DNA of 62,233 nucleotides from an uncultured Lachnospiraceae bacterium (lineage in GTDB: Bacteria > Bacillota > Clostridia > Lachnospirales > Lachnospiraceae): NCBI GenBank assembly GCA_902775555.1, contig CACYMQ010000020.1, positions 1 to 62,233 on the forward strand, given 5' to 3'. Below are positions 1-62,233 of this stretch, one piece after another. The position numbers were made by a program, and so were the translations under genes. How positions within the stretch are numbered: the first letter of the stretch is position 1; each line of letters opens with the position of its first letter. Below the pieces are notes generated by a model, which searched no databases, had not been told where the DNA came from, and saw only the letters and a list, made by a program, of their open reading frames with translations.

Positions 1-1281
1 ACTCTGCTGTCTGAGTGTAATGAGGTCGATCTGGCTGAGATCCTGAGTGAACTGGATGATGAGGAGCTTCCCATCGCCTTCCGGATCCTGCCGAAAGAAC
101 TGGCGGCGGACGCCTTCTCCTACCTGGAACCCGAGACCCAGGAGACCCTGATCCACGCTTTTTCCGATAAGGAGTTGAATTTCATTATCGAGAATCTGTT
201 CCTTGACGATACCGTCGACATGATCGAGGAAATGCCCGCAAATGTGGTAAAGCGTATCCTGAAGAACACGGATCCCGTCACCCGCAGGGAGATCAACGAA
301 CTCCTGAAATATCCGGAGGATTCTGCCGGAAGCATCATGACGACCGAGTATGTGCGCCTGCAGGAGGGAATGACTGTCCGCGAGGCATTTGACCGGATCC
401 GGAAGGTCGGCGTTGACAAGGAGACGATCTATACCAGTTATGTGACAAATGCCAAACGTGAGCTGCTGGGCGTCGTCACCATCAAGGATCTGCTGCTGGC
501 AGACTACGAAACCGAGATCCGTGACATCATGGAGACAAATGTGATCTACGTGACCACCCTGGAGGATCAGGAGAAGGTTGCTCACTCCTTTGACCGATAC
601 AATTTCCTCTCCCTCCCCGTTGTGGACAATGAGCAGCGTCTCGTCGGGATCATCACCTTCGACGATGTCATCGATGTCCTGCAGGAAGAGAATACCGAGG
701 ATATCGAGCGAATGGCCGCCATCATCCCGACGGATAAGCCTTACATGAAGACCGGACCCTTCGAAACCTTTAAGAAGCGGATCCCCTGGCTCCTGCTTCT
801 GATGATCTCCGCCACATTTACCGGTGCCATCATCGCTCATTATGAGCAGGCCCTCGGCGCATATGTGGTGCTGACCGCCTACATCCCCATGCTTATGGAT
901 ACCGGCGGAAATGCAGGCTCCCAGGCTTCCGTGTCCATCATCCGCGGTCTCTCCCTGGAGGAGATTGAGTTCAAGGACATCTTCCGCATACAGGGGAAGG
1001 AATTCATGGTATCCCTTCTCTGCGGCGGAACGCTTGCGGTTGCCAACTTCGTGAAGCTGCTTGTCTTCGACAAGGTGTCCGTCACCATCTCCCTGGTGAT
1101 CTGCCTGACCCTGATCTGCACCGTTATCGTTGCAAAATTCGTGGGCTGCTCTCTGCCGATCCTGGCAAAGAAGGTCGGTTTCGACCCTGCCGTTATGGCG
1201 AGCCCGTTCATCACGACTATAGTGGACGCGCTGTCACTGCTGATCTATTTCCAGTTTGCGTCCCATATCCTCTCGATCTGA
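1..1281 (+). CDS. mgtE: Magnesium transporter MgtE (5' end outside window)
   Basis: The reading frame is open from the first base, so the true start lies upstream; 426 residues are visible. The order is the acidic helical MgtE N domain (about 1-110), two CBS domains (about 115-240), then a C-terminal block of five hydrophobic segments (about 270-425). MgtE is a dimeric Mg2+ channel of the cytoplasmic membrane; in the family the N and CBS domains sense cytosolic Mg2+ and close the pore. The membrane block carries the conserved MDTGGNAGSQ stretch that lines the pore in characterised homologues. A TTG at 175 is an unlikely start because the preceding codons encode family-typical N-domain sequence. 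It is followed by a block of intergenic repeats. Confidence 0.95.
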   Translation, partial: TLLSECNEVDLAEILSELDDEELPIAFRILPKELAADAFSYLEPETQETLIHAFSDKELNFIIENLFLDDTVDMIEEMPANVVKRILKNTDPVTRREINELLKYPEDSAGSIMTTEYVRLQEGMTVREAFDRIRKVGVDKETIYTSYVTNAKRELLGVVTIKDLLLADYETEIRDIMETNVIYVTTLEDQEKVAHSFDRYNFLSLPVVDNEQRLVGIITFDDVIDVLQEENTEDIERMAAIIPTDKPYMKTGPFETFKKRIPWLLLLMISATFTGAIIAHYEQALGAYVVLTAYIPMLMDTGGNAGSQASVSIIRGLSLEEIEFKDIFRIQGKEFMVSLLCGGTLAVANFVKLLVFDKVSVTISLVICLTLICTVIVAKFVGCSLPILAKKVGFDPAVMASPFITTIVDALSLLIYFQFASHILSI

Positions 1282-1293
1282 GGGTTAGGGGGT

Positions 1294-1434
1294 GAAGATC
1301 CTTCGGGGATGAAGATCCTTCGCTTCGCTCAGGATGACATATGCTTGTCATTCTGAGGAGCGCAGCGACGAAGAATCTTTATGGTGGGAAGATCCTTCGC
1401 TTCGCTCAGGATGACATGGGGCTCAGGATGACAC
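1294..1434. repeat. Dispersed intergenic palindromic repeat, block A
   Basis: Direct copies of the core GATCCTTCGCTTCGCTCAGG lie at 1311-1340 and 1388-1416, with a partial copy at 1294-1306. An opposite-orientation copy beginning TGTCATTCTGAGGAGCG spans 1346-1379, so direct and inverted copies could pair into a long hairpin. The same repeat occurs at 24.8-25.06 kb, 37.91 kb and 58.48 kb, always between genes and next to a 3' end. Similar short repeats are common in many bacterial genomes; no protein is encoded. Confidence 0.85.
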
Positions 1435-1436
1435 AG

Positions 1437-1474
1437 AAAAAACGGTTCTTCCGATTTTCGGAAGAACCGTTTTT
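1437..1474 (-). terminator. Rho-independent terminator after the foldase gene
   Basis: A perfect 14-bp stem (1441-1454 with 1458-1471) and a TTT loop, flanked by A-runs on one side and T-runs on the other. It could stop transcription in both directions. It sits five bases from the stop codon of the minus-strand lipoprotein gene. Confidence 0.85.
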
Positions 1475-1478
1475 GTTG

Positions 1479-2561
1479 TTATTGAAATGGTATCCTGTCA
1501 TATATTTCGAAGTCTACGGAATCCTCATAATGATAATTCGGATCCTCTTCCTTCAGCCATCCCTCATAGATCCGGGTGAAATACTCATTCCGCTGCTCCC
1601 GCTCCAGCCGGGCTTTTCTCTTGTCCGTGGCATCCCGGTCCGTCAGGGCTTTCATATAGAATACATGATATCCGTATTCGGTCTCCGTTACCAGACTGCA
1701 GGAGCCGTCTTCCAGTGTGTAGAGCATATCATAGACATCCTTGCCATAAGTGGTAAGGATCTCATTCGGCGTCATCGTGTAGTAGGTCGCATCCTTCAGA
1801 TTGTAGTAGGATGCCAGAAGGGACGGATCCTTCTTCACATTATCCTCGGCAGGGTTGATCAGTGTATTGTAAGCCTGAACCGCCTTGTCATACTGTTCCT
1901 GCTTCTCTTCACCGCTCATGGGCATCAGCACACCGTCGGATTTCTCTGTATAGGTCGGGAAATACAGATCGAAAAATGTGGTCTCTCTCGCCACCTCATC
2001 TGATACTTCGATCCCCGCCTGGCTCATCATGACCTCATAGACCCTTTTCGCCATCAGATTTTCTTCGATACAGGTGTGCACCATCTGTCTCTCCAGCTTC
2101 ATCTGATCGATCTGTTCATCCGTCAGATTCTTCCAGAAGGATTCCGTCTCGGTCTCGATGGTCGTCTTATCCTCGTCAGAAAGACTGACACCATAATCCG
2201 GCGCCTTCTTCAACAGCAGCTTCACCTTTACGATATTCTCGATCACATCTCTCCGGGTGAGCGTCACCATATCCTGATTCTTATTCTCATCCAGCCGGAC
2301 ATTCATAACCCAGATCTCGGAACCATAGGTCTTATCATAATCCTCTATCACGGGCTTGGCGTAGAGATACACTTCTCCCAGGGAGATATCCTGTCCCAGG
2401 AAACGAAAGACGGTATCCTCCGCCTTCTGTACCTCCGTCTCCCCTGTTGTATCCGTCTTGCTTCCGCAGCCCGCCAGTGCCGGGATCAGAAGCAGTACCA
2501 GAAGCAGGATCGGAAGCCTCCTTCTATATGCGTTTTTCCTACCGCTTTTTCCTCGCAACAT
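1479..2561 (-). CDS. Peptidyl-prolyl isomerase lipoprotein, PrsA/SurA-like foldase
   Basis: 360 residues. A basic N-terminus, a hydrophobic stretch (16-30) and a lipobox LAGC with the lipidated cysteine at residue 32 predict an extracellular membrane-anchored lipoprotein. The rest resembles the SurA/PrsA chaperone architecture: a charged helical N region, then a parvulin-like segment in which a sequence around EDGSCSLVTETEYGYHVFYM corresponds to the family's end strand (G-Y-H-V). Expected role: folding of secreted proteins. ATG start with GAGG eight bases upstream. It lies 95 bases downstream of mfd on the same strand, and a gene of this kind after mfd is a common clostridial arrangement. Isomerase activity itself is not certain from sequence. 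Confidence 0.8.
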   Translation of the reverse strand: MLRGKSGRKNAYRRRLPILLLVLLLIPALAGCGSKTDTTGETEVQKAEDTVFRFLGQDISLGEVYLYAKPVIEDYDKTYGSEIWVMNVRLDENKNQDMVTLTRRDVIENIVKVKLLLKKAPDYGVSLSDEDKTTIETETESFWKNLTDEQIDQMKLERQMVHTCIEENLMAKRVYEVMMSQAGIEVSDEVARETTFFDLYFPTYTEKSDGVLMPMSGEEKQEQYDKAVQAYNTLINPAEDNVKKDPSLLASYYNLKDATYYTMTPNEILTTYGKDVYDMLYTLEDGSCSLVTETEYGYHVFYMKALTDRDATDKRKARLEREQRNEYFTRIYEGWLKEEDPNYHYEDSVDFEIYDRIPFQ

Positions 2562-2656
2562 GTTATATCCTCATCTCTGTCCTTCCGGATCTCTGCCCCG
2601 CCTGCCTTTTCGGACCGCTGACATTCCCGCCGCCGTCCTTTCTGTCCCTTGGGCCG

Positions 2657-5600
2657 TCATCTCTCAGGGGCGTCTTCCGGCCGGATGATCATCGTGTAGA
2701 TGGTCTGCACCTCTTCCGCCACATGATCCAGAAGTTCTTCCTGTATCAGCTTGGAGTGGCGGATGGCAAAGCCGGACTGCTTGGCCGTAACCAGCCGCAT
2801 CCCCTTAAACTTCTTCAGCAGCTCAGGGATCCGCTCCACACGGGCTTTGGTCCCGTTTCGGATCAGGTAGATCACCTCGCCGTCCATATATTTCACTTCC
2901 GTCATGCCGCACGCGTGCGCCTGCTGTTTCACTTCGGCCACCTGAAGCAGCCGGAGAACCGGTTTCGGCGGTTCACCGAAGCGATCCTGGAGCTCCATCC
3001 GGATCGCATCCGCATCCTCCGGGGTACGGATCCGGTAGATCCGCTTGTACATTTCCAGTTTCAGATACTCACTACGTACGTACTCATCCGGTATGTACGC
3101 ATCGATCGGAAGCTCGATGGTGGTATCGAAATCCTCTTCTTCCTCCTTCTCGCCCTTCTTCTTCCGAATGGCGGAGGAAAGCATCTTCACGTAGAGATCG
3201 TATCCGACCTCCTCCATATGACCGGACTGATCGCTGCCCAGCACATTTCCGGCGCCGCGGATCTCCAGGTCCTTTAAAGATATTTTATAACCCGAACCCA
3301 GTTCTGTAAACTCCCGAATTGCCGAAAGCCGCTTCTCCGCTTCCTCCCGGATCATCCGGTTCTGCTGATACATAAGGAAGGCAAAGGCATTTCTGCCGGA
3401 GCGCCCCACTCTGCCTCGAAGCTGGTACAGCTGTGCCAGACCGAAGCGGTCGGCGTTGTGTATGATGATGGTGTTGACATTCGGGATATCCAGACCGGTT
3501 TCGATGATGGTGGTGGTGACCAGGATGTCGATCTCCTGCTCCACGAAGTCACGCATCAGGCTTTCCAGTTCCCGCGAAGTCATCTTGCCATGGGCAAATG
3601 CGATCCTGGCATCCGGCAGCATTTCCATCAGACCGGATGCGATCCGGGCGATATCATCCACCCGGTTGTATACGTAGTAGACCTGGCCTTTCCGGGCCAG
3701 CTCCCGCCTGCAGGCTTCCTTCACCAGCTCGCGGTCATATTCCATGACATAGGTCTGGATCGGGCGCCGGTCCACCGGAGGCTCCTGAAGCAGGCTCATA
3801 TCCCGGATCCCCACCAGACTCATATGCAGGGTCCTGGGAATGGGAGTCGCCGAGAGCGTCAGCACATCCACCGTCTTCCGAAGCTGCTTGATCTTCTCTT
3901 TATGCCGCACGCCGAAGCGCTGCTCCTCATCGATCACCAGGAGGCCGAGGTCATGAAATGCCACGTCCTTGGACAGCAGCCTGTGGGTCCCGATCACGAT
4001 GTCCACGGTCCCTTCCGCCAGGCCCTTCAACGTCTCTTTCGTTTCCTTCGGCGTACAGAAGCGGGACAGCATGCGGATATTTACGGGGTAGCTTGCCAGC
4101 CTCTTGATAAAGGTGTCAAAATGCTGCTGTGCCAGAATGGTGGTCGGCACCAGGTAGGCCACCTGCCGGTTGTCCTGTACCGCCTTAAATGCGGCACGGA
4201 TCGCCACTTCGGTCTTGCCGAAGCCCACATCCCCGCAGATCAGCCGGTCCATGATCTTATCGGATTCCATATCCCGCTTGGTATCCTGGATGGCCCGGAG
4301 CTGATCGTCCGTCTCCTCATAGGGGAAGGTCTCCTCAAACTCATGCTGCCAGATCGTATCCGGCGGGTACTGATGCCCCTTCTTGATCTGACGGTCCGCA
4401 TAGAGCGCCACCAGTTCTTCCGCCATATGATCCACGTGGTTTCTGACCCGCGACCGGGTCTTCTCCCACTCAGCGCCGCCGAGCTTGTTCAGCTTCGGCT
4501 TCGCCGCACTCTTGTCCGCATATTTTCCGATGACGGAAAGCTGGTCCACGGGTATGAACAGCTTTCCTCCATTTGCATAATCGATATTGATATAGTCCTT
4601 CAGGCGCCCGTCGGTCTCAACCTTCTCGATCCCTTTGTAGATACCGATGCCGTGGCGCTCATGGACCACATAATCTCCCGGATGGAGTTCTCCCAGATGC
4701 GAGATGCTCTCCCCGCTGTATTTCGGCTTCTGCCTTCTGGTCCTGGCCTTGTCCCTGCGCAGCACCTCCGACTCCGTAAGCACCACCAGCTTCACGTCCG
4801 GAAGTACAAATCCGGTTTCCAGACTTCCGGTGGTGACCATGACCTCTCCCGGCTGCAGGACCCGGCTCTGACTGTTCGAGAAAAATGCCGGAATGTCTCT
4901 CTCCTGCAACGCATCCGCAAAACGTCCCGCGCGGGTCTTTGACATGGAGATATACAGGATCCGGTATCCATCTGCCCTGTATTTCTTCAGCTCGGCCGTC
5001 AGTTCCTCAATCCTGCCCCCGAAGGGTACCAGCGAACGGGCTTTGAATTCCAACTGTGTTCCTGCCGGGATCGCCGACAGCTTCTCCTGAAACTCCGTGA
5101 AAAGGACGCGTGCACGGCCTGCCAGTCGTGCCAGGATCTCATCATTTCCGAAGAGGACTCTGGCCTGGCCCGGCAGGATATACCCTCCGTCCAGACGGGA
5201 TTCCATGGCCAGACGGAATTCCTCGAAATAGATCCTTGCCTGTTCCTCCACCTTCAATGGTTCATCCACGTAGACCCTTGTACCTTCCGGCAGATAATCC
5301 AGGAAGGATACCGCATCCGGGTAGAAGTAGGATACCAGCGTGTCTACATTGGAAGCCCCGGCGAAATTCTCCAGTCCTTCCTTCAGCGCACGGACTGCTT
5401 TATTCAGGCGGGCATACTGTTCTGTATGAAAGCTTTCCTTAAAGGCCTTCGCCACGGATTCATGTTCTTCCTCGATCAGCTTCATCCCCCGGCTCATTCG
5501 TTCCGGGCTGAGGACAAACTCCGTCGCAGGCAGGATCTCCACCTCCTGCTGTTCATCGATGGACCTCTGTGTGGATACGTCAAATGCGCGGATGGAGTCG

Positions 5601-6193
5601 ATCTCATCTCCCCACAGTTCAACACGTGTGGGGCACTCTTCCGTCAGGGGGAAGATATCAAGTATTCCTCCCCGAACAGAAAACTGCCCTGCGATCTCAA
5701 CAAGTGCGACCTGCTCGTACCCCATTTCCGTCAGGATCTTCTGTACGGCTGTGAGCTGGATCTCCTCTCCGACAGTGAGCCTGAGCGAACTGTTTCTGAC
5801 CGTTTCCGGCGCAGGAACCTTGTCCATCAGACCTTCTATCGTGAGTATGATCACCGATCGTTCCTTGTCCTGTATTCTCTTTATGATCTCCAGTCTCTTC
5901 CTGGCCGCCAGATTTCCATGCACGTCCGCATAGTAGAATAGCACATCCTTCGCAGGATATATGTAGACATTCCGGTCATAAAACCGATAATCCTGGTACA
6001 ACCGGTCCGCCCGGGCTTCATCGTAGGTCACGATCAGGACCTGCTCAGCCTCCCCCCGAAGTGCTTCCATCACCAACGGACGGACATTTCGGGACGCGCC
6101 CCAGATGTTCACCGGCTTTTTCGCCGATCGAAGGGCCGCATTTGCTTTCTCTATGCATTCCATTTCGGAAACCGGCACGCGAATAGCATCCAT
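2657..6193 (-). CDS. mfd: Transcription-repair coupling factor Mfd
   Basis: 1178 residues, the full family length. Mfd removes RNA polymerase stalled at DNA damage and recruits UvrA. Visible parts: the UvrB-like N-terminal module (about 20-380), the RNA-polymerase-interacting CarD-like domain (about 495-560, starting [14 protein letters not shown]), the superfamily 2 helicase core with Walker [10 protein letters not shown] near residue 652 and the DEEQRFG box, the helicase C-terminal half with [11 protein letters not shown], and the TRCF C-terminal domain (about 1020-1130). RBS AAGGAG lies four bases before the ATG. It is 42 bases downstream of pth and probably co-transcribed with it. Confidence 0.98.
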
Positions 6194-6235
6194 AGGTCTC
6201 CTTTATCTGTAACGACAGTTCTTTGCCGACTGCGT

Positions 6236-6793
6236 TTAATTATATCTGTTTTGTGCCGCCTGGATCCCTTCCGTAATGATCAGCCTCGCTGCATCTCCCG
6301 CCTTCTCGCATGCTTCGCGGAAGACCGGGAATTCCTCCTTGCCGATCCTGGACAGCACATAGTCTGCCAGATCCCAGCCTTCGGGTTTCTTTCCCACGCC
6401 GATCCTGATCCGGTCGAAGGTGTCCGTCCCGATACAGGAAATGATGCTCTTCATCCCGTTATGGCCGCCGGCACTGCCCTGGGCCCGGATGCGGAGTCTT
6501 CCCACATCCAGATCGGTGTCATCATAGAAGACGATCAGATCCTCCGGGGTGCACCCGTAAAAATGCAGCAGCGGCTGTACCGCCTCCCCTGACAGATTCA
6601 TGTAGGTCTGGGGCATGGCCAGCACCACCTTCTCACCCTCAATGATCCCGTGTCCCGTGATGCTCTTATGCTCTTTTTTCGAAAGAGAGATATGATAGCG
6701 GTCTGCCAGCTGTGTCAAAGCCGCAAAGCCTGTATTATGACGGGTCCCCGCATATCGAAGGCCCGGATTCCCAAGTCCCACTATGATCTTCAT
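6236..6793 (-). CDS. pth: Peptidyl-tRNA hydrolase
   Basis: 185 residues, normal length. Pth cleaves the ester between peptide and tRNA on drop-off products and recycles the tRNA in the cytosol. The N-terminus has the family signature GLGNPGLRYAGTRHNTGF, with the catalytic histidine at about residue 19, and a central FYDDTDLDVG and GSAGGHNGMKSI, which contain the conserved Asp and Asn. It lies between glmU and mfd, matching the Bacillus order glmU-(prs-ctc)-pth-mfd with prs and ctc missing. Confidence 0.98.
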   Translation of the reverse strand: MKIIVGLGNPGLRYAGTRHNTGFAALTQLADRYHISLSKKEHKSITGHGIIEGEKVVLAMPQTYMNLSGEAVQPLLHFYGCTPEDLIVFYDDTDLDVGRLRIRAQGSAGGHNGMKSIISCIGTDTFDRIRIGVGKKPEGWDLADYVLSRIGKEEFPVFREACEKAGDAARLIITEGIQAAQNRYN

Positions 6794-6842
6794 TTCTGCT
6801 CTCCATTAACTGTATTTCCCGACCTGTCCGGCAGATCCCTGT

Positions 6843-7574
6843 TCAGGCACGGTCCGACATGATCTTCTCGGCTTCCGCCAGCTGTTCTTTCGTATTCACG
6901 CCCAGGATCTCATTTACATCGGATACGGGCATGGCATCCACGCGTCCGCCTGCCGCCTTGATCAGTTCAATGGTATCGGTCAGGTAGTACTCTCCCTGCG
7001 CATTGTCATTTGTCAGCTTGCCCAGGCTCTCCTGGAGCATGGCTGTATCAAACAGGTACATGCCTGCATTGATCTCCTTCGTTGCGCGTTCTTCCTCGGT
7101 GCAGTCCTTATCTTCCGTGATCTTCAGAAATGCGCCGTTCCCGTCCCGCAGGATGCGGCCGTAACCCTTCGGATCCTCCAGGATCGCCGACAGCACGGTC
7201 ACTCCGTTTCCGGCACTGCGGTGCGCCTCACAAAGCCGTTTCAGGGTTTCCGGTGTTACCAGCGGAGTATCCCCGCAGAGGATCAGGGTCTCACCCTCCT
7301 GTCCCAGCTGATCGGATGCGCACATCACGGCATGCCCGGTTCCCAGCTGCTCCGTCTGCTCTGCATAGAGGACAGTGTCTCCCAGTTCCTGATGTACCAT
7401 CTCACTCTTATATCCGGCGATCACTACCACGCGATCCGCACCCGCACCCCGGGCAGCTTCGATGACATGACTTACCATCGGCTTTCCGCAGCAGGTGTGA
7501 AGCACCTTCGGCAGGTCGGATTTCATGCGGGTTCCCTTGCCCGCAGCAAGAATAAGGGCTGTTAAAAGGCTCAT
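6843..7574 (-). CDS. glmU: UDP-N-acetylglucosamine pyrophosphorylase, one-domain GlmU
   Basis: 243 residues from the preferred start. The nucleotidyltransferase signature LAAGKGTRMKSDLPKVLH is at the N-terminus and LCGDTPL in the middle, as in GlmU, which makes UDP-GlcNAc from GlcNAc-1-P and UTP for cell-wall synthesis. Full GlmU is about 450 residues with a C-terminal left-handed beta-helix acetyltransferase; that half is absent here, the reading frame ending soon after the EVNEILGVN-like region that normally closes the first domain. Two starts are possible, 7592 and 7574. The inner ATG has GGAGG five bases upstream and gives the usual family N-terminus. It follows spoVG after a terminator. 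Confidence 0.88.
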   Translation of the reverse strand: MSLLTALILAAGKGTRMKSDLPKVLHTCCGKPMVSHVIEAARGAGADRVVVIAGYKSEMVHQELGDTVLYAEQTEQLGTGHAVMCASDQLGQEGETLILCGDTPLVTPETLKRLCEAHRSAGNGVTVLSAILEDPKGYGRILRDGNGAFLKITEDKDCTEEERATKEINAGMYLFDTAMLQESLGKLTNDNAQGEYYLTDTIELIKAAGGRVDAMPVSDVNEILGVNTKEQLAEAEKIMSDRA

Positions 7575-7682
7575 AATAACCTCCGTAGTCATAGATTCTC
7601 TGTCCTCCGGTTCTTCCGTCCGTCGGAGTCACATAATCAGTTTACACATTTTCCAAGGAAAGTCAAGGGAGACGGAACATAA

Positions 7683-7713
7683 GAAAATCCCGTGCCACAT
7701 AAGTGACACGGGA
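7683..7713 (-). terminator. Terminator after spoVG
   Basis: An 11-bp stem with one mismatch (7688-7698 with 7703-7713), four-base loop, followed on the minus strand by a T-rich stretch (ATTTTCTT). It separates spoVG from glmU, so glmU may depend on read-through or its own promoter. Confidence 0.75.
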
Positions 7714-7735
7714 CCTTCCTACTATTGCGTCTTAT

Positions 7736-8008
7736 CTATTCTTCCGGCTCTTCAAGAGATGTCTGCTCATACTTCTCAAGGATGAGAGTCTGGATCATCT
7801 CTCTTGTTCCGGAATTGATGGGGTGAGCGATGTCTCTGTACTCACCGTCAGATGACTTTCTGCTCGGCATTGCGATAAAAAGGCCTTTTTCCCCTTCAAT
7901 TACCTTAATGTCATGGATGACAAACTCATTGTCGATGGTGATCGATACAACGGCCCGCATCTTTCCTTCTTTCGCAACCTTCCTAACGCGTACATCCGTA
8001 ATCTGCAT
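7736..8008 (-). CDS. spoVG: SpoVG, RNA/DNA-binding regulator
   Basis: 90 residues, starting [11 protein letters not shown] and containing [21 protein letters not shown], the highly conserved SpoVG core. In Bacillus, SpoVG affects septation and sporulation; in other Firmicutes it is a global regulator of surface and virulence genes and binds nucleic acid. The RBS AAGGAGG lies nine bases before the ATG. It is the first gene of the spoVG-glmU-pth-mfd block and is transcribed away from the glgD end. Confidence 0.96.
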
Positions 8009-8070
8009 AATGTGTAACCTCCTTAAAAATATGCAAATGTCTGTTGATCGGGTCCATTATTCAGTTTATT

Positions 8071-9195
8071 TTAGATTGTATAACGGAAACTCTTCTCAAC
8101 GATGATCTTCGGCTTTCCGGCTTCCCCTGTGTGTACCGTATTCGCTCTGATCGTATCTCTCGATTCTATGATGCAGTTCTCAAGATAACAATTGTCTCCG
8201 ATATGTACATCATTTAGAACGATAGAATTCTTTATAACACAATTATTTCCCACATAGACTTTCTTGAAGAGTACGGAGTTCTCAACGGTTCCGTTGATGA
8301 TACATCCGCTGGCGATCAGGCTGTTGGAAGCAACCGCCTCACCGTTATACTTCGCAGGCGGAAGGTCTTCCACCTTGGTATAGACACCCGGCTGCTGACG
8401 GAAGAAATAATTCCGAAGCTCCTGTGTCAGGAAATCCATATTGGTCCGGTAGTAGGAATCCACGGTTCCCACATTTCTCCAATATCCTTCCATGCGGTAG
8501 GCATTGATCTTCTTGATATTCTTATATCTTACCAGGATATCCTTTACGAAATCCGTCCTGCCTTCCGCCGCACATGCCTCCAGCAGTTCGATCAGCTGTC
8601 TCCGGCGGATCACATAGACACCGATGGATACCGTACTGGTCTCGGCCACAATGGGCTTCTCCTCAAAATCCTCTACCCGGTTGTTATCACCAAGCTTTAC
8701 AACACCGAAACGACTGATGTCGTCTTCATGAGGTTCCAGATCCTTGGTCACGATGGTGATATCCGCACCCTTTGCGATGTGATCCTCAAGAACCTTGTTG
8801 TAATCCAGCTTGTAGATACCGTCTCCGGAAGCGATAACAACATACGGTTCATGCGCATCCTTCAGGAAGCTGATATTCTGATAAAGTGCATCTGCGGTAC
8901 CCTTGTACCAGTAGCTGTTCGTAGTGGTTATGGTCGGTGTGAAAATGTACAGACCTCCCTGCTTACGTCCGAAATCCCACCATTTGGAGGAATTCAGATG
9001 CTCATTCAGGGATCTGGAGTTGTACTGTGTGTATACGGCAACCCGCTGGATATGGGAGTTGGACATGTTAGACAGTGCAAAGTCGATCGCTCTGTAGCAT
9101 CCTGCTACCGGCATAGCTGCCACCGCACGCTTTGCGGAAAGTTCTTCCATCCTGCTGCTGTTACCGCCTGCTAAAATGATTCCTATCGCTCTCAT
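8071..9195 (-). CDS. glgD: Glucose-1-phosphate adenylyltransferase, GlgD subunit
   Basis: 374 residues. It belongs to the ADP-glucose pyrophosphorylase family, with an N-terminal nucleotidyltransferase fold and a C-terminal beta-helix (about 285-365). The N-terminal GGNSSRMEELSAKRAVAAMP departs from the GGxGxRL..LT...AKPAV seen in its partner GlgC, so this is the GlgD type, which in Firmicutes forms a heterotetramer with GlgC and has little activity alone. The ATG at 9195 follows the glgC stop after one base and has AGGTG upstream; an in-frame GTG at 9204 overlaps glgC and is less likely. Confidence 0.92.
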   Translation of the reverse strand: MRAIGIILAGGNSSRMEELSAKRAVAAMPVAGCYRAIDFALSNMSNSHIQRVAVYTQYNSRSLNEHLNSSKWWDFGRKQGGLYIFTPTITTTNSYWYKGTADALYQNISFLKDAHEPYVVIASGDGIYKLDYNKVLEDHIAKGADITIVTKDLEPHEDDISRFGVVKLGDNNRVEDFEEKPIVAETSTVSIGVYVIRRRQLIELLEACAAEGRTDFVKDILVRYKNIKKINAYRMEGYWRNVGTVDSYYRTNMDFLTQELRNYFFRQQPGVYTKVEDLPPAKYNGEAVASNSLIASGCIINGTVENSVLFKKVYVGNNCVIKNSIVLNDVHIGDNCYLENCIIESRDTIRANTVHTGEAGKPKIIVEKSFRYTI

Positions 9196-9196
9196 G

Positions 9197-10465
9197 CTAT
9201 TCACCTGCCTTTATGATACTGGAGCCACTGGATAAGATTCCGTCCGGATACTCGTCCTTCGTGGTCGAACCAATGATCGCCGTATTCTTTCCGATGGTCA
9301 CGCCATCCGGAATCTCCGACTTCTCACCAATAGTTGCAAGTCCGAATGCATAGATATGCGGAGCAAAATCGTTCGGTGCTTCTTCTCCGATACCGATCTT
9401 GACATCAGATCCCACTTTCACGCCCTCTGCAAGGATCGCCTTGTCCAGGACACAGTTCTCACCGATGTTTACGCTGTTCATGATGATGGAGTTCTTTACG
9501 ATGGTACCCTTTCCGATCACTACGCCGGAACCGATGACCGAGTTCTCCACATCACCATGGATCTCCGTACCTTCACCGATAATACTCTTAACAACCTTGC
9601 TGCCTTCAGCGATGTACTGCGGCGGGAGGTTATCGCTCTTCGTGTAGATCCTCCAGAATTCCTCATAGAGATTGAACTCGGGAATGATATCTACCAGCTC
9701 CATATTTGCTTCCCAATAGGAACCGAGGGTCCCGACATCCTTCCAGTAACCCTTAAAATCATAAGCACAGATCTTCTTACCCTGCTCATGAATATGCGGA
9801 ATGATATGCTTACCGAAATCACAGGACGGAACATCCTTCATCTCGATCAGCGCATCCCTGAGAACGGGCCAACTGAAGATATAGATACCCATAGAAGCCT
9901 TGTTGCTTCTGGGTTTCTCGGGCTTCTCCTCGAATTCGTGGATCACGCCCTGATCATCTGTGATCACCACGCCGAACCGGCTTGCTTCCTCCATGGGAAC
10001 CTGATAGGTGGCAAGTGTCACATCCGCATGAGATGACTTATGGTAATCCAGCATTACCTCGTAATCCATCTTGTAGATATGATCGCCGGACAGGATCAGA
10101 ACATAATCCGGATTATAATATTCCATATACTCCAGGTTCTGATAGATGGCATTTGCGGTTCCCGTGTACCACTGACTGCTTCCGCTCTTTTCATACGGAG
10201 GCAGAACGGTAACACCACCGAAACTCCGGTCCAGATCCCAGGGCATACCGATCCCGATATGCTGATTCAGCCGAAGCGGACGATACTGGGTCAGAACACC
10301 GACCGTATCAACACCGGAATTAATACAGTTACTGAGCGGGAAGTCAATGATCTTATACTTTCCGCCGAAAGCAACCGCAGGTTTTGCAAGCTTTGAAGTA
10401 AGGACACCGAGCCGACTGCCCTGTCCTCCAGCAAGGAGCATTGCTATCATTTCCTTCTTAACCAT
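9197..10465 (-). CDS. glgC: Glucose-1-phosphate adenylyltransferase, GlgC
   Basis: 422 residues, usual length. It makes ADP-glucose from ATP and glucose-1-phosphate, the committed step of bacterial glycogen synthesis. The catalytic N-terminal domain shows [20 protein letters not shown] and the [13 protein letters not shown] motif; the C-terminal part (about 290-415) is the beta-helix with hexapeptide-like repeats. First gene of a two-gene glgC-glgD unit with its own promoter at 10500-10508. No glycogen synthase or branching enzyme is in the window. Confidence 0.96.
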
Positions 10466-10499
10466 ATAGTCACCCCTTTTTTAGCAATAGTATGAAAGT

Positions 10500-10508
10500 A
10501 TTATAGCA
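10500..10508 (-). promoter_or_regulatory. Extended -10 promoter of glgC-glgD
   Basis: On the minus strand TGC-TATAAT, an extended -10 box with a consensus hexamer, lies 35-40 bases before the glgC ATG in an AT-rich stretch. The -35 region (TTTTAT) is weak, as is usual with extended -10 promoters. Confidence 0.7.
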
Positions 10509-10709
10509 TGTTACATTTAAAAATAAAACTACTTTTTAGACAAAACTCCTAAATTGTCTGCCGTTTCTCAAACTCAATTATGCACATTTGCCGTTGTGAT
10601 CCTATTTCTCGCATTTCATGAAAAAAATTCTGTCCAATTTCGCATGTATATTCTATACAAAATGCACCACGCTTTCGGACAGACAAACCTTTCAGGTCAT
10701 TCCGCGTTC

Positions 10710-10747
10710 GTTCCAAGATCGTTCCAAGATCGTTCCAAGATCGTTCC
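10710..10747. repeat. Short tandem repeat, 11-bp unit GTTCCAAGATC
   Basis: Three exact copies (10710-10720, 10721-10731, 10732-10742) and the start of a fourth. It lies in the 364-base gene-free stretch 10466-10829, which otherwise holds the glgC promoter and a terminator. No coding sequence is convincing there. Confidence 0.85.
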
Positions 10748-10788
10748 GGGATGCGGGAGATTTCGGAGCTGCGGTAGACCGGACCATA

Positions 10789-10826
10789 AAAAAAGGACGA
10801 TATCCGTCCGATACCGTCCTTTTTTA
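10789..10826 (-). terminator. Terminator after the SPFH gene
   Basis: A 10-bp stem with one mismatch (10795-10804 with 10810-10819), five-base loop, flanked by A-run and T-run. Placed four bases beyond the stop codon of the minus-strand SPFH gene. Confidence 0.85.
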
Positions 10827-10829
10827 TAC

Positions 10830-11801
10830 TTAGTCTTCCTTCGCGGTTTTCACGGCTTCCGTAAGTGCGCCTGCAAGACCTGCCACGCTTGCGATATCCG
10901 AGGGGATGATCAGCTTGGTCGCCTTGCCGTCTGCTGCTCTCTTGAACGCCTCCAGCCCGCGGATGGTAAGAACCTCCCTGGAGGGAGCCGCCTCATTCAG
11001 CATCCGGATACCGTCTGCCTCAGCCTGCTGCACCTTGATGATGGCCTCTGCATCACCTTCGGCTCTCTTGATCCGGGCTTCGCGGTCTGCCTCTGCCCGA
11101 AGGATCTGTGCCTGCTTCTCAGCCTCGGCTGCAAGGATCGCTGACTGCTTCTCTGCCTCAGCCTTCAGGATCTTCGCTTCCTTCTCACCTTCGGAGATCA
11201 GGACTGCGGAACGCTTCTCACCTTCTGCACGAAGGATCTGCTCACGCCTCTCACGCTCTGCCTTCATCTGCTTCTCCATGGCTTCCTGGATCGCTGCCGG
11301 CGGGATGATATTCTTCAGCTCCACGCGGTTGACCTTGATCCCCCAGGGATCCGTTGCCTCATCCAGTGTGGCACGCATCTTGACATTGATGGTCTCACGG
11401 GATGTCAGTGTCTGGTCAAGCTCGAGATCACCGATGATATTACGAAGTGTTGTAGCCGTCAGGTTCTCGATGGCTGCAATGGGATTCTCGACACCGTAGC
11501 AGTACAGCTTCGGATCCGTGATCTGGAAGAAGAGCACGGTATCGATCCGCATCGTAACATTATCCTTTGTGATAACCGGCTGGGGCGGGAAATCCGCCAC
11601 CTGTTCCTTCAGGGACACTTCCCTTGCCACCTTGTCAATGATCGGCCATTTCACATGGAATCCTACCGACCAGGTAGTCTGGTAGGTTCCGAAACGCTCT
11701 ATAACATAAGCTGTAGCCTGTCGAACCACGCGGATCGAGCTGGCTAAAATGATGATCACTACGAAAAGTAAGATCAACAGTGCGATCGTAGCTGCATTCA
11801 T
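10830..11801 (-). CDS. SPFH/stomatin-family membrane protein (QmcA-like)
   Basis: 323 residues. One N-terminal transmembrane segment (5-26), then an SPFH (band 7) domain (about 28-185) with VRVVRQATAYVIERFG and VELKNIIPPAAIQEAMEKQM, then a long Ala/Glu/Lys-rich coiled coil (about 180-255) and a short C-terminal tail. Such proteins oligomerise on the membrane, organise microdomains and often bind FtsH-type proteases. It is immediately downstream of an NfeD-like gene (33 bases), the standard SPFH-NfeD pairing. RBS GGAGGAATG lies just upstream of the ATG. Confidence 0.92.
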   Translation of the reverse strand: MNAATIALLILLFVVIIILASSIRVVRQATAYVIERFGTYQTTWSVGFHVKWPIIDKVAREVSLKEQVADFPPQPVITKDNVTMRIDTVLFFQITDPKLYCYGVENPIAAIENLTATTLRNIIGDLELDQTLTSRETINVKMRATLDEATDPWGIKVNRVELKNIIPPAAIQEAMEKQMKAERERREQILRAEGEKRSAVLISEGEKEAKILKAEAEKQSAILAAEAEKQAQILRAEADREARIKRAEGDAEAIIKVQQAEADGIRMLNEAAPSREVLTIRGLEAFKRAADGKATKLIIPSDIASVAGLAGALTEAVKTAKED

Positions 11802-11834
11802 GACTCATTCCTCCTTTTTAACCTTCTTTTTTCT

Positions 11835-12329
11835 TTACCCCCGGTCTTTCGGTATCACCACCAGTTTGGTTCCTTCGATCCTCCGGATCACTACCTGTGT
11901 TCCTTCCCCGATCTCGGATCCGTCCTCGGATATTGCTCTCCACTCCACGTCTCCGATCCTTAGCTGCCCCGCCTCATGTCCGGGACCGATCTTCTTCTGC
12001 GCCGGGTAGATCTCTCCGATCAGTCCCTCCGCATTTGTCGCCGTTACCTTCGGGATCATCTTCTTTTTCGCGATGGGCCGAAGCACGATCAGAAGTACAA
12101 GGGATACCACCATGAAGATCACCAGCTGCCACGGAATACCCACACCCAGAAATGCCGGGATCGAGGCAACCAGGGCTCCTCCCGCAAACCATATGGCCGT
12201 AAGCCCGACGGATACGATTTCCGCCACGATCATGAAGGCGAAGATTCCCAGCCAGACAAGGCCTGCAATCGATGCATCACTCATTCCCGTGCCCGCGCTT
12301 TCCTCTGCAACTATTATTGGATCGACCAT
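11835..12329 (-). CDS. NfeD-like membrane protein
   Basis: 164 residues. Hydrophobic segments at about 20-40, 43-60 and 65-88 are followed by a soluble OB-fold-like domain (about 98-164) with LIGEIYPAQ and GDVEWRAIS, the NfeD C-terminal pattern. NfeD proteins pair with stomatin-type SPFH proteins; the partner gene follows directly. The start at 12329 is chosen because GGGAGGTGG lies just upstream; a longer frame to 12374 would run into an inverted repeat. Long NfeD proteins carry a ClpP-like protease domain, absent here. Confidence 0.85.
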   Translation of the reverse strand: MVDPIIVAEESAGTGMSDASIAGLVWLGIFAFMIVAEIVSVGLTAIWFAGGALVASIPAFLGVGIPWQLVIFMVVSLVLLIVLRPIAKKKMIPKVTATNAEGLIGEIYPAQKKIGPGHEAGQLRIGDVEWRAISEDGSEIGEGTQVVIRRIEGTKLVVIPKDRG

Positions 12330-12358
12330 ATTCCCACCTCCCGTTTCTTTATACAGGA

Positions 12359-12405
12359 AGGGACGGCTCCGCAAATGATCCTGTCCATGTTACAAAGCCG
12401 TCCCT
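12359..12405. repeat. Inverted repeat between aconitase-family gene and nfeD
   Basis: Perfect 10-bp arms (12359-12368 and 12396-12405, AGGGACGGCT/AGCCGTCCCT) separated by 27 bases. On the minus strand it lies after the aconitase-family stop and before the nfeD start. No T-run follows, so it is not a typical terminator; it could be a leader hairpin of nfeD. Confidence 0.6.
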
Positions 12406-12463
12406 CATGACACGTTGCTGATAGTCCTATCGTATCATTTCAGACCGATTTTATTGTGGCAAA

Positions 12464-14728
12464 TTATGCACGATAATAATTGATCAGACAGCCTTTCTCT
12501 ATAATATCTCTCTCATCATCCGTCAGATCTCCAAGAGTCAGGCTCAGCTCCTTCATGTCCTTATTTACCACATATGCCTTGATCACATCCTGCTTCTCCC
12601 GGATGGCTGTCAGGACATCGGGAATGAAGATATAATCTCCGTTTTCAAATGCGTAGTCCTCGCTGATCACAAAGGGAAGCATACCCCAGTTGATCAGGTT
12701 GGAACGATATCTCTTGGTTGCGTATTCCTTTGCGATATTTGCCCAGCCTCCCAGGACCTTCTGGCAGGAAGCGGCCTGCTCACGGGCAGAACCGTCACCC
12801 GGCTTCACCGCATATATGGTACTTCCGTAACCGGTATTCTCTCCCTTGACCTCCGGGAACTGTGCCTTGATGGTCTGCATTACGGGCTTCAGGGCTTCGT
12901 CTGCCTTGCAGAGGCAGCCGAGCTCCTCTCTCTTTCTCTCCACCGCCTGTACGGCCTTCGCGCGTCCCACATACTCCGGATCCTTCCGGGACAGGGTAAA
13001 CTCTGCCAGTCCGATGGGGTTGGAACGATAGGAGGAGGTCTCTCCCGAGGGGATCAACTCGTCCGTCGTGGTAACCGGATCCGTGATCACGGAAGCCATC
13101 TTCAGCAGAAGGTTCTGCGTCAGCGGGATCATTTCCGGCCAGTCCTTGATATTCGGGCCGAACTGGAGCTCCGCATCCGGTTCTGCCTTTCCGTAACCGT
13201 CATATACACGGTTGTCGTAGATCTTCCGGTCGAAGAAGTAAGCCGGTCCCGTGAATTCCACATCCAGATCGGTAGCCGGTGTCAGATATCCCTGATTTAC
13301 GGCTGTTGCTGCGATAGATCTTGCATCCATCAGCGCAACGGATGAGATCTGTCCGCTCTGGATCTTGGATCCCTCGCGGTTCGGGAAGTTTCTTGTGGAG
13401 TGGCGGATGGAGAAGGCATTATTGGCCGGTGTATCGCCTGCTCCGAAGCAGGGGCCGCAGAATGCCGTCTTTACTATGGCTCCGGTCTCCAGAAGATCCG
13501 CAACCATTCCGTTCTTCGCCAGCTGCATGAAGATCGGAGTACTTGCCGGATATACCGACAGCGTAAATGCATCATTTCCGATAAAGTGTCCCCGCAGGAT
13601 GTCGGTGGCATCACAGATATTTTCATATCCGCCGCCGGCACAGCCCGCGATGATACCCTGATCCACATAGAGTTTTCCGTCACGGATCTTATCCGTCAGT
13701 TTGAATTCCACATTTCCCGTGAGCTGCTTTCTTCCCTTCTCTTCCACATCATGAAGGATGTCCTTCAGGTTGGCATTCAGCTCCTCGATGGTGTAAACGT
13801 TGCTGGGGTGGAACGGCATGGCGATCATCGGGCGGATCTTGGACAGATCTACATATACCACGCCATCGTAGTAAGCCACCTTCCCCGGCTTCAGCTCCTT
13901 ATAGGCCTCCGGGCGGTAGTGGGTCTCATACCATTTCCGTGTCTCCTCATCTGTTGTCCAGATGGAGGAAAGACATGTGGTTTCCGTGGTCATGACATCG
14001 ATGCCGATCCTGTAATTGCTGGACAGCTTTGCCACGCCCGGTCCTACAAATTCCATCACCTTATTCTTCACATATCCGTTGGCAAATGTTGCTCCGATCA
14101 GAGCCAGGGCCACATCCTGCGGACCTACGCCCTTTGCAGGCTCGCCGTCCAGATAGATGGCGATCACGCCGGGACGCTTCACATCGTAGGTTCTTCCCAG
14201 CAGCTGCTTCGCCAGCTCGCCGCCGCCTTCACCGATGGCCATGGTACCCAGCGCACCGTAACGTGTATGGCTGTCGGATCCGAGGATCATGGCGCCGCAT
14301 TCCGCCAGCTGCTCCCGGGCATACTGATGAATGACTGCCTGATGAGGCGGTACATAGATCCCGCCGTATTTCTTTGCGGCAGAAAGACCGAACATGTGGT
14401 CATCCTCATTGATGGTACCGCCTACCGCGCAAAGGGAGTTGTGGCAGTTGGTAAGCACGTAGGGGATGGGGAACTCCTTAAGTCCCGATGCCCGTGCTGT
14501 CTGGATGATACCGACAAATGTGATGTCGTGGGAGGTCATCTTGTCAAACTTAACCTTCAGATTCTCCATATTCTCTGCAGTGTTGTGCTTCTCCAGAATG
14601 CCGTAAGCCATTGTGGCCTTCAAAGCATCCTCTTTACTGACCTGAAGGCCCGCTGCCTCTGCCGATCCCTCCGGGACCAGCTTCTCTCCGTCGATCAGAT
14701 ACGCCCCTGTTTCATAGAGCTTAACCAT
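12464..14728 (-). CDS. Aconitase-family hydratase, YbhJ-like
   Basis: 754 residues, all of the aconitase/isopropylmalate isomerase superfamily. Visible are [32 protein letters not shown] (substrate and serine motif region) and cysteines in [15 protein letters not shown] and FCGPCFG that would ligate the [4Fe-4S] cluster. It lacks the standard SCTNxS context of AcnA; overall it most resembles the E. coli YbhJ type, whose substrate is not firmly known. It could serve as the cell's citrate hydratase, since citrate synthase is also encoded in this window (23.4 kb), but that is inference. RBS AGGAGG eleven bases before the ATG. Single gene, convergent with nothing. Confidence 0.85.
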
Positions 14729-14764
14729 AGTTCTTCTTTCCTCCTGTATCTCTTATCGATTAGA

Positions 14765-14787
14765 TTGCCGGCGCTCTGCGCCGGCAA
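14765..14787 (-). terminator. GC-rich hairpin after the 14.8-17.4 kb operon
   Basis: A perfect 10-bp stem TTGCCGGCGC/GCGCCGGCAA with a three-base loop, 27 bases past the stop codon at 14814. The following T-run is weak (TCTAATC), so termination is likely but not certain. Confidence 0.65.
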
Positions 14788-14813
14788 ATCCGATTGCTTG
14801 TAATATGTAGATC

Positions 14814-16370
14814 CTACTTGTAGTCATTGATGAACTTCTCGTAATCCGCGATGACTGCACCTCCGCTGAGAGCGGTTTTCTTGATCTCAGACTCGATCGC
14901 CGCCTTTGCATCATTGTATGCAGCCTCGTCCACAGTTTCCAGATCAGCCGGGTCGGAACTGTTTCCTGCTCCGTAAACCTTCTGCCCGTTTGCTTCACCC
15001 TGTGCGACCATGGATTTTACCGACCATCTTGCATTTTCGAAGCTGAGCAGCACCTCTATCGTGAGTGTGATCCCGTCTTCTTCCCCGGTATTTGCAGCGA
15101 CCAGCGTATTCTTGTCACCAAATCCCATCCACTGGAACTGACCGGTATAAACGACCTTGGAAGAACTGTAGGTGAAGATGTACAGCGTATCTGTTGCGGC
15201 CAGGAGCATTTCAGGAACCGAATCCCCGTCGATGTCCATAAGGAAGACCTTCGTGGGAAGGTTCTGCTCCAGCTGTTCCTTCGTCATTTCGAAATAGTCA
15301 CCGCCTGCCGCGCCTGCTACCACATCTCTCTCGAGATTCTTCTTCCAGTCGGCCATGTATTCCACATATGCCCGCTGCCAGTCGGCGTGCATATTCTGCT
15401 CGATCTGGGATACATCAAAATCGTCACCGAAATGTTTCTTCAGCTCTCTGATGATCGTCTCGGCAGTAGCGGTATCTCCGTTCTTTGCTGCATCGATCGC
15501 CTTCTGCGGATAGTACGTCTTTGCCTTGTTCTCGGCTTCCGTATAAAGCGTATCGAACTTGCTCTGCCAGTTATTCTTGTAAACCTCTTCTTCTTTATAC
15601 CACTCGCGGACATTATCGATCTTCTTCATGGCCTGCCAGTAGTCGTCCTTGTCGTAGTAGCTCTTTGCCTCATCCAGATACTCACTGAAGTATTTGTCGT
15701 AGCTCAGTTCCGTCTGAACTTCATAGGTATAATCCGAATACCAGGCACTTCCGGCGATAGAGGCGTAGACATTCATCTTATCATATTCCATCTTGCCGGC
15801 CTTATACGCGTCATATTTTTCTTTCAAATATGAATCCATGGCTGTCTGGACGTCCTTTTCATATTCACGGTCCTTGCCGTTCACCCAGCCGTAATAGATA
15901 CCGGTATCATCATCGCTGTTCTCACAGCGCTTCAGATGACGGAATTCATCCAGTTTCGCATCCGCATCCTTGGACTTATTGATCGTGGCTGTGACCAGTT
16001 CCTCGTAAACCGTCTGCATACGGGGAATGTTCACCGTCTTAAATGCCTCATAGGTCATTTCATTGTACTGGGAAACGGATTCCACAGCTTTCATTGTATT
16101 ATAGAAGGAGCTGTAATCCGTCTTTCCTTCCAGGTAAAGATTGCTCTTATAAACGATAATGTCATTTACATCGTTCCGGAGGTCATTCACCGCAGAATCC
16201 GATAATTCACTGAAGAGAGTTTTGGCCTCGGAGACATTTCCGTCTTCAATGCTCTTTAATGCCTTGTTCTTCTTCATTCCGGGCAGCACCCACACAAAGA
16301 GCAGCACCAGTTCGGCTACGATCAGTGCCAGGGAGATCAGCCCTATAACGATCCATTTTTTTGACTTCAT
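14814..16370 (-). CDS. Membrane-anchored protein of unknown function
   Basis: 518 residues. One transmembrane helix at 7-30 next to a lysine-rich N-terminus, then a long acidic, tyrosine- and lysine-rich, mainly helical extracellular region. A DIDGDSVPEMLLA motif near residue 376 resembles the calcium-loop of FG-GAP/VCBS-like repeats and is followed by a predicted beta-rich segment. I do not recognise the family. It starts three bases after the stop of the upstream repeat-protein gene, so the two are translationally close and probably work together at the cell surface. Confidence 0.8.
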   Translation of the reverse strand: MKSKKWIVIGLISLALIVAELVLLFVWVLPGMKKNKALKSIEDGNVSEAKTLFSELSDSAVNDLRNDVNDIIVYKSNLYLEGKTDYSSFYNTMKAVESVSQYNEMTYEAFKTVNIPRMQTVYEELVTATINKSKDADAKLDEFRHLKRCENSDDDTGIYYGWVNGKDREYEKDVQTAMDSYLKEKYDAYKAGKMEYDKMNVYASIAGSAWYSDYTYEVQTELSYDKYFSEYLDEAKSYYDKDDYWQAMKKIDNVREWYKEEEVYKNNWQSKFDTLYTEAENKAKTYYPQKAIDAAKNGDTATAETIIRELKKHFGDDFDVSQIEQNMHADWQRAYVEYMADWKKNLERDVVAGAAGGDYFEMTKEQLEQNLPTKVFLMDIDGDSVPEMLLAATDTLYIFTYSSSKVVYTGQFQWMGFGDKNTLVAANTGEEDGITLTIEVLLSFENARWSVKSMVAQGEANGQKVYGAGNSSDPADLETVDEAAYNDAKAAIESEIKKTALSGGAVIADYEKFINDYK

Positions 16371-16373
16371 GGC

Positions 16374-17435
16374 CTAATCCTCCTTTGTACTCTGCTCTGT
16401 GCTCGTGGTCGTGCCTGTCTCGGTGGTTCCGGCCGACTGACTCATTCCCGAAGAGAATCCCTTCTCGGCTGCGCCTTTATAATCTCCCTTGGGAAGGATC
16501 ACAAAGAAGATCAGCATCAGAACGACTGCGATCAGTCCGAGGAGCGCTATGATCCCGGCCACCAATCCGAAGATCTTCGCCATCTTCTCTTTCTGCGCGG
16601 GATCCTTCGGCGGGCGTATGGGCTTTCCGTTCACATCCAGCGGTACCATCGGCTGACCATCCGGTCCGATGGGTACGGCGGGGCGATGAACTCCCGGCTG
16701 GGCCAGAGGCTGACCGGTCTGTCCGATCACATTTTGGGGCATCGCGCCGCCCTGTGGGCCCTGGGGTCCTGTCTGACCCGGCATATTCCGGGGCATGGGG
16801 CCGCCCTGCATTCCCTGCGGCGCCGGTCCGCCCTGCATGTTCGGAGGCATGGGGCCGCCCGGCATTCCCTGCGGCGCCGGTCCGCCCTGCATATTCTGAG
16901 GCATGGGGCCGCCCGGCATTCCCTGCGGCGCCGGTCCGCCCTGCATATTCTGAGGCATGGGGCCGCCCTGCATTCCCTGCGGAGCTTGCGGGCCCTGTCT
17001 ACCCTGCATATTCTGAGGCATGGGGCCGCCCTGCATTCCCTGCGGGCCCTGTGGTCCCGGTCTTCCCTGCATATTCGGGGGCATGGGGCCGCCCTGCATT
17101 CCCTGCGGCGCCGGTCCGCCCTGCATGTTCGGGGGCATCGCACCGCCCGGCTTCGACGTCAGAGGTCCGCTTCCGACGGACTGGAATCCGTCCCCGGCGG
17201 GTTTTCCTCCCGGTGCGGAAGGCTGTCCCGGTGCGGAAGGCTGTCCTGCCATACCTGCCATAAGTACGGTGGTAGCCGCTTCACTTCCGGCAGTCAGAAC
17301 GGTTGTAGCATCCTCCGCCTGTGAAACTTCCTGCATAACATCCGAAATGTCGAGGCTCTCCGAAGGATTTGTCACCTCAACGGCCTTCAGGATATCATTT
17401 TCGGGTGTAACCCCGTTATTTCCTTTATTTTCCAT
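16374..17435 (-). CDS. Gly/Pro/Gln-Met repeat protein with C-terminal membrane anchor
   Basis: 353 residues from the ATG that has GGAG eight bases upstream; an in-frame upstream start at 17516 has no RBS. An acidic N-terminus (1-65) is followed by a low-complexity region of six or seven units of 18 or 21 residues built on GGPMPQNMQ and GGPAPQGMQ, then a linker, one transmembrane helix (about 286-310, AKIFGLVAGIIALLGLIAVV) and a short Thr/Ser-rich tail. No signal peptide is seen, so the repeat region is probably cytosolic, which differs from true collagen-like surface proteins. Function unknown; first gene of a two-gene operon. Confidence 0.8.
   Translation of the reverse strand: MENKGNNGVTPENDILKAVEVTNPSESLDISDVMQEVSQAEDATTVLTAGSEAATTVLMAGMAGQPSAPGQPSAPGGKPAGDGFQSVGSGPLTSKPGGAMPPNMQGGPAPQGMQGGPMPPNMQGRPGPQGPQGMQGGPMPQNMQGRQGPQAPQGMQGGPMPQNMQGGPAPQGMPGGPMPQNMQGGPAPQGMPGGPMPPNMQGGPAPQGMQGGPMPRNMPGQTGPQGPQGGAMPQNVIGQTGQPLAQPGVHRPAVPIGPDGQPMVPLDVNGKPIRPPKDPAQKEKMAKIFGLVAGIIALLGLIAVVLMLIFFVILPKGDYKGAAEKGFSSGMSQSAGTTETGTTTSTEQSTKED
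16790..17140 (-). repeat. In-frame 54/63-bp tandem repeats in the GPQG-M protein
   Basis: The DNA repeats in units of 54 and 63 bp, matching the 18- and 21-residue protein units. Neighbouring units are nearly identical at DNA level, so recent slippage or recombination is likely and copy number may vary among strains or be mis-assembled. Confidence 0.9.
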
Positions 17436-17612
17436 GCCGCTTCTCCATTTCTCATTGAAAAGTGTTCTGTCAGTGCCTATCCAAATAAGTATACATGAAC
17501 GCTTTTGATTATTCAAGAGCCTACAACCACATACAAAAGGAATAACCCTTTAAGTTCCGGCAGAATATTTTTTGATATACCTTTGACTCAGCCGTAAAAT
17601 TTTCGCTCTTTC

Positions 17613-17632
17613 GCCATTTCCCGAAAAATGGC
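17613..17632. promoter_or_regulatory. Inverted repeat abutting the por promoter
   Basis: GCCATTT (17613-17619) and AAATGGC (17626-17632) around a six-base spacer, ending two bases before the -35 box. It could be an operator; it could also be chance. Confidence 0.35.
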
Positions 17633-17633
17633 A

Positions 17634-17662
17634 TTTACATTTCCTAATCAGAATGGTATAGT
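17634..17662 (+). promoter_or_regulatory. Promoter of the por operon
   Basis: TTTACA (17634-17639), a 17-base spacer and TATAGT (17657-17662) with the extended element TGG. Both hexamers differ from consensus at one position. It lies 53 bases before the first por gene. Confidence 0.8.
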
Positions 17663-17714
17663 AGTCTGTACTGTTGTCCGAAAGGACCATTAAATATGAA
17701 AAGGGTGACGGAAA

Positions 17715-18284
17715 ATGAAACACATTGAGATCAGATGGCACGGCCGCGGAGGCCAGGGTGCCAAGACCGCTGCGCTGCTGCTTGCAGATGTGGCATTTAA
17801 CACAGGAATGTATGTGCAGGGCTTTCCGGAGTATGGTCCGGAGCGTATGGGAGCCCCCATTACGGCCTACAACCGGCTGGGGGATACGGAGATCCGGGCA
17901 CATTCCAATATCTATGAGCCTGATTACGTCGTGGTGGTAGATGAAACTCTGCTCCACTCCGTAGACGTGACCAAGGGACTCTCTACCGAGGGAGGTATCA
18001 TCATCAACACCTCCAAGTCCAAAGAAGAAATCGTTTCCTTATTAAATGGATATACCGGACCGGTCTATACGATCGATGCAAGAACGATCTCCGTTGAATG
18101 TCTCGGAAAGTATTTCCCCAATTCTCCCATGCTGGCTGCGATCGTCAAGGTTGCCGACATCATGGACAAGGATGTCTTTCTGTCACAGATGGAAGCTTCC
18201 TACAAGCATAAGTTTGCGAAGAAGCCCGAAGTGATCGAAGGAAATATGCGCGCTCTGGAGCGCGGATTCACGGAGGTGAAATAA
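17715..18284 (+). CDS. porG: 2-oxoacid:ferredoxin oxidoreductase, gamma subunit
   Basis: 189 residues, usual size for PorG. The N-terminal IRWHGRGGQGAKTAALLL is the signature of the gamma subunit, which helps bind coenzyme A. The complex converts pyruvate (or a branched-chain oxoacid) and CoA to acyl-CoA, CO2 and reduced ferredoxin in the cytosol. First of four genes in the order gamma, delta, alpha, beta; the stop overlaps the next start (TAATG). Confidence 0.93.
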   Translation: MKHIEIRWHGRGGQGAKTAALLLADVAFNTGMYVQGFPEYGPERMGAPITAYNRLGDTEIRAHSNIYEPDYVVVVDETLLHSVDVTKGLSTEGGIIINTSKSKEEIVSLLNGYTGPVYTIDARTISVECLGKYFPNSPMLAAIVKVADIMDKDVFLSQMEASYKHKFAKKPEVIEGNMRALERGFTEVK

Positions 18285-18598
18285 TGGCAAATAAGGAAAG
18301 AACCGATATCAGCAAAGTACATGAGACCGCTCCTTATACCGACATGACTCTGGGAAACCAGATCTACGGCGGGGGCGGATCCAGAGAATTCAAGACAGGT
18401 GAATGGCGGACCCAGACTCCCGTCATGAATTGGGAGAAATGTGCCCAGTGTCTTCTGTGTGCCCCCATGTGTCCGGACAGTTGCATTCCGGTCGTGGACG
18501 GGAAAAGACAGGATTTCGACTATGACCACTGCAAAGGCTGCGGCATCTGCGCTAAGGTCTGCAGTTTTAAAGCCATCGATATGAAGGAGGGACTGTAA
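18284..18598 (+). CDS. porD: 2-oxoacid:ferredoxin oxidoreductase, delta subunit
   Basis: 104 residues. Two 4Fe-4S motifs are visible, CAQCLLCAPMCPDSC and CKGCGICAKVC, as in bacterial 2[4Fe-4S] ferredoxins; the subunit passes electrons from the catalytic subunits to ferredoxin. It overlaps porG by one base and ends one base before porA. Confidence 0.95.
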   Translation: MANKERTDISKVHETAPYTDMTLGNQIYGGGGSREFKTGEWRTQTPVMNWEKCAQCLLCAPMCPDSCIPVVDGKRQDFDYDHCKGCGICAKVCSFKAIDMKEGL

Positions 18599-18599
18599 A

Positions 18600-19814
18600 A
18601 TGGCCGGAAAAAGAGACCGTATGTCCGGAAATGAGGCAGTTGCCCTCGCGATCAAGCAGGTAAATCCGGACGTCATGCCTGCATTTCCCATCACTCCTTC
18701 AACCGAGATCCCGCAGATGGTATCTACCTTTATCGCAAATGGCGAGATCGATACGGAGTTTATCCCCGTCGAATCCGAGCACAGCTCCATGAGCGCTGCC
18801 ATCGGAGCTTCGGCAGCCGGCGCCAGAGCCCTTACGGCTACGTCATCCTGCGGTCTGGCTTTCATGTGGGAGGAGTTGTACATCGCGGCTTCCGACCGTC
18901 TGCCGCTGGTACTCTGCGCCGTAAACCGTGCGCTGACGGGTCCCATCAATATCAACTGTGACCATTCCGACACCATGGGTGCCCGGGATTCCGGGTGGAT
19001 TCAGGTATACGCTGAGACCAACCAGGAGGCCTATGACAATTTCATTATGGCTTATCCCGTGACGGAGCATCCGGATGTAATGCTTCCCATGATGGTCTGC
19101 CAGGACGGCTTCATCACCAGCCACGCCGTCATGAATATCGAAACCATGGATACCGAGACCGTACGGGATTTTGTAGGCATCTACCAGCCGGAGAATTTCC
19201 TGCTGAATGCCGACATGCCCATGGCCATCGGTCCCTATGCAAACTCTCCTTTCTATATGGAGACCAAGATGAACCAGCGCCTTGCCATGAAGAAGGCAAA
19301 GGAGGTCATCCTGGATGTATGCGAACGTTTCGAGAAGATCTCCGGACGTAAGTACGGACTCTTTGAGGAGTATCGCATGGAGGATGCAGAGATCGCCATC
19401 GTCATCATGGGTTCTGCTTCCGGAAATACCAAGAACGCCGTGGATATCCTTCGCGAGAAGGGTGTGAAGGCCGGCATGATCAAGGTCCGTGTCTTCCGTC
19501 CGTTCCCGGGCGAGGAGCTCGCAGCTGCTCTGAAGAACGTATCTGCCCTGGCCATTCTGGACCGTGCAGAGAGTTTCTCCGGAATGGGAGGTCCCTTAGG
19601 TTCCGAGTTGAAGGCCGCTCTTCTGGATGCCGGAGTAACCGCCCCCGCCATCAACTATTTCTATGGTCTTGCAGGCCGTGATTTTACAGACCAGTCCGCT
19701 CTGGATGTTTTCGAGGCTCTGCAGGGGCTGGTACAAAACGGAACACCCATCGAGCAGTTCCAGTACATCGGACTTCGTAAACCGGAAGACTCCGATCAGA
19801 AAAAATCGAAATAG
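18600..19814 (+). CDS. porA: 2-oxoacid:ferredoxin oxidoreductase, alpha subunit
   Basis: 404 residues. It begins with GNEAVALAIKQVNPDVMPAFPITPSTEIPQ, the substrate- and ThDP-contacting region of PorA, and includes VESEHSSMSAAIGASAAGAR with the conserved Glu. The C-terminal third (about 255-390) is the transketolase C-terminal-like domain. The family includes pyruvate, 2-ketoisovalerate and related enzymes; pyruvate is the likeliest substrate but cannot be fixed by eye. GGAGG ten bases upstream of the ATG. Confidence 0.92.
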   Translation: MAGKRDRMSGNEAVALAIKQVNPDVMPAFPITPSTEIPQMVSTFIANGEIDTEFIPVESEHSSMSAAIGASAAGARALTATSSCGLAFMWEELYIAASDRLPLVLCAVNRALTGPININCDHSDTMGARDSGWIQVYAETNQEAYDNFIMAYPVTEHPDVMLPMMVCQDGFITSHAVMNIETMDTETVRDFVGIYQPENFLLNADMPMAIGPYANSPFYMETKMNQRLAMKKAKEVILDVCERFEKISGRKYGLFEEYRMEDAEIAIVIMGSASGNTKNAVDILREKGVKAGMIKVRVFRPFPGEELAAALKNVSALAILDRAESFSGMGGPLGSELKAALLDAGVTAPAINYFYGLAGRDFTDQSALDVFEALQGLVQNGTPIEQFQYIGLRKPEDSDQKKSK

Positions 19815-19831
19815 AAAGGCGGAAGAGATCA

Positions 19832-20764
19832 ATGGCATTTAATTTCAAACAGGTTATGAATAAGCCGGAACGTCTGGCTCCCGGTCATCGTCTCTGTGCC
19901 GGCTGCGGTGCCGGTATCACCGTCCGCACCGTCCTTCGTGCACTGAAGCCGGAGGATCATGCAGTGATCGGAAATGCAACCGGATGCCTGGAAGTATCCT
20001 CTTTCATGTATCCCTATACCTCTTATGAGGACAGTTATATCCACAATGCATTTGCATGCGCCGGGGCAACCCTGTCCGGCGTTGAGACCGCATACAATGC
20101 GCTGAAGAAGCGCGGGCGCATCGATGACACCTACAAGTTCATCACCTTCGGCGGTGACGGCGGTACCTACGATATCGGTATCCAGTCCCTGTCCGGAGCC
20201 ATGGAGCGCGGGCATGACATGGTATATGTCTGCTATGACAACGGTGCCTACATGAACACTGGTATCCAGCGTTCCTCCGCAACCCCTATGTATGCGGACA
20301 CTACCACCACTCCGGTGGGAAGTGCTTCCACGGGAAAGATGCAGAGCCGCAAGGATCTGGCAAAGGTCATCGCAGCCCACAATGTTCCCTATGTGGCACA
20401 GTCCACCTTCACACCCATGATGAAGGATCTGTATGAGAAGGCGGAGAAGGCCATCTATACACCGGGGGCGGCCTTCCTGAACGTTATGGCCCCCTGCCCC
20501 CGCGGCTGGAGATACGATGCAGCCGACATCGCCCAGATCTGCAAGCTGGCCATCGACACCTGCTACTGGCCTCTCTTCGAGGTGATCGAAGGAAAATGGA
20601 TCCTCAACTATGAACCGAAGAAGAAGCTCCCCATCGAGGACTTCCTTCGTGCACAGGGTCGTTTCAAGCACCTCTTCAAGCCCGGAAATGAGCATCTGAT
20701 CGAGCAGTTCCAGGCCGAAGTCGACAAACGCTGGGAAGACCTGCTGTACCTTACCGAAAAATAA
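19832..20764 (+). CDS. porB: 2-oxoacid:ferredoxin oxidoreductase, beta subunit
   Basis: 310 residues. The ThDP motif GGDGGTYDIG...NGAYMNTG and the cluster cysteines in LCAGCGAGI, near residue 27, and in APCPRGWRY identify the catalytic beta subunit. Seventeen bases after porA; followed by a strong terminator. Four-subunit enzymes are typical of archaea, Thermotoga and some Clostridia, while many Lachnospiraceae use a single-chain NifJ. Confidence 0.94.
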   Translation: MAFNFKQVMNKPERLAPGHRLCAGCGAGITVRTVLRALKPEDHAVIGNATGCLEVSSFMYPYTSYEDSYIHNAFACAGATLSGVETAYNALKKRGRIDDTYKFITFGGDGGTYDIGIQSLSGAMERGHDMVYVCYDNGAYMNTGIQRSSATPMYADTTTTPVGSASTGKMQSRKDLAKVIAAHNVPYVAQSTFTPMMKDLYEKAEKAIYTPGAAFLNVMAPCPRGWRYDAADIAQICKLAIDTCYWPLFEVIEGKWILNYEPKKKLPIEDFLRAQGRFKHLFKPGNEHLIEQFQAEVDKRWEDLLYLTEK

Positions 20765-20781
20765 AAAATACGTAGTCATAT

Positions 20782-20828
20782 AAAAATACAACCGCTGCAT
20801 GCCTGCATGCGAAGCGGTTGTATTTTTT
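20782..20828. terminator. Bidirectional terminator between por operon and phosphoesterase gene
   Basis: A perfect 15-bp stem (20782-20796 with 20813-20827) with A-run before and T-run after. The loop itself contains GCATGC twice. It lies between convergent genes and can serve both. Confidence 0.9.
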
Positions 20829-20844
20829 GTATATACTCTGCCAT

Positions 20845-21828
20845 TTATTCCTTTCGCAGAACTACTTTCACGATCTCCGGGTAGTTATTGATCCTGACCG
20901 GAACCACGCTGTTCCCCAGTCCTCTGCTGATGATCATGGTCATATCCCCGAATCGGTGCTCTCCCTCATACAGCTCCGGAAAGAACTCAAAATCCGGCGA
21001 TACCAGCCCTCCCTTTCCGGGTATGATGAACTGTCCTCCGTGAACGTGTCCCGTGAGGACCAGATCCGCTCCCGAGCTTCTGTAGTTCTCATGGTATTTC
21101 GGCTCATGCGCCAGCAATACAACAAGCTGATCCGCCGGGTATTTTCCTGAAATGTCCTTCCCCAGGGATCCTTCCGCCAGTCCCGCCAGAAGGAAGCCAT
21201 CCATCTGTTCCTCCCGGTCATCCAGACAGATCACACCCATTTCCCCGATGTCCTCCAGGAAACGGTCGAAACGATCACCCCGCAGCCATTCCTCATGATT
21301 TCCGGTAATATAGTAGACCGGCGCGATCTCCACAGCTCCCTGAAAGAAGTCCCCGGCAAAGGAATATCTTGTATGGGATGAATCCAGAACATCTCCGGTA
21401 ACCACAATGATATCCGGCTTGCAGTCACGGATCTTATCCAGAAGGATTCCCTCTCCGAAGCCGAAAAACTGGTTATGCAGATCCGAGATCTGTACGATCA
21501 CATAGCCATCCAGAGTATCCGGCACCTCCGAACTTCTATATTCATACTCCGTCACTACCAACCGGTAATTTTGGTACAGAAAGAAGCCGTTCAGCAAAAG
21601 AAATATTCCGACCAGGATCGGGATCGTCACACGAAATTTCTTCTTCCGTGTTTTATGATGAAATACAAGCATGCCCAGCAGGGCACCGGGTGCACCGCCG
21701 ATGCATGCCACAAGGATCAGAGTTGCCTCCGAAATCCTCCTCTTCTTCTTCACCGCAAAGGATTTATCCAGTCCATACAGCGTAAATGCGGCAACATTGA
21801 TGAGGATCAGATAATATACAAGTATCAT
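20845..21828 (-). CDS. DUF1294-metallophosphoesterase fusion
   Basis: 327 residues. Residues 1-65 match the small membrane protein family DUF1294: YGLDKSFA near 18, GGAPGALLGM at 44-53 and HHKTRKKKF at 57-65. A third hydrophobic segment follows (68-88). Residues 105-327 are a calcineurin-like phosphoesterase of the YkuE/YaeI type with all metal motifs: SDLH (115), GDVLD (145), GNHE (176), LAHEP (239) and GHVHGG (260). YkuE-type enzymes act near the membrane, for example on lipid phosphates; the substrate here is unknown. The ATG overlaps the end of the AAA ATPase gene by four bases. The fusion is discussed under findings. Confidence 0.88.
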   Translation of the reverse strand: MILVYYLILINVAAFTLYGLDKSFAVKKKRRISEATLILVACIGGAPGALLGMLVFHHKTRKKKFRVTIPILVGIFLLLNGFFLYQNYRLVVTEYEYRSSEVPDTLDGYVIVQISDLHNQFFGFGEGILLDKIRDCKPDIIVVTGDVLDSSHTRYSFAGDFFQGAVEIAPVYYITGNHEEWLRGDRFDRFLEDIGEMGVICLDDREEQMDGFLLAGLAEGSLGKDISGKYPADQLVVLLAHEPKYHENYRSSGADLVLTGHVHGGQFIIPGKGGLVSPDFEFFPELYEGEHRFGDMTMIISRGLGNSVVPVRINNYPEIVKVVLRKE

Positions 21829-22580
21829 TCCACCAGGTCTTCCTTCTGAAATGTGGTGATCTCATTTCTGTCCATATTTCCGGTACGGACAAGCCGGTTC
21901 GCCTGCCGCTCGATGCAGCGCTCAAAGAAATTCCGCACCTCACGGGCATTTGCAAAATGCTCTTCCTTATTCTCCACGAGCTTCTTGAAATATTCTTTTA
22001 CATAGGAATCCGCTTCTTCGGTCAGACGGAAATCCTGGGTCCTGCACATGGATTCAAAGATCTCATCCAGTTCGGTATCCGAATAATCATCGAAATCGAT
22101 AAACTTATTGAAACGGGAACGAAGACCGGGATTTGACTGGAGGAATTCCTCCATGGGCTCCGTATAGCCGGCCACAATGACGATGAAGTCCTTCCGGTCG
22201 TCCTCCATCCTCTTCAGAAGCGTATCCACCGCTTCCTGTCCGAAGTCTCCGGACTCTTTCTTATTTGTCAGCGTATAGGCCTCGTCAATAAAAAGCACTC
22301 CGCCCATGGCACTGTCGATCACTTCATTGGTCTTCTGCGCGGTCTGGCCTACGTAGCCTTCCACAAGACCCGCACGGTCCACCTCCACCAGCTGACCCTT
22401 GCTGACTACGCCCAGGGCCTTATAGATCCTGGCCAGAAGTCTTGCGACCGTGGTCTTTCCGGTCCCCGGATTCCCGGAGAATACCAAATGAAGGGACATA
22501 TCCGGCTGTGCCAGTCCCATTTTCTCCCTCATCTTGCGGACACGGATCACATTGATCAGATTGTTCAGGCTCTTCTTCAC
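21825..22580 (-). CDS. AAA+ ATPase, CbbX/SpoVK type (C-terminal part of a frameshifted gene)
   Basis: 251 residues from a GTG. Walker A GNPGTGKTTVA and Walker B GGVLFIDEAYT, then the arginine-containing NPGLRSRFNKFI and a helical lid identify an AAA module of the CbbX/SpoVK group. The same frame stays open upstream to 22625 and encodes LIGLDHVKK, the conserved linker that precedes this module in the family, so the GTG is probably not a true start. The stretch before that is in another frame in the gene at 22420-23394. The two are most simply one protein of about 560 residues interrupted by a frameshift between about 22597 and 22625. Confidence 0.75.
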   Translation of the reverse strand: MKKSLNNLINVIRVRKMREKMGLAQPDMSLHLVFSGNPGTGKTTVARLLARIYKALGVVSKGQLVEVDRAGLVEGYVGQTAQKTNEVIDSAMGGVLFIDEAYTLTNKKESGDFGQEAVDTLLKRMEDDRKDFIVIVAGYTEPMEEFLQSNPGLRSRFNKFIDFDDYSDTELDEIFESMCRTQDFRLTEEADSYVKEYFKKLVENKEEHFANAREVRNFFERCIERQANRLVRTGNMDRNEITTFQKEDLVE

Positions 22581-23394
22581 ATGATCCAGACCGATCAGGC
22601 ACCGGTTCCGGAGCCTCCTCCGGTTTCATTCCCTTCTCCCGTTTGTTTCTTTCCTTCGCCTCTATATCGGGATCCTGTATATTTCTTCCATCCCGCGAAC
22701 TGACGGTCCGCGTCTCCGCAGTTCCGTATCGTCCCTGTGTCCTGCCGTCATTTCTGCCGGGTCCGGTCACAGGCGGAACAGGATCATCCACGAAATAGGA
22801 TGCTGCCACGGTCATGTCCACATTTGCATCCGGCCTTGGTCTGGGTGGCATGCGGAGCCCCGGCATACCATAATCGGGCCGGCCCCTATCACCCATACGC
22901 AGCGGATCCGAGGTTTCATAGAGACCGTAGAGTTTCAGATAATCATTTAATACATTGATATAATCGGTGATCTTCTGGGCTTCATGCTCGCTGACTCCTT
23001 CAAAGGAGATAAATGCAAGTCCCAGATCCCGGAAACTGTTCACGATGAAGCGTGAAGTAGAGACCCCCGCGTCCGTACGCCGTGAGTTGGGGGAGAGATC
23101 GTCCTTGACGAAATATTTGAGAGAATCCGGAACCTTGGACAGAAGCTCCGGATCCAGACTGTTATCTTTTCTGAACTGCATAAACTGCTCCATGGTCAGT
23201 CGGATCTGAAGCAGCTTATTTACAAATGCCACCTGTGATGCAAGCTCTGCACTATAGGGATCATAGAGGTATCCCAGAAATACGAGCAGATCGTATTTGA
23301 GAAGCTCCCTCAGACTGATGGCAGCATTCTCGGGATAGGTTCCGTTCTTTTTATGTCCGATCTCATCCGCATACGAAAAACAGCAGCTGATCAT
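22420..23394 (-). CDS. N-terminal part of the AAA ATPase (frameshifted)
   Basis: 324 residues from an ATG 18 bases after the citrate synthase stop; no strong RBS. Residues 1-200 are a helical domain I do not recognise (FSYADEIGHKK, LVFLGYLYDPYSAEL, FISFEGVSEHEAQKI), followed by a Pro/Arg/Asp-rich linker. The last 60-70 residues (rich in Glu, Asp, Gly) are read from DNA that encodes the conserved AAA module in the next frame, so they are probably not native. The frame overlaps the AAA gene by 161 bases. Sequencing error, a real mutation or recoding are all possible. Confidence 0.6.
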   Translation of the reverse strand: MISCCFSYADEIGHKKNGTYPENAAISLRELLKYDLLVFLGYLYDPYSAELASQVAFVNKLLQIRLTMEQFMQFRKDNSLDPELLSKVPDSLKYFVKDDLSPNSRRTDAGVSTSRFIVNSFRDLGLAFISFEGVSEHEAQKITDYINVLNDYLKLYGLYETSDPLRMGDRGRPDYGMPGLRMPPRPRPDANVDMTVAASYFVDDPVPPVTGPGRNDGRTQGRYGTAETRTVSSRDGRNIQDPDIEAKERNKREKGMKPEEAPEPVPDRSGSCEEEPEQSDQCDPCPQDEGENGTGTAGYVPSFGILRESGDRKDHGRKTSGQDL

Positions 23395-23410
23395 ATAGCC
23401 GGGACCGAAG

Positions 23411-24772
23411 TCAGTCGGCGGTATGGGGACTGCGTTCGTTGTAGTTCGTGTATTGACGTTCTTCCATGACGGACCTATAAGCAGGTCGTATAATCTTGTC
23501 AACATTGATCAACTCCTCAATTCTGTGTGCTGACCATCCGACAATACGGGCTATTGCAAAGATCGGTGTATATAATTCTGTCGGAATTCCAAGCATATTA
23601 TACACAAATCCGCTAAAGAAGTCCACATTTGCACTGACGCCCTTGTAGATCCTCCGCTTCTCCGCGATGATCTCCGGCGCCATTTTCTCTATGCTCGCAT
23701 AGAGTTCGAATTCCTTCTCCAGATGCTTCTCCACAGCCAGCTTCTCCACGAACTTCCGGAAGACTCTGGCTCTCGGATCCGACACGGAATAGATCGCATG
23801 ACCCATACCATAGATCAGTCCCATCCGGTCAAATGCCTGTCTGTCCACGATCTTCGCAAGATAATCCCTGAGCCGGTCCTTATCCTTATAATCCGGCACA
23901 TGAGCACGGATATCATCCATCATCTGCATAACCTTCAGGTTCGCGCCGCCATGCTTCGGTCCCTTCAGGGAAGACAGGGCCGCTGCCATGACCGAATAGG
24001 TATCGGAGCCTGCCGAAGAAACCACGCGGGTGGTAAATGTGGAATTATTTCCTCCTCCGTGCTCTGCATGCAGCACCAGCGCCGCATCCAGAACCTGTGC
24101 CTCAAGGAGTGTATACTCTTTATTCGGACGCAGCAGACGGAGGACATTCTCCGCAGTCGAGATGTTCGGATCCGGAAAATGGATGAACATACTCTCGTCC
24201 CTCTCATAATGGTTGTATGCATTATAGCCATACACCGCCAGCATGGGGAATTCACTGATCAACTTCAGACACTGCTCCAGCACGTTCGGAATGGACAGGT
24301 CGGATACATTATCGTCATAGGCCGACAGCGTCAGCACCGACTTGGTCATGGAATTCATGATGTCCTTGCTGGGGGCTTTCATGATCACGTCTCTTGTGAA
24401 ATTCGTCGGAAGGGTCCGAAGAGAACCCAGTACATGCCGGAAATCGATCAGTTCATCATCGGTGGGAAGCTCGCCAAACAGAAGCAGGTATGCCACTTCT
24501 TCAAAGCCGAACCTCTTAAAGCCGAAATCCTGGACCATGTCGATCACATTATAACCCCGGTACCATAACTGTCCGTCGCACTGTATCTCCTGATCTCCCT
24601 CCATTCTGGAAGAAACGATCTTGGAAATGTTGGTAACGCCCGTAAGGACTCCTTTTCCGTTCTTGTCGCGAAGTCCCCTCTTCACGCCGTACTGCTCGTA
24701 AAGATCTTCATTTACCTCGTCTGCCTGACGGCAGATCGGTTCGTATAGCTTTGCAAATTCCTTTACATTCAT
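23411..24772 (-). CDS. gltA: Citrate synthase
   Basis: 453 residues. It condenses acetyl-CoA and oxaloacetate to citrate. Conserved parts: HAEHGGGNNSTFTTRVV near residue 235 with active-site histidine, GMGHAIYSVSDPRARVF near 315 with the second histidine and arginine, and LRLLRPNKEY. The first 60 residues form an extra helical extension seen in many clostridial citrate synthases. It would feed glutamate synthesis in an incomplete TCA pathway. Only a repeat block lies upstream, so its promoter may be inside or beyond that. Confidence 0.95.
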   Translation of the reverse strand: MNVKEFAKLYEPICRQADEVNEDLYEQYGVKRGLRDKNGKGVLTGVTNISKIVSSRMEGDQEIQCDGQLWYRGYNVIDMVQDFGFKRFGFEEVAYLLLFGELPTDDELIDFRHVLGSLRTLPTNFTRDVIMKAPSKDIMNSMTKSVLTLSAYDDNVSDLSIPNVLEQCLKLISEFPMLAVYGYNAYNHYERDESMFIHFPDPNISTAENVLRLLRPNKEYTLLEAQVLDAALVLHAEHGGGNNSTFTTRVVSSAGSDTYSVMAAALSSLKGPKHGGANLKVMQMMDDIRAHVPDYKDKDRLRDYLAKIVDRQAFDRMGLIYGMGHAIYSVSDPRARVFRKFVEKLAVEKHLEKEFELYASIEKMAPEIIAEKRRIYKGVSANVDFFSGFVYNMLGIPTELYTPIFAIARIVGWSAHRIEELINVDKIIRPAYRSVMEERQYTNYNERSPHTAD

Positions 24773-24802
24773 ATATTTCCCCCCCTGTATAGTTTCCGGA
24801 AA

Positions 24803-25054
24803 GATCCTTCGCGCTGCCGCTTGGTCGATGCTCGGCGCACAAACCGCGTGCCACCGGCACGCGTGCGCCCGCTTCGCTCAGGATGACACCGTATGCTCAG
24901 GATGACACCGTGTGCTCAGGATGACATGCTCTTGTCATTCTGAGGAGCGTAGCGACGAAGAATCCTATCGGTAAAGATCCTTCGCTTCGCTCAGGATGAC
25001 ACCGTGTGCTCAGGATGACATGGCGCAAGATCCTTCGCTTCGCTCAGGATGACA
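24803..25054. repeat. Dispersed intergenic palindromic repeat, block B
   Basis: The largest copy cluster in the window. Direct cores lie at 24975-25001 and 25028-25054 and an inverted copy at 24933-24965. Partial 20-base units built on GCTCAGGATGACACCGT repeat between them. A first copy starting at 24803 is split by about 60 bases that contain a GC-rich hairpin (24845-24863). The block fills nearly all of the 298 bases between ftsH and gltA. Confidence 0.85.
24845..24863. repeat. GC-rich hairpin inside a repeat copy
   Basis: CGCGTGCC (24845-24852) and GGCACGCG (24856-24863) with a three-base loop: an 8-bp perfect stem inserted between the two halves of a repeat copy. Confidence 0.75.
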
Positions 25055-25070
25055 TAGCGCAGGATGTCAC

Positions 25071-26927
25071 CTAGGCTTCCGGCTGGCTGTTCAGCAGCGA
25101 GTTCTCGGAGGAATTCAGGATCTCCATAAACTCCTCACCGGTAATGGTCTCATTTTCATACAGATGCTTTGCGATTTCATGCAGCTTCTGTACATTCTCC
25201 TGCAGGATCTTTCTTGCTTTCTCATGCTGCTCCCTGACGATCTCGACTACCATATGATCGATCTTCGTCTGGGTCTCCGGCGAGCACGCCAGGCTTGTGT
25301 CCCCGCCCAGATACTGGTTGGTCACCACTTCCATGGCAACCATATCGAACTCCTTTGTCATACCGAAGCGGGTCACCATTGCCCGTGCCAGCTTCGTTGC
25401 CTGCTCGATATCATTGGATGCGCCGGTGGTGATCTCATCAAAGATCAGCTCCTCGGCGGCACGGCCTCCGGCCAGAGTCGCCACTTTGTTCAGGATCTCC
25501 GTCCGGTTCATCAGATTATGCTCGTCCTCATCCACCTGCATGGTATAACCCAGCGCCCCGCTGGTACGCGGGATGATCGTGATCTTCGTGACCGGTGCGG
25601 AATGTGTCTGCATGGCAGCCACAAGCGCATGTCCTACCTCATGATAGCTGACCACCAGCTTCTCCTTGTTGGAGAGGATCTTATTCTTCTTCTGATACCC
25701 GGCGATGACAACCTCTACGGATTCCATCAGGTCATCCTGCTGTACCACCTTCCGGCCCTCGCGGACCGCCCGCAAAGCAGCCTCATTGATGATATTTGCC
25801 AGCTGTGCACCGGATGCACCGGATGCAGTCTTTGCTATGGTATCAAAATCCACATTTTCGGAAATGCGGATCTTCTTTGCATGTACACGAAGGATATCGA
25901 TACGTCCCTTCAGATCCGGAAGCTCCACAGGGATCCGCCGGTCGAAACGTCCCGGACGGAGCAGTGCGGGATCCAGGGATTCCGGACGGTTGGTCGCTGC
26001 CAGGATGACAACTCCCGTATTTCCCTCAAATCCGTCCATCTCGGACAGCAGCTGATTCAGGGTCTGCTCCCTCTCATCATTTGTGGACAGACTGACATCC
26101 CTCTTCTTACCAATGGCATCGATCTCATCTATAAAAATGATACAGGGTGCCTTCTCCTTTGCCTGTTTAAAGAGGTCACGCACTTTGGCCGCGCCCATAC
26201 CCACGAACATCTGGACGAATTCCGAACCGGATATGGAGAAGAAGGGGACATCCGCTTCCCCGGCGACTGCCTTCGCCAGCATGGTCTTACCGGTTCCCGG
26301 AGGGCCTACGAGCAGCGCGCCCTTCGGCAGGGTTGCACCGATCTCCGTATATTTCTCCGGATCATGCAGATATCCTACGATCTCCGAAAGCAGCTCCTTT
26401 GCTTCCTCCTCCCCTGCAACATCCTTAAATCTTACATCATTCTTGGACTTCACATAGATCCGCCCGGTTCCCCGGCCACGACCGCCTCCCAGGGAGAAGG
26501 ACAGCATATCCGGGTCATCTCCCGACCGTTTGGAGATCCTTTTCAGCATAAATCTCCAGAGCAGGACCAGAAGCAGGATCTGGATACCGAAGGTGATCAG
26601 GTAGTAAAAAAGCGGATTCATGGGCTCTTCGATCTCCGCACCGAAGGACGCCCCGGATTTATACAGGCGGTCATAGAGATCCGCATCTACCATAATACCG
26701 GTCTTGTAAACATTTCCGTTCTTGTCCTTGAAAACGATCTGGTTGGAGGAAAGGGCCGCTTCACCGATGGTCTTCTCATCGATCATCTTCATGAAGACGT
26801 CATACCCGACCTCCTGCACCTGTTGCTTTACAAAACGTTGATATATCAGGACATTCATAATTCCAAAAATCACAAGAAAAATGAGCCAGAATGTGGCCGT
26901 TTTCTTACGATCCGGTTGTTGTGGCAT
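25071..26927 (-). CDS. ftsH: ATP-dependent zinc metalloprotease FtsH
   Basis: 618 residues. Transmembrane segments at about 10-28 and 105-125 enclose a small extracellular domain; an AAA module follows with GPPGTGKTM near 207 and FIDEIDAIG, then the M41 protease with the zinc motif HEVGH near 427 (most family members have HEAGH). FtsH degrades misassembled membrane proteins and regulators. RBS GGAGG eight bases before the ATG. It is preceded by a CIRCE operator and a good promoter, so it is probably heat-induced through HrcA. Confidence 0.97.
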
Positions 26928-26951
26928 AGTCTGTTCCTCCGATCATTTACA

Positions 26952-26978
26952 TTAGCACTCTCACCAATCAAGTGCTAA
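26952..26978. promoter_or_regulatory. CIRCE operator (HrcA site)
   Basis: TTAGCACTC, nine bases, AAGTGCTAA: one base away from the perfect CIRCE inverted repeat TTAGCACTC-N9-GAGTGCTAA. It lies between the ftsH promoter and start codon and overlaps the expected transcription start, the normal place for HrcA repression. Confidence 0.92.
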
Positions 26979-26983
26979 CCGAA

Positions 26984-27012
26984 ATCCTACCATAGATTTT
27001 TTCGTGATACAA
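26984..27012 (-). promoter_or_regulatory. Promoter of ftsH
   Basis: On the minus strand TTGTAT (27007-27012), 17 bases, TAGGAT (26984-26989) with the extended element TGG. The start point would fall within the CIRCE repeat. Confidence 0.75.
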
Positions 27013-27042
27013 GGGCACCGGGCCATTATAAAGAATAATTCA

Positions 27043-28743
27043 TCAAAGCACAGGCGCTATGACACGAAGAAGTGAGTCGATCAGCTGACCCACTACGGAC
27101 TTCTTCATATCCTCCTCCACGATCTCGTGAGAAACCTTGAAGGTCATCCGGAAATCCATATACAGCTTGCTGGCTGTTTTGGGATCCATGAAATATACCG
27201 CATCCTCGAAATGAAGGAAGAGGCTCCGGTAGTCCAGATTCACGGTACCTACCACGCCCTTCTTGTTATCACAGAGCATGCATTTGGAATGAAGGAATCC
27301 GGGTGTATAGGTATAGATCCGGATCCCGTGTTTTTTCAGATAGGGGAATGAGGCCTTCGTCAGCCGGTAGACCATCTTCTTGTCCGGTATCCCGGGCACC
27401 ACGATCCGTACATCCACGCCGCGTTTGGCCGCGATGCAGAGTGCACGGGTCAGTTCCTCACTCATGATCAGATAGGGGGTAAAGATAAAGAGCCTTCTCT
27501 TTGCCTGATTGATCAGCTCGATATACACATTTTCCGAAAGAGGAACATCATCAAAGGGTTCGTCTCCATAAGGCTGGACGAAAGCCTCGTTTCTGACGAT
27601 CTCATGATAACGATGGGGCATATAATCCTTCAGCTCGTTGATCATGCCCATGAAAGCATCCTTCTCTTCCTCCTCCAGATCCGTCAGCTTCTCCTGCGTC
27701 CTTCCCGTATTCCGGTTATGCTCCAGCTTCCGGTCCATACGCCGGAGCAGCTTCTCTCTCTTCTGATTCCGCCGGAAGGCCTGAACATCCACGGACTCCC
27801 ACATTTCCAGGAACATCAGCGTCAGATTCCAGACGCCGTCACCCACCAGCCGTACCCCGGCATCCTTCCAGTGCCCGTAGGGGCAATTGATATTTACATA
27901 GCGGTCCGAGAGATTCATGCCTCCGGTGAAACCGATATACCCATCCACGATCAGCATCTTTCTGTGATCGCGGTTGTTCATGAATACCGAGAAGATCGGA
28001 ACCATGCGGTTATACTTCTGGCATTTGAAATTCGGACTGATGCGGTTCAGCTCCTTGTGGTAGCTCCGCGGGAGATACTGGGAGCAGCCGAAATCATCGT
28101 AGAGGAGACATACCTCCACGCCCTGCTCCGCCTTCTCGATCAGGAGGTTCAGCATCGGCTCCCATACGTCCCCCACCTCGATGGTAAAGAACTCAAGGAA
28201 GATAAAATGCTCCGCCGACCGGATCGCTTCCATCATGCCTTCCAGATACGTCTCCCCGCTGTTATAGTAGGTGAGCTCCGTATTCTGATGCACCGGGAAA
28301 TACTGGGCGTTGAAGATATATTCGGCGGTTCCTGCCCCGCGCACATCCTCCTGCAGGAATGCGTCCTGTGTCCGCCGGTCCTGGAAATAGGACAGATGGT
28401 ACTTCACATCCGCGGCATCCAGACGCCGTTTGAAATTCCTGCCCGGCTTACGGTTTCCGAAGAGATAGTAGAACGGTGCGCCAAAGATGGGGAACAGAAG
28501 CACGATAATGATCCAGATGACCTTGTACTCCATCTGCTCATTTCTGTCATTCAGCATGATGATCACGAAGACCACGGAGAGAACCCGCATGATCTCGTAC
28601 AACACGGGGAAGAACTCCACCAGCCTGGTCACTGCCATAAAGATCCATGTCAGCTGCAGTCCAATCAAAAGCCCGGCCGGGATAGCCCGGCCGAACAGAA
28701 GATTCTTATATCGTTTCATGGTTGGTTTTTTCTTCTCTGTCAT
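27043..28743 (-). CDS. cls: Cardiolipin synthase
   Basis: 566 residues, slightly longer than the usual 480-510. Two or three N-terminal membrane segments (about 15-75) including a PLDc_N-type region are followed by two phospholipase D HKD motifs, HRKMLIVD near 259 and HSKCMLCD near 484. It joins two phosphatidylglycerol molecules into cardiolipin at the membrane. A charged insert around 320-360 (RMDRKLEHNRN) explains the extra length. The ATG at 28743 has AAAGGG nine bases upstream; 34 bases separate it from proC. Confidence 0.93.
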   Translation of the reverse strand: MTEKKKPTMKRYKNLLFGRAIPAGLLIGLQLTWIFMAVTRLVEFFPVLYEIMRVLSVVFVIIMLNDRNEQMEYKVIWIIIVLLFPIFGAPFYYLFGNRKPGRNFKRRLDAADVKYHLSYFQDRRTQDAFLQEDVRGAGTAEYIFNAQYFPVHQNTELTYYNSGETYLEGMMEAIRSAEHFIFLEFFTIEVGDVWEPMLNLLIEKAEQGVEVCLLYDDFGCSQYLPRSYHKELNRISPNFKCQKYNRMVPIFSVFMNNRDHRKMLIVDGYIGFTGGMNLSDRYVNINCPYGHWKDAGVRLVGDGVWNLTLMFLEMWESVDVQAFRRNQKREKLLRRMDRKLEHNRNTGRTQEKLTDLEEEEKDAFMGMINELKDYMPHRYHEIVRNEAFVQPYGDEPFDDVPLSENVYIELINQAKRRLFIFTPYLIMSEELTRALCIAAKRGVDVRIVVPGIPDKKMVYRLTKASFPYLKKHGIRIYTYTPGFLHSKCMLCDNKKGVVGTVNLDYRSLFLHFEDAVYFMDPKTASKLYMDFRMTFKVSHEIVEEDMKKSVVGQLIDSLLRVIAPVL

Positions 28744-28777
28744 CACATTTTACCCTTTGGTGTCTCTTTAAATCTTT

Positions 28778-29560
28778 TCACATTTCCATGATCTCATCCA
28801 CGGACTCGATACATGCATTCCGGAAGCCGCAGGCCTCCAGAGCTGCCACGCCGCGGATCGTGGTTCCTCCCGGGGAGCATACCTGATCCTTCAGCACACC
28901 GGGATGTTCTCCGGTCGCGATCTGCAGACCGGCAGAGCCGTGAACCATGCCGCTGACCAGACGATAGGCAGTCGCTCTCGGGATCCCGTACTTTACCGCC
29001 GCATCCGCATAGGCCTCTATGAAAAGGTCCACAAATGCAGGTCCGCAGCCCGTGATGCTCATACCGATCTTCATCAGATGCGCGGGAAGGACCTCAACGG
29101 CACCTACCGCACCCAGAAGATCCTTTGCATATGCATTGTCCTCCGGCGTCATCCCATTCTCCTCCTCAAAGAGGGTAACACCGTCCCGGATCCGGGCGGG
29201 AGTATTCGGCATGATGCACTGTACCGCGAGTTCTCCCAGGCCTGCATCCCTGAATTTCTGAAGGGAATACCCTGCTGCGATACAGATGACAGGCATCTTG
29301 GGTGCCTTCTCCAGGATCTCTCTTGCATTTTCCTGAACCTGTGCGGGCTTGCAGGCGATAACGATCATATCCACCTGCTCCAGCATGGATGCCAGGCTGT
29401 CACAGCCCGTAAGCCCGAGCTTCTCCACCTTCGCTGCAAGCTCCTCCCTGTTCGGCGTATAGGCATAAGCCAGTTCCGGAGTCAGCTTTCCACCGGCCAC
29501 AAAGCCTGAGTACAGCGCCTCTCCCATATTTCCGATACCGATAAACCCGATGCGTTTCAT
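28778..29560 (-). CDS. proC: Pyrroline-5-carboxylate reductase
   Basis: 260 residues, normal length. The Rossmann motif GFIGIGNMGEAL at the N-terminus binds NAD(P)H, and the C-terminal SITGCGPAFVDLFIEAYADAAVKYGIPR and SPGGTTIRGVAALE are ProC signatures. It catalyses the last step of proline synthesis. Lies in a same-strand run of cysteine-cluster gene, rubredoxin, proC and cls with short gaps. Confidence 0.96.
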   Translation of the reverse strand: MKRIGFIGIGNMGEALYSGFVAGGKLTPELAYAYTPNREELAAKVEKLGLTGCDSLASMLEQVDMIVIACKPAQVQENAREILEKAPKMPVICIAAGYSLQKFRDAGLGELAVQCIMPNTPARIRDGVTLFEEENGMTPEDNAYAKDLLGAVGAVEVLPAHLMKIGMSITGCGPAFVDLFIEAYADAAVKYGIPRATAYRLVSGMVHGSAGLQIATGEHPGVLKDQVCSPGGTTIRGVAALEACGFRNACIESVDEIMEM

Positions 29561-29601
29561 AGTTTTCCTTCTTTCTTCTATAGATATAATTAAATGTGCC
29601 G

Positions 29602-30213
29602 CTATTTGATCTCCTCGAAATCGATTGCTCCATGCTTGCAGACCGGACAGATGAAGTCTTCGGGAAGTGTCTCTCCTTCATAGATATATCCGCAGATCTT
29701 GCATCTCCATCCCTTGGTCTCTGTCTTCGCAGGCTTCGGCTTGATATTGCTCTGATAGTAGCTGTAGGTTGCGGAAGGATCCTGGTTCAGGACTCCCCCA
29801 TCCGTAACATCCGCGATGAACATGGTATGGGTACCGAGGTCCACCTCCTGTACGACCTTTCCGGAAATGAAGGCATTCACGCCCTTTGTGATCACATAGA
29901 TCCCGTTATTGGAGCGGTATGCATCCGGATAGTCCGCAAACTTATCCACTTCCCGTCCGGTCTGGAATCCGAAATGCCGGAATACCGCAAACTCCGCCTT
30001 CTCGGACAGGATGGAGACATTGAACTCCCCTGTCTCATGAATGATGTCATGGGTGAGATTCGCCTTGTTCACGCATATGGAAATGCGGTTCGGCGTTGTG
30101 GTCACCTGGATCGCCGTATTGATGATACAGCCGTTATCCTTGCTTCCGTCCCCTGTCTTCGCGGTCAGGACATACAGTCCGTAGCCCAGCTTGTACATAG
30201 CTTCCTTGTTCAT
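29602..30213 (-). CDS. hrb: High-molecular-weight rubredoxin (flavin reductase-rubredoxin fusion)
   Basis: 203 residues. Residues 1-150 are a flavin-reductase-like FMN-binding domain (NTAIQVTTTPNRISICVNKANLTHDII); the C-terminal 45 residues are a rubredoxin with CKICGY and CPVCKHG, four cysteines for one iron. Proteins of this design in acetogens and clostridia pass electrons from NAD(P)H to oxygen- or NO-reducing partners such as rubrerythrin or flavodiiron proteins. The second of two nearby ATGs (30213) is chosen because GGAGG lies seven bases upstream; the first is only one base from the RBS. Confidence 0.92.
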   Translation of the reverse strand: MNKEAMYKLGYGLYVLTAKTGDGSKDNGCIINTAIQVTTTPNRISICVNKANLTHDIIHETGEFNVSILSEKAEFAVFRHFGFQTGREVDKFADYPDAYRSNNGIYVITKGVNAFISGKVVQEVDLGTHTMFIADVTDGGVLNQDPSATYSYYQSNIKPKPAKTETKGWRCKICGYIYEGETLPEDFICPVCKHGAIDFEEIK

Positions 30214-30245
30214 ACGCATACCTCCTCAAAATCGCCTTCCCGAGC

Positions 30246-30944
30246 CTACCTCAGGATATGCTTCATCTCTCTTACCGCCGTTTTCAGACGTCGGTGAAAC
30301 TGAGGGAAGAAATCCTCCGGTTCATACTCCGTCACATAGAACAGTTCCAACAGAAACAGCATAAAATTCCTGATCTGCTGCGGATCCTGTGCCTCTTCCA
30401 CCTTGCGTCTGGCAAGCCCCAGGTAATTGTGCCATTTCCGGACAAATGCGGTGTGCTCTTCAATGGGTTCGATATCGATCCATTTTTGCACTTTAACCTT
30501 GCTCCGGTTCTGTTTCGTGCACTCATTTACCTGAAGAAAATACTTGAAATCCCCGTTTTTATAATAACGCCCCAGAGGAAACAGCCTGCAGATCGAAGGT
30601 CTGTAGGGATGAATGGTACAGCGGCCGTCCTGATCCAGGAAGCCGCAGCCGTGTTCCATATTCATATGAGGAAGGATCAGCCCGTCCAGAACGGATAGCC
30701 GGATCTCCTTCTCCACCATGCTTTCAAAGCTTCTTCCGGTACCGCGGGTGAGCAACCACACATCGTAGGGATCCAGTGTGATCGATGTGCCCATATCACT
30801 CCTGCAGCATTTGCTGCATCCCTGACATCCCGCGCAGTCTGCGCGGACCATATCATTCAGTTCATAAAGCCTGCCATCGGAGATCTCCTCCAGCGTTCCT
30901 TCCCGAAGCACCTGCCATCCCCCTGTTTCTTTATCATAATACAC
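30246..30944 (-). CDS. YkgJ-family cysteine-cluster protein
   Basis: 232 residues. Cysteines are arranged as CAGCQGCSKCC near 38-48, CGFLDQDGRC near 112 and CRLFPLGR, the pattern of the YkgJ/Fe-S or zinc-chelating family (PF03692-like). Members are of uncertain function, some linked to flagellar or methylation systems. First gene of the minus-strand run that continues with hrb, proC and cls. Confidence 0.85.
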   Translation of the reverse strand: MYYDKETGGWQVLREGTLEEISDGRLYELNDMVRADCAGCQGCSKCCRSDMGTSITLDPYDVWLLTRGTGRSFESMVEKEIRLSVLDGLILPHMNMEHGCGFLDQDGRCTIHPYRPSICRLFPLGRYYKNGDFKYFLQVNECTKQNRSKVKVQKWIDIEPIEEHTAFVRKWHNYLGLARRKVEEAQDPQQIRNFMLFLLELFYVTEYEPEDFFPQFHRRLKTAVREMKHILR

Positions 30945-31053
30945 AGTAATCCATTACATAGTTTACTTGATAATGATGAAATTGTAAACGAATGAAATGA
31001 AGTTTTTGTAAAAGGATTGTTTTTTTCAACTTTTTGTGATAACTTATCTTTGA

Positions 31054-31059
31054 TATGAT
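31054..31059 (+). promoter_or_regulatory. Probable -10 box of the Bax-inhibitor-1 gene
   Basis: TATGAT preceded by TGA (extended -10), 72 bases before the start codon. The -35 region (TTTTTG, 17 bases upstream) is poor. The leader that follows can form a hairpin CTGCCA/TGGCAG (31064-31069 with 31078-31083). Confidence 0.5.
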
Positions 31060-31130
31060 CAAACTGCCACTCTGATATGGCAGTCTGACGGTTTGCCGTT
31101 ATTTAATTTTACAGAAAGGATGGTTAGAAT

Positions 31131-31973
31131 ATGGCAAGTCTTTATGATCCCAATGATCCCTATCAAACAAACAACCAGGGACAGGGATATGACCCGCAGA
31201 ACATGTATCAGCAGCAAATGTACCAGCAGCAGATGAACAGAGGTGCCTTTGGTATGAACCAGCCCTCCTATGCCCCCGGGCAGCAGGGATACGGGACCGT
31301 GGCAACAGATGTGAATGATGTACTTACGAAGTCCTTCCTGTTCATGTTCCTTGCACTTCTTGTAACCGGTATCACATCTCTGGCTGTTGCACATTCCGCA
31401 GAAACAGGCGGAGCACTCGGACGGATGATCTATGGCACCCGGTACAGCTTCATCATCTTCCTTGTGATCGAGGTCGTAGTTGTTATCGCAGCAAATTTTG
31501 CCATGAAGAGCAACAAGGTCGCTCTTTCCGCAGTACTCTTCGGAGTATACTCCATCGTGAATGGTCTTACCCTTTCCGTGATCTTCCTTGTTTACGAGCT
31601 GGGTTCCATCACGCAGGTATTCTTCATCAGTGCAGGTATCTTCGGTGTTATGGCACTGCTCGGTGCAGTAACAAAGCTTGACCTGACGAAGCTCGGCGTG
31701 ATCTGTATCATCGGTCTCTTCGGTATCATCATTGCAACGATCGTAAATATGTTCATCAAGTCAGCCCGCATGGACTATGTGATCTCCATCATCGGTGTTA
31801 TCGTATTTACCGGCCTGACAGCATATGATGTACAGAAGATCAAGAAGATGGCTGCCACGAATGTAGGCTACGACCCCATCGTCCTCGGACTGTATGGTGC
31901 TCTGGAGCTCTACCTCGACTTCATCAACCTCTTCCTGTACCTCCTGCGAATCATGGGCAAGGCTAAGAACTGA
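31131..31973 (+). CDS. Bax inhibitor-1/YccA-family membrane protein
   Basis: 280 residues. A Gln/Met/Tyr-rich N-terminal tail (1-55) precedes seven hydrophobic segments (about 70-275) and the family's C-terminal pattern LGLYGALELYLDFINLFLYLLRI with its conserved Asp. BI-1 proteins are membrane channels or protease modulators; E. coli YccA inhibits FtsH, and ftsH is encoded 4 kb away here. RBS AAGGATGG ahead of the ATG. The Q-rich tail is unusual for the family. Confidence 0.92.
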   Translation: MASLYDPNDPYQTNNQGQGYDPQNMYQQQMYQQQMNRGAFGMNQPSYAPGQQGYGTVATDVNDVLTKSFLFMFLALLVTGITSLAVAHSAETGGALGRMIYGTRYSFIIFLVIEVVVVIAANFAMKSNKVALSAVLFGVYSIVNGLTLSVIFLVYELGSITQVFFISAGIFGVMALLGAVTKLDLTKLGVICIIGLFGIIIATIVNMFIKSARMDYVISIIGVIVFTGLTAYDVQKIKKMAATNVGYDPIVLGLYGALELYLDFINLFLYLLRIMGKAKN

Positions 31974-31980
31974 CGAAAAC

Positions 31981-32176
31981 AGGGTACGATTTACAGCCAA
32001 GATATACAGAAAGAGCCGACATGTGCTTGCACGATGTCGGCTCTTTCTGTATATCGAAGGCCTGCGAAGCAGGACCCGCCCCGATCATCACAGCGTTGAG
32101 TGCCGCACGGCACGACAGACACACGCAGTGTGGCTGCGCTGTGATCGACGGGGCGGGGGCTGTAAATCGTACTCCC
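31981..32176. other. Multi-branched palindromic element (about 190 bp)
   Basis: An outer pair of perfect 15-base arms, 31984-31998 and 32158-32172, encloses four further stems: a perfect 22-bp hairpin (32001-32022 with 32034-32055, 11-base loop), a short hairpin (32061-32065 with 32069-32073), and a long arm made of two 9-bp helices (32075-32083 with 32149-32157 and 32087-32095 with 32137-32145) around a 3x3 internal loop. That arm ends in two small hairpins (32100-32104 with 32109-32113; 32120-32124 with 32128-32132). The whole folds as a closed multi-way junction. It starts eight bases after the BI-1 gene. The 22-bp hairpin may end that transcript, but it has no clear U-tract. Confidence 0.8.
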
Positions 32177-32227
32177 CTTCCCCCTCCAAAGATGCTATAA
32201 TATCCCCGGCTATTTTACAATCCATGG

Positions 32228-32256
32228 TTGACACCAGAACACACGTTCGATATAAT
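32228..32256 (+). promoter_or_regulatory. Consensus sigma-A promoter of the structured leader
   Basis: TTGACA (32228-32233), exactly 17 bases, TATAAT (32251-32256). Both hexamers are perfect. The start point would be about 32262-32264, some 260 bases before the next start codon. Confidence 0.93.
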
Positions 32257-32261
32257 GATAT

Positions 32262-32500
32262 ATATCGATCATTGAAAAGATAAGGGGTTGCTTTCTAAAC
32301 ATCCTTGAATAGCGTAAAATCTTAAAGGTTATAGGCCGAAACTTAACAAAGGCCATATTTCGATATTCACTAAAAATATGTAGCCTGAATTAGATCAGGT
32401 AGAGGCATTAGGCTAGTGCCACTAAAGGACCGGAGCAGGAAAACTTCGGGAATTTACAAATATCAACCACGAGTTGGTAAATAGCCATATCCCCATCAAT
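32262..32500 (+). ncRNA. Structured leader or non-coding RNA upstream of a DUF3783 gene
   Basis: The region between the promoter and the next gene has no convincing reading frame but many helices: AAGAT/ATCTT with AAGG/CCTT at the 5' end (about 32277-32323); CATATTT with AAATATG (about 32354-32381); CCTGA with TCAGG (32385-32399); GGCATT with AGTGCC (about 32404-32420); CCGGAG with CTTCGG (about 32430-32449); and ATTTAC-CAAC pairing with GTTG-GTAAAT around a six-base bulge (about 32452-32484). No intrinsic terminator separates it from the gene, so it is a long 5' leader or a processed RNA. Its layout recalls the raiA-type RNAs of Firmicutes, but I cannot confirm the family by eye. The 3' end is uncertain. 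Confidence 0.65.
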
Positions 32501-32524
32501 CACCCATACGAAAGGAATCCCGCC

Positions 32525-32914
32525 ATGAAAGAAACACTTCTTCTCTTCGCCGTCCCGGACAAGAGCATCCGGAATGATATCCGCAACCTCCTGACTCCCA
32601 TGAAGATCCAGATCAAATATGTCGAGAAACCCATGTATAATCGAACCCTGGCCTCACTTGCCGGTCTTCAGCCCATGAAGGAGCTTCCCCTTCCCTATGA
32701 CGGCCCGGACTTCGACAGTCCGCTTCTTATCTTCGCGGGCGTACCCGACCAGAAGCTGGGACTCATCATCGATGCCCTGAAGGCCTATGACCGGTGCGAA
32801 TTCCCCCTGAAGGCCGTTATGACCGATACCAGCAGGGATTGGGCGGCCGCATATGCCTATATCCATATCCGTGCCGAGCATGAAGCCCTGCATCCTTCTT
32901 GCCCCGCAACGTGA
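32525..32914 (+). CDS. DUF3783 family protein
   Basis: 129 residues. The sequence runs LFAVPDKSIRNDIRNLLTPM, then IKYVEKPMYNRTLASLAGL, PLLIFAGVPDQKLGLIIDALK and LKAVMTDTSRDWAAAYAYIHIRAEHEA, the order of conserved blocks I associate with DUF3783, a small cytosolic family of Clostridia with no assigned role. The ATG at 32525 has AAAGGA upstream; an in-frame start at 32474 would fall inside the structured RNA and has no RBS. It is the only gene after the long structured leader, so the leader probably controls it or is released from its mRNA. Confidence 0.75.
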   Translation: MKETLLLFAVPDKSIRNDIRNLLTPMKIQIKYVEKPMYNRTLASLAGLQPMKELPLPYDGPDFDSPLLIFAGVPDQKLGLIIDALKAYDRCEFPLKAVMTDTSRDWAAAYAYIHIRAEHEALHPSCPAT

Positions 32915-32959
32915 TCTCCCTCTTCCCCCGCGACATGATCCTCCCGGGGGACATCCCCT

Positions 32960-33454
32960 CTAGTACAGGCGATGCTCCATCTGATTGTAAATCTCGAACA
33001 ATTCCAGACACGCCTCACGATCGATGCATGTCAGAAGATCCCCCATATCCTTCCTTCCGCCTGCAAGCCGGTCAAAGGCTTCGTCCCGGAAACCGATCCT
33101 TGCATTATCCTGAATGGTGCAGCCATAATACACCTTCCCAATATTTGCCCAAAGTATGGCATAGAGACACATCGGACACGGTTCGCCGGTGGTATAGAGA
33201 ACACAGCCCGAAAGGTCATAGGTCCCCAGTCGTTTCTCTGCGTCCCGTATGGCCGTGATCTCTCCGTGCGCGGTGGAATCGATATTTGCCAGCACCATAT
33301 TGTGCCCGCGCCCCACGATTTCTCCATCCTTTACGATCACACATCCGAAGGGTCCGCCGTCTTCTCTCCCGATCCCCTCCAGCGCTTCTTTGATTGCCTC
33401 CGTCATAAACGGATCCTCTGCCCTGATCTCCATTTCCTTCTTTTCCTTCTCCAT
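32960..33454 (-). CDS. Nucleoside/guanine deaminase (CDA superfamily)
   Basis: 164 residues. The zinc motifs HGEITAIRDA and EPCPMCLYAILWANI identify the cytidine/deoxycytidylate deaminase fold; the overall pattern (FGCVIVKDGEIVGRGHN, MEHRLY at the end) is closest to guanine deaminases of the GuaD type, which turn guanine into xanthine for purine salvage. TadA is an alternative but its RNA-binding residues are not evident. Start at 33454 chosen because GGAGGAGG precedes it; a frame to 33478 would bury the RBS. Confidence 0.85.
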   Translation of the reverse strand: MEKEKKEMEIRAEDPFMTEAIKEALEGIGREDGGPFGCVIVKDGEIVGRGHNMVLANIDSTAHGEITAIRDAEKRLGTYDLSGCVLYTTGEPCPMCLYAILWANIGKVYYGCTIQDNARIGFRDEAFDRLAGGRKDMGDLLTCIDREACLELFEIYNQMEHRLY

Positions 33455-33567
33455 CCTTATCCTCCTCCGAAACGGCATTTCATTCCCTCATGATCCACTA
33501 TACCAATTCCGGTTCATGTCCGCAAGCAAAGACAAAGGTCCCTGTTCCATCATATACCGGAGGTAGC

Positions 33568-33596
33568 GTGACATCTCACCCGAAACGTGATATTCT
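33568..33596 (+). promoter_or_regulatory. Promoter of the TerD-like gene
   Basis: GTGACA (33568-33573), 17 bases, TATTCT (33591-33596) with the extended element TGA. A transcript would begin near 33603, only a few bases before the first of the two tandem hairpins. Confidence 0.65.
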
Positions 33597-33609
33597 GTAT
33601 ATACTATGG

Positions 33610-33709
33610 CAGCTAGTGCCGCTTACTTCATCTTACTCTGGATCAGCGGCACCATACCGCCACACCCAGCTAGCCGGGCTTACTTCATTTTTCCTTGGAT
33701 CAGTCCGGC
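33610..33709 (+). promoter_or_regulatory. Tandem hairpin leader with covarying stems
   Basis: Two units, each starting CAGCTAG. Unit 1: stem GTGCCGCT (33616-33623) with AGCGGCAC (33645-33652). Unit 2: stem GCCGGGCT (33673-33680) with AGTCCGGC (33702-33709). Both stems are 8 bp and enclose a 21-base loop. The loops match at 17 of 21 positions, including TACTTCAT at the start and TGGATC at the end, while the stems differ at several positions and stay paired (one G-U). The units sit between promoter and RBS of the TerD-like gene. This pattern is expected of RNA (or single-strand DNA) structure under selection. Confidence 0.75.
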
Positions 33710-33737
33710 AATATTCAGGGTGATAAGGAGGAACCGC

Positions 33738-35777
33738 ATGAAACAGCTGTACAAACATCATCTCTTTCAAAGGCATCTCTTCGTATCGGATGCGGACAGT
33801 TCCCGGACAGATCAGTTTGAGACCATGTATACCCTCGCCAACCTGTTCTCTATTCAGATCACGGAGGGGGCTGATCTGCTCTCGCCGGAAATGATCCGGC
33901 TTGCATCCGGGGAACTGGGTGAAAATGTCCCGGTGCCCTTCTATCCGGGCTTTCCCGCCAGTGTAAGGGAGCTGACTTCCGACCAGCTGTTCTTCGACCA
34001 GCTGCTTCACTATGCCTCAACCTACGGTCTCGGAGACTTCTCCTCCGGGAAAAAGTCGATCTTTGATCCCGGGGTGAAACGCCCCGAATCCCAGGAACCC
34101 GGTTCTCTCCGGAAGTTCACCGTCATTCCCGAGGCTAACGCCGTGAAGCGTCTTCACTCCATCGTCTCCAACCTGCTGGCCGGAACCCGTCCGCTCTCCG
34201 AGGAACAGTTTGAACTGACAGTGAATTTTCTGAGGGATTACAATATAACCATGAAGCGTATCGCCTCCAAGGATACCGCTGTCCGCCTCACACTGGCCCT
34301 CCGTACTACGGAGTATGTATCCTTCCTCTCCATGCCGGATGTGATCCGTATGGTAGACTGGCTGAACTGCTCCGAATACGAAAACCGGAATATGAAGAAG
34401 CTGAACCTTCGGAATCAGGACCGGAAGTTCATCATTTCCGTAATGGATGAACTGTTCCGTCTCGGAAAGATGGAGCTTCGCTCCTGCTTCGAGAAGAAGA
34501 AGCTGTGGAACGGTCTGCTTCATCATATCCACTATCACGCAAAAACTCCGGAAGCCCAGGCCTTCGTCGACGCCATGCGGGGGAAGGACAACCGGTCCGT
34601 ATACTCCGACTTTGAAGCCCGGATGGCCCGGGGACATATCCGGGAAGCCGCAGATATCCTTCTTAAGGAAAAAGGCTCCGGTGCCCTGCTCCGAAACCTG
34701 GATTACCTGGTCAGCCGCTGCAGGTCCGACGAGGATATGGAGTATATCCTGAATCTGACGGACAGCAAAAATGTGATTCTTCTCTGCCAGCTTCTGATCC
34801 GGTACAGCCTGGAACCGGGGCATCCACGAACCTTCCGGTTCGTAAAGCATAACCGGCTATGGGTCCATCCGGAGAGTAAATGGGAGCAGGAGCATCGTCG
34901 ATCCGCCCTTTCCGCGGAACAGACATCCATACTCCGTGAAAAAGTCCTCTCGAATCTGAAGGCCGTCCTCGCCAACCGGCTGGGTAAGGTCTATATCGAC
35001 CCGGACATGGTACGTTATGCCCTCCCCCTGCAGGAAAGCGCTTCTCAGGGAGGCTTCGGTGTACTGACCCGCGGCACAAGGCTTCCCATCCCCGAGGGCA
35101 ACACCATCCGTGGCTTTACCTATTGGGAGAAGGTGGATGATATCGACCTCTCCGCCTTCGGTATCACAGAGGATGGACGGCAGATCGAATTCTCATGGAG
35201 GACCATGGCCTCCAAACAGTCAAAGGCCATCACCTACTCCGGAGATGTGACCAATGGATATGACGGCGGTTCCGAGTATTTTGACGTGAATCTGAAGGTG
35301 TTCAGAGAACAGTTTCCGGAGGTACGTTACATCATCTTCTGTGATAATGTATTTACCCGCCTTCCCTTCAGCCGTTGTATCTGCAGGGCCGGCTACATGC
35401 TCCGCCGGAAGCCGGATTCGGGAGAGATCTTTGAGCCGAAGACCGTGGAATCCGCTTTCCGGATCGACTGCGACAGCACCTTTGCCTATCTCTTCGGCAT
35501 CGACCTTACAAAACGGGAGTTCATTTGGCTGAACATGGCCAGAAACGGAAGCGAGACCGTCGCCGGTGAAACCGGGCTTTACTTCCTGACGGACTACTTC
35601 CGGACGACAGAGGCCATCAATCTCCATACATTCTTTGAAATGATGGCGGCAGAGATAACCGACTGCCCGGAGGATGCAGAGGTGATCGTAACCGACAAGC
35701 CGCTGATGACGAAAAAAGGCCAGACTCTGATCCGGGAATATGATTTCGACCGCATCATTGCGTTGATGAATCAGTGA
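33738..35777 (+). CDS. Protein with C-terminal TerD-like domain
   Basis: 679 residues from the ATG with AAGGAGG six bases upstream. Residues 1-430 are a mostly helical region I do not recognise. Around 440-610 the pattern changes to TRGTRLPIPEGNTIRGFTYWEK, DIDLSAFGI, ITYSGDVTNGYDGGSEYFDVNL and VRYIIFCDNVFTRLPF, matching the TerD/stress-protein fold, whose acidic loops bind calcium. TerD proteins respond to tellurite, oxidants, phage and other stress. The long N-terminal part plus TerD-like end recalls the MXAN_6230/SCO0854 type of large bacterial proteins, but that is a weak match by eye. Preceded by the tandem-hairpin leader; followed by a terminator. Confidence 0.8.
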   Translation: MKQLYKHHLFQRHLFVSDADSSRTDQFETMYTLANLFSIQITEGADLLSPEMIRLASGELGENVPVPFYPGFPASVRELTSDQLFFDQLLHYASTYGLGDFSSGKKSIFDPGVKRPESQEPGSLRKFTVIPEANAVKRLHSIVSNLLAGTRPLSEEQFELTVNFLRDYNITMKRIASKDTAVRLTLALRTTEYVSFLSMPDVIRMVDWLNCSEYENRNMKKLNLRNQDRKFIISVMDELFRLGKMELRSCFEKKKLWNGLLHHIHYHAKTPEAQAFVDAMRGKDNRSVYSDFEARMARGHIREAADILLKEKGSGALLRNLDYLVSRCRSDEDMEYILNLTDSKNVILLCQLLIRYSLEPGHPRTFRFVKHNRLWVHPESKWEQEHRRSALSAEQTSILREKVLSNLKAVLANRLGKVYIDPDMVRYALPLQESASQGGFGVLTRGTRLPIPEGNTIRGFTYWEKVDDIDLSAFGITEDGRQIEFSWRTMASKQSKAITYSGDVTNGYDGGSEYFDVNLKVFREQFPEVRYIIFCDNVFTRLPFSRCICRAGYMLRRKPDSGEIFEPKTVESAFRIDCDSTFAYLFGIDLTKREFIWLNMARNGSETVAGETGLYFLTDYFRTTEAINLHTFFEMMAAEITDCPEDAEVIVTDKPLMTKKGQTLIREYDFDRIIALMNQ

Positions 35778-35796
35778 TCACTGCATAGCAAAAGAA

Positions 35797-35832
35797 AAAA
35801 GGAAGTATCGGATCGCTCCGATACTTCCTTTT
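35797..35832. terminator. Bidirectional terminator between TerD-like gene and purine gene
   Basis: A perfect 16-bp stem (35797-35812 with 35817-35832), four-base loop, A-run before and T-run after, between convergent genes. Confidence 0.92.
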
Positions 35833-35845
35833 CCTTATATTCCGA

Positions 35846-37024
35846 TCAATGATGGAACAGTCTGATCCCCGTAAAGCACATAACGATACCGTACTTATTG
35901 CAGGTCTCGATCACATTGTCATCCCGGATGGAACCACCCGGCTGAGCGATGTAACGGACACCGCTGCGGTTTGCGCGCTCCACGTTATCCCCAAATGGGA
36001 AGAATGCATCCGATCCCAGCGTCACATCCGTATTCTTTGCCAGCCATGCCTTCCTCTCCTCGCGGGTGAAGACTGCGGGCTGCTCGGTGAAATACTTCTG
36101 CCATTCGCCGTCACCGATCACATCTTCGTAATCATCACTGATATACACATCGATGGTATTATCCCTGTCTGCCCGGCGGATATCTGCCTTGAAGGGGAGA
36201 GACAGAACCTGCGGAGACTGGCGCAGGAACCATTTGTCGGCCTTATCTCCTGCAAGACGGGTACAGTGGATCCTGGACTGCTGTCCGGCACCGATACCGA
36301 TAGCCGCACCGCCCTTTACATAGCAGACGGAATTGGACTGCGTATATTTCAGTGTGATCATGGCAATGGCCAGATCGATCTTCGCGGACTCCGGAAGCTC
36401 CTTCGCCTCTGTAACGATATTGCTGAAAAGTGCGTCATCGATCTTCAGTTCATTCCGTCCCTGTTCAAATGTAACACCATAGACATCCTTTGTCTCAATG
36501 GGTGCCGGAACATAGTCCGGATCGATCCCGATCACACAGTAGTTTCCGTTCTTCTTCTGGCGGAGCAGTTCCAGCGCTTCCTCTGTATAACCGGGAGCAA
36601 CCACACCGTCGCTGACCTCGCGCTTGATCAGACGTGCGGTATCCTTATCGCAGACATCGGAAAGCGCGATGAAGTCTCCGAAGGAGGACATACGGTCCGC
36701 ACCGCGGGCTCTTGCATATGCGGATGCCAGCGGGGATAACTCTCCCAGATCCTCAACCCAGTAGATCTTCTTCTCCATATCCGTCAGCGGAAGTCCTACA
36801 GCTGCTCCTGCCGGTGATACATGCTTGAAGCTGGTCGCCGCCGGAAGACCGGTTGCCTTCTTCAGTTCCTTTACCAGCTGCCAGCCGTTCAGGGCATCCA
36901 GCAGATTGATATATCCCGGCTTTCCGTTCACTACCGTGATGGGAAGCTCGGATCCGTCCTTCATAAATACACGGGACGGCTTCTGGTTCGGGTTACAGCC
37001 GTATTTCAGTTCCATTTCGTTCAT
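35846..37024 (-). CDS. AICAR transformylase, stand-alone
   Basis: 392 residues. It begins [17 protein letters not shown] and contains [35 protein letters not shown] and [23 protein letters not shown], the core of the formyltransferase half of PurH. It adds the formyl group to AICAR in the ninth step of purine synthesis. The N-terminal IMP cyclohydrolase (MGS-like) domain of bifunctional PurH is absent, and the gene directly upstream encodes a separate cyclohydrolase. The two form a purine operon. Confidence 0.93.
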
Positions 37025-37071
37025 ATGTTCCTCTCCTTCTTCATAACAGTTCCGGGATCCCCGGCCACAGA

Positions 37072-37821
37072 TTACTGATTCTTATTCACGATCCTTGTCT
37101 CCACCTCTCCCGTCGACAGATCGACAAACCGGGTAAAGAGGGATACCTTATTGTCCGGATCGATCGCATCCCATACCAGTGCTGTGAAGGTATCGATATC
37201 GGCATCCGGGATCTCCACCGGCGTAGGCTCACCCTCATAGCTGGGGAGCGGATTCCCGTCACCCATATAGGTATGGATAAAATGTCCCTCTCCCGCCTTC
37301 GGCGCATCATAGCTGAAGGTATAGCGGTTGCACTGTGAGGGATCCCCGTTATTGGATTTCAGGATCGACATTTCATAACTGTATGCGGATCCCTTTCCCG
37401 TATCCGATACGCCTGCGGCAGCCTTCCCGAACTTCATCCATCCCGAGATCCGGGGTGTATAGTTCGGTCCGTCCGGCTCAAACTCACGGGTCCGAAGCGA
37501 CTCCTCGAAGGTCTTTCCGGCAGCCAGTCCGTCGTAGATCGTATCGGTCTGGTCTCCGTTCGTAACAATGATATTTCCGTCCAGTACCCTTACCGGAGCG
37601 TAAATGATAAGGCTCGGATCCTCCAGCTTTGAGGGATCGAAAGCCTCCGTGCGGATCCCCTCACCCTCGGTCACAAATACACGGTTTCTGCTGTTTGAGG
37701 ACCGTCCCATGATAAAATATGCCGTTACGGCCTTTGTCCCGTCAGGTGTCCGTCCGATCACGATCCCTCGGCCGGGATAGGTCGTCGCCCCAAGTTCTGC
37801 TGCAAGCATCTTTCTTTCCAT
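37072..37821 (-). CDS. purO: IMP cyclohydrolase, PurO type
   Basis: 249 residues. [35 protein letters not shown] at the N-terminus and [16 protein letters not shown] identify the PurO-type IMP cyclohydrolase first known from archaea, unrelated to the MGS-like domain of bacterial PurH. It closes FAICAR to IMP, the last step of purine synthesis. The ATG at 37821 has AGGAGG six bases upstream; a frame to 37839 is possible but lacks an RBS. It precedes the stand-alone AICAR transformylase by 47 bases. Confidence 0.92.
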
Positions 37822-37891
37822 TTGTCTCCTCCTGATCATCTATAATTCCATTCTATGACATACCTGTCTTCCTGAACCACAGGGCAGGCAC

Positions 37892-37949
37892 ACCTCCCGG
37901 CGAAGGGGAGGTAAGATTCTTCGGTCGCTTCGCTCCCTCAGAATGACAT
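37892..37949. repeat. Dispersed intergenic repeat, copy C, with adjacent hairpin
   Basis: A single copy of the GATTCTTCG...GCTTCGCTCC...CAGAATGACA variant at 37913-37949, directly next to a 7-bp hairpin ACCTCCC/GGGAGGT (37892-37898 with 37906-37912). It follows the minus-strand MdoB-like gene ending at 37957. Confidence 0.8.
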
Positions 37950-37956
37950 CCTCTCT

Positions 37957-39465
37957 TTAGGGTTCCTTGGCTGCCACGGCTTTCGGATCGTAGTCTCCGT
38001 AGAACATGTCCTCCATCAGTTTCGACCTGGCACTGAGTTCTGCTTCCACTTTCTCCCGGCCGTACTTCTCCAGCAGGGTCTTCTGATCAGAGAAAAGATC
38101 GGTCCCCAGTCCCAGCCGTCCTCCTTCGATCCTGACTCCCATCGCCGACAGGGTGGTGGGAAGAAGATCTATGGTACTGAAATAGCGGCGTTTCGTAGCA
38201 TCCTTCGGCGAATTGACCGGATTAATGATGCATAGATAGGTCTTTCTTTCATATTCCTCCGGCACATCCGCGCAGAAATCATTGTCCATGGTGGGATGAT
38301 CTCCGGTGATAACGATCGTTGTATTCTGATAGAAATCCTGCTTCTGCACCCACCGTATGAATTCGTCCACATGCCGGGAGGAACAGTCCATCACATTTGC
38401 ATATACATTGTCGCTGAAGGTATCTTTACAGTCCGGGCAATGATATCCGTCGGGCCGGTGCGTATCCATCGTCTGGATCACCAGCTGAAAGGGCTGATCT
38501 GACTTCGAAAGCTCCTCCAGTTCGTCCTTTGCAAAACCGAAGAGTTTTCGGTCCTCATAACCCCACCATTCCTTATAATCCATCGGGATCCGGCCGGTTT
38601 CCTTCGCATATTCATAATCATGGATGGTAAAATTCCCATGGCTTTCATAATAAAGCCTGCATCCGCCGAAGTTCGCATCCGATCCCATCAGCAGACGATT
38701 CTGATACCCTTCCTTCGCAAAGATATCTCCCATGGTGGTAAGCTGGGGGAAGAAATCCTTATTTTGGTTCATGCTGTTCCTCTCCAGCGGGATCTTCAAT
38801 GGAAGTCCCGAGGTGGTCCCGAAGACGGCTCCCATGGTCCAGATCGTCCCTGGCAGGGAGACCCCTCCGTTCGGTTTTTTATCGGCACCGGAGAAATCTT
38901 CATACTTATGTGCCATTTCCGTAAGGTCCGGGATCACATTTTGGGAAAATGCACCCCCGTTTTCCCGATCCATGAAGGTCACCTCCATGGATTCCAGATA
39001 TATGAAGATGAGATTCCTTTTCTTCCCGGGGAATACCATCTTCACCGATGCGGGATCCACATATTCGTCCCGGATAAATGTGGTCGCGTTATTGTATTCC
39101 TTGATATAAGTCCCTATGCCGAAGCCGAACCATGCGGCAACCACACTGAGCAGCAGATTCAGGATCGTAACCGCCCTTATAGCGCAAAGGGTGTACCTTT
39201 CAACCTTCTCGCTTTTTTTTCTCAATTTGCAAAACGCATACCCCGCCCCCGCTGTTACTACGGTGGACGTGCCGATGGTTACAAGCACAAACTCCACGAT
39301 CAGTCCCGTATCCGCTCCGTCAAGAGATGTTCTTAAGTGCCAAAGCAGCTCATCCGTTGATATGGAACTCCAGGAAAGGATCGCCCACATGACTGCGGAA
39401 AGCAGAAAGGTAAATATAAAAAGAAATGTGAGCCAAACCACAATCTTCCATTTTTTTACCTTCAC
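37957..39465 (-). CDS. MdoB/LtaS-family phosphoglycerol transferase, paralogue 2
   Basis: 502 residues. Three N-terminal membrane segments (about 7-30, 58-80, 90-115) precede an alkaline-phosphatase-fold extracellular domain. FIYLESMEVT, GGVSLPGTIWTMGAVFGTTSGLPL (with the catalytic-type Thr/Ser) and TGDHPTMD carry the metal and nucleophile sites, closest to MdoB/OpgB phosphoglycerol transferases rather than five-helix LtaS. Expected to move a lipid head group (phosphoglycerol or phosphoethanolamine) to an extracellular glycan or lipid. Start is GTG immediately after the upstream gene's TAG, with AAGGAGG nine bases before. Closely related to the next gene, a tandem duplication. Confidence 0.86.
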   Translation of the reverse strand: MKVKKWKIVVWLTFLFIFTFLLSAVMWAILSWSSISTDELLWHLRTSLDGADTGLIVEFVLVTIGTSTVVTAGAGYAFCKLRKKSEKVERYTLCAIRAVTILNLLLSVVAAWFGFGIGTYIKEYNNATTFIRDEYVDPASVKMVFPGKKRNLIFIYLESMEVTFMDRENGGAFSQNVIPDLTEMAHKYEDFSGADKKPNGGVSLPGTIWTMGAVFGTTSGLPLKIPLERNSMNQNKDFFPQLTTMGDIFAKEGYQNRLLMGSDANFGGCRLYYESHGNFTIHDYEYAKETGRIPMDYKEWWGYEDRKLFGFAKDELEELSKSDQPFQLVIQTMDTHRPDGYHCPDCKDTFSDNVYANVMDCSSRHVDEFIRWVQKQDFYQNTTIVITGDHPTMDNDFCADVPEEYERKTYLCIINPVNSPKDATKRRYFSTIDLLPTTLSAMGVRIEGGRLGLGTDLFSDQKTLLEKYGREKVEAELSARSKLMEDMFYGDYDPKAVAAKEP

Positions 39466-41229
39466 CTATTCTTCCTCCTTCTTTCCCTTTCCGGGACTGA
39501 TGTAGGTTCCCTTATACATCCTCTCCATCAGCTTGGACCTTGCGCTTATATCCTCCTCCAGTTTCTCCAGGCCGTATCTCTCCAGCTGCGTATCCTTGTC
39601 GGAATACAGGTTGGTCCCCAATCCGAGACGGTCTCCCTCAATGCTGACGCCCATCGCCGCAAGGGTCGTTGGGAACAGGTCAAATGTGGTGAAATCCCTT
39701 CTCCTGGTCGGATCCGCAGCCTTTGCCGCGGGATTGATGATACAGGTATAGGTCTTCCTTAAATAGTCCTCCGGCACATCGTTACAGAAATCCCGGTCCA
39801 TGGTGGGATGATCCCCTGTGATAATGATGGTGGTGTTCTCGTAAAAATCCTGCTTCTGGATCCAGCGAACGAAATTATATACCATGGTGGAAGAACAATC
39901 CATGATATTGGCATACTTATTGCTCCCGAACTTTCTGGTACAGAGCGGGCAGAAGTGCCCGTCCTCAAAATGTGTATCCACCGTCAGCATGGTATAGTTA
40001 AAGGGCTCATCCTTCTTCGAAAGCTCCGTCAGCTCCTCTTTGGCATACTCAAAAAGCTTCTGATCCTCATAGCCCCACCATACCTTATAATTCTCGGGAA
40101 TTCGTCCCACCTCCTTGGCATAGACGTAATCATGGATCACGTAGTCCCCGTGGGTTTCGTAATACAGGCGCCTTCCTCCGAAGGTTGCATCCGAGCCGAG
40201 CAGCAGGTAATTCGTATATCCTTCCGACTGAAGGATATCTCCCAGGGTAATGATCCCCGGAAGGAAATCGTCATTTACCGACATTCCGTTCTGACCCAGG
40301 GGTGTCTTCAGCGGAAGACCCGTAGAGGTTCCGAACATGGCTCCCATGGTCCAAACGGCTCCCGGGAGTGCCACACCTCCGTTCCGGGTTCCGGAATAAC
40401 CGGAGAAATCCTCATATTCCGTTCCGAGTACGGTCAGCTTGTCGATCAGGTTCTCCGGAAAGGCTCCGCCGTGTGCCGGATCCATATAGGTAAGCTCCAT
40501 GGATTCCAGATAGATCACGATGACATTTCTCTTCTTTTCGGGAAATGTGAGTTTTACCGTTCCGGGGTCTACATATTCATCCTCGATAAATGAGGATACC
40601 GTCATATAACTCTTAAGAAATGAGCCGATGCTGAAGCCCTTCCATGCGGATACAAGCCCCACCAGCAGGACAAGTCCCGTAACCACAAGGCTGAATCTCC
40701 AGGTCCTTCGTGTGGCTTTCTTCTTTCTCCTGCTCCGGATGAGGAAGAATGCCATGATGCCGGTGATCAGGAAGGAACTGATCAGTGTCACCAAAAGGAA
40801 CTCAACGACCATGTCCATATTCGTTCCCTTCATGGATACCTTCAGATGCCAGAGCAGCTCGTCCATCGTCAGAAGGCTCCAGGTATAGAGTGCCCAGAGC
40901 ACGGCTGAGGTAAAGAAGGTTACCACGAAAAGCAGGACCAGGATGAGAACGATCTTCCACACCTTCAGCTGCACGGGCTTCTTTTCTTCCCTGCCCGCCT
41001 TCTTTCTGTCCTTCCGTCGTGCCTTTCCTTCCGTCCGGGATCCCTTCTCTGCCTTCTCTTCGCTGTCCGTGCCGGATCCCTTCTCTGCCTCCTCTTCGCT
41101 GTCCGTGCCGGATCCTCTCTCTGCCTTCTCTTCGCTGTCCGTCCGGGGGCTTTCCTTCGTCTCCTTCTCTGTCTCTTTCTGACTCTCTTCTACGACTTCT
41201 GAAATTGTCGATTCTTTCTTCTCTTCCAT
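39466..41229 (-). CDS. MdoB/LtaS-family phosphoglycerol transferase, paralogue 1
   Basis: 587 residues. It matches its neighbour over the whole membrane and catalytic part (FVVTFFTSAVLWALYTWSLLTMDELLWHLK, GGVALPGAVWTMGAMFGTSTGLPL, TGDHPTMDRDFC) but has an extra 90-residue cytosolic N-terminus, Glu/Lys/Ser-rich, with three copies of a 12-residue unit TDSEEKAEKGSG (DNA 41031-41139). Same predicted reaction as the paralogue. Placed 48 bases after psd, so lipid synthesis and head-group transfer genes are in one transcriptional unit. Confidence 0.86.
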   Translation of the reverse strand: MEEKKESTISEVVEESQKETEKETKESPRTDSEEKAERGSGTDSEEEAEKGSGTDSEEKAEKGSRTEGKARRKDRKKAGREEKKPVQLKVWKIVLILVLLFVVTFFTSAVLWALYTWSLLTMDELLWHLKVSMKGTNMDMVVEFLLVTLISSFLITGIMAFFLIRSRRKKKATRRTWRFSLVVTGLVLLVGLVSAWKGFSIGSFLKSYMTVSSFIEDEYVDPGTVKLTFPEKKRNVIVIYLESMELTYMDPAHGGAFPENLIDKLTVLGTEYEDFSGYSGTRNGGVALPGAVWTMGAMFGTSTGLPLKTPLGQNGMSVNDDFLPGIITLGDILQSEGYTNYLLLGSDATFGGRRLYYETHGDYVIHDYVYAKEVGRIPENYKVWWGYEDQKLFEYAKEELTELSKKDEPFNYTMLTVDTHFEDGHFCPLCTRKFGSNKYANIMDCSSTMVYNFVRWIQKQDFYENTTIIITGDHPTMDRDFCNDVPEDYLRKTYTCIINPAAKAADPTRRRDFTTFDLFPTTLAAMGVSIEGDRLGLGTNLYSDKDTQLERYGLEKLEEDISARSKLMERMYKGTYISPGKGKKEEE

Positions 41230-41277
41230 GTTCCGCCTGTTTCTATGCTCACTGAATCCCGGTTACGATGAAATCAG

Positions 41278-42093
41278 CTAAACCACTCTTCCCACCGTCT
41301 GTCCGTAACGAACCGGTGTCTCTTCTCCCTCTCCGGAGGCTTTCAGTATCTCCGGATCGATCTCAACCCTTCCGGGTTCCACAAGGACCACGATAGTGGA
41401 GCCTCCGTACAGGAAGGTTCCCTTTTCCTCGCCGCGGATCACCTCTGCGCGTCCGCTCTCATGATTGGCGATCTTTCCCACCAGCATGGCTCCGATCTCC
41501 ATCTGCGTCAGCACACCGAACTGTTCTGTCTTAATGCAGGTATACTCCCTGCAGTTTTCCACAAATACGGGACGGGCTGCCAGAGCCACGGGCCGCACCG
41601 TATGAAGAACTCCCGGGATGAAACGGTTCACGGACTTCCGCCCGCTCTCCACATAACCATACCGGTGATAATGGTTCACGCAAAGTCTGTACACCAGACA
41701 CAGTCCCCCCTCATACCGCTTCGCCAGACGGCTGTCCCTGAGAAGGCTCTTTACCGTATAACTGCTCTGCTTCAGGGGAAGAACGGTATCTTCCTTTATC
41801 TCCCACACGGAAAGAAGACCGTCACTGGGGGCGATCATACAGGAAGGATCCATCTCTATCGGGCGGCGTCCCTCCTTTACATGACGTGAGAAGCAGTCAT
41901 TAAAGCAGGTAAATCCGTCCATCACGTACTCTTCCGTATCGATCCCGGCCTTCCGGATGAAGCCCTTGATCAGGGGCTTTGACAGTCCGCTGTCCAGAAA
42001 TCTTCCGCAGAGCTTTGACAGTCCTCTACTGCTGAGAGGAAAGAGCAGCGCCCTTCCGGGCGCTGTATCATACAAAAATTGCAACATATCCAT
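41278..42093 (-). CDS. psd: Phosphatidylserine decarboxylase
   Basis: 271 residues. CVNHYHRYGYVESG corresponds to the conserved histidine region and LYGGSTIVVL holds the GST self-cleavage site that creates the pyruvoyl group. The enzyme turns phosphatidylserine into phosphatidylethanolamine at the membrane. It follows pssA by four bases, its substrate-making partner. Confidence 0.94.
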   Translation of the reverse strand: MDMLQFLYDTAPGRALLFPLSSRGLSKLCGRFLDSGLSKPLIKGFIRKAGIDTEEYVMDGFTCFNDCFSRHVKEGRRPIEMDPSCMIAPSDGLLSVWEIKEDTVLPLKQSSYTVKSLLRDSRLAKRYEGGLCLVYRLCVNHYHRYGYVESGRKSVNRFIPGVLHTVRPVALAARPVFVENCREYTCIKTEQFGVLTQMEIGAMLVGKIANHESGRAEVIRGEEKGTFLYGGSTIVVLVEPGRVEIDPEILKASGEGEETPVRYGQTVGRVV

Positions 42094-42097
42094 TTTC

Positions 42098-42799
42098 TTA
42101 TAAACCTCTGGTCAAAAGGAAATACAACATAATACCAAACTCTATCACTCCGACTCCGATCATGATAAGTATCCCCCTTGTCCCGGCCTTCGCGATGCGG
42201 ATCCTGGAAATAAAGAGGAATGCCGTTACCACCATGACCGAGAAGTAGATCGGTGTAAAATCCACCCGTGCCACAAAACGTACCAACAGAACAGACGGGA
42301 AGATCAGCGCCGATGACGTAACCGGCAGACCGATATAGGTCTTTCTGACACCGCCCTCGGTCCGGGAGCGTTCCTCCTCTGTCACATTGAAATATGCCAG
42401 ACGGATCAGTGCCGTCAGGACATAGAAGGATATGATCACCAGGAACAGCACCGGATACAGGATCGCTCTGTCACGATCCTCCGGATGAAGCACCGGCATC
42501 TCCAGATACTTGGAGCTGGCACGTACCAGTCCGATACCGATGGCTCCGGGCAGAACACCGAAGGAGATCAGATCCGCAAGAGAATCGATCTGGATGCCGA
42601 AGCTCTTCTCGAAGTCCGTACGGTTCTTCTTCCTGCGGGCAACCTTTCCGTCAAAAGCATCGCACAGCCCGCAAAACAGCAGAAAGAAGGCTCCGATATA
42701 GGGATGCCCCGATCCGTAAAGGGAAAAACAGATTCCCAGTACCGCCGATATCGCCGACATATACGTAAGTATTACAGTATAATCAAATACACCTATCAT
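42098..42799 (-). CDS. pssA: CDP-diacylglycerol-serine O-phosphatidyltransferase
   Basis: 233 residues with six or so hydrophobic segments. The CDP-alcohol phosphotransferase motif is complete: D47, D50-G51, A54-R55, G68, D72 and D76. It makes phosphatidylserine from CDP-diacylglycerol and serine. It overlaps the upstream flippase-like gene by four bases (ATGA) and is followed by psd, a complete PE branch. Confidence 0.94.
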   Translation of the reverse strand: MIGVFDYTVILTYMSAISAVLGICFSLYGSGHPYIGAFFLLFCGLCDAFDGKVARRKKNRTDFEKSFGIQIDSLADLISFGVLPGAIGIGLVRASSKYLEMPVLHPEDRDRAILYPVLFLVIISFYVLTALIRLAYFNVTEEERSRTEGGVRKTYIGLPVTSSALIFPSVLLVRFVARVDFTPIYFSVMVVTAFLFISRIRIAKAGTRGILIMIGVGVIEFGIMLYFLLTRGL

Positions 42800-43824
42800 T
42801 TCTTTTCACGTCTCCCTATCGCCATAAGTCCGATCATAAGTGTGATCCCACTGACTATGATACAACAATAAAAAGATATACCTCTGCTGAGCATCTGCAC
42901 CTGATACGCAAAATCCTTTTCCATCAGATTGAGATATCCTTCGATCATCAGGTAATCCGAGATGCCGATGGCTCCCGGAATGGGAATACAGGTAGCTCCG
43001 ATGGTAGCAAAACACTGAGTTGCAAAGAGTTCTCTGACCGATCCTCCTCCTCCCAGCGCACGGAAGGCAAATACCGTGACCGCAATCTGCGCAAATCGTT
43101 GGAGGATATTCATAAGGCAGGCCCGAAACCACATTCCCTTATGTCCTGCCACGACTCCCACACAGGTCTTATATTCCTCCATGACCTTTTCCAGTTTCTT
43201 GTAGAAACGATTCGGATTCTTGACCAGATGGATCCTGTGAAGAAATGCGATCAGCTTCATTGCGATCCGGAAGATGAATTCCCTTTTCCGGATCATCAGG
43301 ACTCCCAGGATGAGAAGTACCAGGAAGACCACGAAACCACCTACGATAAATACCCTGCAGACGAAGCTGTACTTGAAGAATACGCCCGGTGCCAAAACAA
43401 AGCCCAAAGCTCCGGCGAAAAGAAGTCCCACGTTGAAAGCGATAAAGTTGATCACCAGCGTGGCGGTGATCACCGCTCCTGGGATCTTGTCCTGCATCAT
43501 AAAGAAGATAATGGCCGGCTGTCCACCCGTTCCGGAAGGCGTGATGGCCGAAAAATAAGTATCTCCCGCAGAATACAGGAAGCCTCTTCTCACCTTCTGC
43601 GGATATCCGCAGGTACGAACGATCTGAAGCAGAGACACTCCCTCAAAAAATATGAAACTAAACATACACAGGCCGCCCATCAGGAGCCACCATGGATTTG
43701 CGTGTGCCAGAGATTCCAGGAAGTCACTTACGGACATCCCGCTCCGATATACCATAAACCAGATGGTAAACACCGCAAGAAGCAAGGAGACTACCGCCCA
43801 GAGGGCCTTTTTCTTCATATTCAA
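42796..43824 (-). CDS. YbhN/MprF-type flippase-like membrane protein (UPF0104)
   Basis: 342 residues with about eight hydrophobic segments. AITPSGTGGQPA, near residue 97, and GSVRELFATQCFATIGATCIPIPGAIGISDYLMI are the hallmark motifs of the lysylphosphatidylglycerol flippase domain family (COG0392). It probably moves a lipid across the membrane. Two starts are possible: TTG at 43824 with AAGGG seven bases upstream, or ATG at 43818 with a long 13-base spacing. First gene of the lipid operon. Confidence 0.88.
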   Translation of the reverse strand: MNMKKKALWAVVSLLLAVFTIWFMVYRSGMSVSDFLESLAHANPWWLLMGGLCMFSFIFFEGVSLLQIVRTCGYPQKVRRGFLYSAGDTYFSAITPSGTGGQPAIIFFMMQDKIPGAVITATLVINFIAFNVGLLFAGALGFVLAPGVFFKYSFVCRVFIVGGFVVFLVLLILGVLMIRKREFIFRIAMKLIAFLHRIHLVKNPNRFYKKLEKVMEEYKTCVGVVAGHKGMWFRACLMNILQRFAQIAVTVFAFRALGGGGSVRELFATQCFATIGATCIPIPGAIGISDYLMIEGYLNLMEKDFAYQVQMLSRGISFYCCIIVSGITLMIGLMAIGRREKK

Positions 43825-43933
43825 TATAAAACCCTTTTCTCTTTACTCTTGACTTTTTTATATCTGTCTTTATGCAATCGGAGTCAGTTTATCATAAATA
43901 ATAGCTTTATACAAATACTTTTTCACGTTCCCG

Positions 43934-46900
43934 TCATGGTGTATCTTCACCGATGCCATACTGGGACTTCACCTCCTCTGACATTTCGGCGCCCTGAAGG
44001 ATGTCCTTTGCCTTCCGGACCAGGTCATCCTTACTATAATGAGGAAAATATCCGATCGAGTATTTATTGGACTGCGACGAATAGGTATAGAAGCGATCCG
44101 TCAGCAGATGATGGCCGAAGCTGTTCGTGATACAGGTCTCTTCCGTCCATGTCTCCGTATCAAAGACATCCGTGATTCCCTGGATCTGAATATACAGAGT
44201 CCGATCCGATGCATTCAGATCAAATTCCGCTCTTCCGGTCACGGAAGTATAACAGCTGAGTTCCGTCTTTCCCACAAAGTCTCCGGTCCCGGCATCATAC
44301 CGGCTCAGGAAGCCGTTGTCGAAGGCAACCAGCAGAAGCGGAGTTCCCTCCTTCGGTGTATAATATGACATCCCCAGGGGAGCAGCCTCCACACAGCGGA
44401 TCGACTCTTCACTGCTTCCGTCCATATTCACATAACGGATGGAACTGCCGTCCGATATGGCAAAGCGATCATTCTTCCTGTCATAGGACACCAGTTTGCT
44501 TCCGTCCCAATCCTCGGAAAGGATCACGCCTACGGATCTCTTCTCCTCCGGGAACACGATCCAGTCCGTCTGCAGGGTCGGTATATAGACGCAGTTTCTT
44601 TCGGGGATATAGACCGGTTCTCTCGCCAGAGAGACGAATTTGGCTTCATCGGAGATCTGCGCTGTCTCTGTCTTCCCCGTATCCAGGTCCATGATATTCA
44701 CCCGGGCGAAATGCTCATCATCGTTGTCGACATAGATCAGCTTTCCTCCCTGCTTCACCAGGCATCGATCCACCGGATCATTTGCATGGAAGAGTTTTTC
44801 CTTCGTTATCTCGCCGGTATTCATATGGATCTTGAACAGATAATAATCCGAATCAGGAGTCTCCCGTCCGCCCATGTAGAAATAATCCCCATATGTCCCA
44901 AGCATCCGGAATTGTATATTGTCATAGTTCTTTCCGTCTTCATCCGTCAGGGGGATCTGGAACCGGAGTGCTCCGGTCATGGGATCGATGATCGTCAGGA
45001 GCTGGAACTCTCCCTTCAGATCTCTTGCCACCTTCGGATGATCCTCCGCCTTTTCGGTGGTAAGGACGGACAGGATACCGTCATCCAGTAAGGCATCCTC
45101 ATAGAAATATTCCAGTTCGTTATCCTTGGTGATCTCTTTCCATTCCTCATCATGCACGCTGGACTGATAATGGATGATCTGGGAGGTATTGTTCTTTCTG
45201 GCGAACACACCGTTCCCAACGGAAGCCTGCTTGATCTCCGTGATCATACAGGGCTGGATCTTCACGGAATCCGCAGATCTCGGCATGATAAGGGATCCGT
45301 TGTATCCGACGAAAAGCGGCCATCCGTCACCGTCGATGTCGCTTGCGGTAACGACCGGAGTATTTACCATGAAGGAAGCAATCTCTTCCCCGTCGCTGAC
45401 ACGATACATCACAGCATGATTTCCGCAGTAGAAAGCCACCGATTCCGTCTTCGGAAGAAGGAAGAAGTCGCTCTGGATCATCACATCATTATACTCAAAT
45501 TCCTTTTTCCACAGCTCCTTCATGGTCGTCGGATCCAGGCAGAACACCTGTTTATGATCCGTCTCCAGGAAGGAAACTCCCATCATTGACATACTTCCAA
45601 AGTCATTGTCCGAGCTGAATTCGGCGATAATGTGCTTATCATCTGCCCAGATCATATGGCGGAGATGCTTCGCCTGAATATCCGCTTTCAGGACACTGCG
45701 ATCGGCTGTATTAAGTACACAGACAGACGATATGTCTGCGGTGTCGCCCTCCAGAGTATATGCGATCTTCTTTCCGTCCGGAGAAATGTGTACGATACCG
45801 GGGTTCCCTTCATACTGATCCAGGGAATAGGTCTCCAACAGCTTCCCGTCCTTCTGGGAGATCTTGTAGACATTTTTCGACTTTCCCCGAAGCAGGACTG
45901 CGTCATCTCCCCACCTTTCAATGGGATCCTTGAGCAAGATCCCTTCCTCGCAGGTACACTTCCAAAGGATCGAGCCATCCGCCAGACTGACCGCCCGAAG
46001 TTCCCTGCCTCCGCTTACCAGAAGCGTCGTATCCGTCAGGAAGAAGAGTTCATCCGACGGATCTCTGGCCCCCGTGCTTTGGTACAGCACCTTATGGTCC
46101 CCGGTATTCCAGACGATCACATTTCCGGAGACATCGAGCGCCGCCAGGGTCCTTCCCGTACTGTCGGTCTTAAAATCACTGATCGAGTTCGGCATGTCAT
46201 AGTTCCAGACAGCGGCTACATTTCCAGATACAAGGGGCGCATATGCCATGGTGGAGTCCACCAGTGCCCGGATCCCCTGGGGTGTCACCGGACGGGTATC
46301 CTCCTCATCCTGCGGCAGCGCGGCGAGGGCCAGCTGTATGGCGAGGATCCGCTGCTCATTTTCATTTGCGGAAAGGGATTCATTCGCCAGATACTTGGAC
46401 TGGTTGCGAAGTGCCGTGTCATAGTTCTTCCGTATGGCTCTTCTGCTGTAGAACAGATAACAGCCAAAGCCCAGCATGACAGCCATGACCGACAGAAAGA
46501 TCGCGGTATGGCGCCTGATCTTATACTGGCGGCGGCGATTCATGAGCTCGTCGTAGGAACAGGACAGAAGCGCCGAAGCAAGTCTCGGCAGTTCCTCCTT
46601 CTTTGCGCGCTTATGGGGCAGACGATAATCGCAGGAGAGCGGTTCCAGCGGAACCCTTACGGTATAAGCCTGACCCGCCTCGTTCAGATAGGTTCTGTCC
46701 TCATATTTCAGGATATCGGGGATCACATCCTCCGGTTCCCCGTCCACCAGCACCGTCGTGATCTGCTTTCTGGTGTGATTCCGAAGGAAATACTCAATCT
46801 CCCTGGGTACCCAGCGGGACTCCTTCGTAGCCGTGGAGCAGATTACGATCAGATAATCCGCATTTTCCAGAGCATGCGCGATCTCCGAGGAAAGGTCACT

Positions 46901-47077
46901 GGCGGTTCCCAGCTCGTCCTTATCCAGAAAGATCCGGTCGATGGACTTCATTCCACTGCTTTTTCTGATCTTACCCGGCACATGAAAATGTTCCAGATCA
47001 CTCTGTATTTCTTTCGCGATCTTGATATCCTTCTCAGCATGGCGATAGGATATAAATGCGTTATAATGATCGATCAT
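43934..47077 (-). CDS. TIR-transmembrane-beta-propeller protein
   Basis: 1047 residues. The TIR domain (1-125) starts HYNAFISYRHAEKD, has RIFLDKDELGTASDLSSEI and ADYLIVICSTATKESRWVPRE. The WxxxE in WVPRE (89-93) carries the glutamate that is catalytic in NAD-cleaving bacterial TIRs. One transmembrane helix follows (191-210), then about 830 residues rich in VWN, SPDGKKIAY, DGSILW-type strands, a WD40/PQQ-like beta-propeller array that would lie outside the cell. TIR proteins of this build are found in Firmicutes; their function is unknown and may be NAD-depleting defence or signalling. Starts 12 bases after the DHH gene, so the two are one operon. Confidence 0.88.
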   Translation of the reverse strand: MIDHYNAFISYRHAEKDIKIAKEIQSDLEHFHVPGKIRKSSGMKSIDRIFLDKDELGTASDLSSEIAHALENADYLIVICSTATKESRWVPREIEYFLRNHTRKQITTVLVDGEPEDVIPDILKYEDRTYLNEAGQAYTVRVPLEPLSCDYRLPHKRAKKEELPRLASALLSCSYDELMNRRRQYKIRRHTAIFLSVMAVMLGFGCYLFYSRRAIRKNYDTALRNQSKYLANESLSANENEQRILAIQLALAALPQDEEDTRPVTPQGIRALVDSTMAYAPLVSGNVAAVWNYDMPNSISDFKTDSTGRTLAALDVSGNVIVWNTGDHKVLYQSTGARDPSDELFFLTDTTLLVSGGRELRAVSLADGSILWKCTCEEGILLKDPIERWGDDAVLLRGKSKNVYKISQKDGKLLETYSLDQYEGNPGIVHISPDGKKIAYTLEGDTADISSVCVLNTADRSVLKADIQAKHLRHMIWADDKHIIAEFSSDNDFGSMSMMGVSFLETDHKQVFCLDPTTMKELWKKEFEYNDVMIQSDFFLLPKTESVAFYCGNHAVMYRVSDGEEIASFMVNTPVVTASDIDGDGWPLFVGYNGSLIMPRSADSVKIQPCMITEIKQASVGNGVFARKNNTSQIIHYQSSVHDEEWKEITKDNELEYFYEDALLDDGILSVLTTEKAEDHPKVARDLKGEFQLLTIIDPMTGALRFQIPLTDEDGKNYDNIQFRMLGTYGDYFYMGGRETPDSDYYLFKIHMNTGEITKEKLFHANDPVDRCLVKQGGKLIYVDNDDEHFARVNIMDLDTGKTETAQISDEAKFVSLAREPVYIPERNCVYIPTLQTDWIVFPEEKRSVGVILSEDWDGSKLVSYDRKNDRFAISDGSSIRYVNMDGSSEESIRCVEAAPLGMSYYTPKEGTPLLLVAFDNGFLSRYDAGTGDFVGKTELSCYTSVTGRAEFDLNASDRTLYIQIQGITDVFDTETWTEETCITNSFGHHLLTDRFYTYSSQSNKYSIGYFPHYSKDDLVRKAKDILQGAEMSEEVKSQYGIGEDTP

Positions 47078-47089
47078 GATGACCTCCGT

Positions 47090-48598
47090 TTAGATCTCCT
47101 TATACAGCTGATGAAACAGCCTGTTTCGAATGATATAGATGTCGTGGGGATCATCCTCCCGACATGCGATATAATCTCCGGGATTTCCGGAGTAATACTT
47201 CTCTTCATCCCATGCGGTAAACAACTTGACGTAACGCTTCAGCTTCTTGGCCAGAATCCGGGATCCGCCGGAACTGATCACTCCCCTGGCGGAGGGCAGG
47301 ACCTTCTTCCTCTCTCCCGTCACGGTGTCCTTCAAAACCGGATCATAGTCAAAGACCCTGCTGTAGGGGCGCCCCACGGGACTGTAGCTCTTCTTCAGCT
47401 TCTCGCCCGTGATCGGATAGATCTCTCCTTCGATGCCGATCATCAGGTAGAGGTCATCCTTTACAAAGATCTCCACGTCGCCCTCCAGTGTCCGGACCTC
47501 TACGCGGGTCCCCACCGGGAAGAGCTCCGTCAGTTTCACGCAGCCCAGCTCCTGCGGCTGCTTCTCATAGAGGCGGAGACCCTTGGGATCCAGGGTGGTC
47601 TCTCTTGCATACAGGACTTCATACAGGGAGAAATACTCTTCCATTCTCTGAAGGAGGATCCGGTCTGCCAGGGAATAGGTATCCTCCTCCCCTTCGGCCA
47701 GCTCATCCAGTTTCTCGGGACGTATGGTTCCTCCGGCCTTCAGGATATGTCCGCCGCCTCCGCCGAGTCCGTCGGTCAGATAGGCCGCAAGCTCGTCCGC
47801 ATGGATCTGTTTCACACAGCTTCGCACAGACAGTTTCACTTCAAAGGGACTTACGTAGTAAGCCAGACTGGCATCGATCCCGTCTGTCTCCATGACAAAA
47901 TCACTGATCACGCCAAGGATATTCGGGTCACAGGGTTCCGTACGAAGGATCACGAACCTCTGGTCCTCGTGGTATTCATAGCCGGTGATGGCATGTCCCG
48001 TGATGGTCAGTTCTTCCAGGGAAATGTTGGAATTGCTCATTTCCGTGATGACACTGCGGTTGACGATCAGGCTGTCCCGCATATCCCTGTCCAGAGGGTG
48101 GGCCACCTCAGCCAAACGGTTGGTATCCGTGTATAATCCGTAATACAGGGCCGTTGACAGCTCCCGTTCATCCTCTACCGAAAGCCCTTCCTCCCGGATC
48201 ATGTCCCACAGGATGGTGGCGCAGCTTCCCATGCCGCTCCGGATCTCCGACAGCTCCGGCAGTTCACCGGCCACCTGATGATGATCGATGACCGCGATGG
48301 TATCCGCCTCGGTACGTGTCACATTTCTCTCTCCGTACTGACAGTCTACCGTGACCAGCAGCTCCGGCACCGGCATAAAGTCCGGTTCGTAGGAAACCGG
48401 GATGTTCAGCCGGTCGATCATGATACAGAGATTACTCTTCTTCACCGAATTTCGGCCCCGATAGATAAAGCGTGCGGTCTTTCCCATCTCCCTGAAATAC
48501 CACCAGAGCGCATAACCGGACGCAAGTGCATCCGCATCCGGGTTATCATGACACTGGATCACGATATCATTATATGCAAGTAATTCCTTCAACCTCAT
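47090..48598 (-). CDS. DHH-DHHA1 phosphoesterase with extra C-terminal domain
   Basis: 502 residues from the ATG that has GGAGAAGGGG seven bases upstream. The DHH motifs are HDNPDADAL (17-25), VDCQ (84), DHHQ (105) and DTN (158); the DHHA1 part has GGGGGHILKAGG (279-290). Such enzymes hydrolyse oligo- or cyclic dinucleotides (NrnA, GdpP, PDE2 types). About 160 further residues contain PGDYIACREDDPHDIYIIRN near the end, a region I cannot assign. The -10 at 48649-48654 places transcription start so close to an upstream in-frame ATG (48637) that the inner ATG is preferred. In an operon with the TIR-propeller gene. Confidence 0.88.
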   Translation of the reverse strand: MRLKELLAYNDIVIQCHDNPDADALASGYALWWYFREMGKTARFIYRGRNSVKKSNLCIMIDRLNIPVSYEPDFMPVPELLVTVDCQYGERNVTRTEADTIAVIDHHQVAGELPELSEIRSGMGSCATILWDMIREEGLSVEDERELSTALYYGLYTDTNRLAEVAHPLDRDMRDSLIVNRSVITEMSNSNISLEELTITGHAITGYEYHEDQRFVILRTEPCDPNILGVISDFVMETDGIDASLAYYVSPFEVKLSVRSCVKQIHADELAAYLTDGLGGGGGHILKAGGTIRPEKLDELAEGEEDTYSLADRILLQRMEEYFSLYEVLYARETTLDPKGLRLYEKQPQELGCVKLTELFPVGTRVEVRTLEGDVEIFVKDDLYLMIGIEGEIYPITGEKLKKSYSPVGRPYSRVFDYDPVLKDTVTGERKKVLPSARGVISSGGSRILAKKLKRYVKLFTAWDEEKYYSGNPGDYIACREDDPHDIYIIRNRLFHQLYKEI

Positions 48599-48648
48599 GG
48601 AACAGCCCCTTCTCCTCTCTTCTTCCGTTTTCCCCATACATGCTATCC

Positions 48649-48657
48649 ATTATAGCA
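48649..48657 (-). promoter_or_regulatory. Extended -10 promoter of the DHH-TIR operon
   Basis: On the minus strand TGC-TATAAT, a consensus extended -10. The -35 area is poor. Transcription would start near 48642. Confidence 0.7.
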
Positions 48658-48688
48658 TTTTGCCGAAAAAAATACATCCGTATCCCTG

Positions 48689-49846
48689 TCATTTCGGGAT
48701 GCTTACAAAGACGCGGTAACCTCTGTCCTCCGTGATCCGGACCGTTCCTCCAAGCGCTCTGGCACGGCTCTCCATATTTGTAAGCCCGATACCGGGACTT
48801 CCGGATTCCGTACCGGTCACGGGGCGGCTTCGGAGTGTCCCGCCCTCTGACAGATAATCATGGACAACCAGCTGACAGAATGCAGGATGCTCCAGGATGC
48901 CGATCTGTACCGTATCATTCCTGCTGTGCCTGAGAATATTGGATACCGCCTCTCTCAGGATCCCTATGATCCCGTACTTGATATCCCGGGGAAGCTCCCG
49001 TGAGACGTCGATATCCAGGATCAGATGAAAGTCTTCCGAAAGCGGTTCCGTCACCTGCCGCACGGTTTCCTCCAGATTCACGGAGGAGTCATGGAGATCA
49101 TGGACACTGGCGCGGATGTGGTTCATGGCACCGTCCAGTGATCTTCTGACCTCGGAAAGCTCCGAATGTACCGGCTCCTCTTTATGAATCGCAAGAAGGG
49201 CTCCCACCTGCAGCAGGGCCCTGGAAAGCGTATGTCCGACATTGTCATGGATCTCCCTGGCGATGCGGTTTCTCTCCGCAAGCTGGGCAGTGATCACTTC
49301 TCCGTCCCTGGCCTCCATCAGCTGTTCATTCTGACGGTTCAGCTTCCGGGCCTGTTCTTCGCTGTCGTCCCGGAGACTGCGGATCTGTTTTTTAGCCAGG
49401 GTAAGACGTATCGTCTTAAAAGAGAGCCAGACAGAAAGCAGGAGTGACGCCGTGATGACCAGGAAGATCCATGCATCCACATGTTCCTTCGGGAGCTGAA
49501 AGAGCAGCCCGTTCAGATATGCCGCTGCACAAAGGATCAGTCCCGGCAGATGCCGGCTGTAGATCATATCATAGACCAAAAGAGGAAGCAGACCGAGCAG
49601 TACAGGCTGAAAGAGGATGAAAACCGCAAGCAGATCCATAAGGATCCACACCAGGATCAGACGCGGCGATCCGTCCTTCAGCTTTAATAAAGAGCTCCCG
49701 GAACATGTAGGGATCAGCCACAATGTTGCGGCAAAAAAGGCCATCGTCAGATATACGGAGACGATCCGGTACGCACCGCTGAGAGACTGCCATAGCGTAT
49801 AAGCCACGCAGATATACAGTATGCACTTATCAATGGCGCGTTCCAT
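48689..49846 (-). CDS. Sensor histidine kinase, NarL/DesK type
   Basis: 385 residues from the ATG with AAAGGA upstream (frame open to 49906). Five or six N-terminal membrane segments (about 10-150), a coiled linker, the HisKA_3 box ERNRIAREIHDNVGHTLSRAL and an HATPase_c domain with REAVSNILRHSR and GIGLTNMESRARALGG. No separate sensor domain, so the membrane block is probably the sensor. It lies 79 bases downstream of its response regulator. Confidence 0.93.
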   Translation of the reverse strand: MERAIDKCILYICVAYTLWQSLSGAYRIVSVYLTMAFFAATLWLIPTCSGSSLLKLKDGSPRLILVWILMDLLAVFILFQPVLLGLLPLLVYDMIYSRHLPGLILCAAAYLNGLLFQLPKEHVDAWIFLVITASLLLSVWLSFKTIRLTLAKKQIRSLRDDSEEQARKLNRQNEQLMEARDGEVITAQLAERNRIAREIHDNVGHTLSRALLQVGALLAIHKEEPVHSELSEVRRSLDGAMNHIRASVHDLHDSSVNLEETVRQVTEPLSEDFHLILDIDVSRELPRDIKYGIIGILREAVSNILRHSRNDTVQIGILEHPAFCQLVVHDYLSEGGTLRSRPVTGTESGSPGIGLTNMESRARALGGTVRITEDRGYRVFVSIPK

Positions 49847-49925
49847 GGAACAGTGTCCTTTCAGTAACGGTCTTATGAGCGGTGGAGCCGCCGAAGCCCG
49901 TCGCATTTTCTTGTTCTTGCGGCAT

Positions 49926-50546
49926 TTATTTGTTCTTGTAGTAGAAGATCGCCAGATTGGTACGATCTCTGAGATTCAGTTTGCTGAGGATATTACTGAT
50001 ATAATTTCTGACGGTTCCCTCGGACAGATAGAGTTTCTCCGCGATCTCCCGATTGGACAGGCCTTCGGCCACACATTCCACGATCTCCGCCTCCTGGTCC
50101 GTCAGACCGAAGGCTTCGAAAGAGAATTCCTTCTTCTCGGAGAGAAGCTCGGGGATCCGGTCCACCACCTGGTCTCCGAATACCGACTGTCCCTCATAGA
50201 CCGCACGGAGTGCCGGCAGGATCCCGTCAAAATCCTGCTTGATGATATAGCCCTTTGCTCCTATGGCAAGAGCCGTCCGTATATATTCATCATCATTAAA
50301 TGTCGTAAGATACAGGATCCTGGCCGCCGGATCCTCCTCAAGGATCTTCTTTCCCGCTTCCAGGCCCGTCATTCCTTCCATGCGGATATCCATAAGAAGA
50401 ATGTCCGGATGATACTCGCGATACAGACGGATCGCATCCTCGCCGCACTTCCCCGTGGCAAGAACCTCTGCATCTTCTCCGGCTTCGATTATGGTCTTCA
50501 GCGAAACGGCCACCAGGCTGTCATCATCAACGATCAATAGTTTCAT
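49926..50546 (-). CDS. Response regulator, NarL/LuxR family
   Basis: 206 residues. An N-terminal receiver domain with DDDS at 7-10 and the phosphoacceptor Asp in LLMDIRMEGMTG, then a LuxR-type helix-turn-helix (SNREIAEKLYLSEGTVRNYISNIL). It pairs with the histidine kinase downstream. Target genes are not evident; neighbouring operons are candidates. Confidence 0.95.
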   Translation of the reverse strand: MKLLIVDDDSLVAVSLKTIIEAGEDAEVLATGKCGEDAIRLYREYHPDILLMDIRMEGMTGLEAGKKILEEDPAARILYLTTFNDDEYIRTALAIGAKGYIIKQDFDGILPALRAVYEGQSVFGDQVVDRIPELLSEKKEFSFEAFGLTDQEAEIVECVAEGLSNREIAEKLYLSEGTVRNYISNILSKLNLRDRTNLAIFYYKNK

Positions 50547-50588
50547 CCCGTCTCCCGTCCTTCTTCACATTCTGTATCTGATTCTAGC

Positions 50589-50628
50589 AAAAAACAGCGT
50601 AGTTCGAAAGTATCTTCTCTACGGACAC
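50589..50628 (-). terminator. Possible terminator after the LytTR operon
   Basis: On the minus strand CGTAG/CTACG with an outer ACAG/CTGT pairing around a bulge, followed by six T. Located about 50 bases past the radical SAM stop codon. Confidence 0.5.
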
Positions 50629-50677
50629 TGTAAATTCTCCGCGGTCATACCATCGGTCACGCCCCGGTCATACTCCC

Positions 50678-51730
50678 TCATACCCCGGTAAGGTCGAAGG
50701 CGGGGATAAAGCTTTCCTCCGCCGCCGTCCCTTCCTGTATAAAACCTCTTGTCACGCCCAGCTTCACGGCGTACTCCACGAGGCTGTGGTATTCATATTC
50801 CGTCACCCTCCGGCAAAGCTCCGGATACTTCTCCCGGAGTGTCTCCTCCATCGGAGTATACTGATTCAGAAGGCTGATGAAGATTCTGTCTCCGTAGGTC
50901 CTGTAGAGATAGCTGACGATCAGCTTTGCCTGGATCAGCTGACCCGGAAGCAGCATGTGCCGGACCACAACCCCCCGGGTCAGTATGCTGCCTGCTTTCT
51001 CATCCGGCTCCGTCGTCTCTGCCGGCTCCGTCATCTCTTCCGGCTCCGTTGTCTCATCCGGGTCCGTCGTCTCATCCGACTCCGTCGTCTCATCCGGCTC
51101 CGTGTTTTCGCCGGATCCACCCACGGATATGAATCGACACTCCGGCTGCTGGCGGAACATTTCCGCTATTGCCGCCTTTGCCACCTCGGGATAGTCCGGT
51201 GCAAAACTGTACCGGGCAGCCTCCCGTTCCCTGATATACTTGAGATCGGGAAGGTAAATGTCGATCAGTCCCTCCATCCGCTTCAGCGTCTCTGCTTTGA
51301 TGTAGGAGGAGGTGTTTAACAGGAAGGGAAGACGAAAGCCCTCCTTCTTTGCCTGGCGGATCGCTTCCGCTATGGACGGCAGATAATGATCCCCCGTCAC
51401 CAGATTGATATTATTGGCTCCCTGTTCCTCCAGTTCAAAGAAGATCTCCGTAAGCCGCGGGATCCCGATCTCCTTCCCTGCCTGTCCCCGGCTGATGGCC
51501 CTGTTCTGGCAATATACGCAGCCCAGAGAACAGCCTGAGAAGAAAACCGTCCCGGATCCTGAGGTTCCCGAGATGCAGGGTTCCTCCCACATATGCAGGG
51601 CAGCACGAGAAACCTGCAGCGTGCTTCCGACTCTGCAGGTTCCTTTCTTCTCTGTCCGGTTGATGCCGCATTCTCTGGGGCAGAGGCGGCATGAACTATA
51701 TTCTTTTTCCACTTCGATCCTCCGGATCAT
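50678..51730 (-). CDS. Radical SAM protein, PflX-like
   Basis: 350 residues. The N-terminal cysteines (C14, C17, C21, C32) form the CRLCPRECG pattern of PflX-like proteins, and the radical SAM cluster motif is C67-C71-C74 (GCSLGCVYC). Residues 205-247 are a low-complexity acidic insert of six units like TEPDET, in the middle of the barrel. The family resembles pyruvate-formate-lyase activases but its target is mostly unknown; some members modify AmmeMemo partners. The ATG overlaps the DUF3021 stop by four bases, making it the third gene of the LytTR operon. Confidence 0.85.
   Translation of the reverse strand: MIRRIEVEKEYSSCRLCPRECGINRTEKKGTCRVGSTLQVSRAALHMWEEPCISGTSGSGTVFFSGCSLGCVYCQNRAISRGQAGKEIGIPRLTEIFFELEEQGANNINLVTGDHYLPSIAEAIRQAKKEGFRLPFLLNTSSYIKAETLKRMEGLIDIYLPDLKYIREREAARYSFAPDYPEVAKAAIAEMFRQQPECRFISVGGSGENTEPDETTESDETTDPDETTEPEEMTEPAETTEPDEKAGSILTRGVVVRHMLLPGQLIQAKLIVSYLYRTYGDRIFISLLNQYTPMEETLREKYPELCRRVTEYEYHSLVEYAVKLGVTRGFIQEGTAAEESFIPAFDLTGV
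50996..51106 (-). repeat. 18-bp in-frame repeats in the radical SAM gene
   Basis: Six near-identical 18-bp units encode TEPDET-like hexapeptides. They are the sort of repeat that changes copy number by slippage without breaking the frame. Confidence 0.85.
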
Positions 51731-52197
51731 GCACTCTGTTCCCCAACCTGAAGTTCCTGATTGATATCCCGGATATTCTTCTTCAGTTCCCTGTACTGAT
51801 TAAAGAGGATGATAAAGAAGGATAACCCATAGCCCAGGATCGTGGGGATCAGCGCCTGCGGGTATCTGTGCAGCTGCCAGAGCAGAACCGTCACTCCCAC
51901 CAGAACGATGCTTGTCAGGAGAAAATACAGGACGCTCTGGACCAGAAAGCCCAGACGGTCGATGTCAAAGAGAAATGTCATCACGGAAAATGTTGCTCCG
52001 ATCACGCCGTACAGAAGCACATTTACATAGGCTGCAATGACCGGTGTAGCGAAAAGGGCACGGGTTTCGGGAGAAATCGAGACAAATCCTTCTGTCCCCA
52101 TGGCATTAATGATGATATCAACGATGAGATTCACCATTAACCCGCAAAATGCCGAGACTGCGAAGCTGAATGCTCCCCGTTTCAATATTTCCTTCAT
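51727..52197 (-). CDS. DUF3021 membrane protein
   Basis: 156 residues with four hydrophobic segments (about 12-35, 50-73, 80-103, 115-138). DUF3021 proteins are nearly always encoded directly after a LytTR regulator and are thought to control its activity from the membrane. Both neighbours overlap it by four bases, LytTR upstream and radical SAM downstream. Confidence 0.85.
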   Translation of the reverse strand: MKEILKRGAFSFAVSAFCGLMVNLIVDIIINAMGTEGFVSISPETRALFATPVIAAYVNVLLYGVIGATFSVMTFLFDIDRLGFLVQSVLYFLLTSIVLVGVTVLLWQLHRYPQALIPTILGYGLSFFIILFNQYRELKKNIRDINQELQVGEQSA

Positions 52198-52694
52198 ACC
52201 TTCGCTCCTCCTTTCTCTCTGCTGTCCTTCCTGTCCGCCGTGGTCTCTTTGTCATTCAGGAGCAGATCCTTCAGCTTCGATACATTTCTTCTGGATGTGT
52301 AGGTTTCATATCCGTTCTTCATGATCACCCGGATGGTTCCGGTGACCCCAAGATCCAGACTGCGGATCTTCCTTAAGTTTACGAGCTCCGACTTGGAGAT
52401 TCGGAAGAACCCGCAGCTAGACAGCTCTCTCTCTAGTTCCGTCAGCGTCTTCGCCAGTGTATACTTCTTCTCTCCGCCCAATGCGTATACCTTCTGCTTC
52501 TCCGCGTAAAATGTAATGATATCCCCGGGTGAGATCACGGTCCTGTTCCCCACCTCATCCGTCCCCGTGATCGTCGGATCATACATGGCATGCAGTTCTC
52601 CCACGATCCTGAGGACCTCATCATCCTGCACATTCTTGCAGACATGCAGCTCTGTTTCTGTATATCGTTCCTGTATATTTGTCCTGATCCGCAT
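52194..52694 (-). CDS. LytTR-family DNA-binding regulator
   Basis: 166 residues from the ATG at 52694. The C-terminal half has ISPGDIITFYAEKQKVYALGGEK, TLTELERELSSCGFFRISKSELVNLRKI and TYTSRRNVSKLKDLL, a LytTR domain; there is no receiver domain. A TTG start at 52727 would coincide with the expected transcription start from the promoter at 52733-52761 and is rejected. The RBS of the chosen start is weak. First gene of a three-gene operon. Confidence 0.88.
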   Translation of the reverse strand: MRIRTNIQERYTETELHVCKNVQDDEVLRIVGELHAMYDPTITGTDEVGNRTVISPGDIITFYAEKQKVYALGGEKKYTLAKTLTELERELSSCGFFRISKSELVNLRKIRSLDLGVTGTIRVIMKNGYETYTSRRNVSKLKDLLLNDKETTADRKDSREKGGAKV

Positions 52695-52732
52695 CTTATC
52701 ATACCCAGCCGTTTCTACAGTTTCCAACGTAC

Positions 52733-52761
52733 AGTATATGGTATTTCCGGGCGCTTTTCAA
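52733..52761 (-). promoter_or_regulatory. Promoter of the LytTR operon
   Basis: On the minus strand TTGAAA (52756-52761), 17 bases, TATACT (52733-52738). Good spacing and hexamers. Confidence 0.75.
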
Positions 52762-52826
52762 CCGCCCATGTTCCGGCGCAGCGTCCCGTGGAGATGACGG
52801 ATCAGATGGTTTCCCGCCTGTTCATC

Positions 52827-52843
52827 TTACGATCCCATCGTAA
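52827..52843. promoter_or_regulatory. Perfect dyad TTACGAT-CCC-ATCGTAA
   Basis: A 7-bp perfect inverted repeat with a three-base centre, in the 360 bases between the LytTR operon and the divergent surface-protein gene. It may be an operator or a small hairpin. Apart from this, the LytTR promoter and the two RBSs, I see nothing definite in 52695-53054. Confidence 0.4.
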
Positions 52844-53054
52844 CGTAAGCCATCCGATATGTACATGCTTTTGACACAAGCGGTCGCCGGAAGACGATGA
52901 ACGGCCGGACAGATGCCGAATCCCCGGAATCTGCCATTCCATAGTAAAATATATTTACATCCAACAGCGCATATGATACAACAGAATTATAAGCATGTGT
53001 ATCGAAATGCATGCTTATGCTGACGGATCATACGCAAAAAAAAGGAGGACACAC

Positions 53055-55808
53055 ATGAAGAAATGGATCAAATGCGGTATCGCATTACTTTCCCTTTCCG
53101 TTCTGACGCTTTTCCCATGGGGGAAACCCGCGCAGGCGGCAGGCGGGGATATAGAAATAAATGAACAGAATTTCCAGGATCCGTCATATCGGGATTACCT
53201 GTATAATATGATTGACCGGGATGGAGACCGGGTGCTGAGTGAGTCGGAACGAGACTGCGTTGATGTTCTCGATCTGTCAAAAACAAGTGTCATTATCCTG
53301 GAGAGGCTTGAGATATTTCCAAACCTGAAGATTCTGATCTGCGACAGTTGGATCCAGACTCTGGATGTCAGCGGAAACCCGGAGCTTTTAAAACTGGATT
53401 GTAACGGAACGTATATATCCCAGCTGGATGTCAGCAATAACCCATTGCTGGTGGAACTGGATGTTGTAGGGACTATGATCCACCAGTTAGACCTCAGCAG
53501 GAATCCCAACCTAAAGAAGCTGCTTTGCGATCCTCGTCAGATTCCGGAATTGGATATCAGTGGGACGCAGCTTCAATCGAAGGACTTTGCGGGTCATTTT
53601 ATGGATGTCTACCATGGGCCTGCGAACAGAATCGTGATCGACGAAAATACATTTCCGGATCCGGTATTCCGTCAGTATGTGAAAGATTATTATGACACAA
53701 ATAAGAGTGGTATTCTGGGTGAAAATGAAACCTCTTATGTACGCCTTATAAGTGTTATGAATATGGGCATCACATCTTTAAAGGGAATTGAATACTTTCA
53801 GGATTTGGAAGATCTGACCTGTTCAGATAATGTATTAAAGACCCTGGACCTGACCCGGAACAGTAAACTGAAGAATCTTAATTGTGATAAAAATCAGTTA
53901 TATGAGCTTAAACTTGGAGAAAAATGGAATCTGAAGGGTCTGTCAGCATGGGAAAACCAACTGAAATCCCTGGATGTATCCGGAGCGCCGGAATTAGAGA
54001 GCCTTCTGCTTGGATGGAACCAGCTTCAATCGCTTTCACTCATTTGCAATACAAAGCTGAAGGGTCTGAACTGTATGAATAATCAGCTGACTGCATTAGA
54101 TGTATCAAAGAACACTTCTCTGGAAGAATTGTATTGTTCTGATAATTCGATCAAAGAACTGGACACCTCCAACGCTAAGAATCTCACCGTACTCCGTTGT
54201 TCAGGGAATAAACTCACGAATCTTGATCTGAGGAAGAATCCCAAACTCAGTGAACTGTATTGCGATTCCAATTCCATAGAGTACCTGAATCTTAGCGAAA
54301 ATAAGGAACTCGCCTCCTTATCTGCACATAATAAGGGTATGGCGTATCTTGTGATCGTAAATAACCCATCCTTAAAATCGCTTTACCTGAATAAGAAAAC
54401 GGTTCATACAACAGAAACATACAAGGACGGAAGGTATTACCGCTATGATCCCGGATATTCTTGTTCCCTGTCATTTGACACAAGAACGCGTCTTGTGTAT
54501 CTCAAGACAGGATGGCTGAAAGAGGGAACGAAGTACCGGTACATTTTCATGAATGGTTATTATGCCTTGGAGGACTGGGTATCCTACAAACAGAAATGGT
54601 ATTACTTTGACGAAAACGGATATATGGTGACCTCGTGGAAGATGATCAACGGCAAATGGTATTACTTCGATAAGGGGGACGGATACATGGTGACCCAGTG
54701 GAAGAAGCTGGGTGGCAAGTGGTACTATTTCCATGAAAAAGACGGTTATATGATGACCGGCTGGCTGAAGTATAAAAAGTTATGGTATTATCTGGATCCG
54801 AAAAACGGTGACATGGCGGTCGGTTGGAGAAAAATTGACGGGAAATGGTACTATTTCTCCATTTTTACCGGAGCCTATACTAAGATTTCACCGAAACCGG
54901 GGTGGACAACGGTTGACGGGAAGAGATACTACATCCAAAACGGACACCCCGTGACCGGCTGGAAGATGATCGGCGGGAAATGGTACTACTTCAATCCGGA
55001 CACCGGTGTCATGACAACCAGCTGGCTGGAGATCTCGGGCAAATGGTACCACTTCAATTCCAAGGGGATCATGGACATCGGCTGGAACAAGCTTGGCGGC
55101 AAATGGTATTATCTTGACAAGAAGTCCGGTGCAATGGTGACCGGCTGGAAGAAGCTGGGTGGCAAGTGGTACTATTTCGACAAGAAATCCGGTGCAATGG
55201 TGACCGGTTCGAAGCTGATCGACGGAAAGTATTACTACTTCCGGTCAGATGGAGCCTGGGATAAGAGCGTGACGGAGCACGCATCTAACTTAATGGCAAG
55301 CGACAGGATCCCATCGGACTTCGACTCTTATTCTTATGATAATCACTCTTCCTATGGTGGATATAAAATGGGTAAGTATCCGGACGGGAAGGATTATCTG
55401 GAAATTGGCGATAACGGTACATTTTCCGGCAGCTTTATCGGGAAAGACGGGACCGGTTGTAAATATCACGGAAGATTTACTTCGATCCGTATGGTTGAAG
55501 GAATTTACGACGGAACGGGAAATGATTACTATGAAAAGTATGTTTTTTCCGGGGTTCTGACAGAGTTTGTGCAGGAATACGAAAAGGGCTCATCATATTA
55601 CACAGAGACCGGTGCGCCGTATAATCGCACCTATCATTATGTGACAGCTGCGGATCATCCGGTCTTCAAGAAGGGAAAGACGTATTACTTTGTTATTGAA
55701 AGCGCTCATCACCCTAGTGAATACGGAGGCTCCGGCGGCAGTATGAGCGAGATACTTGACAGCCAGAAGAAGGCCACCGGCTATGGAAATGCCGTGGGCC
55801 AGTACTAA
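53055..55808 (+). CDS. Secreted leucine-rich-repeat protein with choline/glucan-binding repeats
   Basis: 917 residues from the ATG with AGGAGG six bases upstream. Signal peptide MKKWIKCGIALLSLSVLTLF with likely cleavage after AQA (about residue 29). Two modules of the form I-x-INE..F.D..YR (about 33 and 200), each with a calcium-loop-like DRDGDRVLSESE or DTNKSGILGENE, lead into leucine-rich repeats (LDVSNNPLL, LDLRKNPKLSELYC). Then come about 12 cell-wall-binding repeats of the GWKKLGGKWYYFDKKSG type, and a C-terminal 175-residue domain with no match I know. It probably attaches to the cell wall. The central part is visibly more AT-rich than neighbours. Confidence 0.88.
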   Translation: MKKWIKCGIALLSLSVLTLFPWGKPAQAAGGDIEINEQNFQDPSYRDYLYNMIDRDGDRVLSESERDCVDVLDLSKTSVIILERLEIFPNLKILICDSWIQTLDVSGNPELLKLDCNGTYISQLDVSNNPLLVELDVVGTMIHQLDLSRNPNLKKLLCDPRQIPELDISGTQLQSKDFAGHFMDVYHGPANRIVIDENTFPDPVFRQYVKDYYDTNKSGILGENETSYVRLISVMNMGITSLKGIEYFQDLEDLTCSDNVLKTLDLTRNSKLKNLNCDKNQLYELKLGEKWNLKGLSAWENQLKSLDVSGAPELESLLLGWNQLQSLSLICNTKLKGLNCMNNQLTALDVSKNTSLEELYCSDNSIKELDTSNAKNLTVLRCSGNKLTNLDLRKNPKLSELYCDSNSIEYLNLSENKELASLSAHNKGMAYLVIVNNPSLKSLYLNKKTVHTTETYKDGRYYRYDPGYSCSLSFDTRTRLVYLKTGWLKEGTKYRYIFMNGYYALEDWVSYKQKWYYFDENGYMVTSWKMINGKWYYFDKGDGYMVTQWKKLGGKWYYFHEKDGYMMTGWLKYKKLWYYLDPKNGDMAVGWRKIDGKWYYFSIFTGAYTKISPKPGWTTVDGKRYYIQNGHPVTGWKMIGGKWYYFNPDTGVMTTSWLEISGKWYHFNSKGIMDIGWNKLGGKWYYLDKKSGAMVTGWKKLGGKWYYFDKKSGAMVTGSKLIDGKYYYFRSDGAWDKSVTEHASNLMASDRIPSDFDSYSYDNHSSYGGYKMGKYPDGKDYLEIGDNGTFSGSFIGKDGTGCKYHGRFTSIRMVEGIYDGTGNDYYEKYVFSGVLTEFVQEYEKGSSYYTETGAPYNRTYHYVTAADHPVFKKGKTYYFVIESAHHPSEYGGSGGSMSEILDSQKKATGYGNAVGQY
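54590..55250 (+). repeat. Tandem cell-wall-binding repeats (about 60 bp) in the LRR protein
   Basis: Roughly 12 units of 19-22 residues, two of them (about 55120-55210) nearly identical in DNA, which signals recent duplication. Confidence 0.8.
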
Positions 55809-55839
55809 GACAAAAAGACCACGGATCTATCAATAATCC

Positions 55840-55874
55840 AACAGGCAGAAGGGGGTTACCTCCTTCTGCCTGTT
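55840..55874 (+). terminator. Hairpin after the LRR gene
   Basis: AACAGGCAGAAGG (55840-55852) pairs with CCTTCTGCCTGTT (55862-55874), 13 bp. The T-run after it is weak. Confidence 0.65.
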
Positions 55875-55933
55875 CTCGTATGCTGTGGTATATTTTCTAA
55901 TTACCTGATACTCCGAAGTTATATGTCAGTGTC

Positions 55934-58309
55934 CTATATGATCAACGTCCGGGTCTCCCCCGGCCTCACACCGGCTGCCCGCCCGAAAGCCACAAGGCGG
56001 CTTCCCACAGGGATCTTTTCTCCATCTTTGTCACGCCCCTCCGGATCATTCCCGTAGAGGTGATACGTCCCCTCCGGTGAGAGGTACACCTGGACAACAT
56101 GATCGGAGGTGTACTGCCCCACATTTTCAACGGATACGGTGAACCGGGGTTCCGCTTCTTCATCCTCCTTTACGTCCGTCAGATCAGAGCGGAACTCCGA
56201 ATATCCCAGGCCGAAGCCAAACCGGAACAATGGCTTCTCTGTCATATAGAGGTAGGTCATACCGTTCTTCCGGATATCATAATCGTCGATGGCAGGAAGC
56301 TGCGCGTCATTCCGATACCAGGTCTGCGGAAGCCTTCCAGCGGGCGCTGACACTCCGTACAGCACGTCGGCGATCCCGTTCCCCAGCTCTTCGCATCCGA
56401 GACACGACCAGAGAAGCCCCCGGATGACCGGATCGTCTGCTTCCTCTTCCACTGCCATCGGAGCATTTCCCAGAAGCAACAGGATGATATTCCCGTACTC
56501 CTCCCGCAGCAAACGCAGTGTGGCACGCTGATACGGCGGAAGCTCTATGCTTTCCCTGTCTCTTTCTTCCTTGCAGTTCACAATGGGATGAAGACCGTAA
56601 CATGCGAGGATCCGGGATCCTTTCGTGAGTCCGGTTCTTTCTGCCGCCTCCCGTATCAACGTTTTTGCATCCTTCACCGTTTCAAACTGCATTTCCATCT
56701 TCCCGTTAAAGCTTTGGATGGCGAAGATCCTCGGATCTTCCCAGAAATGCAGGGCATTTTCGGCGTTAAAACGTACCGGTCCGCCGTCAGCATCCACCAG
56801 TTGGAAGGCTTCATTCATCATCCAGCTGAACACTTCATCCTGATGGGAAAAGAGACGGAACTCCGGTTCCTGATTACTGTCATTGATGAAGACTTTCCCC
56901 GGGGGTGTGGTGGAAAGCAGCTTCCCGGTGGACGCAGCCCGAATGGTCACCCTGGATTCATCCCAGAGCATGATGGTGAATTCCTCCGCCTCCTCCGCTT
57001 CCACAGCCACCAGCTGCTGATCCCGGATGGCGGCGTATTTCCCGTTTCCCAAACGGATCTTTACGACCGGATACAGAGATTCGGACTCAGCGCCAAGTCC
57101 TTCACGTACCGTTACACTTTTGCTGGTAAACCCACTGTACCAGTCCATGGGCCAGCGGTCCGCCAGGGGACCGAACAGGAACACGCCTTCGGTCTCCGTC
57201 TCTTCCTTCTTCAAAGGAAGAACCCCGTCATTTTTCAGAAGCACGACCGCCTCTGCCGCTGCCTTTCTTGCCAACAGGCGGGCCTCAGGTGTATCCACAC
57301 AGCCCATGTGATATTCCGACTTCGGAAATGCCGTGGAGCAGCCGTCTTCCGTAAGATCCTCCGGCATCAGTCCCAGAAGGGAATATGCCGTCAGCTTTCC
57401 GATCAGTGCTTCGCTGAACTGTTCCTCCGTAATGAGGCCTCTTTCCAGAGCCTCCTCCACCGCGTCTCTTCCGAACCTCTTTCGCTCGATCACCATGTCG
57501 ATCCCTGCTGCCATGGCTTTGCTCACTGCGGTTGCCCCATCCGGTGCGGCCTTCTGATCCTCCACACTGTACTGCACGGTAAAGGCATCCGAAACGATAT
57601 ACGGAACTCCCTGCTCCTTCAGTACCTTGCGTGCCTCCGGATTAAAGGTGGAGGGCAGTCCGTTTACCAGGTTATACGAGGTCATGGCCGAGAGTGGTGA
57701 CGCGTATTCCACAACCTCGCGGAATACCCGCAGATAATAATCCTCCTTCAGATCCTCCGGCATCCGGCTGTCGGAGATAAACCGGTTCTCCTCCACATTG
57801 TTCCCGTAAAAATGTTTCAATGTCGCACCGCATCTTACGAATGTCGGATCCTCTCCCGCCATTCCCAGGATGTATTCTCCCGCCATGCGGGACGTCAGCC
57901 TGGGATCTTCTCCGTAGGCTTCTTCATTTCTTCCCCAGCGCGGATCCCGCTCCATATCCACCGTAGGGGCCAGACACAGGATCCCGTTGTGCCTTCCTTC
58001 ATTCAGAAGGCTTCTGCATTCGATCCCCGTCACCTCTCCGATGCGGCGCATCATTTCCTTATCAAAGGATGCCGCCATGCCGATGGGATTCGGGAATACC
58101 GTTGTAAAGGAGGGTTCTCCCAGATCAAAGTTCTGATCATGCCGGGACTGCACGCCATGGGCGGCTTCCCCTGCAAAACTTAGATACGGAAGCCCCAGTC
58201 TCTTATGATCCTCAGGGGTTCCGTACAGCGCGTCCAGCTTCTCCTGACTGCTTAATTTTTCTGTAACCCGACTCGCGCGATCTCTATGAAATGCTAAATC
58301 TCGTTTCAT
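55934..58309 (-). CDS. Glycoside hydrolase family 3 enzyme
   Basis: 791 residues from the ATG with AAGGAG upstream; an in-frame frame to 58420 lacks one. The N-terminal barrel has FAGEAAHGV, FPNPIGMAASFD, APTVDMERDPRWGRNEEAYGEDP, GATLKHFYGNN and the nucleophile region PYIVSDAF (Asp before Ala-Phe; most family members have SDW). The second domain carries PQTWYRNDAQLP and FGFGLGYSEF, and a FnIII-like domain follows. Between them is an extra ~150-residue beta-rich insert (about 420-570). It is probably a beta-glucosidase or beta-xylosidase without signal peptide, so cytosolic. The FnIII domain stops at GETRTLII, about 40 residues short of the family norm. Confidence 0.88.
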   Translation of the reverse strand: MKRDLAFHRDRASRVTEKLSSQEKLDALYGTPEDHKRLGLPYLSFAGEAAHGVQSRHDQNFDLGEPSFTTVFPNPIGMAASFDKEMMRRIGEVTGIECRSLLNEGRHNGILCLAPTVDMERDPRWGRNEEAYGEDPRLTSRMAGEYILGMAGEDPTFVRCGATLKHFYGNNVEENRFISDSRMPEDLKEDYYLRVFREVVEYASPLSAMTSYNLVNGLPSTFNPEARKVLKEQGVPYIVSDAFTVQYSVEDQKAAPDGATAVSKAMAAGIDMVIERKRFGRDAVEEALERGLITEEQFSEALIGKLTAYSLLGLMPEDLTEDGCSTAFPKSEYHMGCVDTPEARLLARKAAAEAVVLLKNDGVLPLKKEETETEGVFLFGPLADRWPMDWYSGFTSKSVTVREGLGAESESLYPVVKIRLGNGKYAAIRDQQLVAVEAEEAEEFTIMLWDESRVTIRAASTGKLLSTTPPGKVFINDSNQEPEFRLFSHQDEVFSWMMNEAFQLVDADGGPVRFNAENALHFWEDPRIFAIQSFNGKMEMQFETVKDAKTLIREAAERTGLTKGSRILACYGLHPIVNCKEERDRESIELPPYQRATLRLLREEYGNIILLLLGNAPMAVEEEADDPVIRGLLWSCLGCEELGNGIADVLYGVSAPAGRLPQTWYRNDAQLPAIDDYDIRKNGMTYLYMTEKPLFRFGFGLGYSEFRSDLTDVKEDEEAEPRFTVSVENVGQYTSDHVVQVYLSPEGTYHLYGNDPEGRDKDGEKIPVGSRLVAFGRAAGVRPGETRTLII

Positions 58310-58429
58310 ATCCTTCTCCTTACTACTTTGTACCGCGTTCTCTGGTTTCCCTTCTTCGATGATACCCGATTCCACACGTGTTGTAAATGACGGATCCTTC
58401 TTCTTTCCGTGGAATGCCACTTCAGTTTC

Positions 58430-58448
58430 CCGGCAGACGATCTGCCGG
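58430..58448. repeat. Hairpin CCGGCAGA/TCTGCCGG upstream of the GH3 gene
   Basis: A perfect 8-bp stem with a three-base loop, about 120 bases before the GH3 start. It may be part of the GH3 leader or a second transcription-end signal of the ABC operon. Confidence 0.5.
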
Positions 58449-58455
58449 ATCCAAT

Positions 58456-58492
58456 TAAAAAAGGACCCTGCCGTATTTACGACAAGATCCTT
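58456..58492 (-). terminator. Terminator of the ABC exporter operon, partly built from a repeat
   Basis: On the minus strand AAGGATC...GGTCCTT (with one G-U) encloses TGTCG/CGGCA and is followed by six T. The upstream arm is part of the dispersed repeat, so the repeat copy has been recruited into the terminator. Confidence 0.7.
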
Positions 58493-58517
58493 CGTCGCTT
58501 CGCTCCTCAGGATGACA
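58484..58517. repeat. Dispersed intergenic repeat, copy D
   Basis: One copy of the repeat (GATCCTTCGTCGCTTCGCTC, then CTCAGGATGACA), eight bases after the end of the ABC permease gene. Variant bases match those of the copy at 37.9 kb. Confidence 0.85.
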
Positions 58518-58525
58518 AGTTGGCG

Positions 58526-59680
58526 TCAGGCGATCTCCTTCCTCTCCGCTGTGATCCTGGCGACTGCGAGTCCCACGAACAGGCACACCAGACCGAAAGC
58601 CAGCTGGAGTGCGTAACAATCCCAGATATCGGCAAATGTTCCGCCATCATAGATCCGGTTTACGGCGGTTGAATACCAGTAGTTTGGCAGGAAACATCCC
58701 ACCTTCTTTACGCCATCTCCCAAAATGCTGAGAGGTACAAAGGTTCCTCCCAGGAAACAGAAACCGAGGCCGACGATATTGGACAACGCAGCCGGTTGCG
58801 AATTGGCAAAAAACGGGATGTTGGCGAACATGGTGATCATCATCGCAGTCACCAGTGTGTAGACACCTGCATTTGCCACGGAAAGCCACCATTTCTCCGA
58901 GAAGATCTGGGAGGGATCCCCTCCGCATAAGCTCGCCGTAACAACCAGTACCGCAAAGATGATCAATGCAAATGCCGCACCTGCTGCAAAGATCCATCCA
59001 TTTCTCCGGCTCTGTGACATGGATGACACCTGGATCCGATTTCTCTTCTCTCCCTTGTTGAAGGAAAGAACTGCCGGGAACATACCCATGATCAGGATCG
59101 TCATGATCCCGTAAGGCAGGTAGATAAAACATCCCTTCATCCTGCCGCCGTTATCCCTTTTCTCATTGCTGATGGACACATACTTTGTAATATCCAGGGA
59201 TTCCTTCGTTTTCGCCGCAGCTTCTTCCACGCTGACTCCCTGCTGCGTATATCCCCGAAGTGTATTCAGGTAGTTGTCGATCTGAAGTGAGATGGAGAGC
59301 CCCACCGGCATAGCCTCGTCATACATGTTCTCGATCCGGGACTCTCCCGTCTTTGCAAACTCCTCGCCGAAGCCCTTAGGGATCCGGATATAGGAAACAA
59401 TCTCCTCATAATACAGCAGATCCTTGATCTGGTCCTGATTCAGTTTGTCCTCACGGATCTTATGAATGCTGCCCAGATACTTCTCCAGCGCCCTGGCATA
59501 CTCCGAATCATCCTCATTTTCCACATAGATCTTATAGCTGTCCAGTGTGGCTTTCTTGCTTTCATTATCGGAATAGATCCCATTCAGGAGCATCAGTACC
59601 CCGATGGTGATCCCAAAATGCAGCAGCACTCCGAAGAGGTTCTTCTTTATGATCTTGAAAAATGCCTTAAAGAGACTCAT
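58526..59680 (-). CDS. ABC-2 type permease, second subunit
   Basis: 384 residues from the ATG with AAGGAGG seven bases upstream. One N-terminal membrane segment, a large extracellular loop (about 45-170), then five more hydrophobic segments: the ABC-2 exporter layout. It overlaps the upstream permease by 14 bases, so translation is coupled. The pair of permeases with one ATPase forms a heteromeric exporter. Confidence 0.88.
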   Translation of the reverse strand: MSLFKAFFKIIKKNLFGVLLHFGITIGVLMLLNGIYSDNESKKATLDSYKIYVENEDDSEYARALEKYLGSIHKIREDKLNQDQIKDLLYYEEIVSYIRIPKGFGEEFAKTGESRIENMYDEAMPVGLSISLQIDNYLNTLRGYTQQGVSVEEAAAKTKESLDITKYVSISNEKRDNGGRMKGCFIYLPYGIMTILIMGMFPAVLSFNKGEKRNRIQVSSMSQSRRNGWIFAAGAAFALIIFAVLVVTASLCGGDPSQIFSEKWWLSVANAGVYTLVTAMMITMFANIPFFANSQPAALSNIVGLGFCFLGGTFVPLSILGDGVKKVGCFLPNYWYSTAVNRIYDGGTFADIWDCYALQLAFGLVCLFVGLAVARITAERKEIA

Positions 59681-60881
59681 ACTGTTTCCTCCTTGAAAGA
59701 ACAACTCCCAGCACGAGCAGTCCTGCCGACAGCGCCAAAAGGGTAAGGATGGCCCGGTAGTACCGGTCTCCTACACCAAAAATGTTCAGTGAGTAGAAAG
59801 CATCCGTTATAACGGACATAGGGTTGATCCGGTTGATCATGGGCGAAGATGCCTCAACTGCTGCTTTGACCTGAACCGCATACAGTCCGGACAGCGCACC
59901 GCCTCCAAGGGTGATCAGCGTCAGGATGGTGTTCTTCGTACCATAGGTGAATCGTCCGATATGGGCGACAAAATATCCCAGCGCGATCCCCGGAAGGATC
60001 CCGACTACAGACGTCAGGATCACCATCGGTGTTTCTCCACCGAAGTTGATCTTCAGGATCCCCAGAAGATAAACCAATGCCATACTCAGACACATCAGCT
60101 GGAAGGTGAAAACCGCCAGCAGAACTCCGGCTTCATATTTCAGTTTATTTACCCCGGATGCACCGACTCTGATGCCCGTATCCGAACAGTTCGGCTGAAG
60201 ACTTACGATCATATCCAGCACGGTGGTGGATGCAAGAAGACACATCATGGCGATCAGGTTATAGAAATACGGAACATACGGATCTTTATTCTCTCCGGCC
60301 ATTCCCCGTTCAACTACGAAGGAGGTATCCTTTGCAACGGATTCCATGGCGATGTTCATTGCTTCCTGCCCCCGTCCGGCGCTGTCCTGTATCAGGTCCG
60401 CTTTTGCACGATACGCACTGACGATCCCGGACAGAATACTCTGATACATATCATTTTCCCCAATGGTCAGCGATACATCCGATTCGCTGTTCAGGGTAAA
60501 GATCCCTATAACCTTCTTCTCCTCTTCACCGTCATTCTTATCCGGTGACTGACCGAAGACCGCCTTTGCCTGCTGATCACCGCCTGTACTGTTCCTCAGC
60601 AGCTTCGCTGCCTCTTCCTCCGTTGCATAGGTGATATCGATCATCGGATTTCCATTTTCATATTTCAGACCTTCCAGTACCTTTACAAAGGGATGCGTCT
60701 TTGCATTTTCGCCTACTACGGCAACCTGCATGCTCTTTGAAGACTGGCCCTTATAGATCGAACTGAAGGCGAAGTAGAACAGGGTTCCGAGGATCAGCGG
60801 AAATGCCAGTCCCCAGAATACCACACTCTTCGACCGAAAGATCTTCTTTATGTAAGCAATATATACCTGCCGCATATTCAC
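59667..60881 (-). CDS. ABC-2 type permease, first subunit
   Basis: 404 residues. Same architecture as its neighbour: membrane segment at 17-37, extracellular loop of about 165 residues, then five or six segments from about 205. The two permeases share an overall pattern but little obvious identity. It overlaps the ATPase gene by four bases. Substrate is unknown; drugs, lipids or peptides are possible. Confidence 0.88.
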   Translation of the reverse strand: MNMRQVYIAYIKKIFRSKSVVFWGLAFPLILGTLFYFAFSSIYKGQSSKSMQVAVVGENAKTHPFVKVLEGLKYENGNPMIDITYATEEEAAKLLRNSTGGDQQAKAVFGQSPDKNDGEEEKKVIGIFTLNSESDVSLTIGENDMYQSILSGIVSAYRAKADLIQDSAGRGQEAMNIAMESVAKDTSFVVERGMAGENKDPYVPYFYNLIAMMCLLASTTVLDMIVSLQPNCSDTGIRVGASGVNKLKYEAGVLLAVFTFQLMCLSMALVYLLGILKINFGGETPMVILTSVVGILPGIALGYFVAHIGRFTYGTKNTILTLITLGGGALSGLYAVQVKAAVEASSPMINRINPMSVITDAFYSLNIFGVGDRYYRAILTLLALSAGLLVLGVVLSRRKQYESL

Positions 60882-61825
60882 TCCTTATCTCTTAGCTCTT
60901 TACCCGTAATCTCCAGGAACACATCATTCAATGTCGGCATCTCAGAGAAGATCCTGTCGTAGGACAGGTCATGGGCATCCAGATACTCGACCACATGGGA
61001 AATGTTGTGTCGGCCGCCGCTGCATTTGATGACCATCCGCTGATCCACATAGGTTACTTCATATACATGATTCAGCGCACGGATCCCTTCCAAATGCTCC
61101 TTCGACAGATGCTTGATATCCACGATCACGCTTTCCGTATTCTTGATCTTCCTCTTCAGTTCCTCTGCAGTTCCGGAGGCTACCTCCTTCCCTTTATCCA
61201 TGATGAGGATCCTTGAGCAGATCTGCTCCACCTCTTCCATGTAATGTGAGGTGTAGATCACGGTGGCACCCTGCCGGTTCAGCTCGGTGATCCCCTCCAG
61301 GATCTTATTTCTGGACTGCGGATCTACTGCTACGGTGGGCTCATCGAAAATGATCAGCTCCGGCCGGTGGGCGATCCCACAGGCGATATTCAGTCTTCGG
61401 AGCAGACCACCGGACAGCTTCTTGGGATAGAACTTCCGGAAGTCACCGATATCAACGAACTGAATGGCATCCTCTACCATTTTCTTTCTTTCCTCTTTGT
61501 CCGATACATAGAGTCCGCAGAAGAAATCGACATTTTCCTGGACCGTCAGCTCATTAAATACTGCCACATTCTGGCTGACCAGACCGATGCGCCGCTTCAG
61601 ATCTCTTCTTTCAGCTCCCATCTTCTCGCCAAAGAGCTGAACCTCGCCTTTATCGTAGGTCAGAAGCGAAAGGATGCAGTTGATCGTGGTGGATTTTCCG
61701 GATCCGTTGGGACCCAGGAGTCCGAACACTTCCCCCTTCTCGATCTGCAGGCTGAAATTATCCAACGCGATCAGTTCCTTGTATCTCTTCACCAGATTCG
61801 TAACCTTTACTACCGTTTCACCCAT
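60878..61825 (-). CDS. ABC transporter ATP-binding protein
   Basis: 315 residues. Walker A GPNGSGKST (38-46), signature LSGGLLRRLNIA and Walker B LIIFDEPTVAVDP. The C-terminal 90 residues form the extension seen in daunorubicin-resistance-type (DrrA-like) ATPases. First gene of the exporter operon. RBS GAGGAAAGGA lies about nine bases before the ATG. Confidence 0.94.
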   Translation of the reverse strand: MGETVVKVTNLVKRYKELIALDNFSLQIEKGEVFGLLGPNGSGKSTTINCILSLLTYDKGEVQLFGEKMGAERRDLKRRIGLVSQNVAVFNELTVQENVDFFCGLYVSDKEERKKMVEDAIQFVDIGDFRKFYPKKLSGGLLRRLNIACGIAHRPELIIFDEPTVAVDPQSRNKILEGITELNRQGATVIYTSHYMEEVEQICSRILIMDKGKEVASGTAEELKRKIKNTESVIVDIKHLSKEHLEGIRALNHVYEVTYVDQRMVIKCSGGRHNISHVVEYLDAHDLSYDRIFSEMPTLNDVFLEITGKELRDKE

Positions 61826-61927
61826 GGCTTAAATCCTTTCCTCTTAATCACTTCCCGAGTGTCTTCCCGTCCGGAACCACACATGTACGCCCCGTAGGGA
61901 TTCAATCTGTCTGTATCTTATCACTCC

Positions 61928-61957
61928 TCACCCGCCTCCGTAAGTGAGTTCCGTCAT
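61928..61957 (-). CDS. Candidate micro-ORF (9 codons) in the exporter leader
   Basis: ATG ... TGA encoding MTELTYGGG, with an ideal RBS (GGAGG six bases upstream). A second short frame, GTG to TAA, follows at about 61925-61845 and encodes 26 residues beginning IRYRQIESL. Neither matches anything I know. They could be leader peptides, or remnants of a gene, since the frame of the first one continues open beyond its TGA. Confidence 0.4.
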   Translation of the reverse strand: MTELTYGGG

Positions 61958-61975
61958 TAATCACCTCCACCCTCA

Positions 61976-61991
61976 TGTGACATTTGTCACA
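61976..61991. promoter_or_regulatory. Perfect CRP/FNR-type palindrome
   Basis: TGTGACATTTGTCACA fits TGTGA-N6-TCACA exactly and is fully symmetric apart from the centre. It lies about 150 bases before the exporter ATPase gene. Regulators of the CRP/FNR family bind such sites; no such regulator is encoded in the window. Confidence 0.6.
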
Positions 61992-62046
61992 TAAACACGA
62001 TTCGCAGATGAAAAAAACACTGATGAAAGAAGGGATTGTCATAACC

Positions 62047-62079
62047 AAAAGGAACCGGGACACGCTCCCGGTTCCTTTT
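62047..62079 (-). terminator. Terminator after the DUF4190-like gene
   Basis: A perfect 14-bp stem AAAAGGAACCGGGA/TCCCGGTTCCTTTT (62047-62060 with 62066-62079) with a five-base loop, about 20 bases past the stop codon at 62098. The remaining bases 61826-62046 hold the exporter leader described above. Confidence 0.85.
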
Positions 62080-62097
62080 GAGTAGAGTCATACGATC

Positions 62098-62233
62098 TTA
62101 CCATAGCTTCACAGCCTTTCCTGTATCCTTCACAAAGTTGAAGAGTGCAACGCCCTTGGCGATACGGCTGATCACGATGATGAGGCCGAAAGCACCCATG
62201 ATCAGACCTGCGATGGCAAGGCCCTTACCGGAC
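62098..62233 (-). CDS. DUF4190-like membrane protein, C-terminal end (partial)
   Basis: The last 44 codons of a minus-strand gene whose start lies outside the window. GKGLAIAGLIMGAFGLIIVI is the conserved turn and helix of DUF4190-type small membrane proteins, followed by a basic amphipathic tail ending KLW. Function unknown. Confidence 0.65.
   Translation of the reverse strand, partial: SGKGLAIAGLIMGAFGLIIVISRIAKGVALFNFVKDTGKAVKLW

Follow-up and report, generated by a model that had tools for sequence, protein, structure and literature searches.

What is the function of two tandem hairpins that lie directly upstream of a gene for a TerD-like protein in an uncultured Lachnospiraceae bacterium? 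We studied this question in a contig of 62,233 nucleotides (the whole stretch analysed, hereafter the window), for which a sequence-only reading had proposed a leader RNA responding to a ligand or a protein. Our analyses suggest, with a probability of roughly 77%, that the hairpins are minimal Y-RNA-like RNAs and the partner of the downstream protein, which is predicted to join a Ro60-like helical domain to a TerD domain. Ro60 proteins and their Y RNAs occur from bacteria to humans, where Ro60 is known as a lupus autoantigen, and a distinct particle of the Ro60/Y-RNA type is the best reading of this locus.

Two hairpin units and their covariation

The leader contains the following features, all on the + strand:
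33568–33596: sigma-70-like promoter, GTGACA-17-TATTCT (consensus scan)
33607–33662: Y-like unit 1 (fold; match to covariance model R2)
33607–33610/33659–33662: unit 1 outer helix P1, TGGC/GCCA (fold)
33611–33615: unit 1 AGCTA, 5' side of the internal loop
33616–33623/33645–33652: unit 1 stem P2, 8 bp, with a 21-nt loop at 33624–33644
33653–33658: unit 1 3' internal loop, CATACC (fold)
33663–33722: Y-like unit 2 (fold; match to R2)
33663–33667/33718–33722: unit 2 outer helix P1, CACCC/GGGTG (fold)
33668–33672: unit 2 AGCTA, 5' side of the internal loop
33673–33680/33702–33709: unit 2 stem P2, 8 bp, with a 21-nt loop at 33681–33701
33710–33717: unit 2 3' internal loop, AATATTCA (fold)
33725–33731: Shine-Dalgarno sequence AAGGAGG (seen in the sequence), 2 nt past the end of unit 2 (33722)
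33738–35777: gene of a 679-aa protein (AlphaFold models, VIA-align, homologues)

Sequence and folding confirmed the two 8-bp hairpins of the sequence-only reading, with 21-base loops identical at 17 of 21 positions and with stems that differ at paired positions while the pairing is kept, including a single G-U in unit 2. That description of stems and loops was right as far as it went, and it missed the outer helix and the AGCTA / (R)ATAT internal loop, both of which are conserved in relatives. Folding z-scores against shuffled sequences were −2.26 for unit 1, −3.52 for unit 2 and −2.31 for the whole leader. The loop pattern is unique to these two sites in the window (0 expected), and a search of the 3.0 Mb genome that tolerated as many as 3 mismatches found no further site. 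The promoter-like and ribosome-binding sequences reported to flank the units were also recovered; 0.4 such promoter-like pairs are expected by chance, and from this pair transcription would be expected to start at the outer helix, around 33603. In relatives, AGCTA is often preceded at a distance of 12–14 nt by a −10-like hexamer. A scan for intrinsic terminators between unit 2 and the gene start found none.

Units of the same kind, in 1–4 copies, stand upstream of homologues of the downstream gene. After duplicate removal 82 loci were examined, the window's included, and 71 had at least one candidate upstream unit; seven of the other 11 have at most 31 nt of upstream DNA, and four (L028, L030, L050, L051) have at least 600 nt with no unit by pattern or model. 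Under a stricter rule, 130 unit heads at 70 loci yielded 109 units that have the 3' loop and a complete 6-bp partner, versus 23 (18–30) when the 5' strand was swapped from another unit; the 21 heads missed by this finder, among them several good units with a deviating P2 or 3' loop, were excluded from the pair counts. The consensus unit consists of P1 (~6 bp), 5'-AGCUA opposite RAUAUC-3', P2 (7 bp), UUACUUC and a variable tip.

To measure covariation, we aligned 57 short units, two of them from the window (five of the 62 listed short units were omitted from this alignment, A2). All 13 pairs vary on both sides, with 252 such cells versus 83 in shuffles, and the covariation score of 0.898 (shuffled: 0.319) was destroyed when the partner was slid by 1 to 3 columns. 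P2 pairing of 100% is a product of how units were selected. No such selection acted on P1 or on the uppermost P2 pair: of the 540 cells for the inner five pairs of P1, 419 are paired (shuffles average 272 and reach 304 at most), and the uppermost P2 pair is U-A or C-G in 107 of 108. Model R2, built from 35 units of loci L047–L090 only, with the window and loci L001–L046 excluded, matched unit 2 at 47.9 bits (E 4.2e-9, search space the window) and unit 1 at 39.4 bits (E 9.5e-8, search space 13.7 kb). Relatives thus have homologous units with significant covariation, the earlier claim of a selected RNA structure holds, and none of the outcomes that the sequence-only reading had named as refuting it occurred.

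tRNA-like tips and matches to YrlA

The tips of the units vary between relatives. At 22 loci (24 of 109 units) the 5'-most unit contains, by pattern, permuted T- and D-arms; ARAGORN called no tRNA gene at the six of these loci given to it. A T-arm hairpin alone is present in seven further units (the short units L070, L072, L074 and L076 are not T-arm units despite their automatic label), and the tips of the remaining units, those of the two window units among them, are plain. A tRNA-like module with permuted T, acceptor and D arms was found neither in the two window units nor elsewhere in that genome. Seven of the T-arm/D-arm relatives match Rfam YrlA (RF02553) at 41–51 bits (best 51.5; E 7.9e-6 to 7.9e-9), all below the gathering score of 69 bits, while the window's own locus gave no YrlA match in the same scan of eight loci. 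The earlier remark that no Rfam class with this tandem loop is known agrees with the Rfam scan of the window, in which no class matched at gathering threshold.

The YrlA consensus has the same architecture with different loop letters: a P1 of 6 bp, an asymmetric 5/8 internal loop (5/6–8 nt here) and a P2 of 7 bp. Both RNAs have two helices formed by their ends, and the permuted T-arm/D-arm module is shared by the 22 relative loci. YrlA is encoded beside a Ro60-type gene, and the neighbour of the units is putatively of this type, being Ro60-like by predicted fold. The differences are the conserved internal-loop and UUACUUC sequences, which YrlA lacks in its consensus, the tandem arrays of mixed modules, the window units without a tRNA module, and the scores below gathering.

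These scores were compared with those of Ro60 (TROVE) loci. Across 398 genomes of the phylum, 10 had a TROVE match over the Pfam cut-off (these ten loci include L158 and L167, which are short or interrupted frames, L167 being interrupted), and a profile made from seven of the TROVE-locus proteins picks up TROVE, Rsr and Ro60 chains of known structure (E 1.4e-29 to 3.5e-50). YrlA matches of 31–40 bits were found at 7 of the 10 (L160, L161, L163, L164, L165, L166, L167), and the YrlA scores of the seven tRNA-mimic relatives scanned exceed them. As the TROVE-locus matches also lie below the 69-bit cut-off, Bacillota Y RNAs seem to escape RF02553. None of the ten TROVE loci has a window-type unit, which indicates that the AGCUA/UUACUUC stem goes with the TerD-type protein.

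A second YrlA-like RNA (38 and 44 bits), without a unit-model match, lies at L127:2754–2814 (G028:C13) and at L128:2765–2838, minus strand (G007:C2), between rtcB and another gene, presumably a slipin, in genomes without a TROVE match.

The downstream protein, phage contigs and RNA-repair neighbours

The 679-aa protein was divided by its predicted structure as follows:
residues 1–120: N-terminal part (AlphaFold model)
residues about 121–447: Ro60/TROVE-like helical domain (AlphaFold model, VIA-align)
residues about 450–617: TerD domain, followed by a C-terminal tail (AlphaFold model, VIA-align)

The top structural matches of the predicted helical domain in VIA-align were Ro60 chains over nearly the full domain length, and the predicted C-terminal domain has the TerD beta-sandwich fold and not that of vWA, in support of the TerD-like protein proposed earlier. 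Ro60 proteins form a ring of HEAT-like helices, a shape that the helical domain may share, and calcium-binding acidic residues are a feature of TerD domains. Profile searches were far less informative: Pfam, TROVE profile included, and PADLOC gave no match to the window protein, a PDB sequence search with the protein profile gave none, PHROGs gave a single match to a family of unknown function, and the TROVE signal against the protein family was weak in profile-profile comparison. Foldseek with full and domain models returned no match at E 0.001 or better, with unrelated helical or immune proteins at the top of the lists; with the full model, a TROVE chain ranked 15th. A TROVE match was found in 0 of 61 genomes. 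Compared with Ro60/Rsr (TROVE, PF05731), the protein thus shares a predicted helical domain matching Ro60 chains, a gene position beside Y-type RNAs, an occasional rtcB neighbour and, for a distant homologue, an rtcR neighbour, but it differs in having no TROVE profile match, TerD in place of vWA and an extra N-terminal part. Residues 283–607 also match part of the MXAN_6230/SCO0854 family of RING-domain proteins (NF041916; E 1.8e-26), although the score of 92.6 is far from the cut-off of 600 and distant Bacillota homologues have no detected Y-like RNA beside them, neither units nor YrlA.

A search of 99 genomes found homologues in 34, one of them the window's genome, and homologues were also found at 64 loci in named genomes. 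Lachnospiraceae and other Clostridia make up most of the hosts; many come from rumen samples, and some hosts are Coriobacteriia. The protein is also encoded on nine viral contigs (L147–L155; seven different sequences), and every one has 1–6 unit matches upstream, up to six in a row (weakest E 0.011), to a model built without viral contigs; L147 has a YrlA match of 39.6 bits as well and is set in a large tRNA gene array. In some bacteria the RNA ligase RtcB is encoded with Ro60 and Y RNA, according to the accessible part of PMC7790460. Within 10 kb of the protein gene, rtcB was found in 4 of 24 genomes (5 of 32 RtcB genes; 0.22 expected), although RtcB gave no match in the genome of the window. 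A Variovorax plasmid encodes a distant homologue, a RING finger family 4 protein (L156:3245–5473), with rtcR, an RNA-repair activator, three small genes away; no Y-like RNA was found at that locus.

Linkage, alternative explanations and proposed mechanism

The unit model matches 20 of 24 genomes with the protein versus 1 of 37 without it, a contrast that is partly by construction as 10 of the 20 supplied model units; among genomes with the protein that supplied none, 10 of 14 matched (p 8e-7 versus 1/37, ignoring shared ancestry). Three genomes with the protein (G017, G018, G023) had no unit with 85 or 150 candidates per genome, and G022 had one (E 0.0036) with 150 and none with 85. The sole protein-less genome with a unit, G034, is 80% complete; a terminator-like hairpin follows its unit, and the 300 nt from there to the contig end hold no such protein gene. 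Over 398 genomes of the phylum the model matched only the window's own genome, with 13 candidates scored per genome, which makes this a weak test of spread.

Where the gene has no upstream units despite enough DNA, a unit was found elsewhere in all four such genomes (G032, G010, G099, G497), which makes it probable that the RNA works together with the protein in trans. In G032 (C10) the unit lies 24 nt before a phosphatase-like gene, a copy that may control other genes in cis. In G010 (C46) it lies behind a 318-aa gene, likewise in G035; G099 (C9) has a YrlA-like unit and two plain units, the last ending in CCGG and seven T; and the unit of G497 (C143) is at a contig end, pointing off the contig. 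The lone units at L112 (G035:C30) and L117 (G010:C46) lie 13–14 nt behind the 318-aa gene, as if processed from its 3' end.

The strongest alternative is a purely cis-acting autoregulatory leader, in which the protein binds hairpins of its own mRNA and represses translation or promotes termination, and no separate particle exists. The units do lie immediately upstream of the gene; in 25 of 67 loci, including the window, no T-run follows the last unit and at most 30 nt separate its end from the start codon, and in 16 of 67 a T-run does follow, so that the outer helix could terminate transcription. However, this explanation fits poorly with units that lie elsewhere in a genome when the gene itself is preceded by none, with tRNA-mimic and T-arm modules, which would be superfluous for a simple operator, and with two-helix ends that resemble YrlA, and we consider it improbable. 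A riboswitch class that senses a metabolite or ion and controls TerD-type stress genes is less probable still, indeed very unlikely. The conserved unpaired AGCUA / RAUAUC / UUACUUC core, the tandem arrangement and T-runs after P1 in a minority of loci would suit a riboswitch, but units stand beside one protein family or alone (partly by construction, as loci were collected through the protein), copies lie elsewhere in 4/4 unit-less cases, tRNA-like modules freely replace the apical part, and no Rfam riboswitch matched, neither in the window at gathering nor, with E as high as 1 allowed, in eight loci. A REP-like repeat, or an N-terminal extension encoded by the 44-codon frame that spans both units and is open from ATG 33606 into the gene, is hardly credible: the genome has two copies only, a stop interrupts the frame 15 nt or less before the gene in 14 of the 24 relatives that were counted, and base-pair covariation contradicts this explanation.

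The earlier proposal of a structured leader was consequently right in kind, and the region is not a conserved coding one, but a ligand riboswitch is unsupported, with stand-alone units in some genomes, the Y-RNA-type tRNA mimic of relatives, an outer helix that is sometimes terminator-like and the Ro60-like neighbour all speaking against ligand response. Its protein-responsive variant likely applies to the window's copy as a second role, autoregulation, besides a probable main role in trans as a protein-bound Y-type RNA.

Under this Y-RNA-like reading, the units very probably bind the Ro60-like protein with its TerD domain. In the Rsr-Y RNA particle described in PMC8394870, the ring is attached to the RNA stem, and PNPase to the tRNA-like tip. 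By analogy, the P1 / AGCUA-RAUAUC / P2 stem would be held by the protein's putative helical ring, and the variable tip (a bare hairpin in the window; relatives can have a T-arm or tRNA mimic there) would be the effector, recruiting a tRNA-handling enzyme where such a module is present; bare tips might only gate or stabilise the ring. The functional model is the Rsr-Y RNA-PNPase particle (RYPER) of Deinococcus radiodurans, the species in which the function of bacterial Rsr and Y RNA has mainly been studied, with its stem-ring and tip-partner contacts (PMC8394870, PMC7790460, in their accessible parts); a partner nuclease is shown there and none here. The particle could function in RNA surveillance, decay or repair like Ro60-Y RNA, and the TerD part perhaps senses a stress signal, a stress-linked ligand or an ion. 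Since unit 2 ends 2 nt before the Shine-Dalgarno sequence, binding of the protein to this unit should prevent translation and so make the gene negatively autoregulated, and cleavage of the leader could free the hairpins as Y-like RNPs.

We lean towards a separate Ro60/Y-RNA lineage that is invisible to profiles, with TerD for vWA and its own modular Y RNAs, in gut bacteria and phages; within this lineage a role in RNA repair or phage-host conflict may exist. If true, this would be a second, TerD-tailed branch with RNAs of ~60 nt in many gut-derived genomes and phage contigs, would tie a tellurite/stress Ter domain to RNA surveillance, and would mean that Rfam and Pfam thresholds hide part of the Ro60/Y-RNA system. 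It would also offer small natural variants for separating the stem (protein binding) from the tip (tRNA mimic, T-arm or nothing). In the open-licence literature covered, we found no description of TerD with a TROVE, Y RNA or Ro60 system, and none of RtcR with TerD, of YrlA in Lachnospiraceae or of MXAN_6230/SCO0854 as such a system. The closest sources, PMC7824862 and PMC7159879, mention TROVE or RNA repair apart from TerD in their accessible parts. TerD with Ro60-like domains may have been mentioned earlier, and we do not claim first sight.

Two minor observations concern gene context. Away from the protein gene, L130:2316–2418 (G012:C37) holds an isolated unit-like element that is immediately preceded by a TATAAT box. 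In the window, the gene is flanked by a divergent cytidine-deaminase-like gene (32960–33478) and a convergent AICARFT/IMPCHase-like gene (35846–37024).
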